A DNA stretch of 41,681 nt from a virus: IMG/VR virus record IMGVR_UViG_3300032011_000027, positions 1 through 41,681 of that record. One strand, 5' to 3'. The notes under the pieces were generated by a model, which was not told the DNA's origin, did not search any database, and was given only the letters and a program-made list of their open reading frames with translations. A program made the position numbers and the translations under genes. The number at the start of each line of letters is the position of its first letter. Position 1 is the first letter of the stretch. Below, piece by piece: positions 1 through 41,681 of this stretch.

Positions 1-3000
1 TGCTTGTGTTTCTAACAATGATAATTGAGTATAATATTCCATACTCTCAATTCTATTTTCTAAATTACCAATATCTCTCATTGTATATCTTTTGTTATCA
101 GTTTTTGTAATTTTAATATCGTCTAAAGATAAAACATAAGAAGGTATTTCTAAAGTATATAATAACATTGCACCATCTAAAGTTTTTGGAACTTGTGGAA
201 CTAAAGCACTTGCGCCTTTAGCTACTTTAAAGTTTCCTTCTTTATCTAAAAAGATTTTATCTATTCTTGGTAAGTAATATTCAAAGTCAGAAGTAATATC
301 TGTTCCAAATTTAATTATATCAACTGTAGAAGCACCTGTACCATCATAAGAACGGTCTTGAGCGCCACTATCTATTGTTGAAGCGTCATCTACTCTAGGT
401 CTGAAATCTAAACAATCTCTTAATTCAAATTTCTTTCCTGTTGTATCAGAAGAATAACTTGGTATGTCTGCGTAATCTACAACACCTGAATAAGAGTCTA
501 CATCAAAGTAATCTCCTGAACCGTGTGAGAAATAACTAAACGTAACTAGTAATCTTCCTGTAGGTGTTAATGCACCATTTTTTAATTTAATTCTTCCAAT
601 ATCATAGAAGTTATCTCTTTGTCCTGAATCTACATTAAATCTATTTGTAATATCTGTATCACTTGTCGTTGCATTTGTAGTAAAGTCAGCAGCCATATGA
701 ACACTAGCTACAGCATAAACATCTGCTCTACCTAATCCACATATACCAGATTCAATAATTGCTTGTGTAGAAATTTGTACTGTTTGAGAAGAATTTAAAG
801 TTTTAGATTTAGAACCTGCAACTCCTCTATTAACTGTTGCTAAAATTTTTACTTTATGACCTGCATAGTCAGTACCAAAATTTAATGTTAAAGTTTTACC
901 AGTTGGAGAACCACCTAATGTAAATATATCACCTGCTAAATGGTTAGTACCAGTTAAACTTAATACGGCACCAACTTCACCTCCTGCACCTGCACCCATT
1001 GTCATAATAGAAACAGTAAAATCTTTTTCTACTAATCCACTAAATGTTTCATTTGTTCCTGCTGTTATAGTTGCGTCACCATTTGATCCTAATGTTGATG
1101 TAAATGCTCTTCGTATTTTAAAGTTTGTATCTGTAATTCCTGAATTAACTTGCGTTTTTAAAGTCTTAACAGTTTCATTTGGCATTTCAAATATAGAAAT
1201 ATTTTTGTTTGCGTCATTTATTGTACCACGTCCTCTAGTGATAGATGATTTAGTCATACTTGCACCAGAAGCGTCTGTTGTGAACATAAGTGTATCACTA
1301 ACAATATAACTTACAATTTTTGTTTCTTGTAAATTATTATCTGTTGTAACTGTAATTTTATCGCCAATTTTTAATTCATCTGTAAATCTTGTACCAAATC
1401 CTGTAAATGAATATTGACCACTAGTATTAGATACTGTTCCAGTTAAAGTTACATCTGTTGTTTTTACATCTGAAGTATAGGTAGGAGAACCTGCCATTGC
1501 AATTTGTTTAACATCACTTGGTCCAAAATTTCTTACGCCTTTTCTTCCTATTGTATTTGCTTGTACAGTTGCTGTATTACCTGATGTTCCACCTGTGATT
1601 GTTTCACCTGCAACAAAGTCACCTTGTACATTTGAAAGTACTACAACTCCGTGAGTTGCCGTACCACCTGAACCTGGAGTGGTTACATTAGCAGGAGTTG
1701 TTCCATCTGCTTGATATAATTTCCAATTTGCACTATCTCTATCTCTAACTGTAAATGTTCCACCAGCAGTTACAACTGAATCAATTGCTAAACCAGTTAC
1801 ACCTGCAATAGTAATTTGTTGTCCGTCTTGTAATTCGTGTGTGCTAGCAATTTGAACTTCACCAGGATTTGCTTGAGTTATATTATTAATAGTAACTGTT
1901 TCTGCTGTAGAAATTCCTTGAAGTGTAGCAGTAGCACCTGAAGAACCACCTGTTATTTTTTCTCCAGTAGTAAATGATGTTGCTTCTAAAATATTTAAAT
2001 GAGTAAACATTTCTATATCAAATAGATAATGTTTATAAACAGCACTTGTTAAAGTATTTCTTGAAAATACATTATTTGTAGCAGTACCAGAAGAATATTC
2101 CATCCCTCTTGATTTTGCTCTTCCTATTGAATTAATACTTGAGTCAGCACCAACATTAGGAGTACCTCTAGCAGCAGTTGCTGTATCAAATAAGGTTACA
2201 TTTTTAAATGATTCTGAATCACCTGAAACGAAACCAACATCTGGCGAACCATAAACGTTATTTACGTTAAAGTAATTACCTAGATTAAATCTTGTTTTAA
2301 AATTATTTTCTGTTTCAAAATCTCTTGTCTTATCAATATCAATAAAAGTTGTACCTATTGTTTCTAATTCATAACCACGAACATACGCCTTACCTGGTCC
2401 CATACCAGCGGCAATTTTATCTGCGTTTCCACCATCAACTGAAGCGTAAATACCTCTATTATCTCCTGATAGTAAATGTTCTCTTAAATCTAAATCAAAA
2501 TCTCTTAATGCATAATCACCAGATTCATCATATGTTCTACGAGCAAAAGTATCTTCTATTACAGCGTATTCTGTTGTTCTAACTTGATTTTGAATTATAC
2601 CTTTTTTTAATCTTAACAACTCTACAAAGTTTGCGTCTGCTGTTGAAGCTAAAGATAATTTAGTTAATGTTAAAAGAATTTTAAATCTATGAGCACCTGG
2701 AGCATTTTGATTTGATGATCCTTGAGCATTATCATTTAAACTTGCGTCTTCATTTGGAGTTACAAAAGATTCTGTAACTAATAAACCAACTCTATATGAA
2801 GGTGTGTTTGTATATTTGTCAAGTATTACTGTTTGTTGTGAAACTTCAACGTGATATCCATTAATGTAATAAACACCTTTTTGAACTTCGGCAGCGCAAC
2901 CTGTATGAACTGAATCAACAGTTGCTGTAGCAGCTAAACTATTAATTGTACAATCTAAAGTTTCTGTAGCTGTGAATTGTGTAGCAGTATTATCTGTTCC

Positions 3001-3381
3001 TGTTTTTGTATATTTTACAAATAAAGTATCTGGATCAGTACCATCTGCAACTGCAACACCTACAACTTTTGCAACAATGCCTGAAGTTGCACCTGTTATT
3101 TCTAATCCATTATAATCTGATAATGTTGCGTTTGATTTTGCTGAAAGTTTTACTGAATGGTAATTTAAGTCATACCCTATTTCTCCAGGTATAACCATAG
3201 CACCTTTTTCAAATAGATGGTCTGATACTCTCTCTACTTGATTTTGTATTTGAGTTTGTGCTTGTGTTAATTCTCTCGCCTGTACAGCAAATGCTGGTCT
3301 GAATAAAACTCTATGAAATTTTTTACTTTCATTAAAGTCATCATAATAGGGCGATAAATTAAAATCTGTTGGACTTGGCAT
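1..3381 (-). CDS. DUF4815-type virion structural protein (3' end cut by window)
   Basis: The frame is open from the ATG at 3381 to base 1, so at least 1127 residues are present and the C-terminus is missing. The N-terminus (YYDDFNESKKFHRVLFRP, then AVQARELTQAQTQIQNQVER at about residues 30-50) is the signature I know from DUF4815 structural proteins of T4-like marine phages. The visible C-terminal part has the RIESMEYYTQLSLLE coiled segment also typical of that family. It starts 10 bases after the gp8 stop, with a strong GGAGA ribosome site. It lies where T4 has gp9 and gp10, so a peripheral baseplate or fibre-attachment role is likely, but that is inference from position. Confidence 0.85.
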   Translation of the reverse strand, partial: MPSPTDFNLSPYYDDFNESKKFHRVLFRPAFAVQARELTQAQTQIQNQVERVSDHLFEKGAMVIPGEIGYDLNYHSVKLSAKSNATLSDYNGLEITGATSGIVAKVVGVAVADGTDPDTLFVKYTKTGTDNTATQFTATETLDCTINSLAATATVDSVHTGCAAEVQKGVYYINGYHVEVSQQTVILDKYTNTPSYRVGLLVTESFVTPNEDASLNDNAQGSSNQNAPGAHRFKILLTLTKLSLASTADANFVELLRLKKGIIQNQVRTTEYAVIEDTFARRTYDESGDYALRDFDLDLREHLLSGDNRGIYASVDGGNADKIAAGMGPGKAYVRGYELETIGTTFIDIDKTRDFETENNFKTRFNLGNYFNVNNVYGSPDVGFVSGDSESFKNVTLFDTATAARGTPNVGADSSINSIGRAKSRGMEYSSGTATNNVFSRNTLTSAVYKHYLFDIEMFTHLNILEATSFTTGEKITGGSSGATATLQGISTAETVTINNITQANPGEVQIASTHELQDGQQITIAGVTGLAIDSVVTAGGTFTVRDRDSANWKLYQADGTTPANVTTPGSGGTATHGVVVLSNVQGDFVAGETITGGTSGNTATVQANTIGRKGVRNFGPSDVKQIAMAGSPTYTSDVKTTDVTLTGTVSNTSGQYSFTGFGTRFTDELKIGDKITVTTDNNLQETKIVSYIVSDTLMFTTDASGASMTKSSITRGRGTINDANKNISIFEMPNETVKTLKTQVNSGITDTNFKIRRAFTSTLGSNGDATITAGTNETFSGLVEKDFTVSIMTMGAGAGGEVGAVLSLTGTNHLAGDIFTLGGSPTGKTLTLNFGTDYAGHKVKILATVNRGVAGSKSKTLNSSQTVQISTQAIIESGICGLGRADVYAVASVHMAADFTTNATTSDTDITNRFNVDSGQRDNFYDIGRIKLKNGALTPTGRLLVTFSYFSHGSGDYFDVDSYSGVVDYADIPSYSSDTTGKKFELRDCLDFRPRVDDASTIDSGAQDRSYDGTGASTVDIIKFGTDITSDFEYYLPRIDKIFLDKEGNFKVAKGASALVPQVPKTLDGAMLLYTLEIPSYVLSLDDIKITKTDNKRYTMRDIGNLENRIESMEYYTQLSLLETQA

Positions 3382-3390
3382 TTATCTCTC

Positions 3391-4851
3391 CTAAAATTCT
3401 ATAATCAGTTTGATATTCTCGGTCTGATCCGCAGCTCTTGTTATTGGTGCTCTATTTTCTACATAAACTATTTCACCAGAACCGTGGTCTATTTCTGAAC
3501 TAGAATATCCACTTACAAATGTTTGGCTATTAACTGTACCTGTTGTTGTATCAGGTGTTAAAGTCGCTGATGTATCTGCACCTGTGATAATATTTGTACC
3601 ACTAAACGCTGTTTGATTACCGTTGCTATCTACTCCCTCATCATTGTGTCTTGTTTGAATATAATATAATATTTTATTTGATGGATCCCACTCTACAACT
3701 TTTCCAACTGCACCTGTGCTTGCTTGTGTAATTTTTTCATCAACAGAAAATGTTCCTGTATTTCCAGAACCAACAACTGCTTTTGTTGCTCTTAAAGTAT
3801 TAGAAGTAGCGGCAACTCCACTTGCTTTTGGGTCTCTTATCAAACTAACTTGTCTAAAATCGTTTGCAACAGTTACGTCACCTGAATTTGCTGATTCAGT
3901 TCCTTCTAAACTTGTATTTAACATAACAAAAAATCCACCTAACTCTTGTACTGCATTAAATCCGTGTCCACCTTTTGGTTCAATCATTACATCTAATTCT
4001 GTACTAATTAATGAACCACCACCAGCAGAATTTATATCTGTAAGTTTAATATACGCAAAAGTATAATTTGTTCCTGGAGTAGTTACGGTTACACCTGTAA
4101 CTGCACCTGAAGTTATAGTTACTGAACATATACCACCTGATCCATCTCCTCGTATTGGAACACCTGCGTGTGTTCCGTCTGTACCAGCAGAACCTGCTGT
4201 TTTAATTTTAACTATGTTAATTGCACCATCTACAGCGGCAGCACTTACTGTTGCGTTTGTAGCAACTGCCATAAAATCTACAGATAAGAAATCTGCTTGT
4301 TGAGCGGCAGTTAAAGTGTACATATATTTCCACTTGTATCCGTCAGCAGTTGTTAATATTGTTGTTGATGTTCCTGTAGGTTCTACAGTTGAAACTGCAC
4401 CGTTATTATTATCTAAACATTTATATACGTTTCTTGCTGTAGTTAAAACATAGAAAGTTGCGTCATATAAAGTAGCAGCGCCACTTGTTGAAGTTTGTGC
4501 TGTTGTTCCACCAGTTACATATTCTCCTAAATCGTGTCTGTAATAATCATATACAGTAGAAGTTACCCAATTTCTTCTAGGAATTACAAATCCAGCATTT
4601 GTACTTGCAATTTTTTTACAAGCCAACATACTATCAAATATAAAATTTTGTGTGTTTTCATTGTCTGCAGGAGTCACAGGTAATAAGTCTGTACCCTCAT
4701 TATTTGTTCTACCATCTCCTCTTGTTGAAGTAGTAAATCCTTGAGGTCTTCCTATTCCTAAATAGAAAGTATTTCCTGAAGCTTCAGAAAACGCTTCTTG
4801 GAACTGTTCCGAGTTATGTATTCTGAATTTATTTGTTATAATCGCTGGCAT
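3391..4851 (-). CDS. 8: Baseplate wedge subunit gp8
   Basis: This 486-residue protein resembles T4 gp8, a dimeric wedge component linking gp6, gp7 and gp10. The C-terminus SGEIVYVENRAPITRAAD followed by QTENIKLIIEF parallels the gp8 ending SGEMIYMENRPPI...DQTEEINILFTF as I recall it. Internal matches are VIPRRNW (near residue 90), GYKWKYMYTLT (near 170) and FRQVSLIRDP (near 340). It is longer than T4 gp8 (about 334 residues), with extra Gly/Thr-rich sequence in the middle. The gene order gp6, gp7, (fibre), gp8 agrees with T4. A TATAAATA late motif and an AAAGGA ribosome site precede the start. Confidence 0.85.
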   Translation of the reverse strand: MPAIITNKFRIHNSEQFQEAFSEASGNTFYLGIGRPQGFTTSTRGDGRTNNEGTDLLPVTPADNENTQNFIFDSMLACKKIASTNAGFVIPRRNWVTSTVYDYYRHDLGEYVTGGTTAQTSTSGAATLYDATFYVLTTARNVYKCLDNNNGAVSTVEPTGTSTTILTTADGYKWKYMYTLTAAQQADFLSVDFMAVATNATVSAAAVDGAINIVKIKTAGSAGTDGTHAGVPIRGDGSGGICSVTITSGAVTGVTVTTPGTNYTFAYIKLTDINSAGGGSLISTELDVMIEPKGGHGFNAVQELGGFFVMLNTSLEGTESANSGDVTVANDFRQVSLIRDPKASGVAATSNTLRATKAVVGSGNTGTFSVDEKITQASTGAVGKVVEWDPSNKILYYIQTRHNDEGVDSNGNQTAFSGTNIITGADTSATLTPDTTTGTVNSQTFVSGYSSSEIDHGSGEIVYVENRAPITRAADQTENIKLIIEF

Positions 4852-4868
4852 TTATTTTCCTTTATCTA

Positions 4869-4876
4869 TATTTATA
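4869..4876 (-). promoter_or_regulatory. T4-type late promoter motif TATAAATA before gp8
   Basis: An exact TATAAATA on the minus strand lies between the fibre gene stop and the gp8 start at 4851, with AAAGGA between motif and start. This is the -10 element used by the T4 gp55/gp33 late transcription system. Its place just upstream of a structural gene supports function, but chance matches also occur in this AT-rich sequence. Confidence 0.6.
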
Positions 4877-4885
4877 CAAGTTATT

Positions 4886-6889
4886 CTACGCTTCTATTTC
4901 CAAAATTCTAATTGTACTTAAAACTGTTCCACCAAACTTTCTTGAACCTGCTTGACCGTTAAAGGTAAAAGTACCTGCATTTTGTATATTACCACATCTT
5001 ATCTTATATGTTCTAGCAGTAGTATTACCTGTTGTTTCTGAATAAAACACTTGCATATTACCCATACTGGTTGCGTCTTTTATAAAATTAGATGTAAATG
5101 ATAATGCGTCTGCGTCTGAATCTTTAAATAATCCTGCACCACCTCTAGTACCTGCTGATTGTGAATAGAATATATGTGCTTCAATCATTAATGTACTTGT
5201 AGCAGATTTAGGAGTTATTGCTAAAGTCATATACTCATCTCCTTCAGTATTTTGAGGAATTGTGTCGTCTTCTGGAAATATTGTTGTTCCTGAATTAACA
5301 GCACCTGTTTGAGTATTAACTTGTTGTAAAACTTTTCCTGATCCTTTTGTATTAACTTCTATTGTACCTGCCATACTTGAATGAGCAGTACATACGTAAT
5401 ATATAGGTCCAGATTGGTTTATTGGTACATCAAAGTATAATACACCACTTGTTTTACCTTGAGCATTTAATCCTGTTGTAACTGTTCCATCTGTAGCAAC
5501 GTGTGTTAATCCTGTTTCAATTCTATTTGCTGAATTGTAAGCACCACTTGAAGTTTGTATAGCAAAAGGATGTGATCCTGCTAAAGCAGATAAATCAAAA
5601 GCAAAAGTTGTACCTTGTTTTATATAAAGTGTTGGATTATCAGTTGTTCCATAGTGTGAAGTAAATCTATATGAAGTTGAACTATTATAAGTTACTGCAA
5701 ATCTTGCTGAAGCGTCTTCGTATCTACCAATTGTTCCACCAAGTGAACCTGCTTCAAATCTTGTTGTTGAAGCATTCCAAACAAGTCCTTGTCCATCTGA
5801 AATTCCTGTTGTATTAACATTTGAGTGTCTTTCAACAGGATCATTTTCTGTTAATAAATTTACCCAACCTGACGCTGTTGCGATATAAGGTTTAAGTGTT
5901 GCTTCATCTAAAGCAGGTGTACCTGAATAAGTTGCAGCTGTAGGAAAACTAGCAAGGTTAGGATGATTAAATCTTATTGCTGATCCTTGTCCGTTAATTG
6001 TTATGTAAGCAGAACCAGTTATTGATAATCCACTTACTTGCGTTGCACTTGTTCCTAATTCAATTGCTGTATAACCAATAGTAACTGAATTGTTTGCTAA
6101 TTGTGTATTTACAATTCCAGCATTAGCGTCTATTTCTGTAGTTGTAATTCCTGAAGCTTTAATTTCAATTAAATCTCCACTTAAAGTTGTTTGTATACCA
6201 GTACCACCAGAAAATTTTAAAGTATCTCCTTGTACTATAGTATTAGTTGATGATGTATCATCAGCAAAAGTAAATAACGTACCTGTAATTGAGTTTGATC
6301 CAGTATCTATTGTTTTATTAGAAAGAATTTGAGTTCCAGTTATAGTTGCAACATCACCTGTTGGTGTGTTAATAACTGGACTTGTTAAAGTTTTATTTGT
6401 AAGGGTTTGTGTTCCGTCTTTAGTTGCAACATCACCTGTTGGTGTGTTAATAACTGGACTTGTTAATGTCTTGTTTGTAAGGGTTTCTGTTCCAGCAATT
6501 GAAACTAAATTAGCGTCTGAAACTGCTGTATTAAAATCTGATAATGTTCCTGAAATTATATTAGTACCTAAAGCAATGTTTTTATTTGTTAGTGTATCTG
6601 TTGATGTTTCTGTAAGAACTGTACCGTCTATTGCTATTTGAACTTCATTACTACCAACGGTTGTTGTAATACCATTTGCACCAATAAACTGTATTTTTTG
6701 ACCAAGATTTACTTGATCCGTTGTAGAACTAGTATCTTCAATAGTAATAAATCCTTGTAGATTACTACCATCCCCTAAATTAGTATATATTTCATCAAAA
6801 TTTTGATTTATGATACTACCACCACCACGCAGGTTAGTACCTGTTCCGTCATTGGCGACTGTTCCTAAAAATATTGATTGTTTAGCCAT
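4886..6889 (-). CDS. Tail fibre-like structural protein with cupredoxin-like segment
   Basis: This 667-residue protein has no T4 counterpart that I recognise. The N-terminus (MAKQSIFLGTVANDGTG, then NQNFDEIYTNLG) is a common head of marine T4-like fibre or attachment proteins. Residues of about 85-195 contain repeated NKTLTSPVINTPTGDVAT units. About residues 430-520 hold a segment with DLSALAGSHPFAIQ and GPIYYVCTAHSSMAGTIEV, which resembles a plastocyanin-like (cupredoxin) fold with His, Cys and His in copper-ligand-like order. The C-terminal 150 residues look like a beta-rich knob. It sits between gp7 and gp8, where a wedge-attached fibre gene is plausible. Start chosen at the ATG with an upstream AAGGAAGA site; a late motif precedes it. 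Confidence 0.7.
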   Translation of the reverse strand: MAKQSIFLGTVANDGTGTNLRGGGSIINQNFDEIYTNLGDGSNLQGFITIEDTSSTTDQVNLGQKIQFIGANGITTTVGSNEVQIAIDGTVLTETSTDTLTNKNIALGTNIISGTLSDFNTAVSDANLVSIAGTETLTNKTLTSPVINTPTGDVATKDGTQTLTNKTLTSPVINTPTGDVATITGTQILSNKTIDTGSNSITGTLFTFADDTSSTNTIVQGDTLKFSGGTGIQTTLSGDLIEIKASGITTTEIDANAGIVNTQLANNSVTIGYTAIELGTSATQVSGLSITGSAYITINGQGSAIRFNHPNLASFPTAATYSGTPALDEATLKPYIATASGWVNLLTENDPVERHSNVNTTGISDGQGLVWNASTTRFEAGSLGGTIGRYEDASARFAVTYNSSTSYRFTSHYGTTDNPTLYIKQGTTFAFDLSALAGSHPFAIQTSSGAYNSANRIETGLTHVATDGTVTTGLNAQGKTSGVLYFDVPINQSGPIYYVCTAHSSMAGTIEVNTKGSGKVLQQVNTQTGAVNSGTTIFPEDDTIPQNTEGDEYMTLAITPKSATSTLMIEAHIFYSQSAGTRGGAGLFKDSDADALSFTSNFIKDATSMGNMQVFYSETTGNTTARTYKIRCGNIQNAGTFTFNGQAGSRKFGGTVLSTIRILEIEA
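6343..6498. repeat. Two tandem 78-bp units inside the fibre gene
   Basis: Two adjacent 78-base units (6343-6420 and 6421-6498) share an identical first 46 bases and a similar remainder. They encode 26-residue NKTLTSPVINTPTGDVAT-type repeats, and more divergent copies flank them. The period is a multiple of three, so unit number can change without breaking the frame. Confidence 0.85.
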
Positions 6890-6911
6890 TTCTTCCTTTA
6901 AATTACTTTAC

Positions 6912-6919
6912 TATTTATA
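6912..6919 (-). promoter_or_regulatory. T4-type late promoter motif TATAAATA before the fibre gene
   Basis: Exact minus-strand TATAAATA between the gp7 stop region and the fibre gene start at 6889, with a ribosome site between. The spacing to the start is about 23 bases. Confidence 0.55.
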
Positions 6920-6924
6920 ATGTT

Positions 6925-9501
6925 TTACGGTGTTGTATCATCAAATAATGGCATAGTATCAGACCAAGTAACAACTGTATTACTAAAGTCATTTTGGTTA
7001 AATGTAATTACTGAAGGAAAAGCAGTTGCCATCTTAACACCCTTACCATTAGGGTCAGAAGACATTAAGAATATTCCACTTTGTCCGTCTAAACTAGTCC
7101 TTGTACCAAATACTTTTAATTCATTTAATGTTTTAAATGTATATCCTGGATCATTTGCAAATATAGTAGTTGCGTATTTGTTAAGTGTTCCCCAACGTGG
7201 TCCACCATATATGTGACCAGCTTTAACAACTTGACCACCTATTGATGACCTTTTTCTACTTAAATAAGTATAATCTATTCCAGCTCTACTTAAAGTTATA
7301 TCTCTTTGATTAGGAGCAAAATGTTCACTTGTTTGTGGGTCCATATCAATTGTTCCTGATTCAAGAGCATTTGCTCTTAAAGATGTTCCATCATCTATTG
7401 TTCCTAATCTTCTACCAAATATAACCGAGAATAAAGTATTAAGAATTGCAATTAATGGTATTTCAACTTCACTTCTACCAGAAACAGCACCAACCATAGG
7501 TAATGATCCTCTTGCGTCTACTCTATTTGTAATATCTACTTGACCTGTAAAATAAAATCCTGCTGTATGCATTGTCTTTTTAAATGCATCCCGCCATACT
7601 GCAATAGAACTAGCAACTTTCAATACATAAGAAAAATCTTGAAAGTATTTACTATCTTGTATCTTCATTGTAGTTTCAGAAAGTTTACCATCTTCATTAA
7701 TAAACTGTCCATCTGTATCTGCAACTGAAACTACATTAACTGTTGCTGTTGCAGGATCATTTTTTGCAATAGTTCCTGTACCACCTGAATCTGCTGATAA
7801 TACTTGACCTTCTGTAAATGTACCTGTAATATCTTTTATTCTTAATACATTTGTATTAGAATTATAACCAGTAATTGTTCCTTGTCCACTAGATGTTGTA
7901 CAAGATGAACCTATTGTAAAGTTTCCTGTTGCACCTGATAATATAGCACTATTATAAAATGCTAATGTTGGAGGACTTGGAGCGTCTTGATATTTTTTTC
8001 CTAATTCAACTGTTTTTAATTTAGTAATTCTTCCAATCTCATCACCCCACGCATTTACAGTTCCAGTTGAACCAGTTGATGTTGTTATAGATACGGTAGG
8101 TAAAGAAGTATATCCTGTACCACCATAAGTTAAAAATATTTTTTCAATTGTTCCATTGCCTGTATCTTTCTCTTGCATAATACTATTACCAAAATATTGG
8201 TCACCTGCATTAGTACCATCTTCTAAAACTATTTGGTCAGAATCTTCAGCGGCAATACCACCATTAATAACTCTTATAAATCCAGCGGCGTCTTTTCCAT
8301 TTGTTCCACTATTATCAAATACTAATTCATCTCCAACTGAATAGTTTGCGCCTTTATTTGTAATTACAATTTCTGTTAATGCACCTGAACCGATTTCATC
8401 AATATTAAATATAGCACCTATACCACCTGCAACAACTTTAATTGTATCATCAGTTTCATTTAATGTTCCATCATTTGAAATTATTTTTGTTCCTGGTATT
8501 CCTGTTACAGTTGCTCTAATATAAAAATTGTCTTCATCTGAAGCAGTTCCTACTATTTGTTCACCAATTTGAAATATGCCTTGAATAGAATCATTATTTA
8601 AAATAAATTCTGTAACTGTATCTGCACCTACTTGATACTTATTAACATTTTCAATAATTGCATAGGCATTACTAGTTGAACCTGATATTGTTCTTCCTAC
8701 TAATTGTGCTGTATCGCCACTATCACCAATTGCTCTTAAAACTTTTAATGTATCATACTTACCATCTGATACTCTTAATAATTGTTCTCTAGGATAAAAT
8801 GTTTGTGATTCTTCATTAAATAATACTCTAAAAAATATTTCGTGACCTCTATTTGTTCCTTTAGAACGATAAAGAGATTTAATATTTTTTATAAGACTTC
8901 TTTTATTAACATTGTTTGCTAATTTATCTGGTAGTGTTGCAAGAAATTCATCTCTAAAATTTGATAAGAAATTACTAATTACTCCGTCTGGGTCTCTAAA
9001 GTTAACTAGGTCAGCAATATTATTTACAGGATTAGGTTTATAATTATCTATTGTTGCATATGCATTTGTGGTAGCACCTACAACTATTTCACCAGTTATA
9101 AATGAACTGTTTGCACTTATGAATAAACGTCCATTATCTAAATCTTCTGCTAATAAAACAGCAGTTGCATTAGAAGTTTGTCCTGTAACTGTTTCACCTC
9201 TTTCAAATTTTCCATATTCAGTACCAGAATAAGTTTCAAAAATAATTTTATCGCCTGCGTCTAGTGATGTTCTTGCACTACCTAAAGCACTTGCGTTTAG
9301 TACTAAATTATTTGCTTGATTTGTTTCTGTTTCTAGTAAGATACCTTCTGTTGATTTAACAGAAGTTACTGATAACTCAGCGGACTCTAGTAATTGGTAA
9401 TAGACTTTAAGAAATTCTGCAAACTTTGGATGTTCACTAACTATAAATTCAGGTAGTTGTCCCGAAAGTATTGTTGAAATCTTATCATTAAACTTTGCCA
9501 T
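6925..9501 (-). CDS. 7: Baseplate wedge protein, gp7-like
   Basis: At 858 residues this is the second largest gene in the window. It begins FNDKISTILSGQLPEF and continues HPKFAEFLKVYYQLLESAE, a head common to large baseplate proteins of marine T4-like phages. Near residues 205-235 it has SLYRSKGTNRGHEIFFRVLF, which resembles the T4 gp7 segment SYDFYSTKGIEASYKFLFKVLYNEE. Many Gly/Thr-rich beta repeats follow. It lies directly downstream of gp6 (stop to start 6 bases), the T4 position of gp7, the wedge protein that holds gp6, gp8, gp10 and gp53 together. Identity rests on synteny and that one segment; T4 gp7 is longer (1032 residues). Confidence 0.7.
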   Translation of the reverse strand: MAKFNDKISTILSGQLPEFIVSEHPKFAEFLKVYYQLLESAELSVTSVKSTEGILLETETNQANNLVLNASALGSARTSLDAGDKIIFETYSGTEYGKFERGETVTGQTSNATAVLLAEDLDNGRLFISANSSFITGEIVVGATTNAYATIDNYKPNPVNNIADLVNFRDPDGVISNFLSNFRDEFLATLPDKLANNVNKRSLIKNIKSLYRSKGTNRGHEIFFRVLFNEESQTFYPREQLLRVSDGKYDTLKVLRAIGDSGDTAQLVGRTISGSTSNAYAIIENVNKYQVGADTVTEFILNNDSIQGIFQIGEQIVGTASDEDNFYIRATVTGIPGTKIISNDGTLNETDDTIKVVAGGIGAIFNIDEIGSGALTEIVITNKGANYSVGDELVFDNSGTNGKDAAGFIRVINGGIAAEDSDQIVLEDGTNAGDQYFGNSIMQEKDTGNGTIEKIFLTYGGTGYTSLPTVSITTSTGSTGTVNAWGDEIGRITKLKTVELGKKYQDAPSPPTLAFYNSAILSGATGNFTIGSSCTTSSGQGTITGYNSNTNVLRIKDITGTFTEGQVLSADSGGTGTIAKNDPATATVNVVSVADTDGQFINEDGKLSETTMKIQDSKYFQDFSYVLKVASSIAVWRDAFKKTMHTAGFYFTGQVDITNRVDARGSLPMVGAVSGRSEVEIPLIAILNTLFSVIFGRRLGTIDDGTSLRANALESGTIDMDPQTSEHFAPNQRDITLSRAGIDYTYLSRKRSSIGGQVVKAGHIYGGPRWGTLNKYATTIFANDPGYTFKTLNELKVFGTRTSLDGQSGIFLMSSDPNGKGVKMATAFPSVITFNQNDFSNTVVTWSDTMPLFDDTTP

Positions 9502-9507
9502 TATTCA

Positions 9508-11361
9508 TTAGTAACTGGAAGTAGTTGTGTATCCTACACCTGCCTCAGCACTTCCTCCTACAAAACTATCAGCTGTAACTGTTATATTTGAATTTGCAAT
9601 ATCCATTTCAACAATTTGGTCTCTAACTGGAACAACATCATTAGAACTTGGTACTACAGTTAATCTTATTACTGTTGAAGCTACACCATCTATATTTGAT
9701 ATACTAGCAATGTTCATTGAATTAAGTGTTATTGCACCTGTTGAATAATTAATTGTACCTTGTGTTGAATTTAAATAATTTTTTACACCACTTGACATAT
9801 AATATAATCTTACATTTCCTGCGCCATCATCATCAAAAAAGCATTCGTTAGCATTACCTTCTATTTTAAATCCTGATGAACTTAATATTCCACCTGTACT
9901 TGCCATATGTCCAGAGTGTGGATTATATAATGCATTTCTAAAATAGATATTATATTTTGCTGATGTACTAATTAATGGTTGGAAATCTTTTCTAATTTTA
10001 ACAGTTGTAATGTTTGATAAAATACTATCATCAGCACTATCAATCAAACCTGTAACTTTTGAATATCTGAATACTGCGTCAAACTTTTGTAAAGTAGAAG
10101 CATTATAAGTTGTTAACTTATCAATAATATCTGCTTTCAAAGTAGCAGCAGTTTTTGCTGTTGCCTTTGCGTCATACTTAACATTTGAAACAATTAATAC
10201 AGAAGTTGTTTCTGGATCTTTTATAACTGGTCTTACTGAAGCAACGTTATATGGTTTTAATTGAGTTACAATATCTGCTTTTGATGTATCTGATAATACT
10301 GTTCCTGATTTTGCTTTAATTGAAATATTTACAACACCGTATTGTGGAGTTTCATCATCTTCACCACCCCACGCACTTACTGAATTTGCATTTGGATAAA
10401 TTGATTTAACTAAAGTTTCATAATCAGTTGCTGTAACTGCTCTATCTTGAGCTGCATATTGTAAAGGTGCATTAAATTTTATTGATTGATTTGTTTCTGC
10501 AATTGCACCACCTTGAGAATTAGAATCAGTTGTTATAGTTACATTTGTAAATCCACCAATGTTTCCTGATAATGAAAATTTTGAAGCACCATTTGAACTT
10601 GAAGTATTAGTTACAATGTATTCTAATATAACAATATTACCGTCTTCTAATTTAGTACCTACAATACCATCGCCAAAATAAATTTCGTATTGACCATCTT
10701 GACCTTCTTGTATAAAATAAACTTTTGAATCACTTGATACACTATTATAACCACCTGCTAAAGAATAAACTGATTGTGTTGTATCTGTAGAACTATTTTG
10801 AACGGTAACTTTTAAAGTTGAAGTATCTGCAAAAGAACTAGGTATAACAAATTTTTGGTCTTTATCATTTACATCATTAGTATATTTAAATGTAACCAAT
10901 GTTCCTTCATAAACAGTTACATCTTCAAATTTATAAATTCCATTTACTGGTGAAATTGTTGTATCTGCATTAGTTACATATTGATAATCTGTTTTATCAA
11001 CTGTAGTTGTGAAAACTGTTCCCTTCTGCATAGTTACGGATGAACCTGTTGCGTTGTTAACAACAACATCAATAACTGCTCTTGGTGTTCTAGGAGATGT
11101 AGGAGTATATCCTAACATCTTTGCTAATGAAACAATATTTTTTCTAATATCAGCACTATCCAAATACATTTCATTAGTTGACATATTAGCAATGTATGAC
11201 AAGTAATGGGTATTGTAAGATAATACATCTAATAAAATAGATAAACCAGCACCATCAAAATCATAATCTTGAAATTGTGTTTGACTTTGTAAGAAAGTTT
11301 TTAGATTAACTTTTATTTTATCAAAATCTAATTCTGATACTTCTAATTTATGTTGTGCCAT
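9508..11361 (-). CDS. 6: Baseplate wedge subunit gp6
   Basis: This 617-residue protein matches T4 gp6 in several places. The N-terminus has FLQSQTQFQDYDFDGAGLSI, then LLDVLSYNTHYLSYIANMS, parallel to gp6 WLNGQNEFLDYDFEGSRLNVLCDLLAYNTLYI. Further on it has MLGYTPTS (near 80) and a QDRAVTATDYETLVKSIYP segment (near 300-320) equal to gp6 QRCVTATDYDTFVSERF. gp6 dimers form the inner ring of the baseplate wedge and belong to the J-like family of contractile tails. It follows gp25 by one base and precedes the gp7-like gene, in T4 order. Confidence 0.9.
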   Translation of the reverse strand: MAQHKLEVSELDFDKIKVNLKTFLQSQTQFQDYDFDGAGLSILLDVLSYNTHYLSYIANMSTNEMYLDSADIRKNIVSLAKMLGYTPTSPRTPRAVIDVVVNNATGSSVTMQKGTVFTTTVDKTDYQYVTNADTTISPVNGIYKFEDVTVYEGTLVTFKYTNDVNDKDQKFVIPSSFADTSTLKVTVQNSSTDTTQSVYSLAGGYNSVSSDSKVYFIQEGQDGQYEIYFGDGIVGTKLEDGNIVILEYIVTNTSSSNGASKFSLSGNIGGFTNVTITTDSNSQGGAIAETNQSIKFNAPLQYAAQDRAVTATDYETLVKSIYPNANSVSAWGGEDDETPQYGVVNISIKAKSGTVLSDTSKADIVTQLKPYNVASVRPVIKDPETTSVLIVSNVKYDAKATAKTAATLKADIIDKLTTYNASTLQKFDAVFRYSKVTGLIDSADDSILSNITTVKIRKDFQPLISTSAKYNIYFRNALYNPHSGHMASTGGILSSSGFKIEGNANECFFDDDGAGNVRLYYMSSGVKNYLNSTQGTINYSTGAITLNSMNIASISNIDGVASTVIRLTVVPSSNDVVPVRDQIVEMDIANSNITVTADSFVGGSAEAGVGYTTTSSY

Positions 11362-11362
11362 T

Positions 11363-11872
11363 TTATCTTAACCTTTGTAAACTCATTGAAACTGTTTGTG
11401 GACTTGGTGTACCTATGATATTAAAATAAACATCTATACGTAATCTATTGCCGTCTATATCATTAGAAGCTAATCTACCAGCGTCCACTATTTCACTAGC
11501 CTCTCCACCTTCAAAATCATCTCCATTTATAACAATACCTGTTAAATCTATTCTAGGTTCGTGATTTTTTAAAACTTCTTCTATTTTTCTTTTGATATAT
11601 ACTGAAATTACTGGTGAGTAATTTTCAAACAATAATTCTCTTATACCACATCCTAATTCTGGATGGAAAGGTCTTTCATAGAAATTTGTTTGTATTAAGT
11701 TTTTAACAGACCTTTTTATTGCTATTGCGTCTTCAACCACATTAATATCATTAGTAACTGGATGTCTATCAAAGTTTAAATCTATATCTCTAAACTTCCT
11801 AGATTGCCTTTTACTAGAACTTTTAACTTCTGGAGTATAATCGCCTAAAAATGCTTGGTTGTTTTGTGCCAT
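11363..11872 (-). CDS. 25: Baseplate wedge subunit gp25 (lysozyme-like fold family)
   Basis: This 169-residue protein has the gp25 core: FRDIDLNFDRHPVTNDI near residues 27-45, AIKRSVKNLIQTNFYERPFH near 50-70, then LGCGIRELLFENYSP. gp25 is the small conserved wedge core protein that forms a junction with gp6 and gp53 and binds the sheath initiator position. It carries an extra N-terminal segment relative to T4 (132 residues). Its stop is one base from the gp6 start, and a TATAAATA late motif lies 9 bases before its ATG. Confidence 0.9.
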   Translation of the reverse strand: MAQNNQAFLGDYTPEVKSSSKRQSRKFRDIDLNFDRHPVTNDINVVEDAIAIKRSVKNLIQTNFYERPFHPELGCGIRELLFENYSPVISVYIKRKIEEVLKNHEPRIDLTGIVINGDDFEGGEASEIVDAGRLASNDIDGNRLRIDVYFNIIGTPSPQTVSMSLQRLR

Positions 11873-11880
11873 AACTGTAA

Positions 11881-11888
11881 TATTTATA
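11881..11888 (-). promoter_or_regulatory. T4-type late promoter motif TATAAATA before gp25
   Basis: Exact minus-strand motif in the 20-base gap between the PAAR gene and gp25. It would start a gp25-gp6-gp7 late transcript. Because the ATG follows so closely, the leader would be only a few bases long. Confidence 0.55.
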
Positions 11889-11892
11889 ACAG

Positions 11893-12195
11893 TTATCCCG
11901 CTCTTACTGTAGGAGAACCCTCAATCATTTCTCCCATATCATAAGAATCTGTTACTCTTGCAACTAATTTTCCCATAACTCTAACATTCTTCTTGGATCC
12001 CATATTAACTTTACCCATATGTGGAATGCACGGTGGTATTAGTGATGGTATGGTATGTGGTCTTGTAGGATCACCTTTTCTAGCAACAGGTTTATTGTTT
12101 GCTCTAACTTTAAATTGTGTTGCTTGTACACCTATTACAGGATCACAACCGTGACCAGTTGCTCCTAAATCGTAATCTCTACAAAGTTTTGGCAT
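11893..12195 (-). CDS. 5.4: PAAR-repeat spike tip protein, gp5.4-like
   Basis: A 100-residue protein read from the ATG at 12195. It has the PAAR pattern of short turns with His and Cys: GATGHGCDP (H15, C17), RKGDPTRPHTIP (H47) and IPPCIPHMGKV (C56, H59). PAAR proteins cap the beta-helical spike formed by gp5 and usually bind a metal at the tip. I chose this start, not an upstream in-frame codon, because the stop of a 34-residue ORF overlaps this ATG as TAATG and because the protein then begins at the conserved MPKLCRDYD. It lies between L7/L12 and gp25, close to the other baseplate genes. Confidence 0.8.
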   Translation of the reverse strand: MPKLCRDYDLGATGHGCDPVIGVQATQFKVRANNKPVARKGDPTRPHTIPSLIPPCIPHMGKVNMGSKKNVRVMGKLVARVTDSYDMGEMIEGSPTVRAG

Positions 12196-12299
12196 TATGC
12201 AATTATCCAAATAACTACGATAACTACTATAGCCCAATTTGGTACTGAACTTTTAGTAAACCATTCTTTTACTTTTTTTGTGTCTATTGGTTCTATCAT
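12195..12299 (-). CDS. 34-residue single-membrane-segment protein, doubly coupled
   Basis: This short ORF fills the gap between L7/L12 and PAAR. It begins MIEPIDTKKVKEWF and ends NWAIVVIVVIWIIA, one hydrophobic segment running to the C-terminus, so it should be membrane-inserted with its N-terminus in the cytoplasm. Its ATG overlaps the L7/L12 stop as ATGA, and its stop overlaps the PAAR start as TAATG. Such overlaps on both sides are characteristic of genuine, translationally coupled phage genes. I do not recognise the family. Confidence 0.65.
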   Translation of the reverse strand: MIEPIDTKKVKEWFTKSSVPNWAIVVIVVIWIIA

Positions 12300-12658
12300 T
12301 TTACCTCTATTTTTCCTCCAGCTGTTTCTATATCTTTTTTAATCTTATCTGCTTCTTCTTTTTGTTGGTCTTCTGCAATTACAGAAGGAACGCCTTCAAC
12401 AAAATTCTTTGCTTCAAGTAATCCCATATCTTTAAATGCTCTAACTGCCTTAATAACACCTATTTTCTTACCTGCGTCAAATCCTGTTAACGTAACTTTG
12501 AATAAAGAGTCTTCTTTTTCTTGTACAGGTGCAGGAGCACTTCCTTGTATAGCCGCTAAATCTATACCCCAAGTTTTCTCTAATTTTTTTGCTAATTCAC
12601 CCGCTTCAACTACTGTTAATTTACCTAACTCTTCAACTAGTGTTTCTAATTTTGACAT
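12296..12658 (-). CDS. rplL: Ribosomal protein bL12 (L7/L12), phage-encoded
   Basis: A full-length 120-residue bL12. Residues 1-33 (LETLVEELGKLTVVEAGELA) form the dimerisation domain that binds L10. Residues 37-50 (QGSAPAPVQEKED) are the flexible hinge, and residues 52-120 the factor-binding domain, with IGVIKAVRAFKDMGL, LEAKNFVEG and the terminal GGKIEVK. The residues known to contact elongation and initiation factors in E. coli (K65, I69, K70, R73, K84) are present at the same numbers. L7/L12 is the ribosomal stalk protein, so a phage copy could join host ribosomes and bias factor recruitment. It sits in a late baseplate gene cluster. Phage-encoded bL12 has been noted before in viral genome surveys. 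Confidence 0.95.
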   Translation of the reverse strand: MSKLETLVEELGKLTVVEAGELAKKLEKTWGIDLAAIQGSAPAPVQEKEDSLFKVTLTGFDAGKKIGVIKAVRAFKDMGLLEAKNFVEGVPSVIAEDQQKEEADKIKKDIETAGGKIEVK

Positions 12659-12661
12659 ATT

Positions 12662-12868
12662 CTATCTTCCTAACTTGTCTTTTCTACCAATTGGTAGTTT
12701 TTGCCACTTTGTCATTTCAACACCTTTTTTACTTATCCATTCAATAAAGATTAAGGGTGTTTTTACTTTATTTTGAAAAGATTTAACTGCCTTTTTCCAA
12801 CTCATAGCAGTTACTTCTTCATTAATTTCTTTATTATCAGTAAACTTAAATTTTCTTTCTTTTGCCAT
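12662..12868 (-). CDS. 68-residue hypothetical basic protein
   Basis: Unrecognised. The protein starts MAKERKFKFTDNKEINEE and is rich in Lys (roughly one residue in five), without membrane segment or Cys motif. It lies 3 bases upstream of L7/L12 and overlaps the end of the preceding zinc-finger-like ORF by 23 bases, so it is part of the same short operon. The position invites the idea of a nucleic-acid or ribosome partner, but nothing in the sequence proves it. Confidence 0.65.
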   Translation of the reverse strand: MAKERKFKFTDNKEINEEVTAMSWKKAVKSFQNKVKTPLIFIEWISKKGVEMTKWQKLPIGRKDKLGR

Positions 12869-13007
12869 TCTGTTTGCTCAACTTTCTTTTACATTTTTTA
12901 TCATCACATCTGCAATATCTACAGATTTCTATTTTCCTAGCTTCCATCATTTCAAATTTCGGTTCTCCACAATGGGATTCCCTACCACAATTGTTGCAAT
13001 AAGTCAT
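12846..13007 (-). CDS. 53-residue Cys-rich zinc-ribbon-like protein
   Basis: Reads MTYCNNCGRESHCGEP at the N-terminus (C4, C7, H12, C13) and ICRYCRCDDKKC near residues 28-39 (C29, C32, C34, C39), followed by a Lys/Arg-rich tail. Two CxxC pairs are enough for one zinc ribbon. It is too short for the usual length cut-off but ends inside the next gene by 23 bases and is the first ORF after a TATAAATA late motif. Function is unknown; nucleic-acid binding would fit the zinc and basic tail. Confidence 0.6.
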   Translation of the reverse strand: MTYCNNCGRESHCGEPKFEMMEARKIEICRYCRCDDKKCKRKLSKQNGKRKKI

Positions 13008-13014
13008 AGTGATA

Positions 13015-13022
13015 TATTTATA
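13015..13022 (-). promoter_or_regulatory. T4-type late promoter motif TATAAATA (zinc ORF - L7/L12 operon)
   Basis: Exact minus-strand motif 7 bases before the ATG at 13007. Using the T4 distance from motif to start point, transcription would begin almost at the ATG, so the first ORF would be nearly leaderless. The operon downstream holds the 68-residue protein, L7/L12, the 34-residue membrane protein and PAAR. Confidence 0.55.
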
Positions 13023-13177
13023 CTAAAAATTACAAGTGAAAAGGGCTTCCCGATTCGGAAACTTTTCAAAATCGTAAGAAAATTTGCAATTATGCACGTT
13101 TCCGCAAGAAACGAGAACAAAAAGCGAACAAACAACTAAAAAAACCTTAATTTTTCTCATTTTTTTGAATTTTTCCC

Positions 13178-13206
13178 TTGACTTTTTTCTATTTTTAGTA
13201 TATAGT
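13178..13206 (+). promoter_or_regulatory. Sigma-70-like promoter, TTGACT-17-TATAGT
   Basis: TTGACT at 13178-13183 and TATAGT at 13201-13206 are separated by exactly 17 bases, upstream of the plus-strand gene at 13236. This suggests early transcription by unmodified host polymerase, in contrast to the late motifs on the other strand. Confidence 0.7.
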
Positions 13207-13235
13207 TAACGTATAAGTTGAAAAAAGGAAACATT

Positions 13236-13442
13236 ATGAAAAAAATACTTGAATATTTAACTATTATTCTATCAATAGGAGGAACTTTCTGTCTAATCGG
13301 CGCTGTCGGTGCAATTGACGGTGGTTATAAAGGAATTCCTATGAACGATAATTGGTTTTTGTGTGGTACTTTGTCATTGTTAGGAATTGCTATGTTTATT
13401 TTAGCTCTATACTCGCAAACGTTGTATTCTGAACAAGACTAA
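13236..13442 (+). CDS. 68-residue two-segment membrane protein
   Basis: Read from the ATG at 13236, which has AAAAGGAAA just upstream; a TTG at 13218 is a poorer start. Two hydrophobic segments, about residues 8-27 (TIILSIGGTFCLIGAVGAI) and 43-61 (LCGTLSLLGIAMFILALYS), flank a short loop. It is one of only three plus-strand genes and has a sigma-70-like promoter, so it is probably expressed early and inserted in the host inner membrane. It converges with the oxygenase gene, the stops overlapping by 4 bases. Family not recognised; its size and topology would also fit a holin. Confidence 0.65.
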   Translation: MKKILEYLTIILSIGGTFCLIGAVGAIDGGYKGIPMNDNWFLCGTLSLLGIAMFILALYSQTLYSEQD

Positions 13443-14035
13443 TCAGTAGTTGAATCACTAGAATCTAATAAAGTTGCAACTAGGTGAACTCTTTGAGTCT
13501 CACCACCATTAAAAAAGTTGTGATATTTCGTATTATCAGTAATATAAGCATTTCCATTGGCTGGCATATGAAAACTCTCATCTTCAATAACCATTCTACT
13601 ACCACCATTTGTTATCATTGGGATATGTAATCTCTTTTCGGGATCACGGTGCCAACTTAAACAACTTCTAGGTGGTTTCATTAGAAAACGAACACGACCT
13701 AACTTAAATCTTAATGTTAAATAATCGTAAAGAGTTTCAATATACGTGTTTTTAAATTCTGGACAAATTTGAGTGTATTCTTCTTCGTTGACTTCTTCAA
13801 GTCTTTGTTCTTCTTTACCTGTATTGTCAGGATAGGTCCAATAGATTCCACGGATATTACCACCAGAGATTGATTTGGGGTCTCCAGGTTTACGGTTGAT
13901 ACATATAGCATTGAAGTCTATATTATCAGGATTGTCTGTAGAAAAACCTTTTGATTCTTTAAACTGTTCATAACACGCTATTAGCTCCTCTAAATTAATA
14001 TCTAGGTCCTCTACCGTTTGGTAGTGTTTACTCAT
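13439..14035 (-). CDS. 2OG-Fe(II) oxygenase, aspartyl/asparaginyl hydroxylase-like
   Basis: A 198-residue protein with a complete facial triad: H129-R-D131 in SCLSWHRDPEKRLHIP and H172 in DNTKYHNFFNGG, plus the 2-oxoglutarate-binding R182 in TQRVHLVATLLD. The R-x-H-x-P spacing is that of the aspartyl/asparaginyl beta-hydroxylase family. Such genes are common in marine T4-like phages, but the substrate is not known. It follows hemB on the same strand and has its own CATAAATA motif in front. The C-terminus is acidic and Ser/Thr-rich. Confidence 0.8.
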   Translation of the reverse strand: MSKHYQTVEDLDINLEELIACYEQFKESKGFSTDNPDNIDFNAICINRKPGDPKSISGGNIRGIYWTYPDNTGKEEQRLEEVNEEEYTQICPEFKNTYIETLYDYLTLRFKLGRVRFLMKPPRSCLSWHRDPEKRLHIPMITNGGSRMVIEDESFHMPANGNAYITDNTKYHNFFNGGETQRVHLVATLLDSSDSTTD

Positions 14036-14043
14036 AATACTAC

Positions 14044-14051
14044 TATTTATG
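14044..14051 (-). promoter_or_regulatory. Late-promoter-like motif CATAAATA
   Basis: A one-base variant of TATAAATA in the 20-base gap between the hemB stop and the oxygenase start at 14035. Weak evidence alone; the position is right. Confidence 0.35.
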
Positions 14052-14055
14052 AGTA

Positions 14056-14910
14056 TTACTGTCTATGATGTCTTGCTAAACGTCTTGCCCCATAAGTTAT
14101 CATATAGTCTGCACCTGCTCTTTTGAATATATGATATGTTTCTTCTAAACTACCAGGAGCACCTATACCTAACCATTCTCCTGATGTTTGATATACACCA
14201 ACAGGTTTGCCAGTTGCTTTCTTTATGCCTTGAATTAAATCTAAACTAGTAATACCTGGTTTTAACATTAATTCATCTGCACCATCTTTTGAATATTTTA
14301 TAGAACGATTAATTGCACCTGCTTTATCTGATACATCTAATTGATAAGGTCTATGAATACCTTTTGATATTTTCATTGCATTTCGCCAACTTCTATAAAA
14401 TGTTGAACGAAATTTGGTACTATAACTCATAACATCTATATTACCATCTTTTACTGATTTAATATTTTTAACTGTATTGTCTTGACAATCACTTGGCGCT
14501 ATTGTAGCACCAGACGCTGTATAAATTGATTTTGCTTGGTCTAATAATAATTTATCTGTTTTTTCTTGGTCGCCTATTATACAACAATGTCCGTCCTGTG
14601 TATAAGAACATAAACAAACATCTACAATTAATCTACAATGTGGTTGTATATCTCTTGAAAGACTAGCGGCAGTTACACATACTTGGTCAAACTTATGTGA
14701 ATCAATATGTTCATCACCTCTATGTGTATCAGATTTTTCACCTAACTTAAATTCAGGAACATAGAATAAAAGAAATTCTTTTACTCCTAAATCAATATCT
14801 TTCTTAACACGTTCATTAATTTCTTTCCACGCATTAAAGATTTTATTGTCTTCACCTAATCCAGTATCTCTTGTAGAATAACTAGCAAATATAGGTTGTA
14901 TTAACCTCAT
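14056..14910 (-). CDS. hemB: Delta-aminolevulinic acid dehydratase (porphobilinogen synthase)
   Basis: HemB condenses two 5-aminolevulinate molecules to porphobilinogen in the heme pathway. All catalytic elements are visible in the 284 residues: VDVCLCSYTQDGHC with zinc ligands C99, C101 and C109; MSYSTKFRSTFY with the first active-site lysine K166; ELMLKPG with the Schiff-base lysine K217; VGVYQTSGEW with S243; and IAPSD near residue 138. The protein begins at LIQPIF, the first barrel strand, so the N-terminal arm of about 30-40 residues that drives octamer assembly in cellular HemB (usually 320-340 residues) is missing. The usual Tyr after SGE is Trp. It is coupled by ATGA to the upstream oxygenase. 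I know of no common phage hemB. Confidence 0.9.
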   Translation of the reverse strand: MRLIQPIFASYSTRDTGLGEDNKIFNAWKEINERVKKDIDLGVKEFLLFYVPEFKLGEKSDTHRGDEHIDSHKFDQVCVTAASLSRDIQPHCRLIVDVCLCSYTQDGHCCIIGDQEKTDKLLLDQAKSIYTASGATIAPSDCQDNTVKNIKSVKDGNIDVMSYSTKFRSTFYRSWRNAMKISKGIHRPYQLDVSDKAGAINRSIKYSKDGADELMLKPGITSLDLIQGIKKATGKPVGVYQTSGEWLGIGAPGSLEETYHIFKRAGADYMITYGARRLARHHRQ

Positions 14911-15665
14911 TTTATATTTTGAGCGACTCTACTTGCAAAGTCCATATTTTGTTTTTGTAAGTTTTCTTCTTCAAGTGTCTTTGATGTATCATTAGGATGA
15001 TTAAAAAATAAATTACCTGATACACTTACTCTTACACCTGGAGTTTTAAAAGAAGTTACTTGGTGTCTTAATTGTGCAGGAAATATCCACATACCACCAA
15101 CTTCAGGCATATAACCATATGAGTGTTGTGCCCAAGTTGGATTAGATGTTTCACCATAATGAAACGTAACACCACCTGGTCCATAACTCTTACCTTTATA
15201 ATTTCTTCGTTCTTCTTCTAAATCAGGAACTTTTAAAAATATAACCCAAGATAACATACCACCGTGAGAGTGTTCTGGATTTTGTTCGTTCTCTTTCATA
15301 TAATTAATCCATAAATCTATTAATGTAAATTTAGTTGAAAATGATGGAACTGGTTTACTATAATCAACTTGTTGACCAGAATATTTTACTGAAGATTCAA
15401 CATAGTCAGTTACGTAAGGTTGGAAATGGTCTATAAACCATTTCTTATCTTCTTGCGTATAACCTCTTTGGTCTTCTATTATACCTGCCAAGTTATGATT
15501 ACCTGAACCAGGTTTACTCTTATCACCTCTTTGTAAAAGTCCTTCTAATAAATGTTGATGAATTTTATAGTGTGCAACATAAGGACCAAAATTTAAATTA
15601 CCACCTTTCATTACATCTATGTCTTCAACTTGACTTGAAAAATTTGTTTCTTTATTTTCTATCAT
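14907..15665 (-). CDS. 2OG-Fe(II) oxygenase-like protein
   Basis: A 252-residue protein read from the ATG at 15665, whose ATGA overlaps the DUF454 stop; an upstream TTG is the only other option. The conserved core is NPEHSHGGMLSWVIFLKVP, then GGMWIFPAQLRHQVTSF and GVRVSVSGNLFF, a double-stranded beta-helix with candidate iron ligands in EHSHG and LRHQV and the 2-oxoglutarate Arg in VRVSVSGN. This layout is that of the large family of phage-borne 2OG oxygenases of unknown substrate. It is the middle gene of a tightly coupled DUF454-oxygenase-hemB operon. Confidence 0.75.
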   Translation of the reverse strand: MIENKETNFSSQVEDIDVMKGGNLNFGPYVAHYKIHQHLLEGLLQRGDKSKPGSGNHNLAGIIEDQRGYTQEDKKWFIDHFQPYVTDYVESSVKYSGQQVDYSKPVPSFSTKFTLIDLWINYMKENEQNPEHSHGGMLSWVIFLKVPDLEEERRNYKGKSYGPGGVTFHYGETSNPTWAQHSYGYMPEVGGMWIFPAQLRHQVTSFKTPGVRVSVSGNLFFNHPNDTSKTLEEENLQKQNMDFASRVAQNIK

Positions 15666-16069
15666 AACCAAGCTACCCTTTTACCTGCGGCCTTTCTTGC
15701 GTCTGCAATTTCTTTTGTTGCAGGATATCTCCACGCCCATACAGCACATAGAAACATAAATCCACCTGACCATAATAATGCATTTAAATTATGTGTACTA
15801 TGCCAAAGTATTGCAAGTGAACTTGCCATAACAATTAACATTGAGTACTTTGCATATTGTGGAAATACTTTATGTTTAGTCCAACCTGTTAGAAACGGAC
15901 CAAAGTATTTGTGATTGTATAACCAATCGTGCCATTTTTTAGATGATTTAGCAAATGCCCAAGCGGCAATTACTAAAAATATGCTGAAAGGTATACCAGG
16001 TGTTACTACACCAATGTATGCCAAACCAACACATAACCATCCTAATGTTAAATATAAATATCTTTTCAT
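15662..16069 (-). CDS. DUF454 (YbaN-like) inner-membrane protein
   Basis: At 135 residues this matches the DUF454/YbaN family: an N-terminal hydrophobic hairpin (LTLGWLCVGLAYIGVVTPGI, then PFSIFLVIAAWAFAKSS), the hallmark KKWHDWLYNHKYFGPFLTGW, then two more membrane segments and a basic tail. The family's role is unsettled. In some proteobacteria it is found among iron- or heme-regulated genes, which would fit hemB two genes downstream, but that link is my inference. The ribosome site AAGGAG overlaps the preceding gene's stop. Confidence 0.8.
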   Translation of the reverse strand: MKRYLYLTLGWLCVGLAYIGVVTPGIPFSIFLVIAAWAFAKSSKKWHDWLYNHKYFGPFLTGWTKHKVFPQYAKYSMLIVMASSLAILWHSTHNLNALLWSGGFMFLCAVWAWRYPATKEIADARKAAGKRVAWL

Positions 16070-16077
16070 TTTACTCC

Positions 16078-16242
16078 TTAATAATGATTTTGATAATCTT
16101 CTGGTTTAACTTTATATTCTTCATATCTATCTGATATTAAAGATAGAGCAACTGCTATCATAGCAATTGCAATTATAAACCAAAGTCCTTTACCTTCTTC
16201 CCAATTTGTTAATAAATGCCATAACACTTGTACTCCGTTCAT
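16078..16242 (-). CDS. 54-residue membrane protein
   Basis: A short ORF found in the gap before DUF454. It starts MNGVQVLWHLLTNWEEG, has a membrane segment at about residues 20-37 (LWFIIAIAMIAVALSLI) and ends with a charged tail DRYEEYKVKPEDYQNHY. Its ATG overlaps the upstream stop as ATGA, and its own stop carries the ribosome site of DUF454. That coupling on both sides supports it as real. Function unknown. Confidence 0.65.
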   Translation of the reverse strand: MNGVQVLWHLLTNWEEGKGLWFIIAIAMIAVALSLISDRYEEYKVKPEDYQNHY

Positions 16243-16373
16243 TTCATCATACATTGTTTTAGCTCCTCTAATAGTTTCATTAATTTATGTTTCATTATAT
16301 CCTTATTACTTAATTTGGGAATTGATTTTAAGAATTTAGGATATTCTTTATTTAAGTTTTTATTGATGTTCAT
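16239..16373 (-). CDS. Small Lys-rich hypothetical protein (about 44 residues)
   Basis: Begins MNINKNLNKEYPKFLKSIP and is very rich in Lys and Leu, mostly helical. I prefer the ATG at 16373, which overlaps the upstream gene by 14 bases; an earlier ATG at 16421 would give 60 residues and a 62-base overlap. The stop overlaps the next start as ATGA. Unrecognised. Confidence 0.5.
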   Translation of the reverse strand: MNINKNLNKEYPKFLKSIPKLSNKDIMKHKLMKLLEELKQCMMK

Positions 16374-16800
16374 TAATAAATCTTTTGTGTTCTTCTTCTG
16401 TAATAGTTGCTTGTTTGCCATTTGGTATAATTATTTTTAATTCATCATTTAAGTATATCACAGGCGACCAATAAAATCTGTCCTTATACTTATAAGGTTT
16501 ATTTACATCTGGATCAGAAACGTAATCATACTTTTTTTCTATGACTGGTATCGTATCGTAATGTGTGCCGTTTTTTTCTATATTCCAACAATGATGAATA
16601 ATAGGTGTTGCCTCTATGTCTGTTCTATAATCATCAACTAACCAACCTGATATAAATTCACTTCCAAAGTTTTTTGCTTCCATAATCGTCATAGAAATGC
16701 ATTCTCTTTGTTTGTAATCTGTATTCGGTCTATGGTCTACTTTTTCTACGTACTTTGCGTTTGGTCTATACTTTAGAAATCGTTTTGTCGCTTCTTTCAT
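16360..16800 (-). CDS. 146-residue hypothetical protein
   Basis: Not recognised by name. The protein is soluble, with aromatic-rich strands: GSEFISGWLVDDYRTDIEAT, then PIIHHCWNIEKNGTHYDTIP. The HHCWN segment with conserved-looking Asp and His residues could be a hydrolase or metal site, though this is a guess. No signal peptide or membrane segment. Part of the run of small accessory genes between 18284 and 16078. Confidence 0.65.
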   Translation of the reverse strand: MKEATKRFLKYRPNAKYVEKVDHRPNTDYKQRECISMTIMEAKNFGSEFISGWLVDDYRTDIEATPIIHHCWNIEKNGTHYDTIPVIEKKYDYVSDPDVNKPYKYKDRFYWSPVIYLNDELKIIIPNGKQATITEEEHKRFINEHQ

Positions 16801-16954
16801 TATTTTTACTTTTTAATAATTTATCTTTCAATGCTAATTTAATCTTTTTTAAGTCTTTCAATTCTTTCCAACTTGTAAAACTTCTATCGTTTCTTCTTAC
16901 CTCTTCTTGTAGATTTACTTTTCTTTTTAAGTCTTTGTGTGCTTCTTTTACCAT
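16766..16954 (-). CDS. 62-residue helical protein, DUF465/YdcH-like
   Basis: Starts MVKEAHKDLKRKVNLQEEV and has KELKDLKKIKLALKDKLLK, the heptad pattern of the small DUF465 (YdcH/SlyX-like) family. GGAGA sits 6 bases before the ATG, a strong ribosome site. It overlaps the end of the upstream gene by 71 bases in another frame, and its own end overlaps the start of the next gene by 35 bases. The family assignment is tentative. Confidence 0.55.
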   Translation of the reverse strand: MVKEAHKDLKRKVNLQEEVRRNDRSFTSWKELKDLKKIKLALKDKLLKSKNNERSDKTISKV

Positions 16955-17327
16955 ATCTCTCCTTGTCTATGTTGTGTAAACGTGGATAATAATCTTTTGG
17001 CCAATTACAATTAATTGTTAATAAAGTATTGTCTTGCGAATAGATTGTAATAACGTGACCTGTGGGAGTTGAATTTTCCCAATATCGTTCATACTTATTT
17101 AAATTAATAACTTTTTCTTTTGGTGGTTTATTTGTAAGACTAGGCATTCTTCTAGTGTAGTGTCCTTTACCTTCGTATTTTCTTTCACAATACTCTTTAA
17201 AGGGTTCTTCTGATTCTTTTACTTTTTTTGATTCTTTGGGACTTGCGTTGAAATCGTAAGTGGCGCCGTATATACCACTATCTTCTGATTGTGCTATCAT
17301 TTGAGCAAAGGCTTCTCTTCTATCCAT
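16884..17327 (-). CDS. 147-residue hypothetical protein with basic tail
   Basis: Begins MDRREAFAQMIAQSEDSG. The N-terminal third is acidic, the middle contains GHVITIYSQDNTLLTINCNW, and the last 25 residues are nearly all Lys, Arg, Ser and Thr, suggesting nucleic-acid contact. It is the first minus-strand gene after the bidirectional promoter region 17350-17467, so it may be made both early and late. Family not recognised. The basic tail is encoded by the stretch overlapping the DUF465-like gene, so some of its bias may come from dual coding. Confidence 0.6.
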   Translation of the reverse strand: MDRREAFAQMIAQSEDSGIYGATYDFNASPKESKKVKESEEPFKEYCERKYEGKGHYTRRMPSLTNKPPKEKVINLNKYERYWENSTPTGHVITIYSQDNTLLTINCNWPKDYYPRLHNIDKERYGKRSTQRLKKKSKSTRRGKKKR

Positions 17328-17349
17328 AATTTAATTCTCCGTTTTTACT

Positions 17350-17378
17350 ATAATACTATTTATAAGAGCAAAAGTCAA
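17350..17378 (-). promoter_or_regulatory. Sigma-70-like promoter with embedded late motif, minus strand
   Basis: On the minus strand TTGACT (17378-17373) and TATTAT (17355-17350) are exactly 17 bases apart. The late motif TATAAATA (17364-17357) lies in the spacer between them. The gene at 17327 therefore seems to have both an early, host-type promoter and a phage late promoter in overlapping bases. Confidence 0.65.
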
Positions 17379-17433
17379 GTCTGCGCCACGCCCAAACTTT
17401 AAGACATTCAGAAGATTCGCAAAATTTTTAGAC

Positions 17434-17467
17434 TTGACACCAGGCCAAATCCGTAGTATTATAAATA
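17434..17467 (+). promoter_or_regulatory. Sigma-70-like promoter overlapping a late motif, plus strand
   Basis: TTGACA at 17434-17439 and TATTAT at 17457-17462 are 17 bases apart, and TATAAATA at 17460-17467 overlaps the -10 box. Both point to the plus-strand gene at 17486. The arrangement mirrors that on the other strand 60 bases away. Confidence 0.65.
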
Positions 17468-17485
17468 TAAATTTAGAAGGTTAAA

Positions 17486-17770
17486 GTGCTTATTACAGAC
17501 GTACCATCTAAAAACAAAATCATCATATCATCCAGCCAAACTAGTCACGTATTTTCAGACGTAGACTTTATCGTCTATTGTCAAAAGGCCTTATATAGTA
17601 AATCACCATATAGAGTAAGAATAGAAGATTGGGAACCAGAGTATTGTATTGCTTACATTAAAACATTAAGACTACACGATAGATGGAAACCTTTAACCAT
17701 ACGATATACACGTAGAGGTCATTATATCTATTTGTGGAATAGTAAATATGTAAAAGGAACTCGTTATTGA
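17486..17770 (+). CDS. 94-residue hypothetical protein
   Basis: Starts with GTG at 17486, five bases after AGAAGG, which decides this start. The protein is rich in aromatic and basic residues (YRVRIEDWEPEYCIAYIKTL, RYTRRGHYIYLWNSKY) and probably all-beta or mixed, with no membrane segment. One of the three plus-strand genes, with an early-type promoter; small early proteins of T4-like phages often act on host machinery, but no function can be read here. Confidence 0.65.
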   Translation: MLITDVPSKNKIIISSSQTSHVFSDVDFIVYCQKALYSKSPYRVRIEDWEPEYCIAYIKTLRLHDRWKPLTIRYTRRGHYIYLWNSKYVKGTRY

Positions 17771-17838
17771 AATTCGCCGAGTCGTTGGTCTTTAGGTACT
17801 CTAAGCATTCTTGCGGACACTACACAGTTATATATAAT

Positions 17839-17904
17839 TTACAAGTTTCCAAGAATAATCGCCATTACTACAAATACAATTAATAAGACATATACACTTA
17901 TCAT
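17839..17904 (-). CDS. 21-residue membrane micro-protein (candidate)
   Basis: Directly downstream of the 127-residue gene, sharing an ATGA overlap with its stop. The peptide begins MISVYVLLIVFVVMAIIL and consists almost only of one membrane helix. The overlap type is the same as for clear genes nearby, and the composition is non-random, but 21 codons is short enough to arise by chance in AT-rich DNA. Confidence 0.4.
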   Translation of the reverse strand: MISVYVLLIVFVVMAIILGNL

Positions 17905-18284
17905 TTATCATCAGGATGCTTAATAACATCATTGTCACCAAAGGGTAGTATATCTTCTATTTTCTTTCTAGCACGTAAAACAACAGGTCGTCCTTTTTTA
18001 TGTAAGGGTAATTGTTTCTGTTTATTAGGTTCGCCTTCCCATTCAAATCTGTAAGATTCGTTTTCTGGTATATATGTAGATGGCGGATTTTCGTATGCGT
18101 CTTGAGGAAGTTTACACCAAAGACTATCAAATAACTCTTTCTCATCTAACATACCGAATTGATTATAAACTCGGCCTTGCATTTCTTTAGTTAAATCACG
18201 TAATTTTTCTTTATTGTATTCTATCTTACGTTGAAAGTCCCAATACTCTTTTAAGTCGGTGTATGATTGTTTTGTAATAGACAT
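17901..18284 (-). CDS. 127-residue hypothetical protein
   Basis: Begins MSITKQSYTDLKEYWDFQRK. The N-terminal half is a predicted helix rich in Lys and Glu; the C-terminal half has RKKIEDILPFGDNDVIKHP. No recognisable domain, signal or membrane segment. A CATAAATA late-like motif lies 10 bases upstream of the ATG. It is followed by the 21-residue ATGA-coupled ORF. Confidence 0.6.
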   Translation of the reverse strand: MSITKQSYTDLKEYWDFQRKIEYNKEKLRDLTKEMQGRVYNQFGMLDEKELFDSLWCKLPQDAYENPPSTYIPENESYRFEWEGEPNKQKQLPLHKKGRPVVLRARKKIEDILPFGDNDVIKHPDDK

Positions 18285-18293
18285 ATTTGAGAA

Positions 18294-18301
18294 TATTTAT
18301 G
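18294..18301 (-). promoter_or_regulatory. Late-promoter-like motif CATAAATA
   Basis: Minus-strand variant of the late motif 10 bases before the start at 18284. The rest of the gap 18302-18463 holds no gene or hairpin that I can support. Confidence 0.35.
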
Positions 18302-18463
18302 CTGGCCGGTTTTTTTGGCGGAAAAATTAAATAACGATATATCTAATGATTGTTATTGCATTTATAGTTTAAATTTTTAGAGTTATTTAACAATAGCCTT
18401 TTTGTCAGCTCGTTTTTCAGATTTCTGTTTGGTTTATTTACGAGTTTGATATATATGTTATTG

Positions 18464-19534
18464 TTAGTTTAAATCAATTGAAGAGCCTCTATGAAATACG
18501 CTCATAGTTGTATTTGATATTTTACTGCCTTGTATTGTTTCGTTCTTACTGCCCCATATATCACTATAGTAATCACCTTTTACTTTTAGATTGTAATTAC
18601 CACCAACATTCATATTTACATCTCCATCAACGGTGACCAGATTGATATTGCCTTTATCTACTTGTATGTTAATGTTTGCATTCGGGCCAATCTGTATGTC
18701 ATAGTGATTGTTGGCCTGGCCTGTTTTGTTAATGAATATCTTATGGCGACCATCTACTGTAATGTCACTATCGCCTGTAATGGCGTAACGTGAGTGACCG
18801 TTTGTAATTTCATATTTGTTAGAAACATTTGATATATTAATATTACCCACGGCGTCTATTTCATAACCTGTGCCTGTTCTATGAAATTGGGCAATTCTTT
18901 CGGCGCCTTCTGTATCATCAAATTCTGTTGTATGTCCACTCTCACTTTCAAAGACGTGATTGAAAGGATAAACAGCGGCCCAGGCCGGCGCAGGTTGATT
19001 CCAAATATCTCCATCACTTGCTGTTATCTCACCACCTCTTGCGTTTGTAGTCGCATTGAAGTCGGCCGTTGCAATACCTGTCTTAACACTATCTTGTCTA
19101 GCGACCAGGCCTAACTGCGTGAAACCACTATAGGCAAGTCTATTTACATCTGATTCATTTTTTGTAATAGGATATTTTGCGTTAGGGTCAGAAAATCCTA
19201 AAGTGCCGTCTGGCTTTTCTGCTGGCATACCTGGGAGTGAACCTATTACGCAAGGCTCTTGACAGTTTGCGCCATCTCTAAAATATCCAAAGACCCAACT
19301 GCCTTCTACAAGAAAACTCGGCGACTGACCTAGTCCACTTATCGCAGGACTTGTAACAGGCATTATAACTTGCGCCCAAGGTAAGTCTGTAGTAGGCAAA
19401 ACTTCTTTGTCGTGTGTGTGTATGCCTACGCAACGCACTCGCACTCGGCCTACTGCAAATGGATCCATTCTATCTTCAACAACGCCAGTAAACCAGATAA
19501 AGTTATTAAACCCTAAAAAATTATTGTCAGTCAT
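18464..19534 (-). CDS. 5: Baseplate hub spike gp5 lacking the lysozyme domain
   Basis: The N-terminal OB-fold is clear: FIWFTGVVEDRMDPFAVGRV, then RVRCVGIHTHDK, LPWAQVIMPVTSPAISGLG and VEGSWVFGYFRDG, matching T4 gp5 NWFVGVVEDRMDPLKLGRVRVR...LPWMSVIQPITSAAMSGIG. After a linker (about 140-190) the sequence resumes at HVFESESGHTTEFDDTEG, equivalent to gp5 HTMETESGHIQEFDDTPG, and runs into the triple-stranded beta-helix repeats. The lysozyme domain of about 170 residues found between these in T4 is absent, giving 356 rather than 575 residues. The trimer should form the membrane-piercing spike tipped by the PAAR protein. Loss of lysozyme is usual in related marine phages. Confidence 0.92.
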   Translation of the reverse strand: MTDNNFLGFNNFIWFTGVVEDRMDPFAVGRVRVRCVGIHTHDKEVLPTTDLPWAQVIMPVTSPAISGLGQSPSFLVEGSWVFGYFRDGANCQEPCVIGSLPGMPAEKPDGTLGFSDPNAKYPITKNESDVNRLAYSGFTQLGLVARQDSVKTGIATADFNATTNARGGEITASDGDIWNQPAPAWAAVYPFNHVFESESGHTTEFDDTEGAERIAQFHRTGTGYEIDAVGNINISNVSNKYEITNGHSRYAITGDSDITVDGRHKIFINKTGQANNHYDIQIGPNANINIQVDKGNINLVTVDGDVNMNVGGNYNLKVKGDYYSDIWGSKNETIQGSKISNTTMSVFHRGSSIDLN

Positions 19535-19868
19535 TTAATTTTTTCCCATATTGTTTTTCTTTTAAAGAACACGACTTACGCATTTTAATACTATTTAGAA
19601 TACCTTTACGCAGGTTCGTGTGAGGACTGCGTGTAATAATATCTTTACGCAGCCTCGTTTGCGTACCCTTTGCGACCACTTGCGTAAGAGGTAAAATACC
19701 TAATATGCCTTGTAGAACAACATTAAATTGCTCGTGAATACTGTAAGGTTGACTACCATAGTATAACTGGCGACCTAGCTGTGGTGTGTGTAGTTCATCT
19801 ACGTTATACACTATTCCGCTCACGGTGTCAATAGGCAATTCTGATAGTTGTTCTCTAATTGTTCTCAT
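19527..19868 (-). CDS. 113-residue hypothetical protein upstream of gp5
   Basis: Begins MRTIREQLSELPIDTVSGI and overlaps the gp5 start by 8 bases. There is a moderately hydrophobic centre (FNVVLQGILGILPLTQVVA), and the C-terminal part is strongly basic. Its position between gp27-like and gp5 suggests a hub-related protein, but I do not recognise it. GC content is higher here than in the flanking genes. Confidence 0.55.
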   Translation of the reverse strand: MRTIREQLSELPIDTVSGIVYNVDELHTPQLGRQLYYGSQPYSIHEQFNVVLQGILGILPLTQVVAKGTQTRLRKDIITRSPHTNLRKGILNSIKMRKSCSLKEKQYGKKLND

Positions 19869-19879
19869 TGTTTCTGTGT

Positions 19880-19990
19880 TTAACCTGTCTTAATCTCTAC
19901 TACGGCCAGTTGTAATGGTTGCCATACACGTCTAGCGTTAGCAAACCCAAAAATTTTGCGATTCTCAAAGATTCTTTCAGTAGTTCTCAT
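19880..19990 (-). CDS. 36-residue small protein between gp27-like and gp5 genes
   Basis: Reads MRTTERIFENRKIFGFANAR and ends LQLAVVEIKTG, preceded by a strong AAGGGG ribosome site. It fills the gap after the gp27-like gene. The first residues resemble the start of the next gene (MRT.RE), perhaps by chance. Function unknown. Confidence 0.5.
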   Translation of the reverse strand: MRTTERIFENRKIFGFANARRVWQPLQLAVVEIKTG

Positions 19991-20004
19991 AATATCCCCT
20001 TTTA

Positions 20005-21534
20005 CTACGTTCTAAATGCCTTATGTTGTCCTGTTGTTAGACCTTGAGCATTTGTACCCATTCTTGTTATTATTTCTTTATCAGTTTCGTAAATATTGTA
20101 AGTTTTTCTGCGTGGTGCTGAGTGTGTCCAAGAGTTATACTCGGCAACATAACTTTTTGCTACATTATCTTTACAACATTTTAATATCATAGAGTATGTG
20201 TCTTTTGACCTATCTATAATATGTTTCATTTCATATATTAAATATCTGCCTGCCCAAAATGGACTAGAAACTATTTCTTTTTTGTGTCCTGTTGGTTGCA
20301 TTATTGGCATATCAAAGGTAATAATATCACCTGCTTGTAAGGCACTATTACCAGGTACATTAAGTTCTAATTGACCAACAGATAATAACTGTCTTTGTGA
20401 TATTGCCTTTTGTGTAGTATGTTTATCACTAATAGTTGGCGCTGTATCGTGTATATTACTTGTATGTGATTTAACCATTAATTTTTGGTCGTATGCCTGT
20501 GATAATGTTTTAAATGTGTCATCAAATTTTGCTTTAGGTAATGGTGTTTTGTCATTAGATTTATTACCCCATTTATGCTCAGTATGAAAATGATTGCCAA
20601 AATCTTTTGCATAATCATATTCTGTTGTATTGATTGTCTTATAAAACATATCGTGTTCAATTAATTTACTTGCATAACCACCTTCTGCCAAATTATTTAA
20701 TGTATCAGATGGTCTATTTAAATCCCAACTATATACACCGTGCATATCTGCCACTATATCTTTAGAACCAAATACTGGATGTCTAACACTTCCCATTTGA
20801 TAGTAATATGCAAATTTAGCAGGTCTTGCTACACTACCTGCAACTGCTAATAATGATTCAATACTTCTAAAATTATATCCGTCTTTTGTTTCATAGAATA
20901 GATATCCTGCATTTTCATATAATCCTGATACTGCCTTTTTTGCTAACATATCAATTGCCTGAAATGGTCTTACATTTGGCATAACCATTTTAGTATTATA
21001 TTTTGTAGGTTCAACATATAAATTCTTTTTACTGTTAAGATAATTTCTATTCTTAAATATATCTTCAACACCTAATTCAACAGGTCCATCATATGCTTTA
21101 CTGACTTTTCTTATAAGATTAAAATAAGATTCTCTTGAACAAAAATAAATGTCATATACTTGACCACCAGCGGCAACTGCTTTACTGTCAGGTGCAACTT
21201 GGTCAATTTTGTATATGTGAAATGGGTGACCTTCGTTAGCAACAGCACATATGCCATCAAGACCAGGTGTATGAAATTTTAGATTTAATCTTTCTAAACC
21301 AACAATAGGTAATACCGTTCTTACATCTTGCGTATCATACACTTGTATTCTACCCAAAACTGATTTATTAAAAATACCTTCGTTAATTTCTATTTGTGTA
21401 ATGATAGGTAGTATATTTACCCTATAAGGTTGCTGTTGACCAGGCACACCACCTGTCATTCTGTAGGATAATATTTCGGCAACGTCTAAATTGTAGTCGC
21501 CTGCTTTTGTGAGTCTTTCTTTATTTTGTGCCAT
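20005..21534 (-). CDS. 27: Baseplate hub subunit, gp27-like
   Basis: A 509-residue protein directly upstream of the gp5 group and downstream of gp53. It has hub-protein features: YRVNILPIITQIEINEGIFN near residues 37-56 (an inter-domain strand region), RPFQAIDMLAKKAVSG near 188-204, and a late ALQAGDIITFDMPI near 400 followed by GRYLIYEMKHIIDRSKDTYS, the closing barrel. gp27 forms the trimeric cylinder joining the gp5 spike to the tail tube. It is longer than T4 gp27 (391 residues). The assignment rests on synteny plus architecture, not close identity. Confidence 0.72.
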   Translation of the reverse strand: MAQNKERLTKAGDYNLDVAEILSYRMTGGVPGQQQPYRVNILPIITQIEINEGIFNKSVLGRIQVYDTQDVRTVLPIVGLERLNLKFHTPGLDGICAVANEGHPFHIYKIDQVAPDSKAVAAGGQVYDIYFCSRESYFNLIRKVSKAYDGPVELGVEDIFKNRNYLNSKKNLYVEPTKYNTKMVMPNVRPFQAIDMLAKKAVSGLYENAGYLFYETKDGYNFRSIESLLAVAGSVARPAKFAYYYQMGSVRHPVFGSKDIVADMHGVYSWDLNRPSDTLNNLAEGGYASKLIEHDMFYKTINTTEYDYAKDFGNHFHTEHKWGNKSNDKTPLPKAKFDDTFKTLSQAYDQKLMVKSHTSNIHDTAPTISDKHTTQKAISQRQLLSVGQLELNVPGNSALQAGDIITFDMPIMQPTGHKKEIVSSPFWAGRYLIYEMKHIIDRSKDTYSMILKCCKDNVAKSYVAEYNSWTHSAPRRKTYNIYETDKEIITRMGTNAQGLTTGQHKAFRT

Positions 21535-21535
21535 A

Positions 21536-22075
21536 TCATTGTTTAATCAATGTTTTAAATTCTTGTAAAAACAAATCAAGATATTGTGGACTAACTATTT
21601 TAATTTGTCTTTTCTTGTCTAATAATCTTCTTTCATATTCATAATTGGTAACAGGACCTGCGCCTGAATCTGTTGAATTGCATTCTATCATATGAGAATA
21701 ATCATCAGGTCCATCACCTATTTGAGGTCCACTTGATTGTATCTTTTCATAATGATGTACTGCGTCAACATTAACGTATTTGTCTTTTAAAAAACTTTCA
21801 AATTGCATATTTGACAACGGCCAATCATAATAAACATTTTCAATATTGTTTATCATACACACAACCCAAAAATAATTTGTATCACCGTATACTTTATATG
21901 CTACGTGTTCTGGTTTCTCTCCATCTTCAACATCATAAACATCTAATATTGTTATGTTATTTTTTATTTTATCTCTTGTTTTAATTCTACGAAATATATC
22001 AGGCACTAGTTTATAATAACCATTTGCCTTAATATCGTATAACATTAATGGAAACTGTTCAAAATATCTTGACAT
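21536..22075 (-). CDS. 53: Baseplate wedge subunit gp53
   Basis: This 179-residue protein shows the gp53 pattern: YFEQFPLMLYDIKANG at the N-terminus, ILDVYDVEDGEKPEHVAYKV at about 43-62, then GDTNYFWVVCMINNIENVYY, the conserved central element that contains the LysM-like fold part, and DWPLSNMQFESFL. gp53 clamps neighbouring wedges together in the baseplate. Its start overlaps the gp48 stop as TAATG, and its stop is one base before the gp27-like start. Confidence 0.88.
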   Translation of the reverse strand: MSRYFEQFPLMLYDIKANGYYKLVPDIFRRIKTRDKIKNNITILDVYDVEDGEKPEHVAYKVYGDTNYFWVVCMINNIENVYYDWPLSNMQFESFLKDKYVNVDAVHHYEKIQSSGPQIGDGPDDYSHMIECNSTDSGAGPVTNYEYERRLLDKKRQIKIVSPQYLDLFLQEFKTLIKQ

Positions 22076-23313
22076 TAGAATCCTTGTCCAATTTTATCTT
22101 TAGTCATATATTCTAATTCTTTAAATGCCAAATCAACTTGATATGTAACTGGTGAAAAATCTTCAAAAGTTTTAAAATTATTTGATTCAGATGGTGTATA
22201 ACTTATATCACATTTTGTTAAAGCACATCTTGATATTTTATTTAAACTTTCATTAACACCACTTCTATGCAAATAATGTATTTCAAATTCTGAAGGATAT
22301 TCAAACATACGACCTGCGTGCCAAGCTTTAGTATTTCTTTCAGGATGCATATGCCATTTAAACATTAAAATTATATCTTGTATTGTTTTTACTTCATCTG
22401 GATTTCTAGGCCAAAATCTAAATGAATAATCAAAACTTCTAAATTGTGGACCTTCATAAAACATTTCAGCGTGATTGTTAATTGCTAATCCTACACCTTT
22501 ACCTAATAGTTTTGCCCAATCACCCATACCTGCACCTGATGTTACATTTGATAGACCTTCTTTCATTTTTTGTAATGTTATACCTGTACCGTGTCTTAAT
22601 GTTTCAGTCACTAGTTCCATACCTTCTTTATCACTTGTTTGAATAGCATTAAAAGCATTTGCTATATCTCCTGAAATTCCCATATCTTCTGGTCCCCATT
22701 CTGCACCATAACTTACTTTAATATTTGGTGGCATATATAATGCAATTGCACCTGATACAATATCTTTACTATTATATTCAGTACCCGCTAATGTAGTATT
22801 TGTTTTAACCATTCTAGGTAATTCAATGCCTCTTTTTTTATATTGTTCTCTTATCTCATCACTAGCAACTTCATTTATATTAGATTCTTCTAAATCTCCT
22901 TCTTCAACAAATTTAGTTGGTTTTGGCATTCCCATACTTTCTGCTAATTTAAAATCTGGATGGTCTGCTGGATTATCACCAACGTTTGATGTAATTGGGA
23001 AAAATAGTATCCAATTACCGTGTTCATTACCAGTTAAATCTGTTGGATATTGTAAATGTTTAAAACCTAAAGGGTCTCTATGCTTTAAACTTCTTCTATC
23101 TTGATTAATCTCAAATGGTGATTTCTTTAATAATTTATTGACTGGATCGGTATTTACTGAATTTATAGCTGTTGAACCAAAATTACTAATAAGAGCTGAG
23201 GGACTTATGTTTCCTACATACTTATTAACCACAAATCTTTTAGCATTGCTTACTGCATTTTTTAAGTAAGTGCCTAGTCTTATACTTCTTTTATGTCCTG
23301 ATACGTGTCCCAT
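22075..23313 (-). CDS. 48: Baseplate tail-tube cap, gp48-like
   Basis: A 412-residue protein. The C-terminal half carries the tube-like signature of this family: AIALYMPPNIKVSYGAEWG near residue 190, then FRSFDYSFRFWPRNPDEVKT near 295-315, FPSEFEIHYLHRSG-type strand sequence and YQVDLAFKELEYMTK near the end. gp48 sits on the gp27 hub and starts the tail tube together with gp54. The gene is expressed from a late motif in the intergenic region shared with gp4. Separation from gp54 (the other gp19-like paralogue) rests on order and length. Confidence 0.7.
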   Translation of the reverse strand: MGHVSGHKRSIRLGTYLKNAVSNAKRFVVNKYVGNISPSALISNFGSTAINSVNTDPVNKLLKKSPFEINQDRRSLKHRDPLGFKHLQYPTDLTGNEHGNWILFFPITSNVGDNPADHPDFKLAESMGMPKPTKFVEEGDLEESNINEVASDEIREQYKKRGIELPRMVKTNTTLAGTEYNSKDIVSGAIALYMPPNIKVSYGAEWGPEDMGISGDIANAFNAIQTSDKEGMELVTETLRHGTGITLQKMKEGLSNVTSGAGMGDWAKLLGKGVGLAINNHAEMFYEGPQFRSFDYSFRFWPRNPDEVKTIQDIILMFKWHMHPERNTKAWHAGRMFEYPSEFEIHYLHRSGVNESLNKISRCALTKCDISYTPSESNNFKTFEDFSPVTYQVDLAFKELEYMTKDKIGQGF

Positions 23314-23325
23314 TTTGATCCTTGT

Positions 23326-23333
23326 TATAAATA
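23326..23333 (+). promoter_or_regulatory. Late promoter motif TATAAATA for gp4, plus strand
   Basis: Exact plus-strand motif about 32 bases before the gp4 start at 23365. It lies within the 51-base region that also carries a late motif for the opposite strand. Confidence 0.6.
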
Positions 23334-23339
23334 CTATTA

Positions 23340-23347
23340 TATTTATA
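23340..23347 (-). promoter_or_regulatory. Late promoter motif TATAAATA for gp48, minus strand
   Basis: Exact minus-strand motif 26 bases before the gp48 start at 23313 and only 6 bases from the plus-strand motif. The two would direct polymerases toward each other, each promoter lying in the other's early transcribed region. Confidence 0.6.
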
Positions 23348-23364
23348 TGATTTATAGGTAGTTT

Positions 23365-23796
23365 ATGAAGAAGAGTTACAAAGGAATATACAGACCAACA
23401 TACCCTAGAAAATATGTAGGCAACCCAAATATGATAGTGTATAGGTCACTATTAGAGCGTAGGTTTATGCGTTATTGCGACCTAAATCCTGACATATTAG
23501 TTTGGGCAAGTGAAGAATTGCCTATCAGATACTATAATCCATTAGATAAGAAATTCCATAGATACTTTCCAGACTTTGTTATCAAGACAACTAAAAATAA
23601 AAAGTATATGATTGAAATTAAACCATCAAGACAATGTGTCAAACCTAAAAAACCTAAATTAAAAACTAAATCTTATATGCGTGAGTCATTTAACTATATC
23701 AAAAATAAAGCAAAATGGTCAGCGGCAAAAGCTTATTGTGTAAATAATAGTATGGAATTTAAATTGATTACTGAAAAAGAATTAGGATTTAAATAG
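23365..23796 (+). CDS. 4: Head completion protein gp4 (nuclease fold)
   Basis: A 143-residue match to T4 gp4 (also called gp50/65): YRPTYPRKYVGNPNMIVYRS followed by LLERRFMRYCDLNPDILVW, EELPIRYYNP, RYFPDFVI and KKYMIEIKPSRQ, ending with WSAAKAYCVNNSMEFKLITE. The PDFVI...MIEIKP residues form a PD-(D/E)XK-type endonuclease motif (D near 71, E-I-K near 87). In T4 it acts in capsid completion before tail joining. It is the only structural gene on the plus strand here; its stop overlaps the convergent IscA gene by 8 bases. Start is the ATG after a GTAGTTT stretch, with no strong ribosome site seen. Confidence 0.9.
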   Translation: MKKSYKGIYRPTYPRKYVGNPNMIVYRSLLERRFMRYCDLNPDILVWASEELPIRYYNPLDKKFHRYFPDFVIKTTKNKKYMIEIKPSRQCVKPKKPKLKTKSYMRESFNYIKNKAKWSAAKAYCVNNSMEFKLITEKELGFK

Positions 23797-24097
23797 AAAA
23801 TGATGTGCCACACCCACAACTAGATTTAGCTTTTGGGTTGTTGAATACAAAGTTTGCACCAAATATATCGTTCTTATAATCCAATTGCATACCTAGTAAA
23901 TACAATTCAAAACTTTTATCTACTAACAACGTATCATCAACAACTAAATCATCATCTTTTGCTGTGTCTTCAAATGACCAGTCATAACCAAAACCAGCAC
24001 AACCACCACCCTTTACAGATAGTCTAACATAGTTCTTACTATGTTTTTCTTTTAATTCTGCTAATCTATTTTTTGCGTTTTCTAATATTGTTATCAT
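23789..24097 (-). CDS. A-type iron-sulfur carrier (IscA/HesB/ErpA family)
   Basis: A complete 102-residue HesB-family protein. The three cluster-binding cysteines are present: C33 in VKGGGCAGFGYDW, and C94 and C96 in SSCGCGTSFSI at the C-terminus. Such proteins carry Fe-S clusters (or iron) to target apoproteins in the cytoplasm. HesB-like genes are known in cyanophages and related phages, and their role is unclear. It lies between the tape-measure candidate and gp4, embedded in the late structural operon, so it may be made late. With hemB and five iron-dependent oxygenases it adds to an iron theme. Confidence 0.92.
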   Translation of the reverse strand: MITILENAKNRLAELKEKHSKNYVRLSVKGGGCAGFGYDWSFEDTAKDDDLVVDDTLLVDKSFELYLLGMQLDYKNDIFGANFVFNNPKAKSSCGCGTSFSI

Positions 24098-25987
24098 TTA
24101 ATTAATCCTAAAATCTGTATTGTCAATTTTTACACCTTTGTTATGAATGCCAACTGCAATAGTATCAGCTTTTACATTGCTTACCTTTTGTGACCAATGC
24201 ATTTGGTCTTTAAATTTTGATTCACTTTTTTCTTGAATTAACTTATTGATATCTTTTAAATTAACTTTTTTATCTTTTAATCCTTCTTCCAACAATTGTG
24301 ACCCTAACTCTGGTGAAATTATTTGATATAATTTGTCTATTGTCAATTTATCTTCATCTGAAAAGATTCTGTTATGTCGTAATTGTCGTATTTCTGATTC
24401 AATTCCTGATAATGCTTTTACAGCTACTTTATGTTTTGCTTTTTCTTCTTTTCCATATTCGTCAGGAGAATCTTCTTTTAATGCATCCAATCTCGCTATT
24501 TCTGCTTCGTGAGCTGATTTAATATTTTCTAAATCAGCCATTTTAAGTTTATGCTCTCGGTCTCTTTCCAAAGGATCAATACTCATACCTTTATAGTCTT
24601 CTTTAAGAGCTATTTTTCTTATATGTTTAGGGGCGTCTTTTCCTTTTTCTTGATATATTTCTGCCGCTAATACCTCAACTTGGTCAAACATTGATTTAGC
24701 TTGAAGTGTCATTGCGTCTGCGTCTTCTTGCGATACTTTACCTGACGCAGCTGTTCTCAATAAATTTGTAGCAATTTCTCTTATATAATCTAATTTGTGT
24801 TCATCATACATTGCCTCTTCTTTAAATTCTGCTGAGGCCATTGACATAAGTAATTTATCACCTGTTGCCAAAGTATCGTCTACTTCTTTTTTAGAAACTT
24901 TTCCTTCTTTAGATTCAGCTTTGTCTGCCATTGCTTCTGTAGCACCTTCAACTTCTTGTAGCATAGTAGTATCTCCACCAAACCATTTATATAATGCAGG
25001 ACTTAATCTTTGTAAAAATTTAGATTTTTCTTCTACTAATCTTCTATTAAATTCATCTTGCGTGAGTTTATGTATATCTTCTAAATGGTCTAACATTAAT
25101 TGTTGAGTTTGACCAACTTTACTAGTTAAATATCCCATACCAGCCGCTAATGCAATTGCTAATGAAGCGGCAATAACAACAGGCCAACCCACTATTAAAC
25201 CACCAATAGTTAATGCACCACCAGCAGCAGTACCAAGTAATCCAAACATTTTAGCAGTTAACAATAATGCTGGACCTGTTAATGCAACTTTACCCCAATC
25301 AAAACCATTATATTCAGCGGCAACTTTATCACCTGTTATAAAATCTGTAAGAGACCATAATGCCATAGCAACCATAGCAGGTATTATTGCCATAATAGCA
25401 GTTCTAAATTTTAATAATCCAAATAAAACAGCAGCAGTTGGTAATCCTAATTTAATTTGTTCTTTAACAGCAGGGTCTTCTACATCAAAATGGTCAATTA
25501 AAGCGTCACCTGCCAAATCAGCCAACATTAAAAACAAACCTGCTTTGAATATCTTACCTGCAAAGGATTTTAATCCTGCCATAGTAAATAAAGCTGTACC
25601 TGCACCTAGTAATTGGTCTTTTAATCTTGAACCAAAACCTTCTCCTGCGTCATCAACTGCACCTTTAAGACCAGTAAGTGTGCCTGCGCCACCACCTGCA
25701 CCACCTCTTTCAAGGGCAAGTTCTTTTTCATTTTCCCTTGCTCTACGTTCAGCGTCTTTTTGTAAATCTAATTGTGATTTTAATATTTCCCAAACAGCGT
25801 GTACTTTTTGAACAGTTGCCTCTTGAAAAGTTTTAATCTGGTCTAATACACCTATAGATGTTTCACTAACTTCTTTAGTAGTGTCTTCTGCCATTGCTCT
25901 AGTACCAAGCAATGTTGCACCAACTTTATTCTGTATATTATTAGCGACCAACTCTACGTTGTCGGCAACTACCATAGATTCTGCCAT
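24098..25987 (-). CDS. Putative tail tape-measure / hub protein (gp29-like)
   Basis: A 629-residue protein with a helical, charged N-terminus (IKTFQEATVQKVHAVWEIL), a Gly-rich linker near residue 95, a long hydrophobic block at about 130-290 (FRTAIMAIIPAMVAMALW, ALLLTAKMFGLLGTAAGGAL, VVIAASLAIALAAGMGYL) and a helical C-terminal half with coiled-coil character. Helix-hydrophobic-helix is the usual layout of tape-measure proteins, which set tail length and enter the host envelope. It is downstream of a frameshifted gp26-like gene, as tape measures normally follow frameshifted tail chaperones. T4 gp29 is 590 residues. No identity to gp29 could be seen directly. Confidence 0.55.
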   Translation of the reverse strand: MAESMVVADNVELVANNIQNKVGATLLGTRAMAEDTTKEVSETSIGVLDQIKTFQEATVQKVHAVWEILKSQLDLQKDAERRARENEKELALERGGAGGGAGTLTGLKGAVDDAGEGFGSRLKDQLLGAGTALFTMAGLKSFAGKIFKAGLFLMLADLAGDALIDHFDVEDPAVKEQIKLGLPTAAVLFGLLKFRTAIMAIIPAMVAMALWSLTDFITGDKVAAEYNGFDWGKVALTGPALLLTAKMFGLLGTAAGGALTIGGLIVGWPVVIAASLAIALAAGMGYLTSKVGQTQQLMLDHLEDIHKLTQDEFNRRLVEEKSKFLQRLSPALYKWFGGDTTMLQEVEGATEAMADKAESKEGKVSKKEVDDTLATGDKLLMSMASAEFKEEAMYDEHKLDYIREIATNLLRTAASGKVSQEDADAMTLQAKSMFDQVEVLAAEIYQEKGKDAPKHIRKIALKEDYKGMSIDPLERDREHKLKMADLENIKSAHEAEIARLDALKEDSPDEYGKEEKAKHKVAVKALSGIESEIRQLRHNRIFSDEDKLTIDKLYQIISPELGSQLLEEGLKDKKVNLKDINKLIQEKSESKFKDQMHWSQKVSNVKADTIAVGIHNKGVKIDNTDFRIN

Positions 25988-25990
25988 TGA

Positions 25991-26473
25991 TTACTCTTCT
26001 TTTTTATGTTTGCCTAGTATCTCTACTATTTCCCAACTGCCGTCTTCGTAATGATGTACTTGAGCGTCAACTAAATCACACATAAATGCTAATGAGTCAC
26101 CGTGTATTTGATACGTGATACCATTAATCTCTACGCTATCTGTACCTTCTGCTCTATTTCTCCACTTTTTCTCAACTTCTCTTTTTGTTTTTAAGCAATC
26201 GGACATATTATCTGCACCTTTATGGTCTATTAATTGACCATCTGAAAATACACATACTGCAAATACTACTTCTGGATCGTGTGCGTGTTCACCTGCTTCT
26301 AGTGGACATTGTTGGTGTCCATCATCTCCGCAACCTGTACAATCTGCTTTTGCTTGATTATGTAAGAAAACTCCAAATATTATTGCAATAGCAAATATAG
26401 CACCTAAAATCTTTAATAACCATTTAGTATCGCCGTTCTTAAAACCTATTTTGTCTATTAATGTTTTAAACAT
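25991..26473 (-). CDS. Membrane-anchored periplasmic Cys/His-rich protein
   Basis: A 160-residue protein. Residues 19-38 (WLLKILGAIFAIAIIFGVFL) are a signal-anchor; the rest should face the periplasm. Just after it is a metal-site-like stretch: C45, C48, H53, C56 and H63, H65 (CTGCGDDGHQQCP...EHAH). The later motif MSDCLKTKREVEKKW recurs in the gene at 27567-27866 as MDCLKEKRAIEK, so the two are related. It lies 3 bases upstream of the tape-measure candidate and 8 bases downstream of the amino-acid-binding protein. Function unknown; the neighbours suggest the periplasm. Confidence 0.65.
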   Translation of the reverse strand: MFKTLIDKIGFKNGDTKWLLKILGAIFAIAIIFGVFLHNQAKADCTGCGDDGHQQCPLEAGEHAHDPEVVFAVCVFSDGQLIDHKGADNMSDCLKTKREVEKKWRNRAEGTDSVEINGITYQIHGDSLAFMCDLVDAQVHHYEDGSWEIVEILGKHKKEE

Positions 26474-26481
26474 ATTTCTCC

Positions 26482-27558
26482 CTATCTAATAGGTGGTACG
26501 TACATTACGCCACCGTTCTTCCAAAGATTATTTAATCCTCGTTCTAATGCAAGTGGAGTATTAGGTCCTACATTTCTCTCAAATGATTCACCATAGTTTC
26601 CTACTTGTTTGATAATGTTATAACCAAATTTCATACCTAACCCTAACATAGGACCGATATAACCTTCAACACCTAATATTCTTTTAACTTCTTTTGATTT
26701 AGCAGTTAACATTTCATCAACATTTTTACTAGTGATACCTGCTTCTTCAGCATTAACCATAATAAAATGTGTCCATCTAATTACATCTTCCCACTCTTGG
26801 TCGCCTTGTCTTACAAGTGGACCTAAAGGTTCTTTAGATATAATTTCTGGTAATACCATCCATTTACTTGGATCTTCTGCACCAGACCTAGCACTTGCTA
26901 AACCAGAGGCGTCTGTTGTGAATACATCACACTCACCACCAAATAGTTTTGCTTTTGCTTCTTTATTACCTTCAACATATATTGGTCTATATGCCATATT
27001 GTTTTCTGCAAAATAATCATTTAGATTTAATTCACTTGTAGTTTCTTTTGTAATACATACAAACGCACCATCTAAACCTTTAGCACTTTTAATTCCTAAT
27101 TCTGTTGGTATTAAAAACCCTTGTCCATCATAATAGTTAACTCCTGCAAATTCAAACATCAAGTTAACATCACGACTGATTGTCCACGTTGTGTTTCTTG
27201 CAAGTACATCAATATTACCTGACGCTAATGTTGGAAATCTTTGAGCAGCATTTAATCCTACAAATTCTACTTTACTTGAGTCACCAAATATAGCAGCGGA
27301 TACTGCCTTACAGAAATCAACATCTAAACCACTCCAAGTTCCACTCTCGTCTTGAGCAGAAAATCCTGGTAAGTTAGCATTAACTCCACATATAATATAT
27401 CCTCTCTCTTTCACTTGTTGAAGTAAACCTATTTCTTTTTCTACTACAACTTTTGAACCTTTATTACTATTACTAGTAAAAGCAACTGCTAATAACACAG
27501 CGGCTAACATCAAAACACCAATGATATTTTGAATATTCTTTTTAAAATTAAGTTTCAT
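26482..27558 (-). CDS. Amino-acid ABC transporter periplasmic binding protein (AapJ/YhdW/BztA type)
   Basis: A full-length 358-residue solute-binding protein of the general L-amino-acid transporter family. A hydrophobic leader (about 12-26) ends near AVA. Then come family motifs in order: GYIICGVNANLPGFSAQDES (53-72), WSGLDVDFCKAVSAAIFGD (75-93), LARNTTWTISRD (119-130), FAGVNYYDGQGFLIP, TTSELNLNDYF, CDVFTTDASGLASAR, VLPEIISKEPLGPLVRQGD, VGNYGESFERNVG and the C-terminal GGVMYVPPIR. No permease or ATPase gene is near, so it would have to work with the host transporter (AapQMP/BztBCD). Such proteins are among the most abundant in SAR11 cells. Finding it inside a tail gene cluster is unusual. Confidence 0.93.
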   Translation of the reverse strand: MKLNFKKNIQNIIGVLMLAAVLLAVAFTSNSNKGSKVVVEKEIGLLQQVKERGYIICGVNANLPGFSAQDESGTWSGLDVDFCKAVSAAIFGDSSKVEFVGLNAAQRFPTLASGNIDVLARNTTWTISRDVNLMFEFAGVNYYDGQGFLIPTELGIKSAKGLDGAFVCITKETTSELNLNDYFAENNMAYRPIYVEGNKEAKAKLFGGECDVFTTDASGLASARSGAEDPSKWMVLPEIISKEPLGPLVRQGDQEWEDVIRWTHFIMVNAEEAGITSKNVDEMLTAKSKEVKRILGVEGYIGPMLGLGMKFGYNIIKQVGNYGESFERNVGPNTPLALERGLNNLWKNGGVMYVPPIR

Positions 27559-27566
27559 AATTTATC

Positions 27567-27866
27567 CTATTTCGTTAATACTTTAGTTTTCTTTTCTTTT
27601 TTCTTTTCAGATAATGATTTAGCAGTACCACCTAGTTTCAAACTACCTGATTGGTCAGGCATTTTGTTTTTGATACTAATTATATTGCCATCTGCGTCAA
27701 CTTCTGCTAAAGAAGGACCACAAATAACTCTACGACCATCTTTTAACTTTTCTATTGCTCTCTTCTCTTTCAAGCAATCCATTAATCCATCGTACTTAAC
27801 GAATTCGCTTGAGGTATCGGTTACAATAAACATAGTTATAATGGTAATTAATGTTGTTGCGTCCAT
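27567..27866 (-). CDS. 99-residue exported-looking protein, paralogue of 25991-26473
   Basis: The N-terminus MDATTLITIITMFIVTDTSS is a short hydrophobic leader. The body has MDCLKEKRAIEKLKDGRRVI, close to MSDCLKTKREVEKK in the gene at 25991-26473, and a second Cys (VICGPS). The tail is rich in Lys. The two paralogues flank the amino-acid-binding protein, so the three may act together in the periplasm, which is inference from arrangement only. Confidence 0.6.
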   Translation of the reverse strand: MDATTLITIITMFIVTDTSSEFVKYDGLMDCLKEKRAIEKLKDGRRVICGPSLAEVDADGNIISIKNKMPDQSGSLKLGGTAKSLSEKKKEKKTKVLTK

Positions 27867-27868
27867 AT

Positions 27869-28321
27869 TTACTCTCCCGAGTGTCCGTTTTTGACACTTC
27901 TTATTTTATCTTTTAATTTTTCTACGTCAGCTAAAACCTTTTCCATATCTTTCTGCAATCTCTCAATATTAACTGCATTGTTCATCATATTCTGTAAATC
28001 TTTTTGTATGGACTCTACTTGACCACTCAAAAATTCTATTAACATAAATTGCTCAGAATCAGCAGGTGGTGATCCTAAATCACCTCTCGGCCATTTGATT
28101 CTAAATTCGTTGTTCTTATCTATATCAGCAGTTAAGGCTGCTTCTGCTTGTGTTAAATCTTTTTCTAATAATGTTGTATTGGTCTCCAGTTTGTTCAATC
28201 GCTCAATCACTCCAAAATAAGCCCATACGCCAACAGCGACGGCTGAGATTATAGCCAAAAGATTCTTCATAGGCATACTTACAGCGGATTCACTTGATAT
28301 ATCTATTCTATCTTTTGCCAT
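27869..28321 (-). CDS. 150-residue membrane-anchored coiled-coil protein
   Basis: A single membrane segment at about residues 17-37 (MKNLLAIISAVAVGVWAYFG) is followed by coiled-coil sequence (RLNKLETNTTLLEKDLTQAE), a conserved-looking IKWPRGDLGSPPADSEQFM at about 75-94, and a second coiled coil. This is a conserved protein of marine T4-like phages without known function. The anchor plus coiled coil would suit an inner-membrane spanin, next to a holin-like protein upstream, but no outer-membrane partner lipoprotein is adjacent. Confidence 0.6.
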   Translation of the reverse strand: MAKDRIDISSESAVSMPMKNLLAIISAVAVGVWAYFGVIERLNKLETNTTLLEKDLTQAEAALTADIDKNNEFRIKWPRGDLGSPPADSEQFMLIEFLSGQVESIQKDLQNMMNNAVNIERLQKDMEKVLADVEKLKDKIRSVKNGHSGE

Positions 28322-28329
28322 AACTCTCC

Positions 28330-28653
28330 TTATTTTTTAATTTTAGGTATCTTTGCACCTGGTTTGCCAACATATAATCCAAAGAAGGCTGCACCAGCAC
28401 CAACTATCGTTGATATGTACATTGCTTGTGAATTGGTTGGGTCTGGTAATTGCATAAACCAAGTTACTGATTTATAGAAGGCATAGATATACGCCAACAT
28501 CACCAGTCTAGGTATAACCCTAAATTTGTCTAATAGACCTGCAATTTTATTTGTTATTGTAGGAGCGTCATCACCTTCTTCAGGTATCAAATCACTCTTT
28601 GCTACTTCATACTCTTCCGTAGTCTTTTTTACTTTTATTAAATCGTCTGCCAT
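28330..28653 (-). CDS. 107-residue two-segment membrane protein (holin candidate)
   Basis: After a charged N-terminus the protein has two hydrophobic segments, about residues 45-68 (VIPRLVMLAYIYAFYKSVTW) and 79-97 (MYISTIVGAGAAFFGLYVG), then a basic tail (KPGAKIPKIKK). Size and topology fit a class II holin, and the SVTWFMQLPDPTNSQAMY linker is conserved-looking. It directly follows the frameshift extension of gp26 with AAGGAAG upstream of the ATG. A lysis role is plausible but unproven; the M15 peptidase lies 10 kb away. Confidence 0.55.
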   Translation of the reverse strand: MADDLIKVKKTTEEYEVAKSDLIPEEGDDAPTITNKIAGLLDKFRVIPRLVMLAYIYAFYKSVTWFMQLPDPTNSQAMYISTIVGAGAAFFGLYVGKPGAKIPKIKK

Positions 28654-28661
28654 AACTTCCT

Positions 28662-28856
28662 TTATTTTTGTCCTGCATTCTTTAACCTAATCCTATCATT
28701 TTCTTCTTTGATATGATTGGATAACAAATTCACATATATTTCCCTCTCCCAAGGCACCATATTCTCCAATTCAGTCAATGAATATTTATGATGTTGCATT
28801 AATGCAAAATTCACCTGATAATAATTCTCTAACGATTCGTGAGAGAGGGCAATACG
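28662..28856 (-). CDS. -1 frame extension of the gp26-like gene (64 codons)
   Basis: This reading frame has no good start of its own but continues the gp26-like protein if ribosomes slip back one base at TTTTTTC (28862-28856). The extension reads RIALSHESLENYYQVNFALM, then QHHKYSLTELENMVPWERE and IYVNLLSNHIKEENDR. The text is protein-like through the whole region that overlaps the gp26 tail, which argues for translation by frameshift rather than from the internal ATG at residue 20 of this segment. The product would be 302 residues. This matches the short/long tail-assembly chaperone pairs (lambda G and GT) that precede tape-measure genes. Confidence 0.7.
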   Translation of the reverse strand, partial: RIALSHESLENYYQVNFALMQHHKYSLTELENMVPWEREIYVNLLSNHIKEENDRIRLKNAGQK

Positions 28857-29569
28857 AAAAAATCCTGTAATCCAGATAACGTAAGCGTTGTCTTAACTTT
28901 CGTTTTAGGATTCTCTAATTCTACGTCTTGCTTAAGTTTAGGCATACTATCAAAGAAATCATTGATTTTCTTGTATGCTTTACTGTCTAAACTCTCTAAA
29001 AATTTATGCAATTCTGCTTTAGTATAATCACCAACAGCGTGTATTTTGTCGCCTTCATACACTTGATATACTGAATTGGCTAGCAATTCAAACATCTGCT
29101 TGGTTTTCATATTCTTTTTACCAACATTTTCAGGATCAACGGAATTAATGGTAGGATAACTCATAATCAACCCTATCTTTTTATCCTCATCAACCACAAT
29201 ATTATTAGTATGGTCTTCATCTACGTGGACTTCCACTTTAGATAAATCAATTTCTACTTCTGCATAAGTTTTCTTATCATCAGGACATAACAATTTAAGT
29301 TTTGTTATTTCACCAACTGATTTTGACCTTATCTGTAAAAATATATACTCTACATCAAATATAGGTAGTGTATTGATATCTACAGAACCAAAAGTACAAG
29401 CGTGTACTATTTGTTTTAAAGCCGTAACCATTTCTTTATTGTTATCTGACTCTAATGCTTGTAGCAATATCTTTTCCTCTTTTACAAGGAAAGGTCTGAA
29501 TTTCACTTTAACATCTTTAGATGGTAATGTCAATTCATATGTCGCTGTTTCTAATATAGGCAATGCCAT
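28829..29569 (-). CDS. 26: Baseplate protein gp26-like (T4_baseplate family), short form
   Basis: At 246 residues it has the pattern of the T4 gp26 / T4_baseplate family: MALPILETATYELTLPSKDV, then VKFRPFLVKEEKILLQALES, KQIVHACTFGSVDINTLPIF and DVEYIFLQIRSKSVGEI. In T4, gp26 is a minor hub protein needed for hub assembly. The last eight codons after DFF are replaced in the putative frameshift form. AAAGGAG precedes the ATG. It is followed by membrane genes and then the tape-measure candidate, so a chaperone role as in lambda G is possible. Confidence 0.8.
   Translation of the reverse strand: MALPILETATYELTLPSKDVKVKFRPFLVKEEKILLQALESDNNKEMVTALKQIVHACTFGSVDINTLPIFDVEYIFLQIRSKSVGEITKLKLLCPDDKKTYAEVEIDLSKVEVHVDEDHTNNIVVDEDKKIGLIMSYPTINSVDPENVGKKNMKTKQMFELLANSVYQVYEGDKIHAVGDYTKAELHKFLESLDSKAYKKINDFFDSMPKLKQDVELENPKTKVKTTLTLSGLQDFFVLPSLTNR
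28856..28862 (-). promoter_or_regulatory. Slippery heptamer T TTT TTC for -1 frameshifting
   Basis: In the gp26 frame the codons are GAT TTT TTC, giving the ideal X XXY YYZ heptamer TTTTTTC. The 0-frame stop follows nine codons later, while the -1 frame stays open for 64 codons. Downstream, TCTC and GAGA about 12 bases apart could form a small stem as a stimulator. Confidence 0.7.
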
Positions 29570-29590
29570 AATTTACTCCTTTATATTATA

Positions 29591-30532
29591 TTACTTATTT
29601 ATCACAAATGGTGGATATACCCTGCCTCCTGTACTCTTACCAATTGGAATATCTCTTCTAATTTTCTCAATAACTTGTTTACTTGCTCTTTTAATCTCTG
29701 GTGGCATTTTACCTAATATGCCTCCAAATATACCATAGTTCTTAGCAGGTTTAATGTTAGGCATATCTGGTACTCCTTGTCCAAATTTAACATTATTTAA
29801 TGCGTCTAATGTTATATTCTCCCAAGTTCTAAATGCAAAACTTATAGGTATGTCCATAGGTATTGGATCATCTGTTAGTGATTGATACTGTATCTCTCCA
29901 ATTGTTTCTGGATATACTTCGTGCAATCTTACACCATAAGTCAATCTATAGTTATCACTATAGCCTGTATCTTGGTCTGTTTCTCTATATTGTCCTAACT
30001 GATAAATTTCCATAGACCCTATGTAATTATCATAGTATTGTAAATTGTGTGTATCAAGACTATGCATTTTACCTTGCCAAGTTTCAAAAAATGCTCTTTG
30101 TCTTAAAAACTTATCTCCCATAAACATACATTCAATTTTTGATCCATAACCATATGCATATGGCATTTTTCTACCTGGACCATAAGTTACAAAATTTTCT
30201 GTTAATACATCCCTATGAGGTAATGCAACAGACGTACACATCAACTCAACATTTTTTATCATATCGTTTGATTGTAATGTATCTACTCTATCAAAGTCAG
30301 TAGAATAAACTTGTTTAGGTGGATATAATCTAATTAAAAATCTATTTGCTCTAGCAATACCTTCGCCTCTATTAATTTCAGACACAAATCTACCAATAGA
30401 TGTTTGTGGATTGGTTCCAGGTTGTCTTTTTAATCTTTTATCGCCTTCAACATTATCTAATGTTCTATCTCTCGGTAGACCAACTCTTATGTCCATATTA
30501 CCGATACGTTTACCTGCTCTAAATATTGCCAT
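29591..30532 (-). CDS. 54: Baseplate tail-tube initiator, gp54-like
   Basis: A 313-residue protein of the tail-tube fold. The pattern is ANRFLIRLYPPKQVYS near residue 60, ELMCTSVALPHRDVLTENFV near 95-115, GPGRKMPYAYGYGSKIECMF near 117-137, FLRQRAFFETWQGKMHS and PIPMDIPISFAFRTWENITL near 220-240. This gp19-like signature (core strand, hairpin, FFxxW element) is found in tube and tube-initiator proteins. Its length equals T4 gp54 (320) rather than gp19 (163), and it is in the baseplate cluster. Distinguishing gp54 from gp48 rests on length and order. Confidence 0.68.
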   Translation of the reverse strand: MAIFRAGKRIGNMDIRVGLPRDRTLDNVEGDKRLKRQPGTNPQTSIGRFVSEINRGEGIARANRFLIRLYPPKQVYSTDFDRVDTLQSNDMIKNVELMCTSVALPHRDVLTENFVTYGPGRKMPYAYGYGSKIECMFMGDKFLRQRAFFETWQGKMHSLDTHNLQYYDNYIGSMEIYQLGQYRETDQDTGYSDNYRLTYGVRLHEVYPETIGEIQYQSLTDDPIPMDIPISFAFRTWENITLDALNNVKFGQGVPDMPNIKPAKNYGIFGGILGKMPPEIKRASKQVIEKIRRDIPIGKSTGGRVYPPFVINK

Positions 30533-30534
30533 AT

Positions 30535-30672
30535 CTATTTCCTGTTTTTGTTTCTACCCATATAATGCTCGGATGGTTCGTAGTTCCATTTATGTCCGTG
30601 ATGACCCCTAACGTCAGCGTACCACATTCTTAACTTTACTATCATAACTCTCCATAATGTTCTCTTTGCCAT
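30535..30672 (-). CDS. 45-residue small basic protein
   Basis: Found in the gap between the gp2-like and gp54-like genes. It reads MAKRTLWRVMIVKLRMWYAD, then VRGHHGHKWNYEPSEHYMGR. It starts 6 bases after the gp2-like stop and ends 2 bases before the gp54 ATG, so it fills the gap exactly. Rich in Arg, His and Trp; family unknown. Confidence 0.6.
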   Translation of the reverse strand: MAKRTLWRVMIVKLRMWYADVRGHHGHKWNYEPSEHYMGRNKNRK

Positions 30673-30678
30673 TTCTTA

Positions 30679-31233
30679 TCAGATTGCTCTCCTACTATCA
30701 GCAAAAACTTGACTAGCTGTTGCCTTTTTAAATTGTTGTACTGGTAGATATACTGCCATCGCCATTTCATCTGCGTCTACTCTTAAAAAGTTTGACCTTA
30801 TGTGTCGCCACAAATATTTCTTAATTGTTGGTTTAATCAAAGGTATATTTTTAAGTGTAGAATACGTTGCCATTATTTTTGTTGTACTATCAAACTGCGT
30901 ATTACTAGCATATCTTTGTATTTCTTGTAATAATCTAAATCTCATTATGTATGGTAAATAATGAAAATTTAATCCAACAAAACCGCCTCTAAATGTATCT
31001 ACTGGTAAAACTAATGGAAATGTATCATAGTATGGTAATTTCTTTTTAGTTTTAGGGTCGTAAAAATACATATTCAAACGTCCAGCACTAGGTCTACTAT
31101 TCAGTTTACCTTGTCGCATAAGACCAGTAGCAGTTGCTTTATTTGCTATACTTTGTACTGCATTCCTATACCAGGATGCTGACTTTAGTACACCTGCTTG
31201 CCTGTCTTTTAGTGGTTCAAATATATTTGCCAT
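30679..31233 (-). CDS. 2: DNA end protector gp2-like protein (tentative)
   Basis: A 184-residue protein read from MANIFEPLKDRQ at 31233; an ATG 27 bases upstream would lie across the late motif, so the downstream start is preferred. The core is RLNMYFYDPKTKKKLPYYDT, then FPLVLPVDTFRGGFVGLNFH and YLPYIMRFRLL, ending MAVYLPVQQFKKATASQVFA. I recall this pattern from proteins annotated as DNA end protector (gp2) in marine T4-like phages; gp2 binds DNA ends in the filled head and blocks host RecBCD. The identification is from memory of the family and is not certain. It opens the late operon after the gp32 terminator. Confidence 0.55.
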   Translation of the reverse strand: MANIFEPLKDRQAGVLKSASWYRNAVQSIANKATATGLMRQGKLNSRPSAGRLNMYFYDPKTKKKLPYYDTFPLVLPVDTFRGGFVGLNFHYLPYIMRFRLLQEIQRYASNTQFDSTTKIMATYSTLKNIPLIKPTIKKYLWRHIRSNFLRVDADEMAMAVYLPVQQFKKATASQVFADSRRAI

Positions 31234-31238
31234 ACTAC

Positions 31239-31246
31239 TATTTATA
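31239..31246 (-). promoter_or_regulatory. Late promoter motif TATAAATA after the gp32 terminator
   Basis: Exact minus-strand motif 5 bases before the ATG at 31233 and 6 bases after the gp32 terminator stem. The expected start point falls at or next to the ATG, giving a leaderless or nearly leaderless transcript. Confidence 0.6.
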
Positions 31247-31252
31247 ATGAAA

Positions 31253-31278
31253 AAGGGCACCTATTACTAGGTGCCCTT
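31253..31278 (-). terminator. Rho-independent terminator after gp32
   Basis: On the minus strand an 11-base-pair GC-rich stem (AAGGGCACCTA with TAGGTGCCCTT) closed by a 4-base loop is followed by a short U run. It lies 33 bases after the gp32 stop and is the most stable hairpin in the window. It separates replication genes from the late structural operon. Confidence 0.9.
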
Positions 31279-31310
31279 GAAGTTTTAACGTTTATTTGAG
31301 AGAGAAAGGT

Positions 31311-32201
31311 TTACTCTTCGTCTGCCAATTTGCTAAAATAAGACAATGTGTCGTCTTCCTCACTAGCAGGTTTAGAGTTCACAACGTTAGTACTTTTCAC
31401 CTGACCATTGGTCTGTTGTGGGAGGTCAACTGTTTCAACAGTTTCGGTGCTTTGTGTACCCATAATTACCCTATTCAGTTTCTCTTTGAGTTCGTCATAG
31501 GTTTTAAAATTACTAGGGTCTACAAAAGGTTTTAAAGGATATTGTTTCGCCCATATCTCTTTTATAGCAGTATCTTCACTTGCTACTGGCGTAACACCTT
31601 CAAATTCAGATTTGTCGTAGTTCCAATAACCATCAACTTTTCTAATTTTTAGTTTAAAGTTTGCACCTTTCCAAAAATCAAATGGGTTGATTGCCTTTTC
31701 ATCCGCAAATTGAGGTTGCATTGCTTCTGATATCTTATCAAATATCTTTTTACCAAATTTGTATAAGAAAACTTTGCCTTCATTTTCAGGATGTTTTGGA
31801 TCACTTACAATATAAATGTTAGAATAATATGATAATTTTCTTTTTCTCTTACGAGCAATATCCTTATCACTATCTACACCTGTATTCCATAATCTAGTAT
31901 TATCTTCACTAACTGGATCTTTAGAATTTAAAGTTGTTAATGAATTTTCAATGTACCAACCGCCTTTGTCTTGAAATGCGTGTGACCATACTCTTTGCCA
32001 AGGCATTTCTTCGCCATTAGAAGCAGGTAAAAATCTAATAACAGCATAACCGTTACCAGTTTTATCTAACTCTGGTTTCCAAAGTCTATCGTCTTGATAC
32101 TTGTTTTTGTTTGCTTGATCCTCGGGACCGAGGTTCTTTTCAAGTGCCTTTGTAATCTTATCAAAGTTACTTGATGATGATTTTAATGTTTCAAAATCCA
32201 T
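31311..32201 (-). CDS. 32: Single-stranded DNA-binding protein gp32
   Basis: A 296-residue gp32 homologue. The core matches T4: GNGYAVIRFLPASNGEEMPW (T4 [20 protein letters not shown]), GGWYIENSLTT, RKLSYYSNIYIVSDPKHPEN, EGKVFLYKFGKKIFDKISEA and FDFWKGANFKLKIRKVDGYW. The zinc ligands of T4 gp32 (H64, C77, C87, C90) are missing; this region is NSKDPVSEDNTRLWNTG, so the protein is a zinc-free type, as in related marine phages. The C-terminus is acidic (SEEDDTLSYFSKLADEE), as needed for partner contacts with gp59 and polymerase. It has its own leader with a late motif and ends at a strong terminator. Confidence 0.95.
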   Translation of the reverse strand: MDFETLKSSSSNFDKITKALEKNLGPEDQANKNKYQDDRLWKPELDKTGNGYAVIRFLPASNGEEMPWQRVWSHAFQDKGGWYIENSLTTLNSKDPVSEDNTRLWNTGVDSDKDIARKRKRKLSYYSNIYIVSDPKHPENEGKVFLYKFGKKIFDKISEAMQPQFADEKAINPFDFWKGANFKLKIRKVDGYWNYDKSEFEGVTPVASEDTAIKEIWAKQYPLKPFVDPSNFKTYDELKEKLNRVIMGTQSTETVETVDLPQQTNGQVKSTNVVNSKPASEEDDTLSYFSKLADEE

Positions 32202-32267
32202 ATGTATTATCTCCTTGTATTAACATATTCGTTGTATTTGTGTACCCTATATTATCGGGTTCATTAT

Positions 32268-32275
32268 TATTTATA
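32268..32275 (-). promoter_or_regulatory. Late-type motif TATAAATA in the gp32 leader
   Basis: Exact minus-strand motif 67 bases before gp32, whose ATG has AAGGAGA upstream. gp32 is needed early, so this would be an added late promoter or a chance match. The leader 32202-32267 is AU-rich and unstructured, the kind of sequence to which T4 gp32 binds to repress its own translation. Confidence 0.4.
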
Positions 32276-32298
32276 CACTCATTATGTTCATAATAACA

Positions 32299-33204
32299 TT
32301 ATTTGAGCATATTGTCAAGTGTGGTATAATCTATGTACTTAATATTTGATAGATTTTTCCACTCTTCAATCTTTCCATTTACCTTATCTCTACCATCATT
32401 ATATCTATTGACTTTATAGAAATGTATGTCTGGATACCATTCCGCTAACATCTTCCATTGATTAATCCAGTTAATAGCTGGTGTTGGACTGTTATCTTTG
32501 GCTGTATAATGCTTGGTACTCTTGTATATATTGTTAATCTTATCATTATGGCTATATAAATCGTGTCCTATTATATACACTTCACAAGGTTTCTCTCTTT
32601 TAACTGCAACTAAACCAGAAGAAGGACCACAAGCCCAACCGTGGTCTCTAGGGTCGCTTATATCGTCTATTGAGTGTGAGTAATCTGGTTCTTTTATCCA
32701 ACTGACTTTAACTGTTGAATTAAGGACATTTTGTTTAGTAACTGCACCATCTTTTTTTAATATACTCACTACACCTTTTAAATTAGCACCGTGTAAAACA
32801 TATTCTTTACTATCACCTCGTTCATTACTGACTATACCACCAAGTTTCTTTGCTAGTTCTAAATCTTCTTTAGGTACTCCACTTTCCATAACTGCGTCAT
32901 ATGATTGAGCAGGCACTTTAGTCCAATTTCTAAAATAACAAGGTATCTTTTGTGCCATACCAGCGTGGTACATTTCGTGGACTATGCCGTGGTCTACACC
33001 AGTTAACACATCACATAAGTTCGGATAATCTCTATAAATGGCATTGCAACCATATATCTTACCAAATTGTTTATACTTATTTAAATCTATACCAATTCTA
33101 CTTTCACCATTACCAATACAGAATACTCTAGCAGACTTCTTTTCTGTTTCTAGTTCTTTTATCATTTTATAATAATCGTCAGCGTCTTTATCTGTCATTA
33201 TCAT
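32299..33204 (-). CDS. Putative glycosyltransferase-fold protein (CstI/DUF115-like, tentative)
   Basis: A 301-residue protein. Near the N-terminus RVFCIGNGESRIGIDLNKYK is followed by KIYGCNAIYRDYPN, reminiscent of the nucleotide-sugar loop IIAGNGPSLKNIDY...FRCNQFYFED of Campylobacter CstI-type sialyltransferases and DUF115 proteins. Around residues 195-225 CGPSSGLVAVKREKPCEVYI, then IGHDLYSHND, parallels TSGVYMCAIA...IYLCGIDFYEGD. The likeness is a two-block fold resemblance, not identity, and the catalytic residues cannot be confirmed. It starts one base after the upstream oxygenase and may modify a glycan, the virion or something unrelated. Confidence 0.45.
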   Translation of the reverse strand: MIMTDKDADDYYKMIKELETEKKSARVFCIGNGESRIGIDLNKYKQFGKIYGCNAIYRDYPNLCDVLTGVDHGIVHEMYHAGMAQKIPCYFRNWTKVPAQSYDAVMESGVPKEDLELAKKLGGIVSNERGDSKEYVLHGANLKGVVSILKKDGAVTKQNVLNSTVKVSWIKEPDYSHSIDDISDPRDHGWACGPSSGLVAVKREKPCEVYIIGHDLYSHNDKINNIYKSTKHYTAKDNSPTPAINWINQWKMLAEWYPDIHFYKVNRYNDGRDKVNGKIEEWKNLSNIKYIDYTTLDNMLK

Positions 33205-33205
33205 A

Positions 33206-33733
33206 TTAAAAATAGTTAAAGTTTATATTAACTCTCCGTGGTTGGTCTGTTGTGTTTGTACTACAATGTTCAAAAGTTGGATCAAAAAAGATTGCTCTAT
33301 TAGCAATACTATCAATTTTAGTACCGTCTTCAAGTTTTGTATATCCATCGCAAGTGTTTAAACAGAATAGACACGTCTTATATGGTAGTTTACTAGGTGG
33401 AAAATCTTGGTGCATACTATGTTCAATAAATTTATTTTGATTTGGATATGAATTTATTTTTACTCTTACTAAAGTTCTCAACTTAAAATCATCATCACGT
33501 TGAAATAATTTATTCAAAATTGGATCCATTAATTCAAAAGATGTATTAAATGTTGGTCTATCATTATCATATAACATATGCATATTAAAAAATTGATTAC
33601 CTATTTGACCTCTTTCGGATTCTTTTACTATTGTATCATAATAAAACCAAGGAAAGTATCTACCCATTACCTTTGATTGTATGTCTTCAAAATCTTTCTT
33701 ATCTAAAAAATTGTCTATTACTATATGTTCCAT
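33206..33733 (-). CDS. 2OG-Fe(II) oxygenase, tandem copy 2
   Basis: A 175-residue protein with the triad H108-Q-D110 (IEHSMHQDF), H156 (TFEHCSTNTT) and the 2-oxoglutarate Arg R166 or R167 before VNINFNYF. The DGYTKLEDGTKIDSIANRAI stretch is a hallmark of this phage family, whose substrate is unknown. It shares about half its residues with the next gene upstream (33733-34287), including MHMLYDNDRPTF and FELMDP, so the two arose by duplication. The start overlaps the paralogue's stop as TAATG. Confidence 0.82.
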   Translation of the reverse strand: MEHIVIDNFLDKKDFEDIQSKVMGRYFPWFYYDTIVKESERGQIGNQFFNMHMLYDNDRPTFNTSFELMDPILNKLFQRDDDFKLRTLVRVKINSYPNQNKFIEHSMHQDFPPSKLPYKTCLFCLNTCDGYTKLEDGTKIDSIANRAIFFDPTFEHCSTNTTDQPRRVNINFNYF

Positions 33734-34287
33734 TAAAAATAGTTAAAGTTTATATTAACTCTCCTTGTATCATTTGTTGTATTTGTACTGCAATGAGGAA
33801 TACTTGGATCAAATAATATTGCTCTATTTTCTTTACTATCAATTTTAACTGAATCTTTTCCATCATCTATCTTGGTATATCCATCGCAAGTGTTTATAGC
33901 AAATAAACACGCCTTACGGTTTAAACCACCCTTACTCGGCCAATCTGTATGCTTAGTATGTTCTCTAAATGTACCTTGATTTGGATAGTTATTAATTTTT
34001 ACTCTTATTAAAGTATTCATACGAAATCTAGGGTCATCAAGTTTCATTAACTCACCCAAGACTGGATCCATTAGTTCAAAAGAATTCTGAAATGTTGGTC
34101 TGTCATTATCATATAACATATGCATTGAATAAAATGTTAAATCTTTTTTATGTTCGTTCTCTCTTACAATTTCATCATAATGAAACCAAGGAAAGTAATT
34201 ACCCATTATTGTTTTCTTCATCTTATCAAACACCGTTGGTTGTAAGAAGTTATCTATGACTTCATATGTTCTACTTAACTCTTCCAT
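33733..34287 (-). CDS. 2OG-Fe(II) oxygenase, tandem copy 1
   Basis: A 184-residue paralogue of the gene at 33206. The triad is H113-T-D115 (REHTKHTDW), H165 (IPHCSTNTT), with R175 or R176 for 2-oxoglutarate. Relative to copy 2 it has extra N-terminal residues and an insert at DDGKDSVKID. All iron ligands are intact in both copies, so both are probably active and may differ in substrate. A strong GGAGG ribosome site precedes the ATG. Found in the replication block between gp59 and gp32, where T4 has no gene. Confidence 0.82.
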   Translation of the reverse strand: MEELSRTYEVIDNFLQPTVFDKMKKTIMGNYFPWFHYDEIVRENEHKKDLTFYSMHMLYDNDRPTFQNSFELMDPVLGELMKLDDPRFRMNTLIRVKINNYPNQGTFREHTKHTDWPSKGGLNRKACLFAINTCDGYTKIDDGKDSVKIDSKENRAILFDPSIPHCSTNTTNDTRRVNINFNYF

Positions 34288-34366
34288 TTAATATTACCTC
34301 CATTGCTTCTAATATTTCTTGTATAGTCCACGTGCCGTTTATTTTCTTTTTAAGATTTGAGTTCAC
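34271..34366 (-). CDS. 31-residue ORF bridging gp59 and the oxygenase (candidate)
   Basis: A GTG-started frame overlapping the gp59 end and the oxygenase start by 17 bases each. It contains KINGTWTIQEILEAMEVILN, a plausible helix. It fills the only gap between the two genes, but the short length, GTG start and lack of a clear ribosome site keep confidence low. Confidence 0.3.
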   Translation of the reverse strand: MNSNLKKKINGTWTIQEILEAMEVILNGRVK

Positions 34367-34973
34367 TAGTTATAATCTCCTTCATTATTAATTTTGCTTT
34401 AGTTCTATTAAATGATATAAATGGTTTCATTTTTTTGAGTTTTCTGGACATATCAGGCCACACAACTTTTTCCGTAATTTGTTTATCCCAGTTTTTGATA
34501 AAATTAAGAACCGAGTCGAGTATGATGGCGGTTGGGAAATTAATTCTCCTTTGAATAAGTAAGCGTAGCATTCTTGGATGTTGCCCATTAACCACGCTGA
34601 AACCATCATCAAAAGAAATGCCCCTCCTGCTAAAGTCATAAACAATACTATTAATACTGTTTCGTAAACTGTAGTCAAAAGACTCAAAATATTTTCTGTA
34701 ATTGAGGTAGGTTTTGTGTCCATCGTCATTTAATAAGTTACCAATCCATTTCTTACTATCGTCAACAAAATTACTTACAAAGAATTCAAGCACTTCACTT
34801 GGACTATATCTTGTAGATAACTTGTAGAAGAAGTATCTATCTTTCCGTTTAGTAAATGAATCCAATGTTGCATTTACCTTTCCACTATATTTATAATAGT
34901 CGTAGGTGTCTGTTGTAAAATGTAACTTAACACCTAGATATATTTTATATACATCAAAGCCACCATATGCCAT
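34350..34973 (-). CDS. 59: Replicative helicase loader gp59
   Basis: A 207-residue match to T4 gp59, which loads the gp41 helicase onto gp32-coated DNA. MAYGGFDVYKIYLGVKLHF parallels T4 GGERYIDGKSVYKLYLMIKQH; KRKDRYFFYKLSTRYS parallels KRRDKYFFQKLSEKYK; and EFFVSNFVDDSKKWIGNL parallels LIFISNLVANQDAWIGDI. I start at the ATG at 34973, one base after the upstream stop and at the conserved N-terminus, rather than at a longer in-frame codon at 35015. T4 gp59 is 217 residues. Synteny gp33, gp59, gp32 is kept but interrupted by other genes on both sides. Confidence 0.92.
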   Translation of the reverse strand: MAYGGFDVYKIYLGVKLHFTTDTYDYYKYSGKVNATLDSFTKRKDRYFFYKLSTRYSPSEVLEFFVSNFVDDSKKWIGNLLNDDGHKTYLNYRKYFESFDYSLRNSINSIVYDFSRRGISFDDGFSVVNGQHPRMLRLLIQRRINFPTAIILDSVLNFIKNWDKQITEKVVWPDMSRKLKKMKPFISFNRTKAKLIMKEIITSELKS

Positions 34974-34974
34974 A

Positions 34975-35460
34975 TTAATACCAACTAGGCGTATCTCTTT
35001 TAGTCCATACTGCAAGGTGTGATTTGTATTTCTTATAATAATCTCTATACGCTTTTAGACTATCACTATTCCTAACATCTTTTGGCATAGCAGGTGTTGG
35101 TTCTGTAAATTCTTTATCTGGTATATTTTGTGGTGGTGTGGCTAAAACGTTATGTAATTTTTTATATGTTAAATGTGTCTTGCCATATCTATGTGTGTAC
35201 TCATTACATAGAGCATTAAATAATCTATACAAGTATTCGTAGTTCGCTTTTGATTTTCTAACCCATATAGCACTTGGATGATTTTTATGTGTAGGTCTAT
35301 ACAACCCTAAAGGATTATTCATTACTGTATTTGATACATCTAATTCCCAATGAGCAGTACATAGTAATTGAGCATACTCTAGTATCATTTTAACACAATG
35401 CTTATCGTTGTGATATTCTGCTGATTTATTAACGTCTTTATCTAGGTAAAATATATTCAT
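34975..35460 (-). CDS. Conserved phage protein of unknown function
   Basis: 161 residues from the ATG at 35460, which has GAGAGAT upstream; the longer frame begins with TTG. The pattern MNIFYLDKDVNKSAEYHNDK, then HCVKMILEYAQLLCTAHWEL, HPSAIWVRKSKANYEYLYRL, EYTHRYGKTH and a terminal TPSWY is one I know from many phages and bacteria without an assigned role. Some annotations call relatives pyrimidine-dimer glycosylase, but I cannot see the T4 denV catalytic N-terminus. Conserved His and Cys near residues 16-32 could be active-site residues. Confidence 0.7.
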   Translation of the reverse strand: MNIFYLDKDVNKSAEYHNDKHCVKMILEYAQLLCTAHWELDVSNTVMNNPLGLYRPTHKNHPSAIWVRKSKANYEYLYRLFNALCNEYTHRYGKTHLTYKKLHNVLATPPQNIPDKEFTEPTPAMPKDVRNSDSLKAYRDYYKKYKSHLAVWTKRDTPSWY

Positions 35461-35487
35461 ATATCTCTCATTATATACCAATAACTG

Positions 35488-36105
35488 CTATTTGTCAAGC
35501 AAATACTTACTGCATAATGGAAAATGTTCTCTCATAATACTTGCCATTTGTTCAGCTACACTTCCTGTTTCTTTTTGTGCGTTTGATTTAGTTCTTAAAT
35601 TACATACTCTACTAAAAGCATATACACTACCAGACCATATCCATTCGGTCATCATATTTTGAGGTAATATCATACGTGCCATTTCAGGTGCAATACCTTC
35701 CTCTAACATATAGTGATATGTTCCTTTTGCTGTATCAACAGCGTGAGTAATATCAAATTTTATAAGTTTATCACCTGAACCTTGTTTGATAGACTTCTTT
35801 GGTCTACTTCTCCACTCATCTATCATATAAAATTCTGGATCATCATCTACATATCTTCTACTCACTTCATTCCAACTTAAACCAACTTGATGTTTAACTA
35901 ATTGTCTTGCAACAAATATTGGTGCCTTAATTCTAAATGACATTGTAGCGTGAGCAAATGGTGACCAATGACCCCAATGTGCCAAATATTTAATTAACTT
36001 ATCATCTTTCTCATCAAGTACTTCTTTTCTTTTTGCAAATGATACTCTAGCAGCGTTTACTACTGATAGGTCACTTCCCATTTTATCTATAAAATCTACT
36101 TTCAT
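35488..36105 (-). CDS. thyX: Flavin-dependent thymidylate synthase ThyX
   Basis: This 205-residue ThyX would methylate dUMP to dTMP using FAD and methylenetetrahydrofolate, feeding AT-rich phage DNA synthesis. The fingerprint is FVARQLVKHQVGLSWNEVSR, then RYVDDDPEFY, a variant of the RHR-x7-S motif: RHR is KHQ (71-73) with one extra residue before the Ser, a version seen in other phage ThyX proteins. HWSPFAHATMSFRIKAPIFV (about 46-65) and ARMILPQNMMTEW are also family features. Start and stop overlap both neighbours closely (the upstream gene by 4 bases). It lies among replication genes, as expected. Confidence 0.93.
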   Translation of the reverse strand: MKVDFIDKMGSDLSVVNAARVSFAKRKEVLDEKDDKLIKYLAHWGHWSPFAHATMSFRIKAPIFVARQLVKHQVGLSWNEVSRRYVDDDPEFYMIDEWRSRPKKSIKQGSGDKLIKFDITHAVDTAKGTYHYMLEEGIAPEMARMILPQNMMTEWIWSGSVYAFSRVCNLRTKSNAQKETGSVAEQMASIMREHFPLCSKYLLDK

Positions 36106-36356
36106 ATCTTTCTACCCATAGTTTCAAAATCTGATTTATCTACAACTTGATAATTACCTTTGTTATATGCTAGACCAATTGTCTTGCCTTCAGGTAATGT
36201 AACTTTAGGTAAAGTTCTTTTTACACACGCACCTGGTATTGTATCACTTGTAGGTATAGAAATTCTTTTAAGACCATTTATATCTAAAGACAAATCAGGT
36301 AATTTAAAACCTAATAGTGATTCTTTAAATGCTTGATAGTTTTTATACTTCTTCAT
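36102..36356 (-). CDS. 84-residue hypothetical protein
   Basis: Begins MKKYKNYQAFKESLLGFKLP and includes TIPGACVKRTLPKVTLPEGK and GLAYNKGNYQVVDKSD. No membrane segment or recognised motif. Coupled on both sides: its ATG shares TAATG with the gp33 stop, and its end overlaps thyX by 4 bases, so it is made together with gp33 and thyX. Function unknown. Confidence 0.65.
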   Translation of the reverse strand: MKKYKNYQAFKESLLGFKLPDLSLDINGLKRISIPTSDTIPGACVKRTLPKVTLPEGKTIGLAYNKGNYQVVDKSDFETMGRKI

Positions 36357-36571
36357 TATGGCAACATTCCAGGTTTACCACCTTTTAACAGGTTTAGTTG
36401 TGCTGATTGATGTTGTATTTTTTCTTTGAGTTGTTTTGTAATTAGACGTGCTGTAGTTTCAATTTCAATATTATTTTCATCACAATATTTAACAATAGCA
36501 TCCACATAAGATAGTTCTTTATGCTTCTTTACTATGTCCTCTATAATTAGTGAAAATTCTTTTGAGTTCAT
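36356..36571 (-). CDS. 33: Late promoter accessory protein, gp33-like
   Basis: A 71-residue protein. FSLIIEDIVKKHKELSYVDA, then IVKYCDENNIEIETTARLIT and KQLKEKIQHQSAQLNLL resemble the T4 gp33 segment EKMVEEFGMSYLEATTAFLE...FIPSGIIEKIQSEAIDENLL. gp33 binds the RNA polymerase beta flap and couples the gp45 clamp to late transcription with gp55. It is shorter than T4 gp33 (112 residues), lacking N-terminal sequence; relatives in marine phages are also short. Synteny with gp59 and gp32, and the TATAAATA motifs in the window, support the call. It lies directly downstream of the tmRNA. Confidence 0.78.
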   Translation of the reverse strand: MNSKEFSLIIEDIVKKHKELSYVDAIVKYCDENNIEIETTARLITKQLKEKIQHQSAQLNLLKGGKPGMLP

Positions 36572-36604
36572 TGTGTTACTATAACATATTTTCTAGTAAA
36601 TGTA

Positions 36605-36850
36605 AAGTGTGTAGTTTCTGTTGCCACGTACTACACAACGCCGTTTGCCTAGTAACTAGGCAGCAAGAGCTAAACTTTCGTTTGCTTTTATAGTTTTGAT
36701 AGTACGCTATCAGCGATTTAACTCCAAATAGTTTTAGTAGTAGTCGAATCTAACTCACCCCCTTAAAGCACACTATTATATGTGTTTTGAATTGGTGGAG
36801 GTGGTGGGAATCGCACCCACGTCCTCACTAGTTATTATCTATTCTTCAAC
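36605..36850 (-). ncRNA. ssrA: Circularly permuted (two-piece) tmRNA
   Basis: Read 5' to 3' on the minus strand. First comes the acceptor piece (about 36850-36793): T-arm GTGGG-TGCGATT-CCCAC followed by CACCTCC and ACCA, ending at 36793. After a 30-base spacer comes the coding piece, starting at 36762 with GGGGGTGAGTTAGATTCGAC. GGGGGUG pairs with CACCUCC over 7 base pairs with one G-U. CUAUUU (36731-36726) can pair with GAAUAG (36844-36839) as helix P2. The tag frame at 36685-36656 reads ANESLALAA then UAG, a typical LAA-type degradation tag. A hairpin (GCCTAG/CTAGGC) starts at the tag stop, and an 8-bp stem closes near 36608. tmRNA frees stalled ribosomes; the permuted order is the alphaproteobacterial form. 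Outer ends are approximate. Confidence 0.9.
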
Positions 36851-36860
36851 GTCAAATTCA

Positions 36861-37268
36861 TTATAAATCTTTCCCTAATCTTGGTGGTTCAGTCCATTGT
36901 AAATCAAATGACTTATACATCATACAAGATTCTGTACCTGCCATATTAGTTACTACTGCTATTGATTGAGAAAAGTCTTCTGATATCCAGTAGGTAACGT
37001 AATATACAATTTGGTTTTCAGGTTTTGCATTCTCTCTTCCAACTGACATATTAGCCATTAGAAATTTATGATGTTTTAAATACTCTTCAACATATTCCTG
37101 TTTACCACAAATAACTGGCATTGACATCCAATATAATTTTGCCATTTGGTCTTGTTCAGGCTGTAATGGTTCTATAGTATTAGGTGTTTCTGGTGTTTGC
37201 TCCGCCATAGCAACAGTACTCATTAAGAGTAATGCTCCAAAAATTAGTGATATTATTGTCTTGTACAT
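36861..37268 (-). CDS. 135-residue exported protein
   Basis: A clear Sec signal peptide: MYKTIISLIFGALLLMSTVA followed by MAE, with probable cleavage after VAMA. The mature part (about 112 residues) has two Cys (VICGK and ESCMM) that could form a disulfide in the periplasm, and a beta-rich core (QIVYYVTYWISEDFSQSIAV). GAGAGG precedes the ATG. It lies directly upstream of the tmRNA acceptor piece. Family not recognised; the setting suggests a periplasmic role during infection or lysis. Confidence 0.7.
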   Translation of the reverse strand: MYKTIISLIFGALLLMSTVAMAEQTPETPNTIEPLQPEQDQMAKLYWMSMPVICGKQEYVEEYLKHHKFLMANMSVGRENAKPENQIVYYVTYWISEDFSQSIAVVTNMAGTESCMMYKSFDLQWTEPPRLGKDL

Positions 37269-37303
37269 AGTGACCTCTCGTGGATAAAATTTAGGCCACT
37301 TTG

Positions 37304-38002
37304 TTAATGATTTTGCTTGATTTTATCTTTGTTTAGTTCTTCATAGTATTTATAAAAATACTTTATAGATTCTTCAAGTTTAGGTTCAAATAATTTTCTA
37401 TCCTTGACAAAAGAACGCATAGTGCCATCTTCACCTGCCATTAATATAACTAATTGGTCAATGCGTTTACCGAATATCTCCTCATACATCATTGCATAAG
37501 CACAAGTTTGTATATAATAGTTTTCTATCCAACTTTCTTGTCGTTCTTTGTTTGCTGTTTTGAAATCTATTACTGATAACTTGCCATTGTATTCTGCGAC
37601 ACAATCTACTTGACCTGCAATAGTCAATTTATGACTATACATAATCTCTTCTAGTAAATGTATGTTATTAATTTGGTCTATGTAAGGTAGCATTAATCTA
37701 AACATACCCAAAGGTAGTACGTCCCTAATACTAGGAGTTTCACCTCTTAAATATTGTTCAACAAGTGTATGAGTTGCTTTACCTCTTCGTGCCGCTCTAC
37801 CCATTTCCCAATTGGCTGCTTCTTCACCAACTGCTTTTCTCCACTTATCTAATCCTTCTTTTTTCTGTACACCTAAAACTGTTGTGATAGATGGATAGTT
37901 TTTACCATCAACGTCATAAAAACGAAAACCGTTTATACGTCTACCTTTTGTTTTTGGAAGTTTATTTTTATCTAAATCAACCCAAGAAAATTTACTTGCC
38001 AT
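37304..38002 (-). CDS. PD-(D/E)XK exonuclease (RecB/Cas4-like)
   Basis: A 232-residue nuclease. Motifs in order: ARRGKATHTLVEQYL (72-86, with the GxxxH helix), EE at 118-119, AGQVDCVAEYN with D133, VIDFKTA with D146 and K148 (the PD-(D/E)XK pair), and the following IQTCAYAMMYEE with Q165 and Y169, which is motif QhxxY of the RecB/Cas4 family. Similar genes are conserved in marine T4-like phages and are thought to serve DNA processing or recombination. No iron-sulfur cysteine cluster is present, unlike Cas4. It overlaps the 53-residue gene upstream by 11 bases. Confidence 0.85.
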   Translation of the reverse strand: MASKFSWVDLDKNKLPKTKGRRINGFRFYDVDGKNYPSITTVLGVQKKEGLDKWRKAVGEEAANWEMGRAARRGKATHTLVEQYLRGETPSIRDVLPLGMFRLMLPYIDQINNIHLLEEIMYSHKLTIAGQVDCVAEYNGKLSVIDFKTANKERQESWIENYYIQTCAYAMMYEEIFGKRIDQLVILMAGEDGTMRSFVKDRKLFEPKLEESIKYFYKYYEELNKDKIKQNH

Positions 38003-38153
38003 TTTGTTTCCTCAATTTCTTTCTCAAATCACTTATTCGGTGTTTGATACCGTCTATTGTTGTGTACATCCATCCACAATCGTGTGGTTCAATTTGAGTT
38101 CTAAACCACTTGATTGTATCTTTTAATACTGTAATCTGCTTTTGTATATTCAT
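37992..38153 (-). CDS. 53-residue helical protein
   Basis: Read from the ATG at 38153: MNIQKQITVLKDTIKWFRTQ, then IEPHDCGWMYTTIDGIKHRI and a basic tail. The helix-PHD-helix-turn pattern is one I have seen in small, unnamed proteins of T4-like phages. Its end overlaps the nuclease start by 11 bases. No function known. Downstream of 38153 the gap up to 38272 holds nothing that I can support. Confidence 0.65.
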   Translation of the reverse strand: MNIQKQITVLKDTIKWFRTQIEPHDCGWMYTTIDGIKHRISDLRKKLRKQNGK

Positions 38154-38272
38154 AATCTTATAATAACATTATATTAGCACTTTGTCAATGCTTAAATAGA
38201 CCTGTGTAGCATATAATGGTCGGTAAGTTTCTTACGTTCCTTTATTTGCTCATTATTAAGAGTATTTACCTC

Positions 38273-38743
38273 TCAGCTAGGGTCATATGGCTCATATATC
38301 GTCTTTCCATCAGAATTTCTATAAGCTCTTAATATCTGCTTTCTATTATCTTCTGAATTCTTATATGAGCAATGGATCCAACCGCTATTAGGTTCATCCA
38401 CATTGTGGTACTCTAATATCAATTGGTCAAAATCTAAATTGTCAATGATGTATTTTGCTAGTTCAGCATTTGGTAACCCAAATATTTCAAAATCAGCGGC
38501 TTGGCCTTTGGCGTGCTGTGATTTTAAGCTTGAACCTATCTTAACACATAATTCTGGTGAACGGTAACCACTTGATACTGATACTACCTTACCGTAATGA
38601 GTTCTAATTGGTTGTAGTATGTTCTCACATAATTTCTTTAAATTATCTTGATGGTCTTCACTAGGATTATTACTAATACCATTCCGTTCAGCGGTCTGGC
38701 TTTTAGTCATTTCTTTCAACGAAAAGTTTTCGGTTAATTTCAT
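38273..38743 (-). CDS. M15-family peptidoglycan peptidase (endolysin candidate)
   Basis: A 156-residue D-alanyl-D-alanine carboxypeptidase-like enzyme. SVSSGYRSPELCVKIGSS is followed by SQHAKGQAADFEI, giving zinc ligands H77 and D84, and WIHCSY supplies the third, H124. This is the M15A fold that cuts peptide bridges in peptidoglycan. With no lysozyme domain in gp5 and no other cell-wall hydrolase in the window, it is the best candidate for the lysis enzyme seen here. No signal peptide, so it would need a holin. The start is 3 bases after the upstream stop. Confidence 0.85.
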   Translation of the reverse strand: MKLTENFSLKEMTKSQTAERNGISNNPSEDHQDNLKKLCENILQPIRTHYGKVVSVSSGYRSPELCVKIGSSLKSQHAKGQAADFEIFGLPNAELAKYIIDNLDFDQLILEYHNVDEPNSGWIHCSYKNSEDNRKQILRAYRNSDGKTIYEPYDPS

Positions 38744-38746
38744 TTA

Positions 38747-39136
38747 TTATCCTCTTGTTAGTTTTAATAGTTTCTCTATTTGCGCCTTAATAATTGGACC
38801 TCTATTAGGCCAATGTATATAAGGTTCATCACTTTTTTGTAAATTATATAAGAACGGTAACACAATCTTTTCAATATCTTTAAACCTTGCTTTAGTTTCT
38901 TCATCACTAATTTCTTTTGTTATCGTTTCTTTATCGTTCACTATTTGCATAATTTCGTTCATCATACTTTTGATAGTAGAAACATCTGACTTAACTTTAG
39001 ATAGTTCAATGTTTGTTCCTTCTACTACTTTAGGATCAATGCTCGGTGTGTCTGATGGTTTAGATGATACTGGAGTGAAACCCCAATCGTTATCTAAATC
39101 AAACCCACGCATAAAGTCTGGTATATCTTTACTCAT
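38747..39136 (-). CDS. 129-residue conserved T4-like phage protein
   Basis: Starts MSKDIPDFMRGFDLDNDWGF, has a coiled-coil middle (LSKVKSDVSTIKSMMNEIMQ) and ends IHWPNRGPIIKAQIEKLLKL. I recall both the DFMRGFDLDND head and the WPNRGP tail from conserved, uncharacterised proteins of marine T4-like phages. Its ATG shares TAATG with the upstream stop. Function not known. Confidence 0.65.
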   Translation of the reverse strand: MSKDIPDFMRGFDLDNDWGFTPVSSKPSDTPSIDPKVVEGTNIELSKVKSDVSTIKSMMNEIMQIVNDKETITKEISDEETKARFKDIEKIVLPFLYNLQKSDEPYIHWPNRGPIIKAQIEKLLKLTRG

Positions 39137-39456
39137 TAATCTGGTACTCCTTGTCGTCTAGCTTTTATTCTTGCTCTAGCTCTTGCTTGGTCCGTTTTAA
39201 TTTCTTTTGTTCCTCTACGTCTATGATGTTTAGCAAAAGAGCTATTTGGGTGTGCTTCTGCTATTTTTTGTTTAACATCTTTCCAACCGCCGTCTTCTCT
39301 ATAAGAAATCCCTTGGACGCCAGCAACTATATTTATGGGTACAGGTACTTGTCTAATATGTTTATTCTTCTTTAGATAATCTTCCATTTCTGAAATCATC
39401 ATCATATCTGTCCACTTCTTACCTGTCTTCTTATTTTCAAACGTATATCTAGGCAT
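39136..39456 (-). CDS. 106-residue conserved phage protein (MPRYTFENKKTG head)
   Basis: I place the start at the ATG at 39456, where it overlaps the upstream 47-residue gene by 8 bases and where the protein begins at the conserved MPRYTFENKKTGKKWTDMM; a TTG-started longer frame is less likely. The head resembles FmdB-type regulatory proteins but lacks their Cys pairs. The C-terminal 30 residues are Arg/Lys-rich (RARARIKARRQG), suggesting nucleic-acid contact. Conserved in marine T4-like phages. Confidence 0.65.
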   Translation of the reverse strand: MPRYTFENKKTGKKWTDMMMISEMEDYLKKNKHIRQVPVPINIVAGVQGISYREDGGWKDVKQKIAEAHPNSSFAKHHRRRGTKEIKTDQARARARIKARRQGVPD

Positions 39457-39592
39457 TAAGATATCTCTTCTTGTACCACTTATAAAAACCTTTGTCTTCA
39501 AATAACTCCACTATTTCAGGAGCAGATACTTGTTCCATTAGAATACAATCAGCTATATCTTGATATTCTGATTTTTTAATTTTTAACTTCAT
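39449..39592 (-). CDS. 47-residue conserved small protein
   Basis: Reads MKLKIKKSEYQDIADCILME, then QVSAPEIVELFEDKGFYKWY and KKRYLNA. The helix with ADCI and the final FYKWYKKRY are familiar from small conserved genes of marine T4-like phages. It overlaps its upstream neighbour by 17 bases and its downstream neighbour by 8. Function unknown. Confidence 0.65.
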   Translation of the reverse strand: MKLKIKKSEYQDIADCILMEQVSAPEIVELFEDKGFYKWYKKRYLNA

Positions 39593-39743
39593 ATTTCTTT
39601 TTCAATTTGTTATATTCATCTTCATTTTTTGGTGCAAAGTATTTCTTTAACATAGGAGCAATTACACCTTTGCTTCTACCTCCAGCACTTCTATCAATTC
39701 GTCTAGGAGTTCTATTAGTTGTCATATTCTTTTTACTTGTCAT
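39576..39743 (-). CDS. 55-residue small basic protein
   Basis: Starts MTSKKNMTTNRTPRRIDRSA and continues GGRSKGVIAPMLKKYFAPKN. The ATG at 39743 overlaps the oxygenase end by 11 bases; a second ATG at 39725 (49 residues) is equally possible, as no ribosome site decides. Strongly basic, with an Arg/Lys-rich head. Unrecognised; one in a string of four overlapping small genes. Confidence 0.55.
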   Translation of the reverse strand: MTSKKNMTTNRTPRRIDRSAGGRSKGVIAPMLKKYFAPKNEDEYNKLKKKYEVKN

Positions 39744-40305
39744 CTTTTTTCTGTAATCTAAAAAAGTAAGATATTGTTTTTCTTTCTTTAAAAGTATAAT
39801 CTAAACAAGGTGCGTGTTGGTTAGCACCACTATATAAAACCAATCTATTTGGAATAGCACTTATATATATGTCTGGTGTTTTCTCCATTTGAGTATGAAA
39901 AAATGCCGTACCACCATCATATGCTTGGTCAAAATACATAACTGCTGCTATTAAAGGTTCTTTATCTTCTATAGAAGTATCTCTATGTATGAAACCATAT
40001 TTACCAAAGTTTTGTGGAGATTGTTTTATCTCACTCAATACAATTTTTCTAGCAAGTGTCTTGAAATCAGTAATTTTATTTTGTAAAATACTTTCTATCT
40101 TGTTTATAGTAAAATCGTTCTCTTTATCATATGGACTTTCATAACAAGGAAACGCCTGTAATCTATTTCCATAATGATTTTTAAATGGTTGATGTGATTC
40201 ACGCCATTGTAAATTATCTAAATCTTTTTTAATTTCCCAATATTTGTCTGCTGGGAAAAAACCTGGAAGAGTTACTATTCCACCATTTAAAACATAATTT
40301 AACAT
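39733..40305 (-). CDS. 2OG-Fe(II) oxygenase
   Basis: A 190-residue dioxygenase of the prolyl-hydroxylase-like type. Iron ligands H107-R-D109 (YGFIHRDTS) and H164 (ANQHAPCLDY), with the 2-oxoglutarate Arg R175 in FKERKTISYFF. The strand AAVMYFDQAYDGGTAFFHTQ between them is the usual core. It is not closely similar to the tandem pair at 33206-34287. Substrate unknown. AAAGGAC upstream of the ATG overlaps the previous gene's end. Confidence 0.82.
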   Translation of the reverse strand: MLNYVLNGGIVTLPGFFPADKYWEIKKDLDNLQWRESHQPFKNHYGNRLQAFPCYESPYDKENDFTINKIESILQNKITDFKTLARKIVLSEIKQSPQNFGKYGFIHRDTSIEDKEPLIAAVMYFDQAYDGGTAFFHTQMEKTPDIYISAIPNRLVLYSGANQHAPCLDYTFKERKTISYFFRLQKKDDK

Positions 40306-40310
40306 ATATT

Positions 40311-40505
40311 TTAAATGTCCTTTAGAGTTTCAATAATTTCTTTATTATCTGCAATGACTTTTAATTCTTTAACAACTGTTTCAACTGAATCCATATGCGT
40401 TGCAACACCAACAGGATTATTTAAAAATACCTGTATGTTTGCTTTTGACTTTGCAATATTACCTTCAGCGTGTTGTTTAACTGCGTCTATTATTAATTGT
40501 TTCAT
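40311..40505 (-). CDS. 64-residue conserved small protein
   Basis: Starts MKQLIIDAVKQHAEGNIAKS and has KANIQVFLNNPVGVATHMDS, then a helix (VVKELKVIADNKEIIETL). The AKANIxVFLNNPVG stretch is familiar from small uncharacterised proteins of marine T4-like phages. Its ATG overlaps the upstream stop as TAATG. Function unknown. Confidence 0.65.
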   Translation of the reverse strand: MKQLIIDAVKQHAEGNIAKSKANIQVFLNNPVGVATHMDSVETVVKELKVIADNKEIIETLKDI

Positions 40506-40678
40506 TAATGATATGTTACCTTTTCTGGTTGATATTTAGCCCTTAACTTCTGCCATACTCCGTGCCAAAAGTTCTTTGACCATTCTGTTTGTGACCTATC
40601 TAATGCTTTTTCTGCTTTTTTAATTAAAACATCAGCACATCTAGGGCAAGCGTATAAGTGTGTATTCATAAGTATCAT
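40505..40678 (-). CDS. 57-residue protein with CPRC motif
   Basis: I choose the ATG at 40678, five bases after the upstream stop; a later ATG at 40669 would begin at MNTHLYACPRC. A single CxxC (ACPRCADVL) could be a half zinc ribbon or redox site. The rest is helical and basic (KNFWHGVWQKLRAKYQPEK). Its stop overlaps the next ATG. Unrecognised. Confidence 0.55.
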   Translation of the reverse strand: MILMNTHLYACPRCADVLIKKAEKALDRSQTEWSKNFWHGVWQKLRAKYQPEKVTYH

Positions 40679-40682
40679 AATA

Positions 40683-41078
40683 TCATTTTTTATCATCTTT
40701 GTCAATGGTAGTATTTGTAGGGGCGTGTATTTCTACGTTCTTACAAATATACTCAACTCCTTCTTTAATAGCTCTAGTTACTTTACAATCATAACCTGTT
40801 ATCTTTGATAACGCCCAATCGTTAGTTGTAGGTAAATCGGCAGCTGATAATGCCAAGTCTGTACCTGTTTTAACAAGTGAAGTTACCTTATATTGTGAAT
40901 AAGAACCAGTACTAGTTGCTAACCAAGCAGGTGCTGTACCACAACCTGTTAATAACATAATAACTGCACCAATCATAATACCTTTAATAAAAGATATCCA
41001 ATATACTCCATAAGTAGAACAACCAGTTTTTTTCTTAAACCACTCTATTCTTTCTTTATGCCAGTCTATTATTTTCAT
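40683..41078 (-). CDS. Putative lipoprotein with internal membrane segment
   Basis: A 131-residue protein. After a cytoplasmic head of about 27 residues, a hydrophobic segment (WISFIKGIMIGAVIMLLTGC, ending near residue 46) closes with LLTGCGTAP, a perfect lipobox with Cys46. The signal is unusually far from the N-terminus. The mature part has two Cys (GYDCKV, YICKN) and would be periplasmic. An outer-membrane spanin is one possibility, but the partner is not evident. Coupled by ATGA to the gene upstream. Confidence 0.6.
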   Translation of the reverse strand: MKIIDWHKERIEWFKKKTGCSTYGVYWISFIKGIMIGAVIMLLTGCGTAPAWLATSTGSYSQYKVTSLVKTGTDLALSAADLPTTNDWALSKITGYDCKVTRAIKEGVEYICKNVEIHAPTNTTIDKDDKK

Positions 41079-41681
41079 TTCTTAACTCCTGGCTCTAAAT
41101 AGTTTTTTGGTTTTTCATTCCATTCCATTATCTGGTCTAGTTTGATTCGTATTTCATCTGGATCCAAACCTAGTTTCATTAACTCTTCTGTACCCATACT
41201 CTTAAAAAACTCTTCATAATCTCTATTCTTTAAATCTCTCTTACCTAGTTTTGCAAAAAATGTTTTGTAAAACTTTTGCTTATCTCGGAGACCTTGCGAT
41301 ATAGTTTTCGCTCTAGTCGCTTCCCTTTGCCAATTGACTTCTTTTTCTTTTTTCTTACTTTTCGCTTCATTTGCTAATTTTCTTTCTCTTAATGATATAT
41401 TAGCGGCAATCAATAATAATACTGCTAATGGATCAAATACAAATATTAATACAATGATAATCCATCTAACTGCTTTATCAAAATGTTCTTTTGCTTCATC
41501 ACCATATATTAATTCTGCAACATATTTAAGTGGACCTACATCTGCTTCTATCTTTAATTGTTCTAGTTCTATATTACCTTTATCTAATGTCAATTTTGCA
41601 ATCTTATCCATTGCAACTCTTATTTCATTATTTAAAAAATCTCTTTCTTCTTTTTGTTTCTTACGTTCTTTTAGTCCTCTA
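41075..41681 (-). CDS. Membrane protein with coiled coils (5' end cut by window)
   Basis: The frame is open through the right edge of the window, so the true start lies outside; at least 201 residues are seen. An ATG at 41611 is internal to this frame. The visible head is Lys/Glu-rich coiled coil, then two hydrophobic stretches near the middle (WIIIVLIFVFDPLAVLLLIA) form a membrane hairpin or single pass, and a long charged helical tail follows. The FDPLAVLLLIAAN motif recurs in large marine phage proteins of unknown role. Its stop overlaps the lipoprotein start as ATGA. Confidence 0.65.
   Translation of the reverse strand, partial: RGLKERKKQKEERDFLNNEIRVAMDKIAKLTLDKGNIELEQLKIEADVGPLKYVAELIYGDEAKEHFDKAVRWIIIVLIFVFDPLAVLLLIAANISLRERKLANEAKSKKKEKEVNWQREATRAKTISQGLRDKQKFYKTFFAKLGKRDLKNRDYEEFFKSMGTEELMKLGLDPDEIRIKLDQIMEWNEKPKNYLEPGVKK

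Follow-up and report, generated by a model that had tools for sequence, protein, structure and literature searches.

The window, that is, the whole stretch of 41,681 nucleotides analysed here, carries a phage-borne, circularly permuted gene for tmRNA, the bacterial RNA that frees stuck ribosomes, and this gene is very probably functional. The virus is marine and related to phages of SAR11 bacteria, which count among the most abundant groups of marine bacteria. The gene itself, its form, structure, tag, conservation and affinity to SAR11 were read from the sequence.

The complete two-piece ssrA gene lies on the minus strand at about 36907-36606 according to ARAGORN and Rfam. It is flanked by the gene for an exported protein (37268-36861) and by gp33 (36571-36356, minus strand; PF16805, E 6.7e-23; phrog_254), a late-transcription coactivator gene and its constant downstream neighbour. 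ARAGORN called a permuted tmRNA at 36888-36565 with the tag ANESLALAA. Furthermore, cmscan matched RF04321 (tmRNA_permuted; 99.6 bits, E 2.3e-18, full model 1-213, curated cut-off 47) and RF01849 (alpha_tmRNA; 87.1 bits, E 2.2e-22, full model 1-355, curated cut-off 50), the whole RF01849 span being 36606-36907. These calls agree with the initial annotation, which had placed a permuted tmRNA between gp33 and the exported protein on the minus strand and had proposed a permuted covariance model and ARAGORN as checks. Its pieces were all located where it had put them and its place (36605-36850) was right, with ends slightly short of the RF01849 span. An independent structural detector also recovered the gene in the window and gave 0 matches among 80 shuffled sequences, so the gene is not a chance arrangement, as had been argued earlier from the pairing between its pieces. 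Blastn-type DNA similarity searches of the tmRNA region against phage records returned no match, even with distant settings, and the tmRNA region of Pelagibacter phage Mosig, used as a DNA query against the same kind of records, matched only itself; covariance models were therefore needed.

Structure and conservation of the two-piece RNA

The acceptor piece is encoded upstream of the coding piece, and a 7-bp acceptor stem joins both (all parts below are on the minus strand). Its 5' strand GGGGGTG opens the coding piece (GGGGGTGAGTTAGATTCGAC; 36756-36762) and its 3' strand CACCTCC lies at 36797-36803. All seven pairs (36797-36803 with 36762-36756) are formed in the window, as initially annotated, and the stem is 100% paired in 30 relatives. 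The third acceptor pair, G3-U70, is a known alanine identity signal and is G-U in 30 of 30 relatives. A discriminator A followed by an encoded CCA at 36795-36793 provides the A-CCA end. The T-arm GTGGG-TGCGATT-CCCAC (36804-36820) has five pairs, again 100% paired in the 30 relatives, three of the five showing compensatory changes. What had been described as a possible P2 helix proved to be real: the acceptor-piece strand GAATAG (36839-36844) pairs with the coding-piece strand CTATTT (36726-36731; 36844-36839 with 36731-36726), and among the 23 closest relatives 99% of cells are paired, with compensatory changes, the helix being GGTTAG/CTAACT in the L018 type. Between the acceptor and coding pieces lies an excised spacer of 30 nt with an ACAC/GTGT hairpin (36763-36792).

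The tag frame ANESLALAA with its stop TAG, as first annotated, was called by ARAGORN at 36685-36656 (codons GCA AAC GAA AGT TTA GCT CTT GCT GCC TAG) and has a degron-like AA end. In relatives the tag frame is open and the C-terminal xxxxxALAA or a close variant is kept; acceptor and tag features were thus retained in all close relatives, where their loss would have spoken against the annotation. The stem of the 3' hairpin TGTGTAGT-ACGTGGCAACAGAA-ACTACACA (36608-36637) is formed by every one of the 54 distinct relatives; 17 versions of the stem sequence occur among them, and every loop contains AACAGAA. A 3-bp pseudoknot between the strand CGT (36638-36640) and the partner loop ACG (36629-36627) covaries across relatives (CGT/ACG, CCT/AGG, GGT/ACC and AGT/ACT), with exceptions, as two of its three pairs fail in 6/30 and 3/30 sequences. 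Over the 30-sequence alignment, the covariation score of the named structure was 0.351, versus 0.127 for shuffled alignments and at most 0.105 when the partners were slid. Gaps in the raw alignment led RNAalifold to misfold the 3' hairpin, and an explicit structure with per-sequence matching was used instead. A single-sequence fold of the window pairs other bases too and was left out as evidence, and the folds used here did not resolve a PK1 (the pseudoknot upstream of the tag).

In the gap between the tmRNA and gp33, a sigma-70-like promoter TTTACA-N17-TATAGT (36578-36606, minus strand, a 10/12 match) starts exactly at the tmRNA end, recurs in relatives and probably drives gp33; promoter-like matches in this region were not above shuffle expectation. 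Immediately upstream of the tmRNA of the window, the search gave no convincing promoter. As a separate observation, several phage tmRNA genes (L007, L018, L019, L035, L039, L043 and others) share hairpin types (GCCTGAC, GTGTAGT) and tag types across different tRNA-like-domain (TLD) backgrounds, and this mosaic look suggests recombination inside the gene.

Distribution among phages and relation to known tmRNAs

Buchholz et al. 2022 have reported a permuted two-piece tmRNA in phage Melnitz and its relatives, located immediately ahead of the gp33 coactivator gene; they found 53 two-piece phage tmRNAs via ARAGORN and showed an alphaproteobacterial affinity (PMC9004378). In addition, the GenBank record of Mosig (MT647606) already has SsrA annotated beside gp33. 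The tmRNA of the window is thus not a new kind, which answers a point that the initial annotation had left open. Melnitz (MZ577097, a Methylophilales phage) and the virus of the window are both T4-like marine phages of the Kyanoviridae with a permuted alpha-type tmRNA upstream of gp33. However, Melnitz has a nested ORF in its spacer, the tag ANDNYVPVDYALAA and a glutamine riboswitch behind the tmRNA, whereas the window has a 30-nt spacer without an ORF, the tag ANESLALAA and no glutamine riboswitch. The SsrA of Mosig shares with the window its position directly before gp33 and the gene order, but has the tag GEDNFALAA and differs in spacer and 3' stem. Mycobacteriophages and Bacillus phage G also carry tmRNAs, which are one-piece, and mycobacteriophage DS6A carries a TLD-only RNA (PMC4131195); unlike that of the window, these are not permuted, and the DS6A RNA is without a tag frame.

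A total of 80 IMG/VR loci with a close homolog of gp33 were examined. ARAGORN found a tmRNA in 61 of them and Rfam in 17 more. In L051 and L065, the two loci left over, the sequence ahead of gp33 is just 76 and 164 bases long, so a tmRNA is present in 78 of 78 testable loci. ARAGORN thus missed 17 of the 78 genes in the group of the window, and ARAGORN-based counts such as 17/47 contigs are therefore probably too low. The choice of tool hid many phage copies, including an unannotated permuted tmRNA in HTVC008M (KC465899, 145161-145370, equal to L324 2162-2371; tag ANFNEYALAA), and the published record is corrected in this respect. Among loci near HTVC008M, 15 of the 16 tested with Rfam had no tmRNA, so this branch has seen gain or loss of the gene. 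The nearest cyanophage loci examined have an exonuclease gene immediately preceding gp33 and no annotated gene in the interval. Given its single site beside gp33, its compensatory mutations and its host-like tag, the tmRNA is a stable part of the phage group of the window and not a stray capture.

It has been stated that these phages use a riboswitch or a tmRNA, rarely both (PMC9004378). This fails for the Melnitz-type loci here, since a glutamine riboswitch lies directly behind the tmRNA in 14 of 20 (L488, L491, L492, L497, L499, L503, L505, L509, L511, L517, L518, L524, L535 and L539), all 20 having been chosen as tmRNA carriers. The tmRNA and the glutamine riboswitch are not alternatives.

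Affinity to SAR11 and proposed function

Of 197 genomes in the SAR11 order, 176 had an alpha_tmRNA match above threshold. In 73 SAR11 loci, which were picked partly for high score so that tag shares are not population frequencies, the commonest tag was ANESYALAA, followed by ANDELALAA. The tag of the window is one residue away from ANESYALAA, which is common among phages too, other phage tags being GEGNFALAA and ANEQFALAA. A tree built from 87 tmRNAs placed the phage sequences together in a single group (91/97), which a branch with 100/100 support links to five SAR11 genomes; three of these five carry ANESYALAA. A single clade of SAR11 tmRNAs was not formally rejected (p-AU 0.086), and the phage branches are long. 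We therefore dropped a nesting of the phage sequences inside SAR11 as proven and report affinity only. Together, the sequence data make a SAR11-lineage origin of the phage tmRNA well supported, with the exact donor not fixed, in line with the alphaproteobacterial host origin and permuted form first proposed, the latter borne out by the match to RF01849 over the full model.

Compared with SAR11 chromosomal tmRNA (RF01849), the gene of the window has the same two-piece layout, acceptor stem, ANESYALAA-type tag and 3' hairpin with a CAACAGAA loop. It is nevertheless strongly diverged (87 bits, versus about 221-244) and sits in a phage genome beside gp33. Phages in general scored about 60-123 bits with the RF01849 model versus about 221-244 for the SAR11 host genes listed, and because the score is so far below that of host genes, the phage RNA is divergent and might have changed its use.

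We consider it highly likely, on the evidence of sequence, that the gene encodes a functional SAR11-type two-piece tmRNA that is processed and charged by the host, tags unfinished proteins and adds to the tmRNA available during infection. We infer its transcription, processing, charging and tagging, and a benefit to the phage, along the following lines. Host enzymes of tRNA processing, probably RNase P and tRNase Z, would cut one transcript at the spacer, and pairing in the 7-bp acceptor stem and in the inter-piece helix would keep the acceptor and coding pieces together. The RNA would be charged by host AlaRS via G3-U70 and brought by host SmpB to ribosomes that have stalled, and its tag, ANESLALAA, would mark the unfinished protein for host proteases. 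Breakage of mRNA during infection may stall many ribosomes; the phage most likely supplies extra tmRNA, which would keep ribosomes available for virus production. In Caulobacter, trans-translation does proceed with a permuted tmRNA, according to Keiler 2000 as cited in PMC3985003.

The initial annotation had gone further, suggesting from L7/L12 in the same genome that the phage manages ribosome rescue itself. The bL12 gene (ribosomal protein L7/L12) is indeed in the window (12658-12296; PF00542, E 3.7e-22, and PF16320), and a link to ribosome rescue is speculation. Searches for SmpB (PF01668), on the other hand, were negative for Mosig, HTVC008M and Melnitz, whose genomes are complete, and for the partial contigs tested. 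Self-sufficiency is therefore not upheld: as SmpB is missing from three complete relatives, the phage RNA must use host SmpB, AlaRS and RNases. The stable place of the tmRNA in the phage group makes it plausible that virus and host contend over ribosome rescue in SAR11.

Other roles are less likely, because the tag, its degron-like end, the structure and the place are all maintained. Buchholz et al. 2022 proposed for Melnitz, where the gene sits behind an early promoter, that an altered tag or timing sends host proteins selectively to degradation so that amino acids are recycled (PMC9004378). Tags do vary among phages (GEGNFALAA, ANEQFALAA and others), yet the commonest tag of the phage group is also the commonest of SAR11, tmRNA acts on stalled ribosomes whatever the mRNA, and no host-specificity feature was seen here; we regard such a special purpose as quite unlikely. 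Still less probable is a phage RNA that ties up SmpB or AlaRS and thereby blocks trans-translation in the host, for which DS6A gives a possible precedent, as its tmRNA consists of the tRNA-like domain only and a similar molecule strongly inhibits tmRNA (PMC4131195, PMC11915505). Such a decoy would need none of the constraint on the tag frame, 3' hairpin and pseudoknot, nor a tag close to that of SAR11. That the gene is a host copy without present function, acquired for instance by imprecise prophage excision, is the least credible reading and already contradicted, as the gene is complete, fixed beside gp33 in diverse phages and marked by compensatory base changes, even though integration at ssrA is known and fragments of this gene can be carried by phages (PMC9004378).

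The excised spacer of sister phages

The spacer of the window holds no cargo in its 30 nt, and the window has no standalone YLSG-type ORF. In contrast, sister phages at 35 loci (22 distinct sequences) have an excised spacer of 115-186 nt with an ATG ORF, usually preceded by a GGAG/GAGG-like sequence and encoding a small product with [RK]YLSG or similar near its end. In Melnitz (L359 6097-6230), the ORF has a GGAG-like leader and the pattern MFKWL..ITRDYF..R.RKADAKIPKYLSG, of which variants occur, and it is not annotated as a CDS in the Melnitz record. Such ORFs were also present in L488, L497, L503-L509, L515-L518, L521, L533, L535, L538, L539, L556 and L567, and in L064, L066 and L081. In an eight-sequence Melnitz-like set, summed dN/dS was 0.15 in the ORF frame, whereas the two alternative frames, which contain stops, gave 1.0 and 1.6. 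Because the members of this set are related to one another, the sums do not count as independent observations, yet the frames differ clearly. A second sequence set gave a dN/dS of 0.25 in the ORF frame. In some loci, the frame continues into the mature coding piece.

Searches of phage records found no homologs of the microprotein outside the tmRNA spacer, the only matches lying in SsrA of four Melnitz records, and PHROG gave one weak match (E 0.084). A literature search of incomplete coverage for ORFs in tmRNA intervening segments returned nothing relevant, and prior reports may exist. On balance, it seems somewhat probable that in the Melnitz group and in L064, L066, L067 and L081 the spacer holds a translated microprotein gene (MF..W....[RK]YLSG), one transcript giving both a two-piece tmRNA and a small protein. 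The protein would come from the discarded loop or from the unprocessed precursor of the tmRNA, and ribosomes translating the loop might be in competition with tmRNA maturation or set its timing. A gene nested within the spacer, as in these sister phages, is an apparently new arrangement that can be tested. In one further locus (L076 2723-2799), a complete tRNA-Arg (TCT) is nested in the spacer, between the acceptor and coding pieces.
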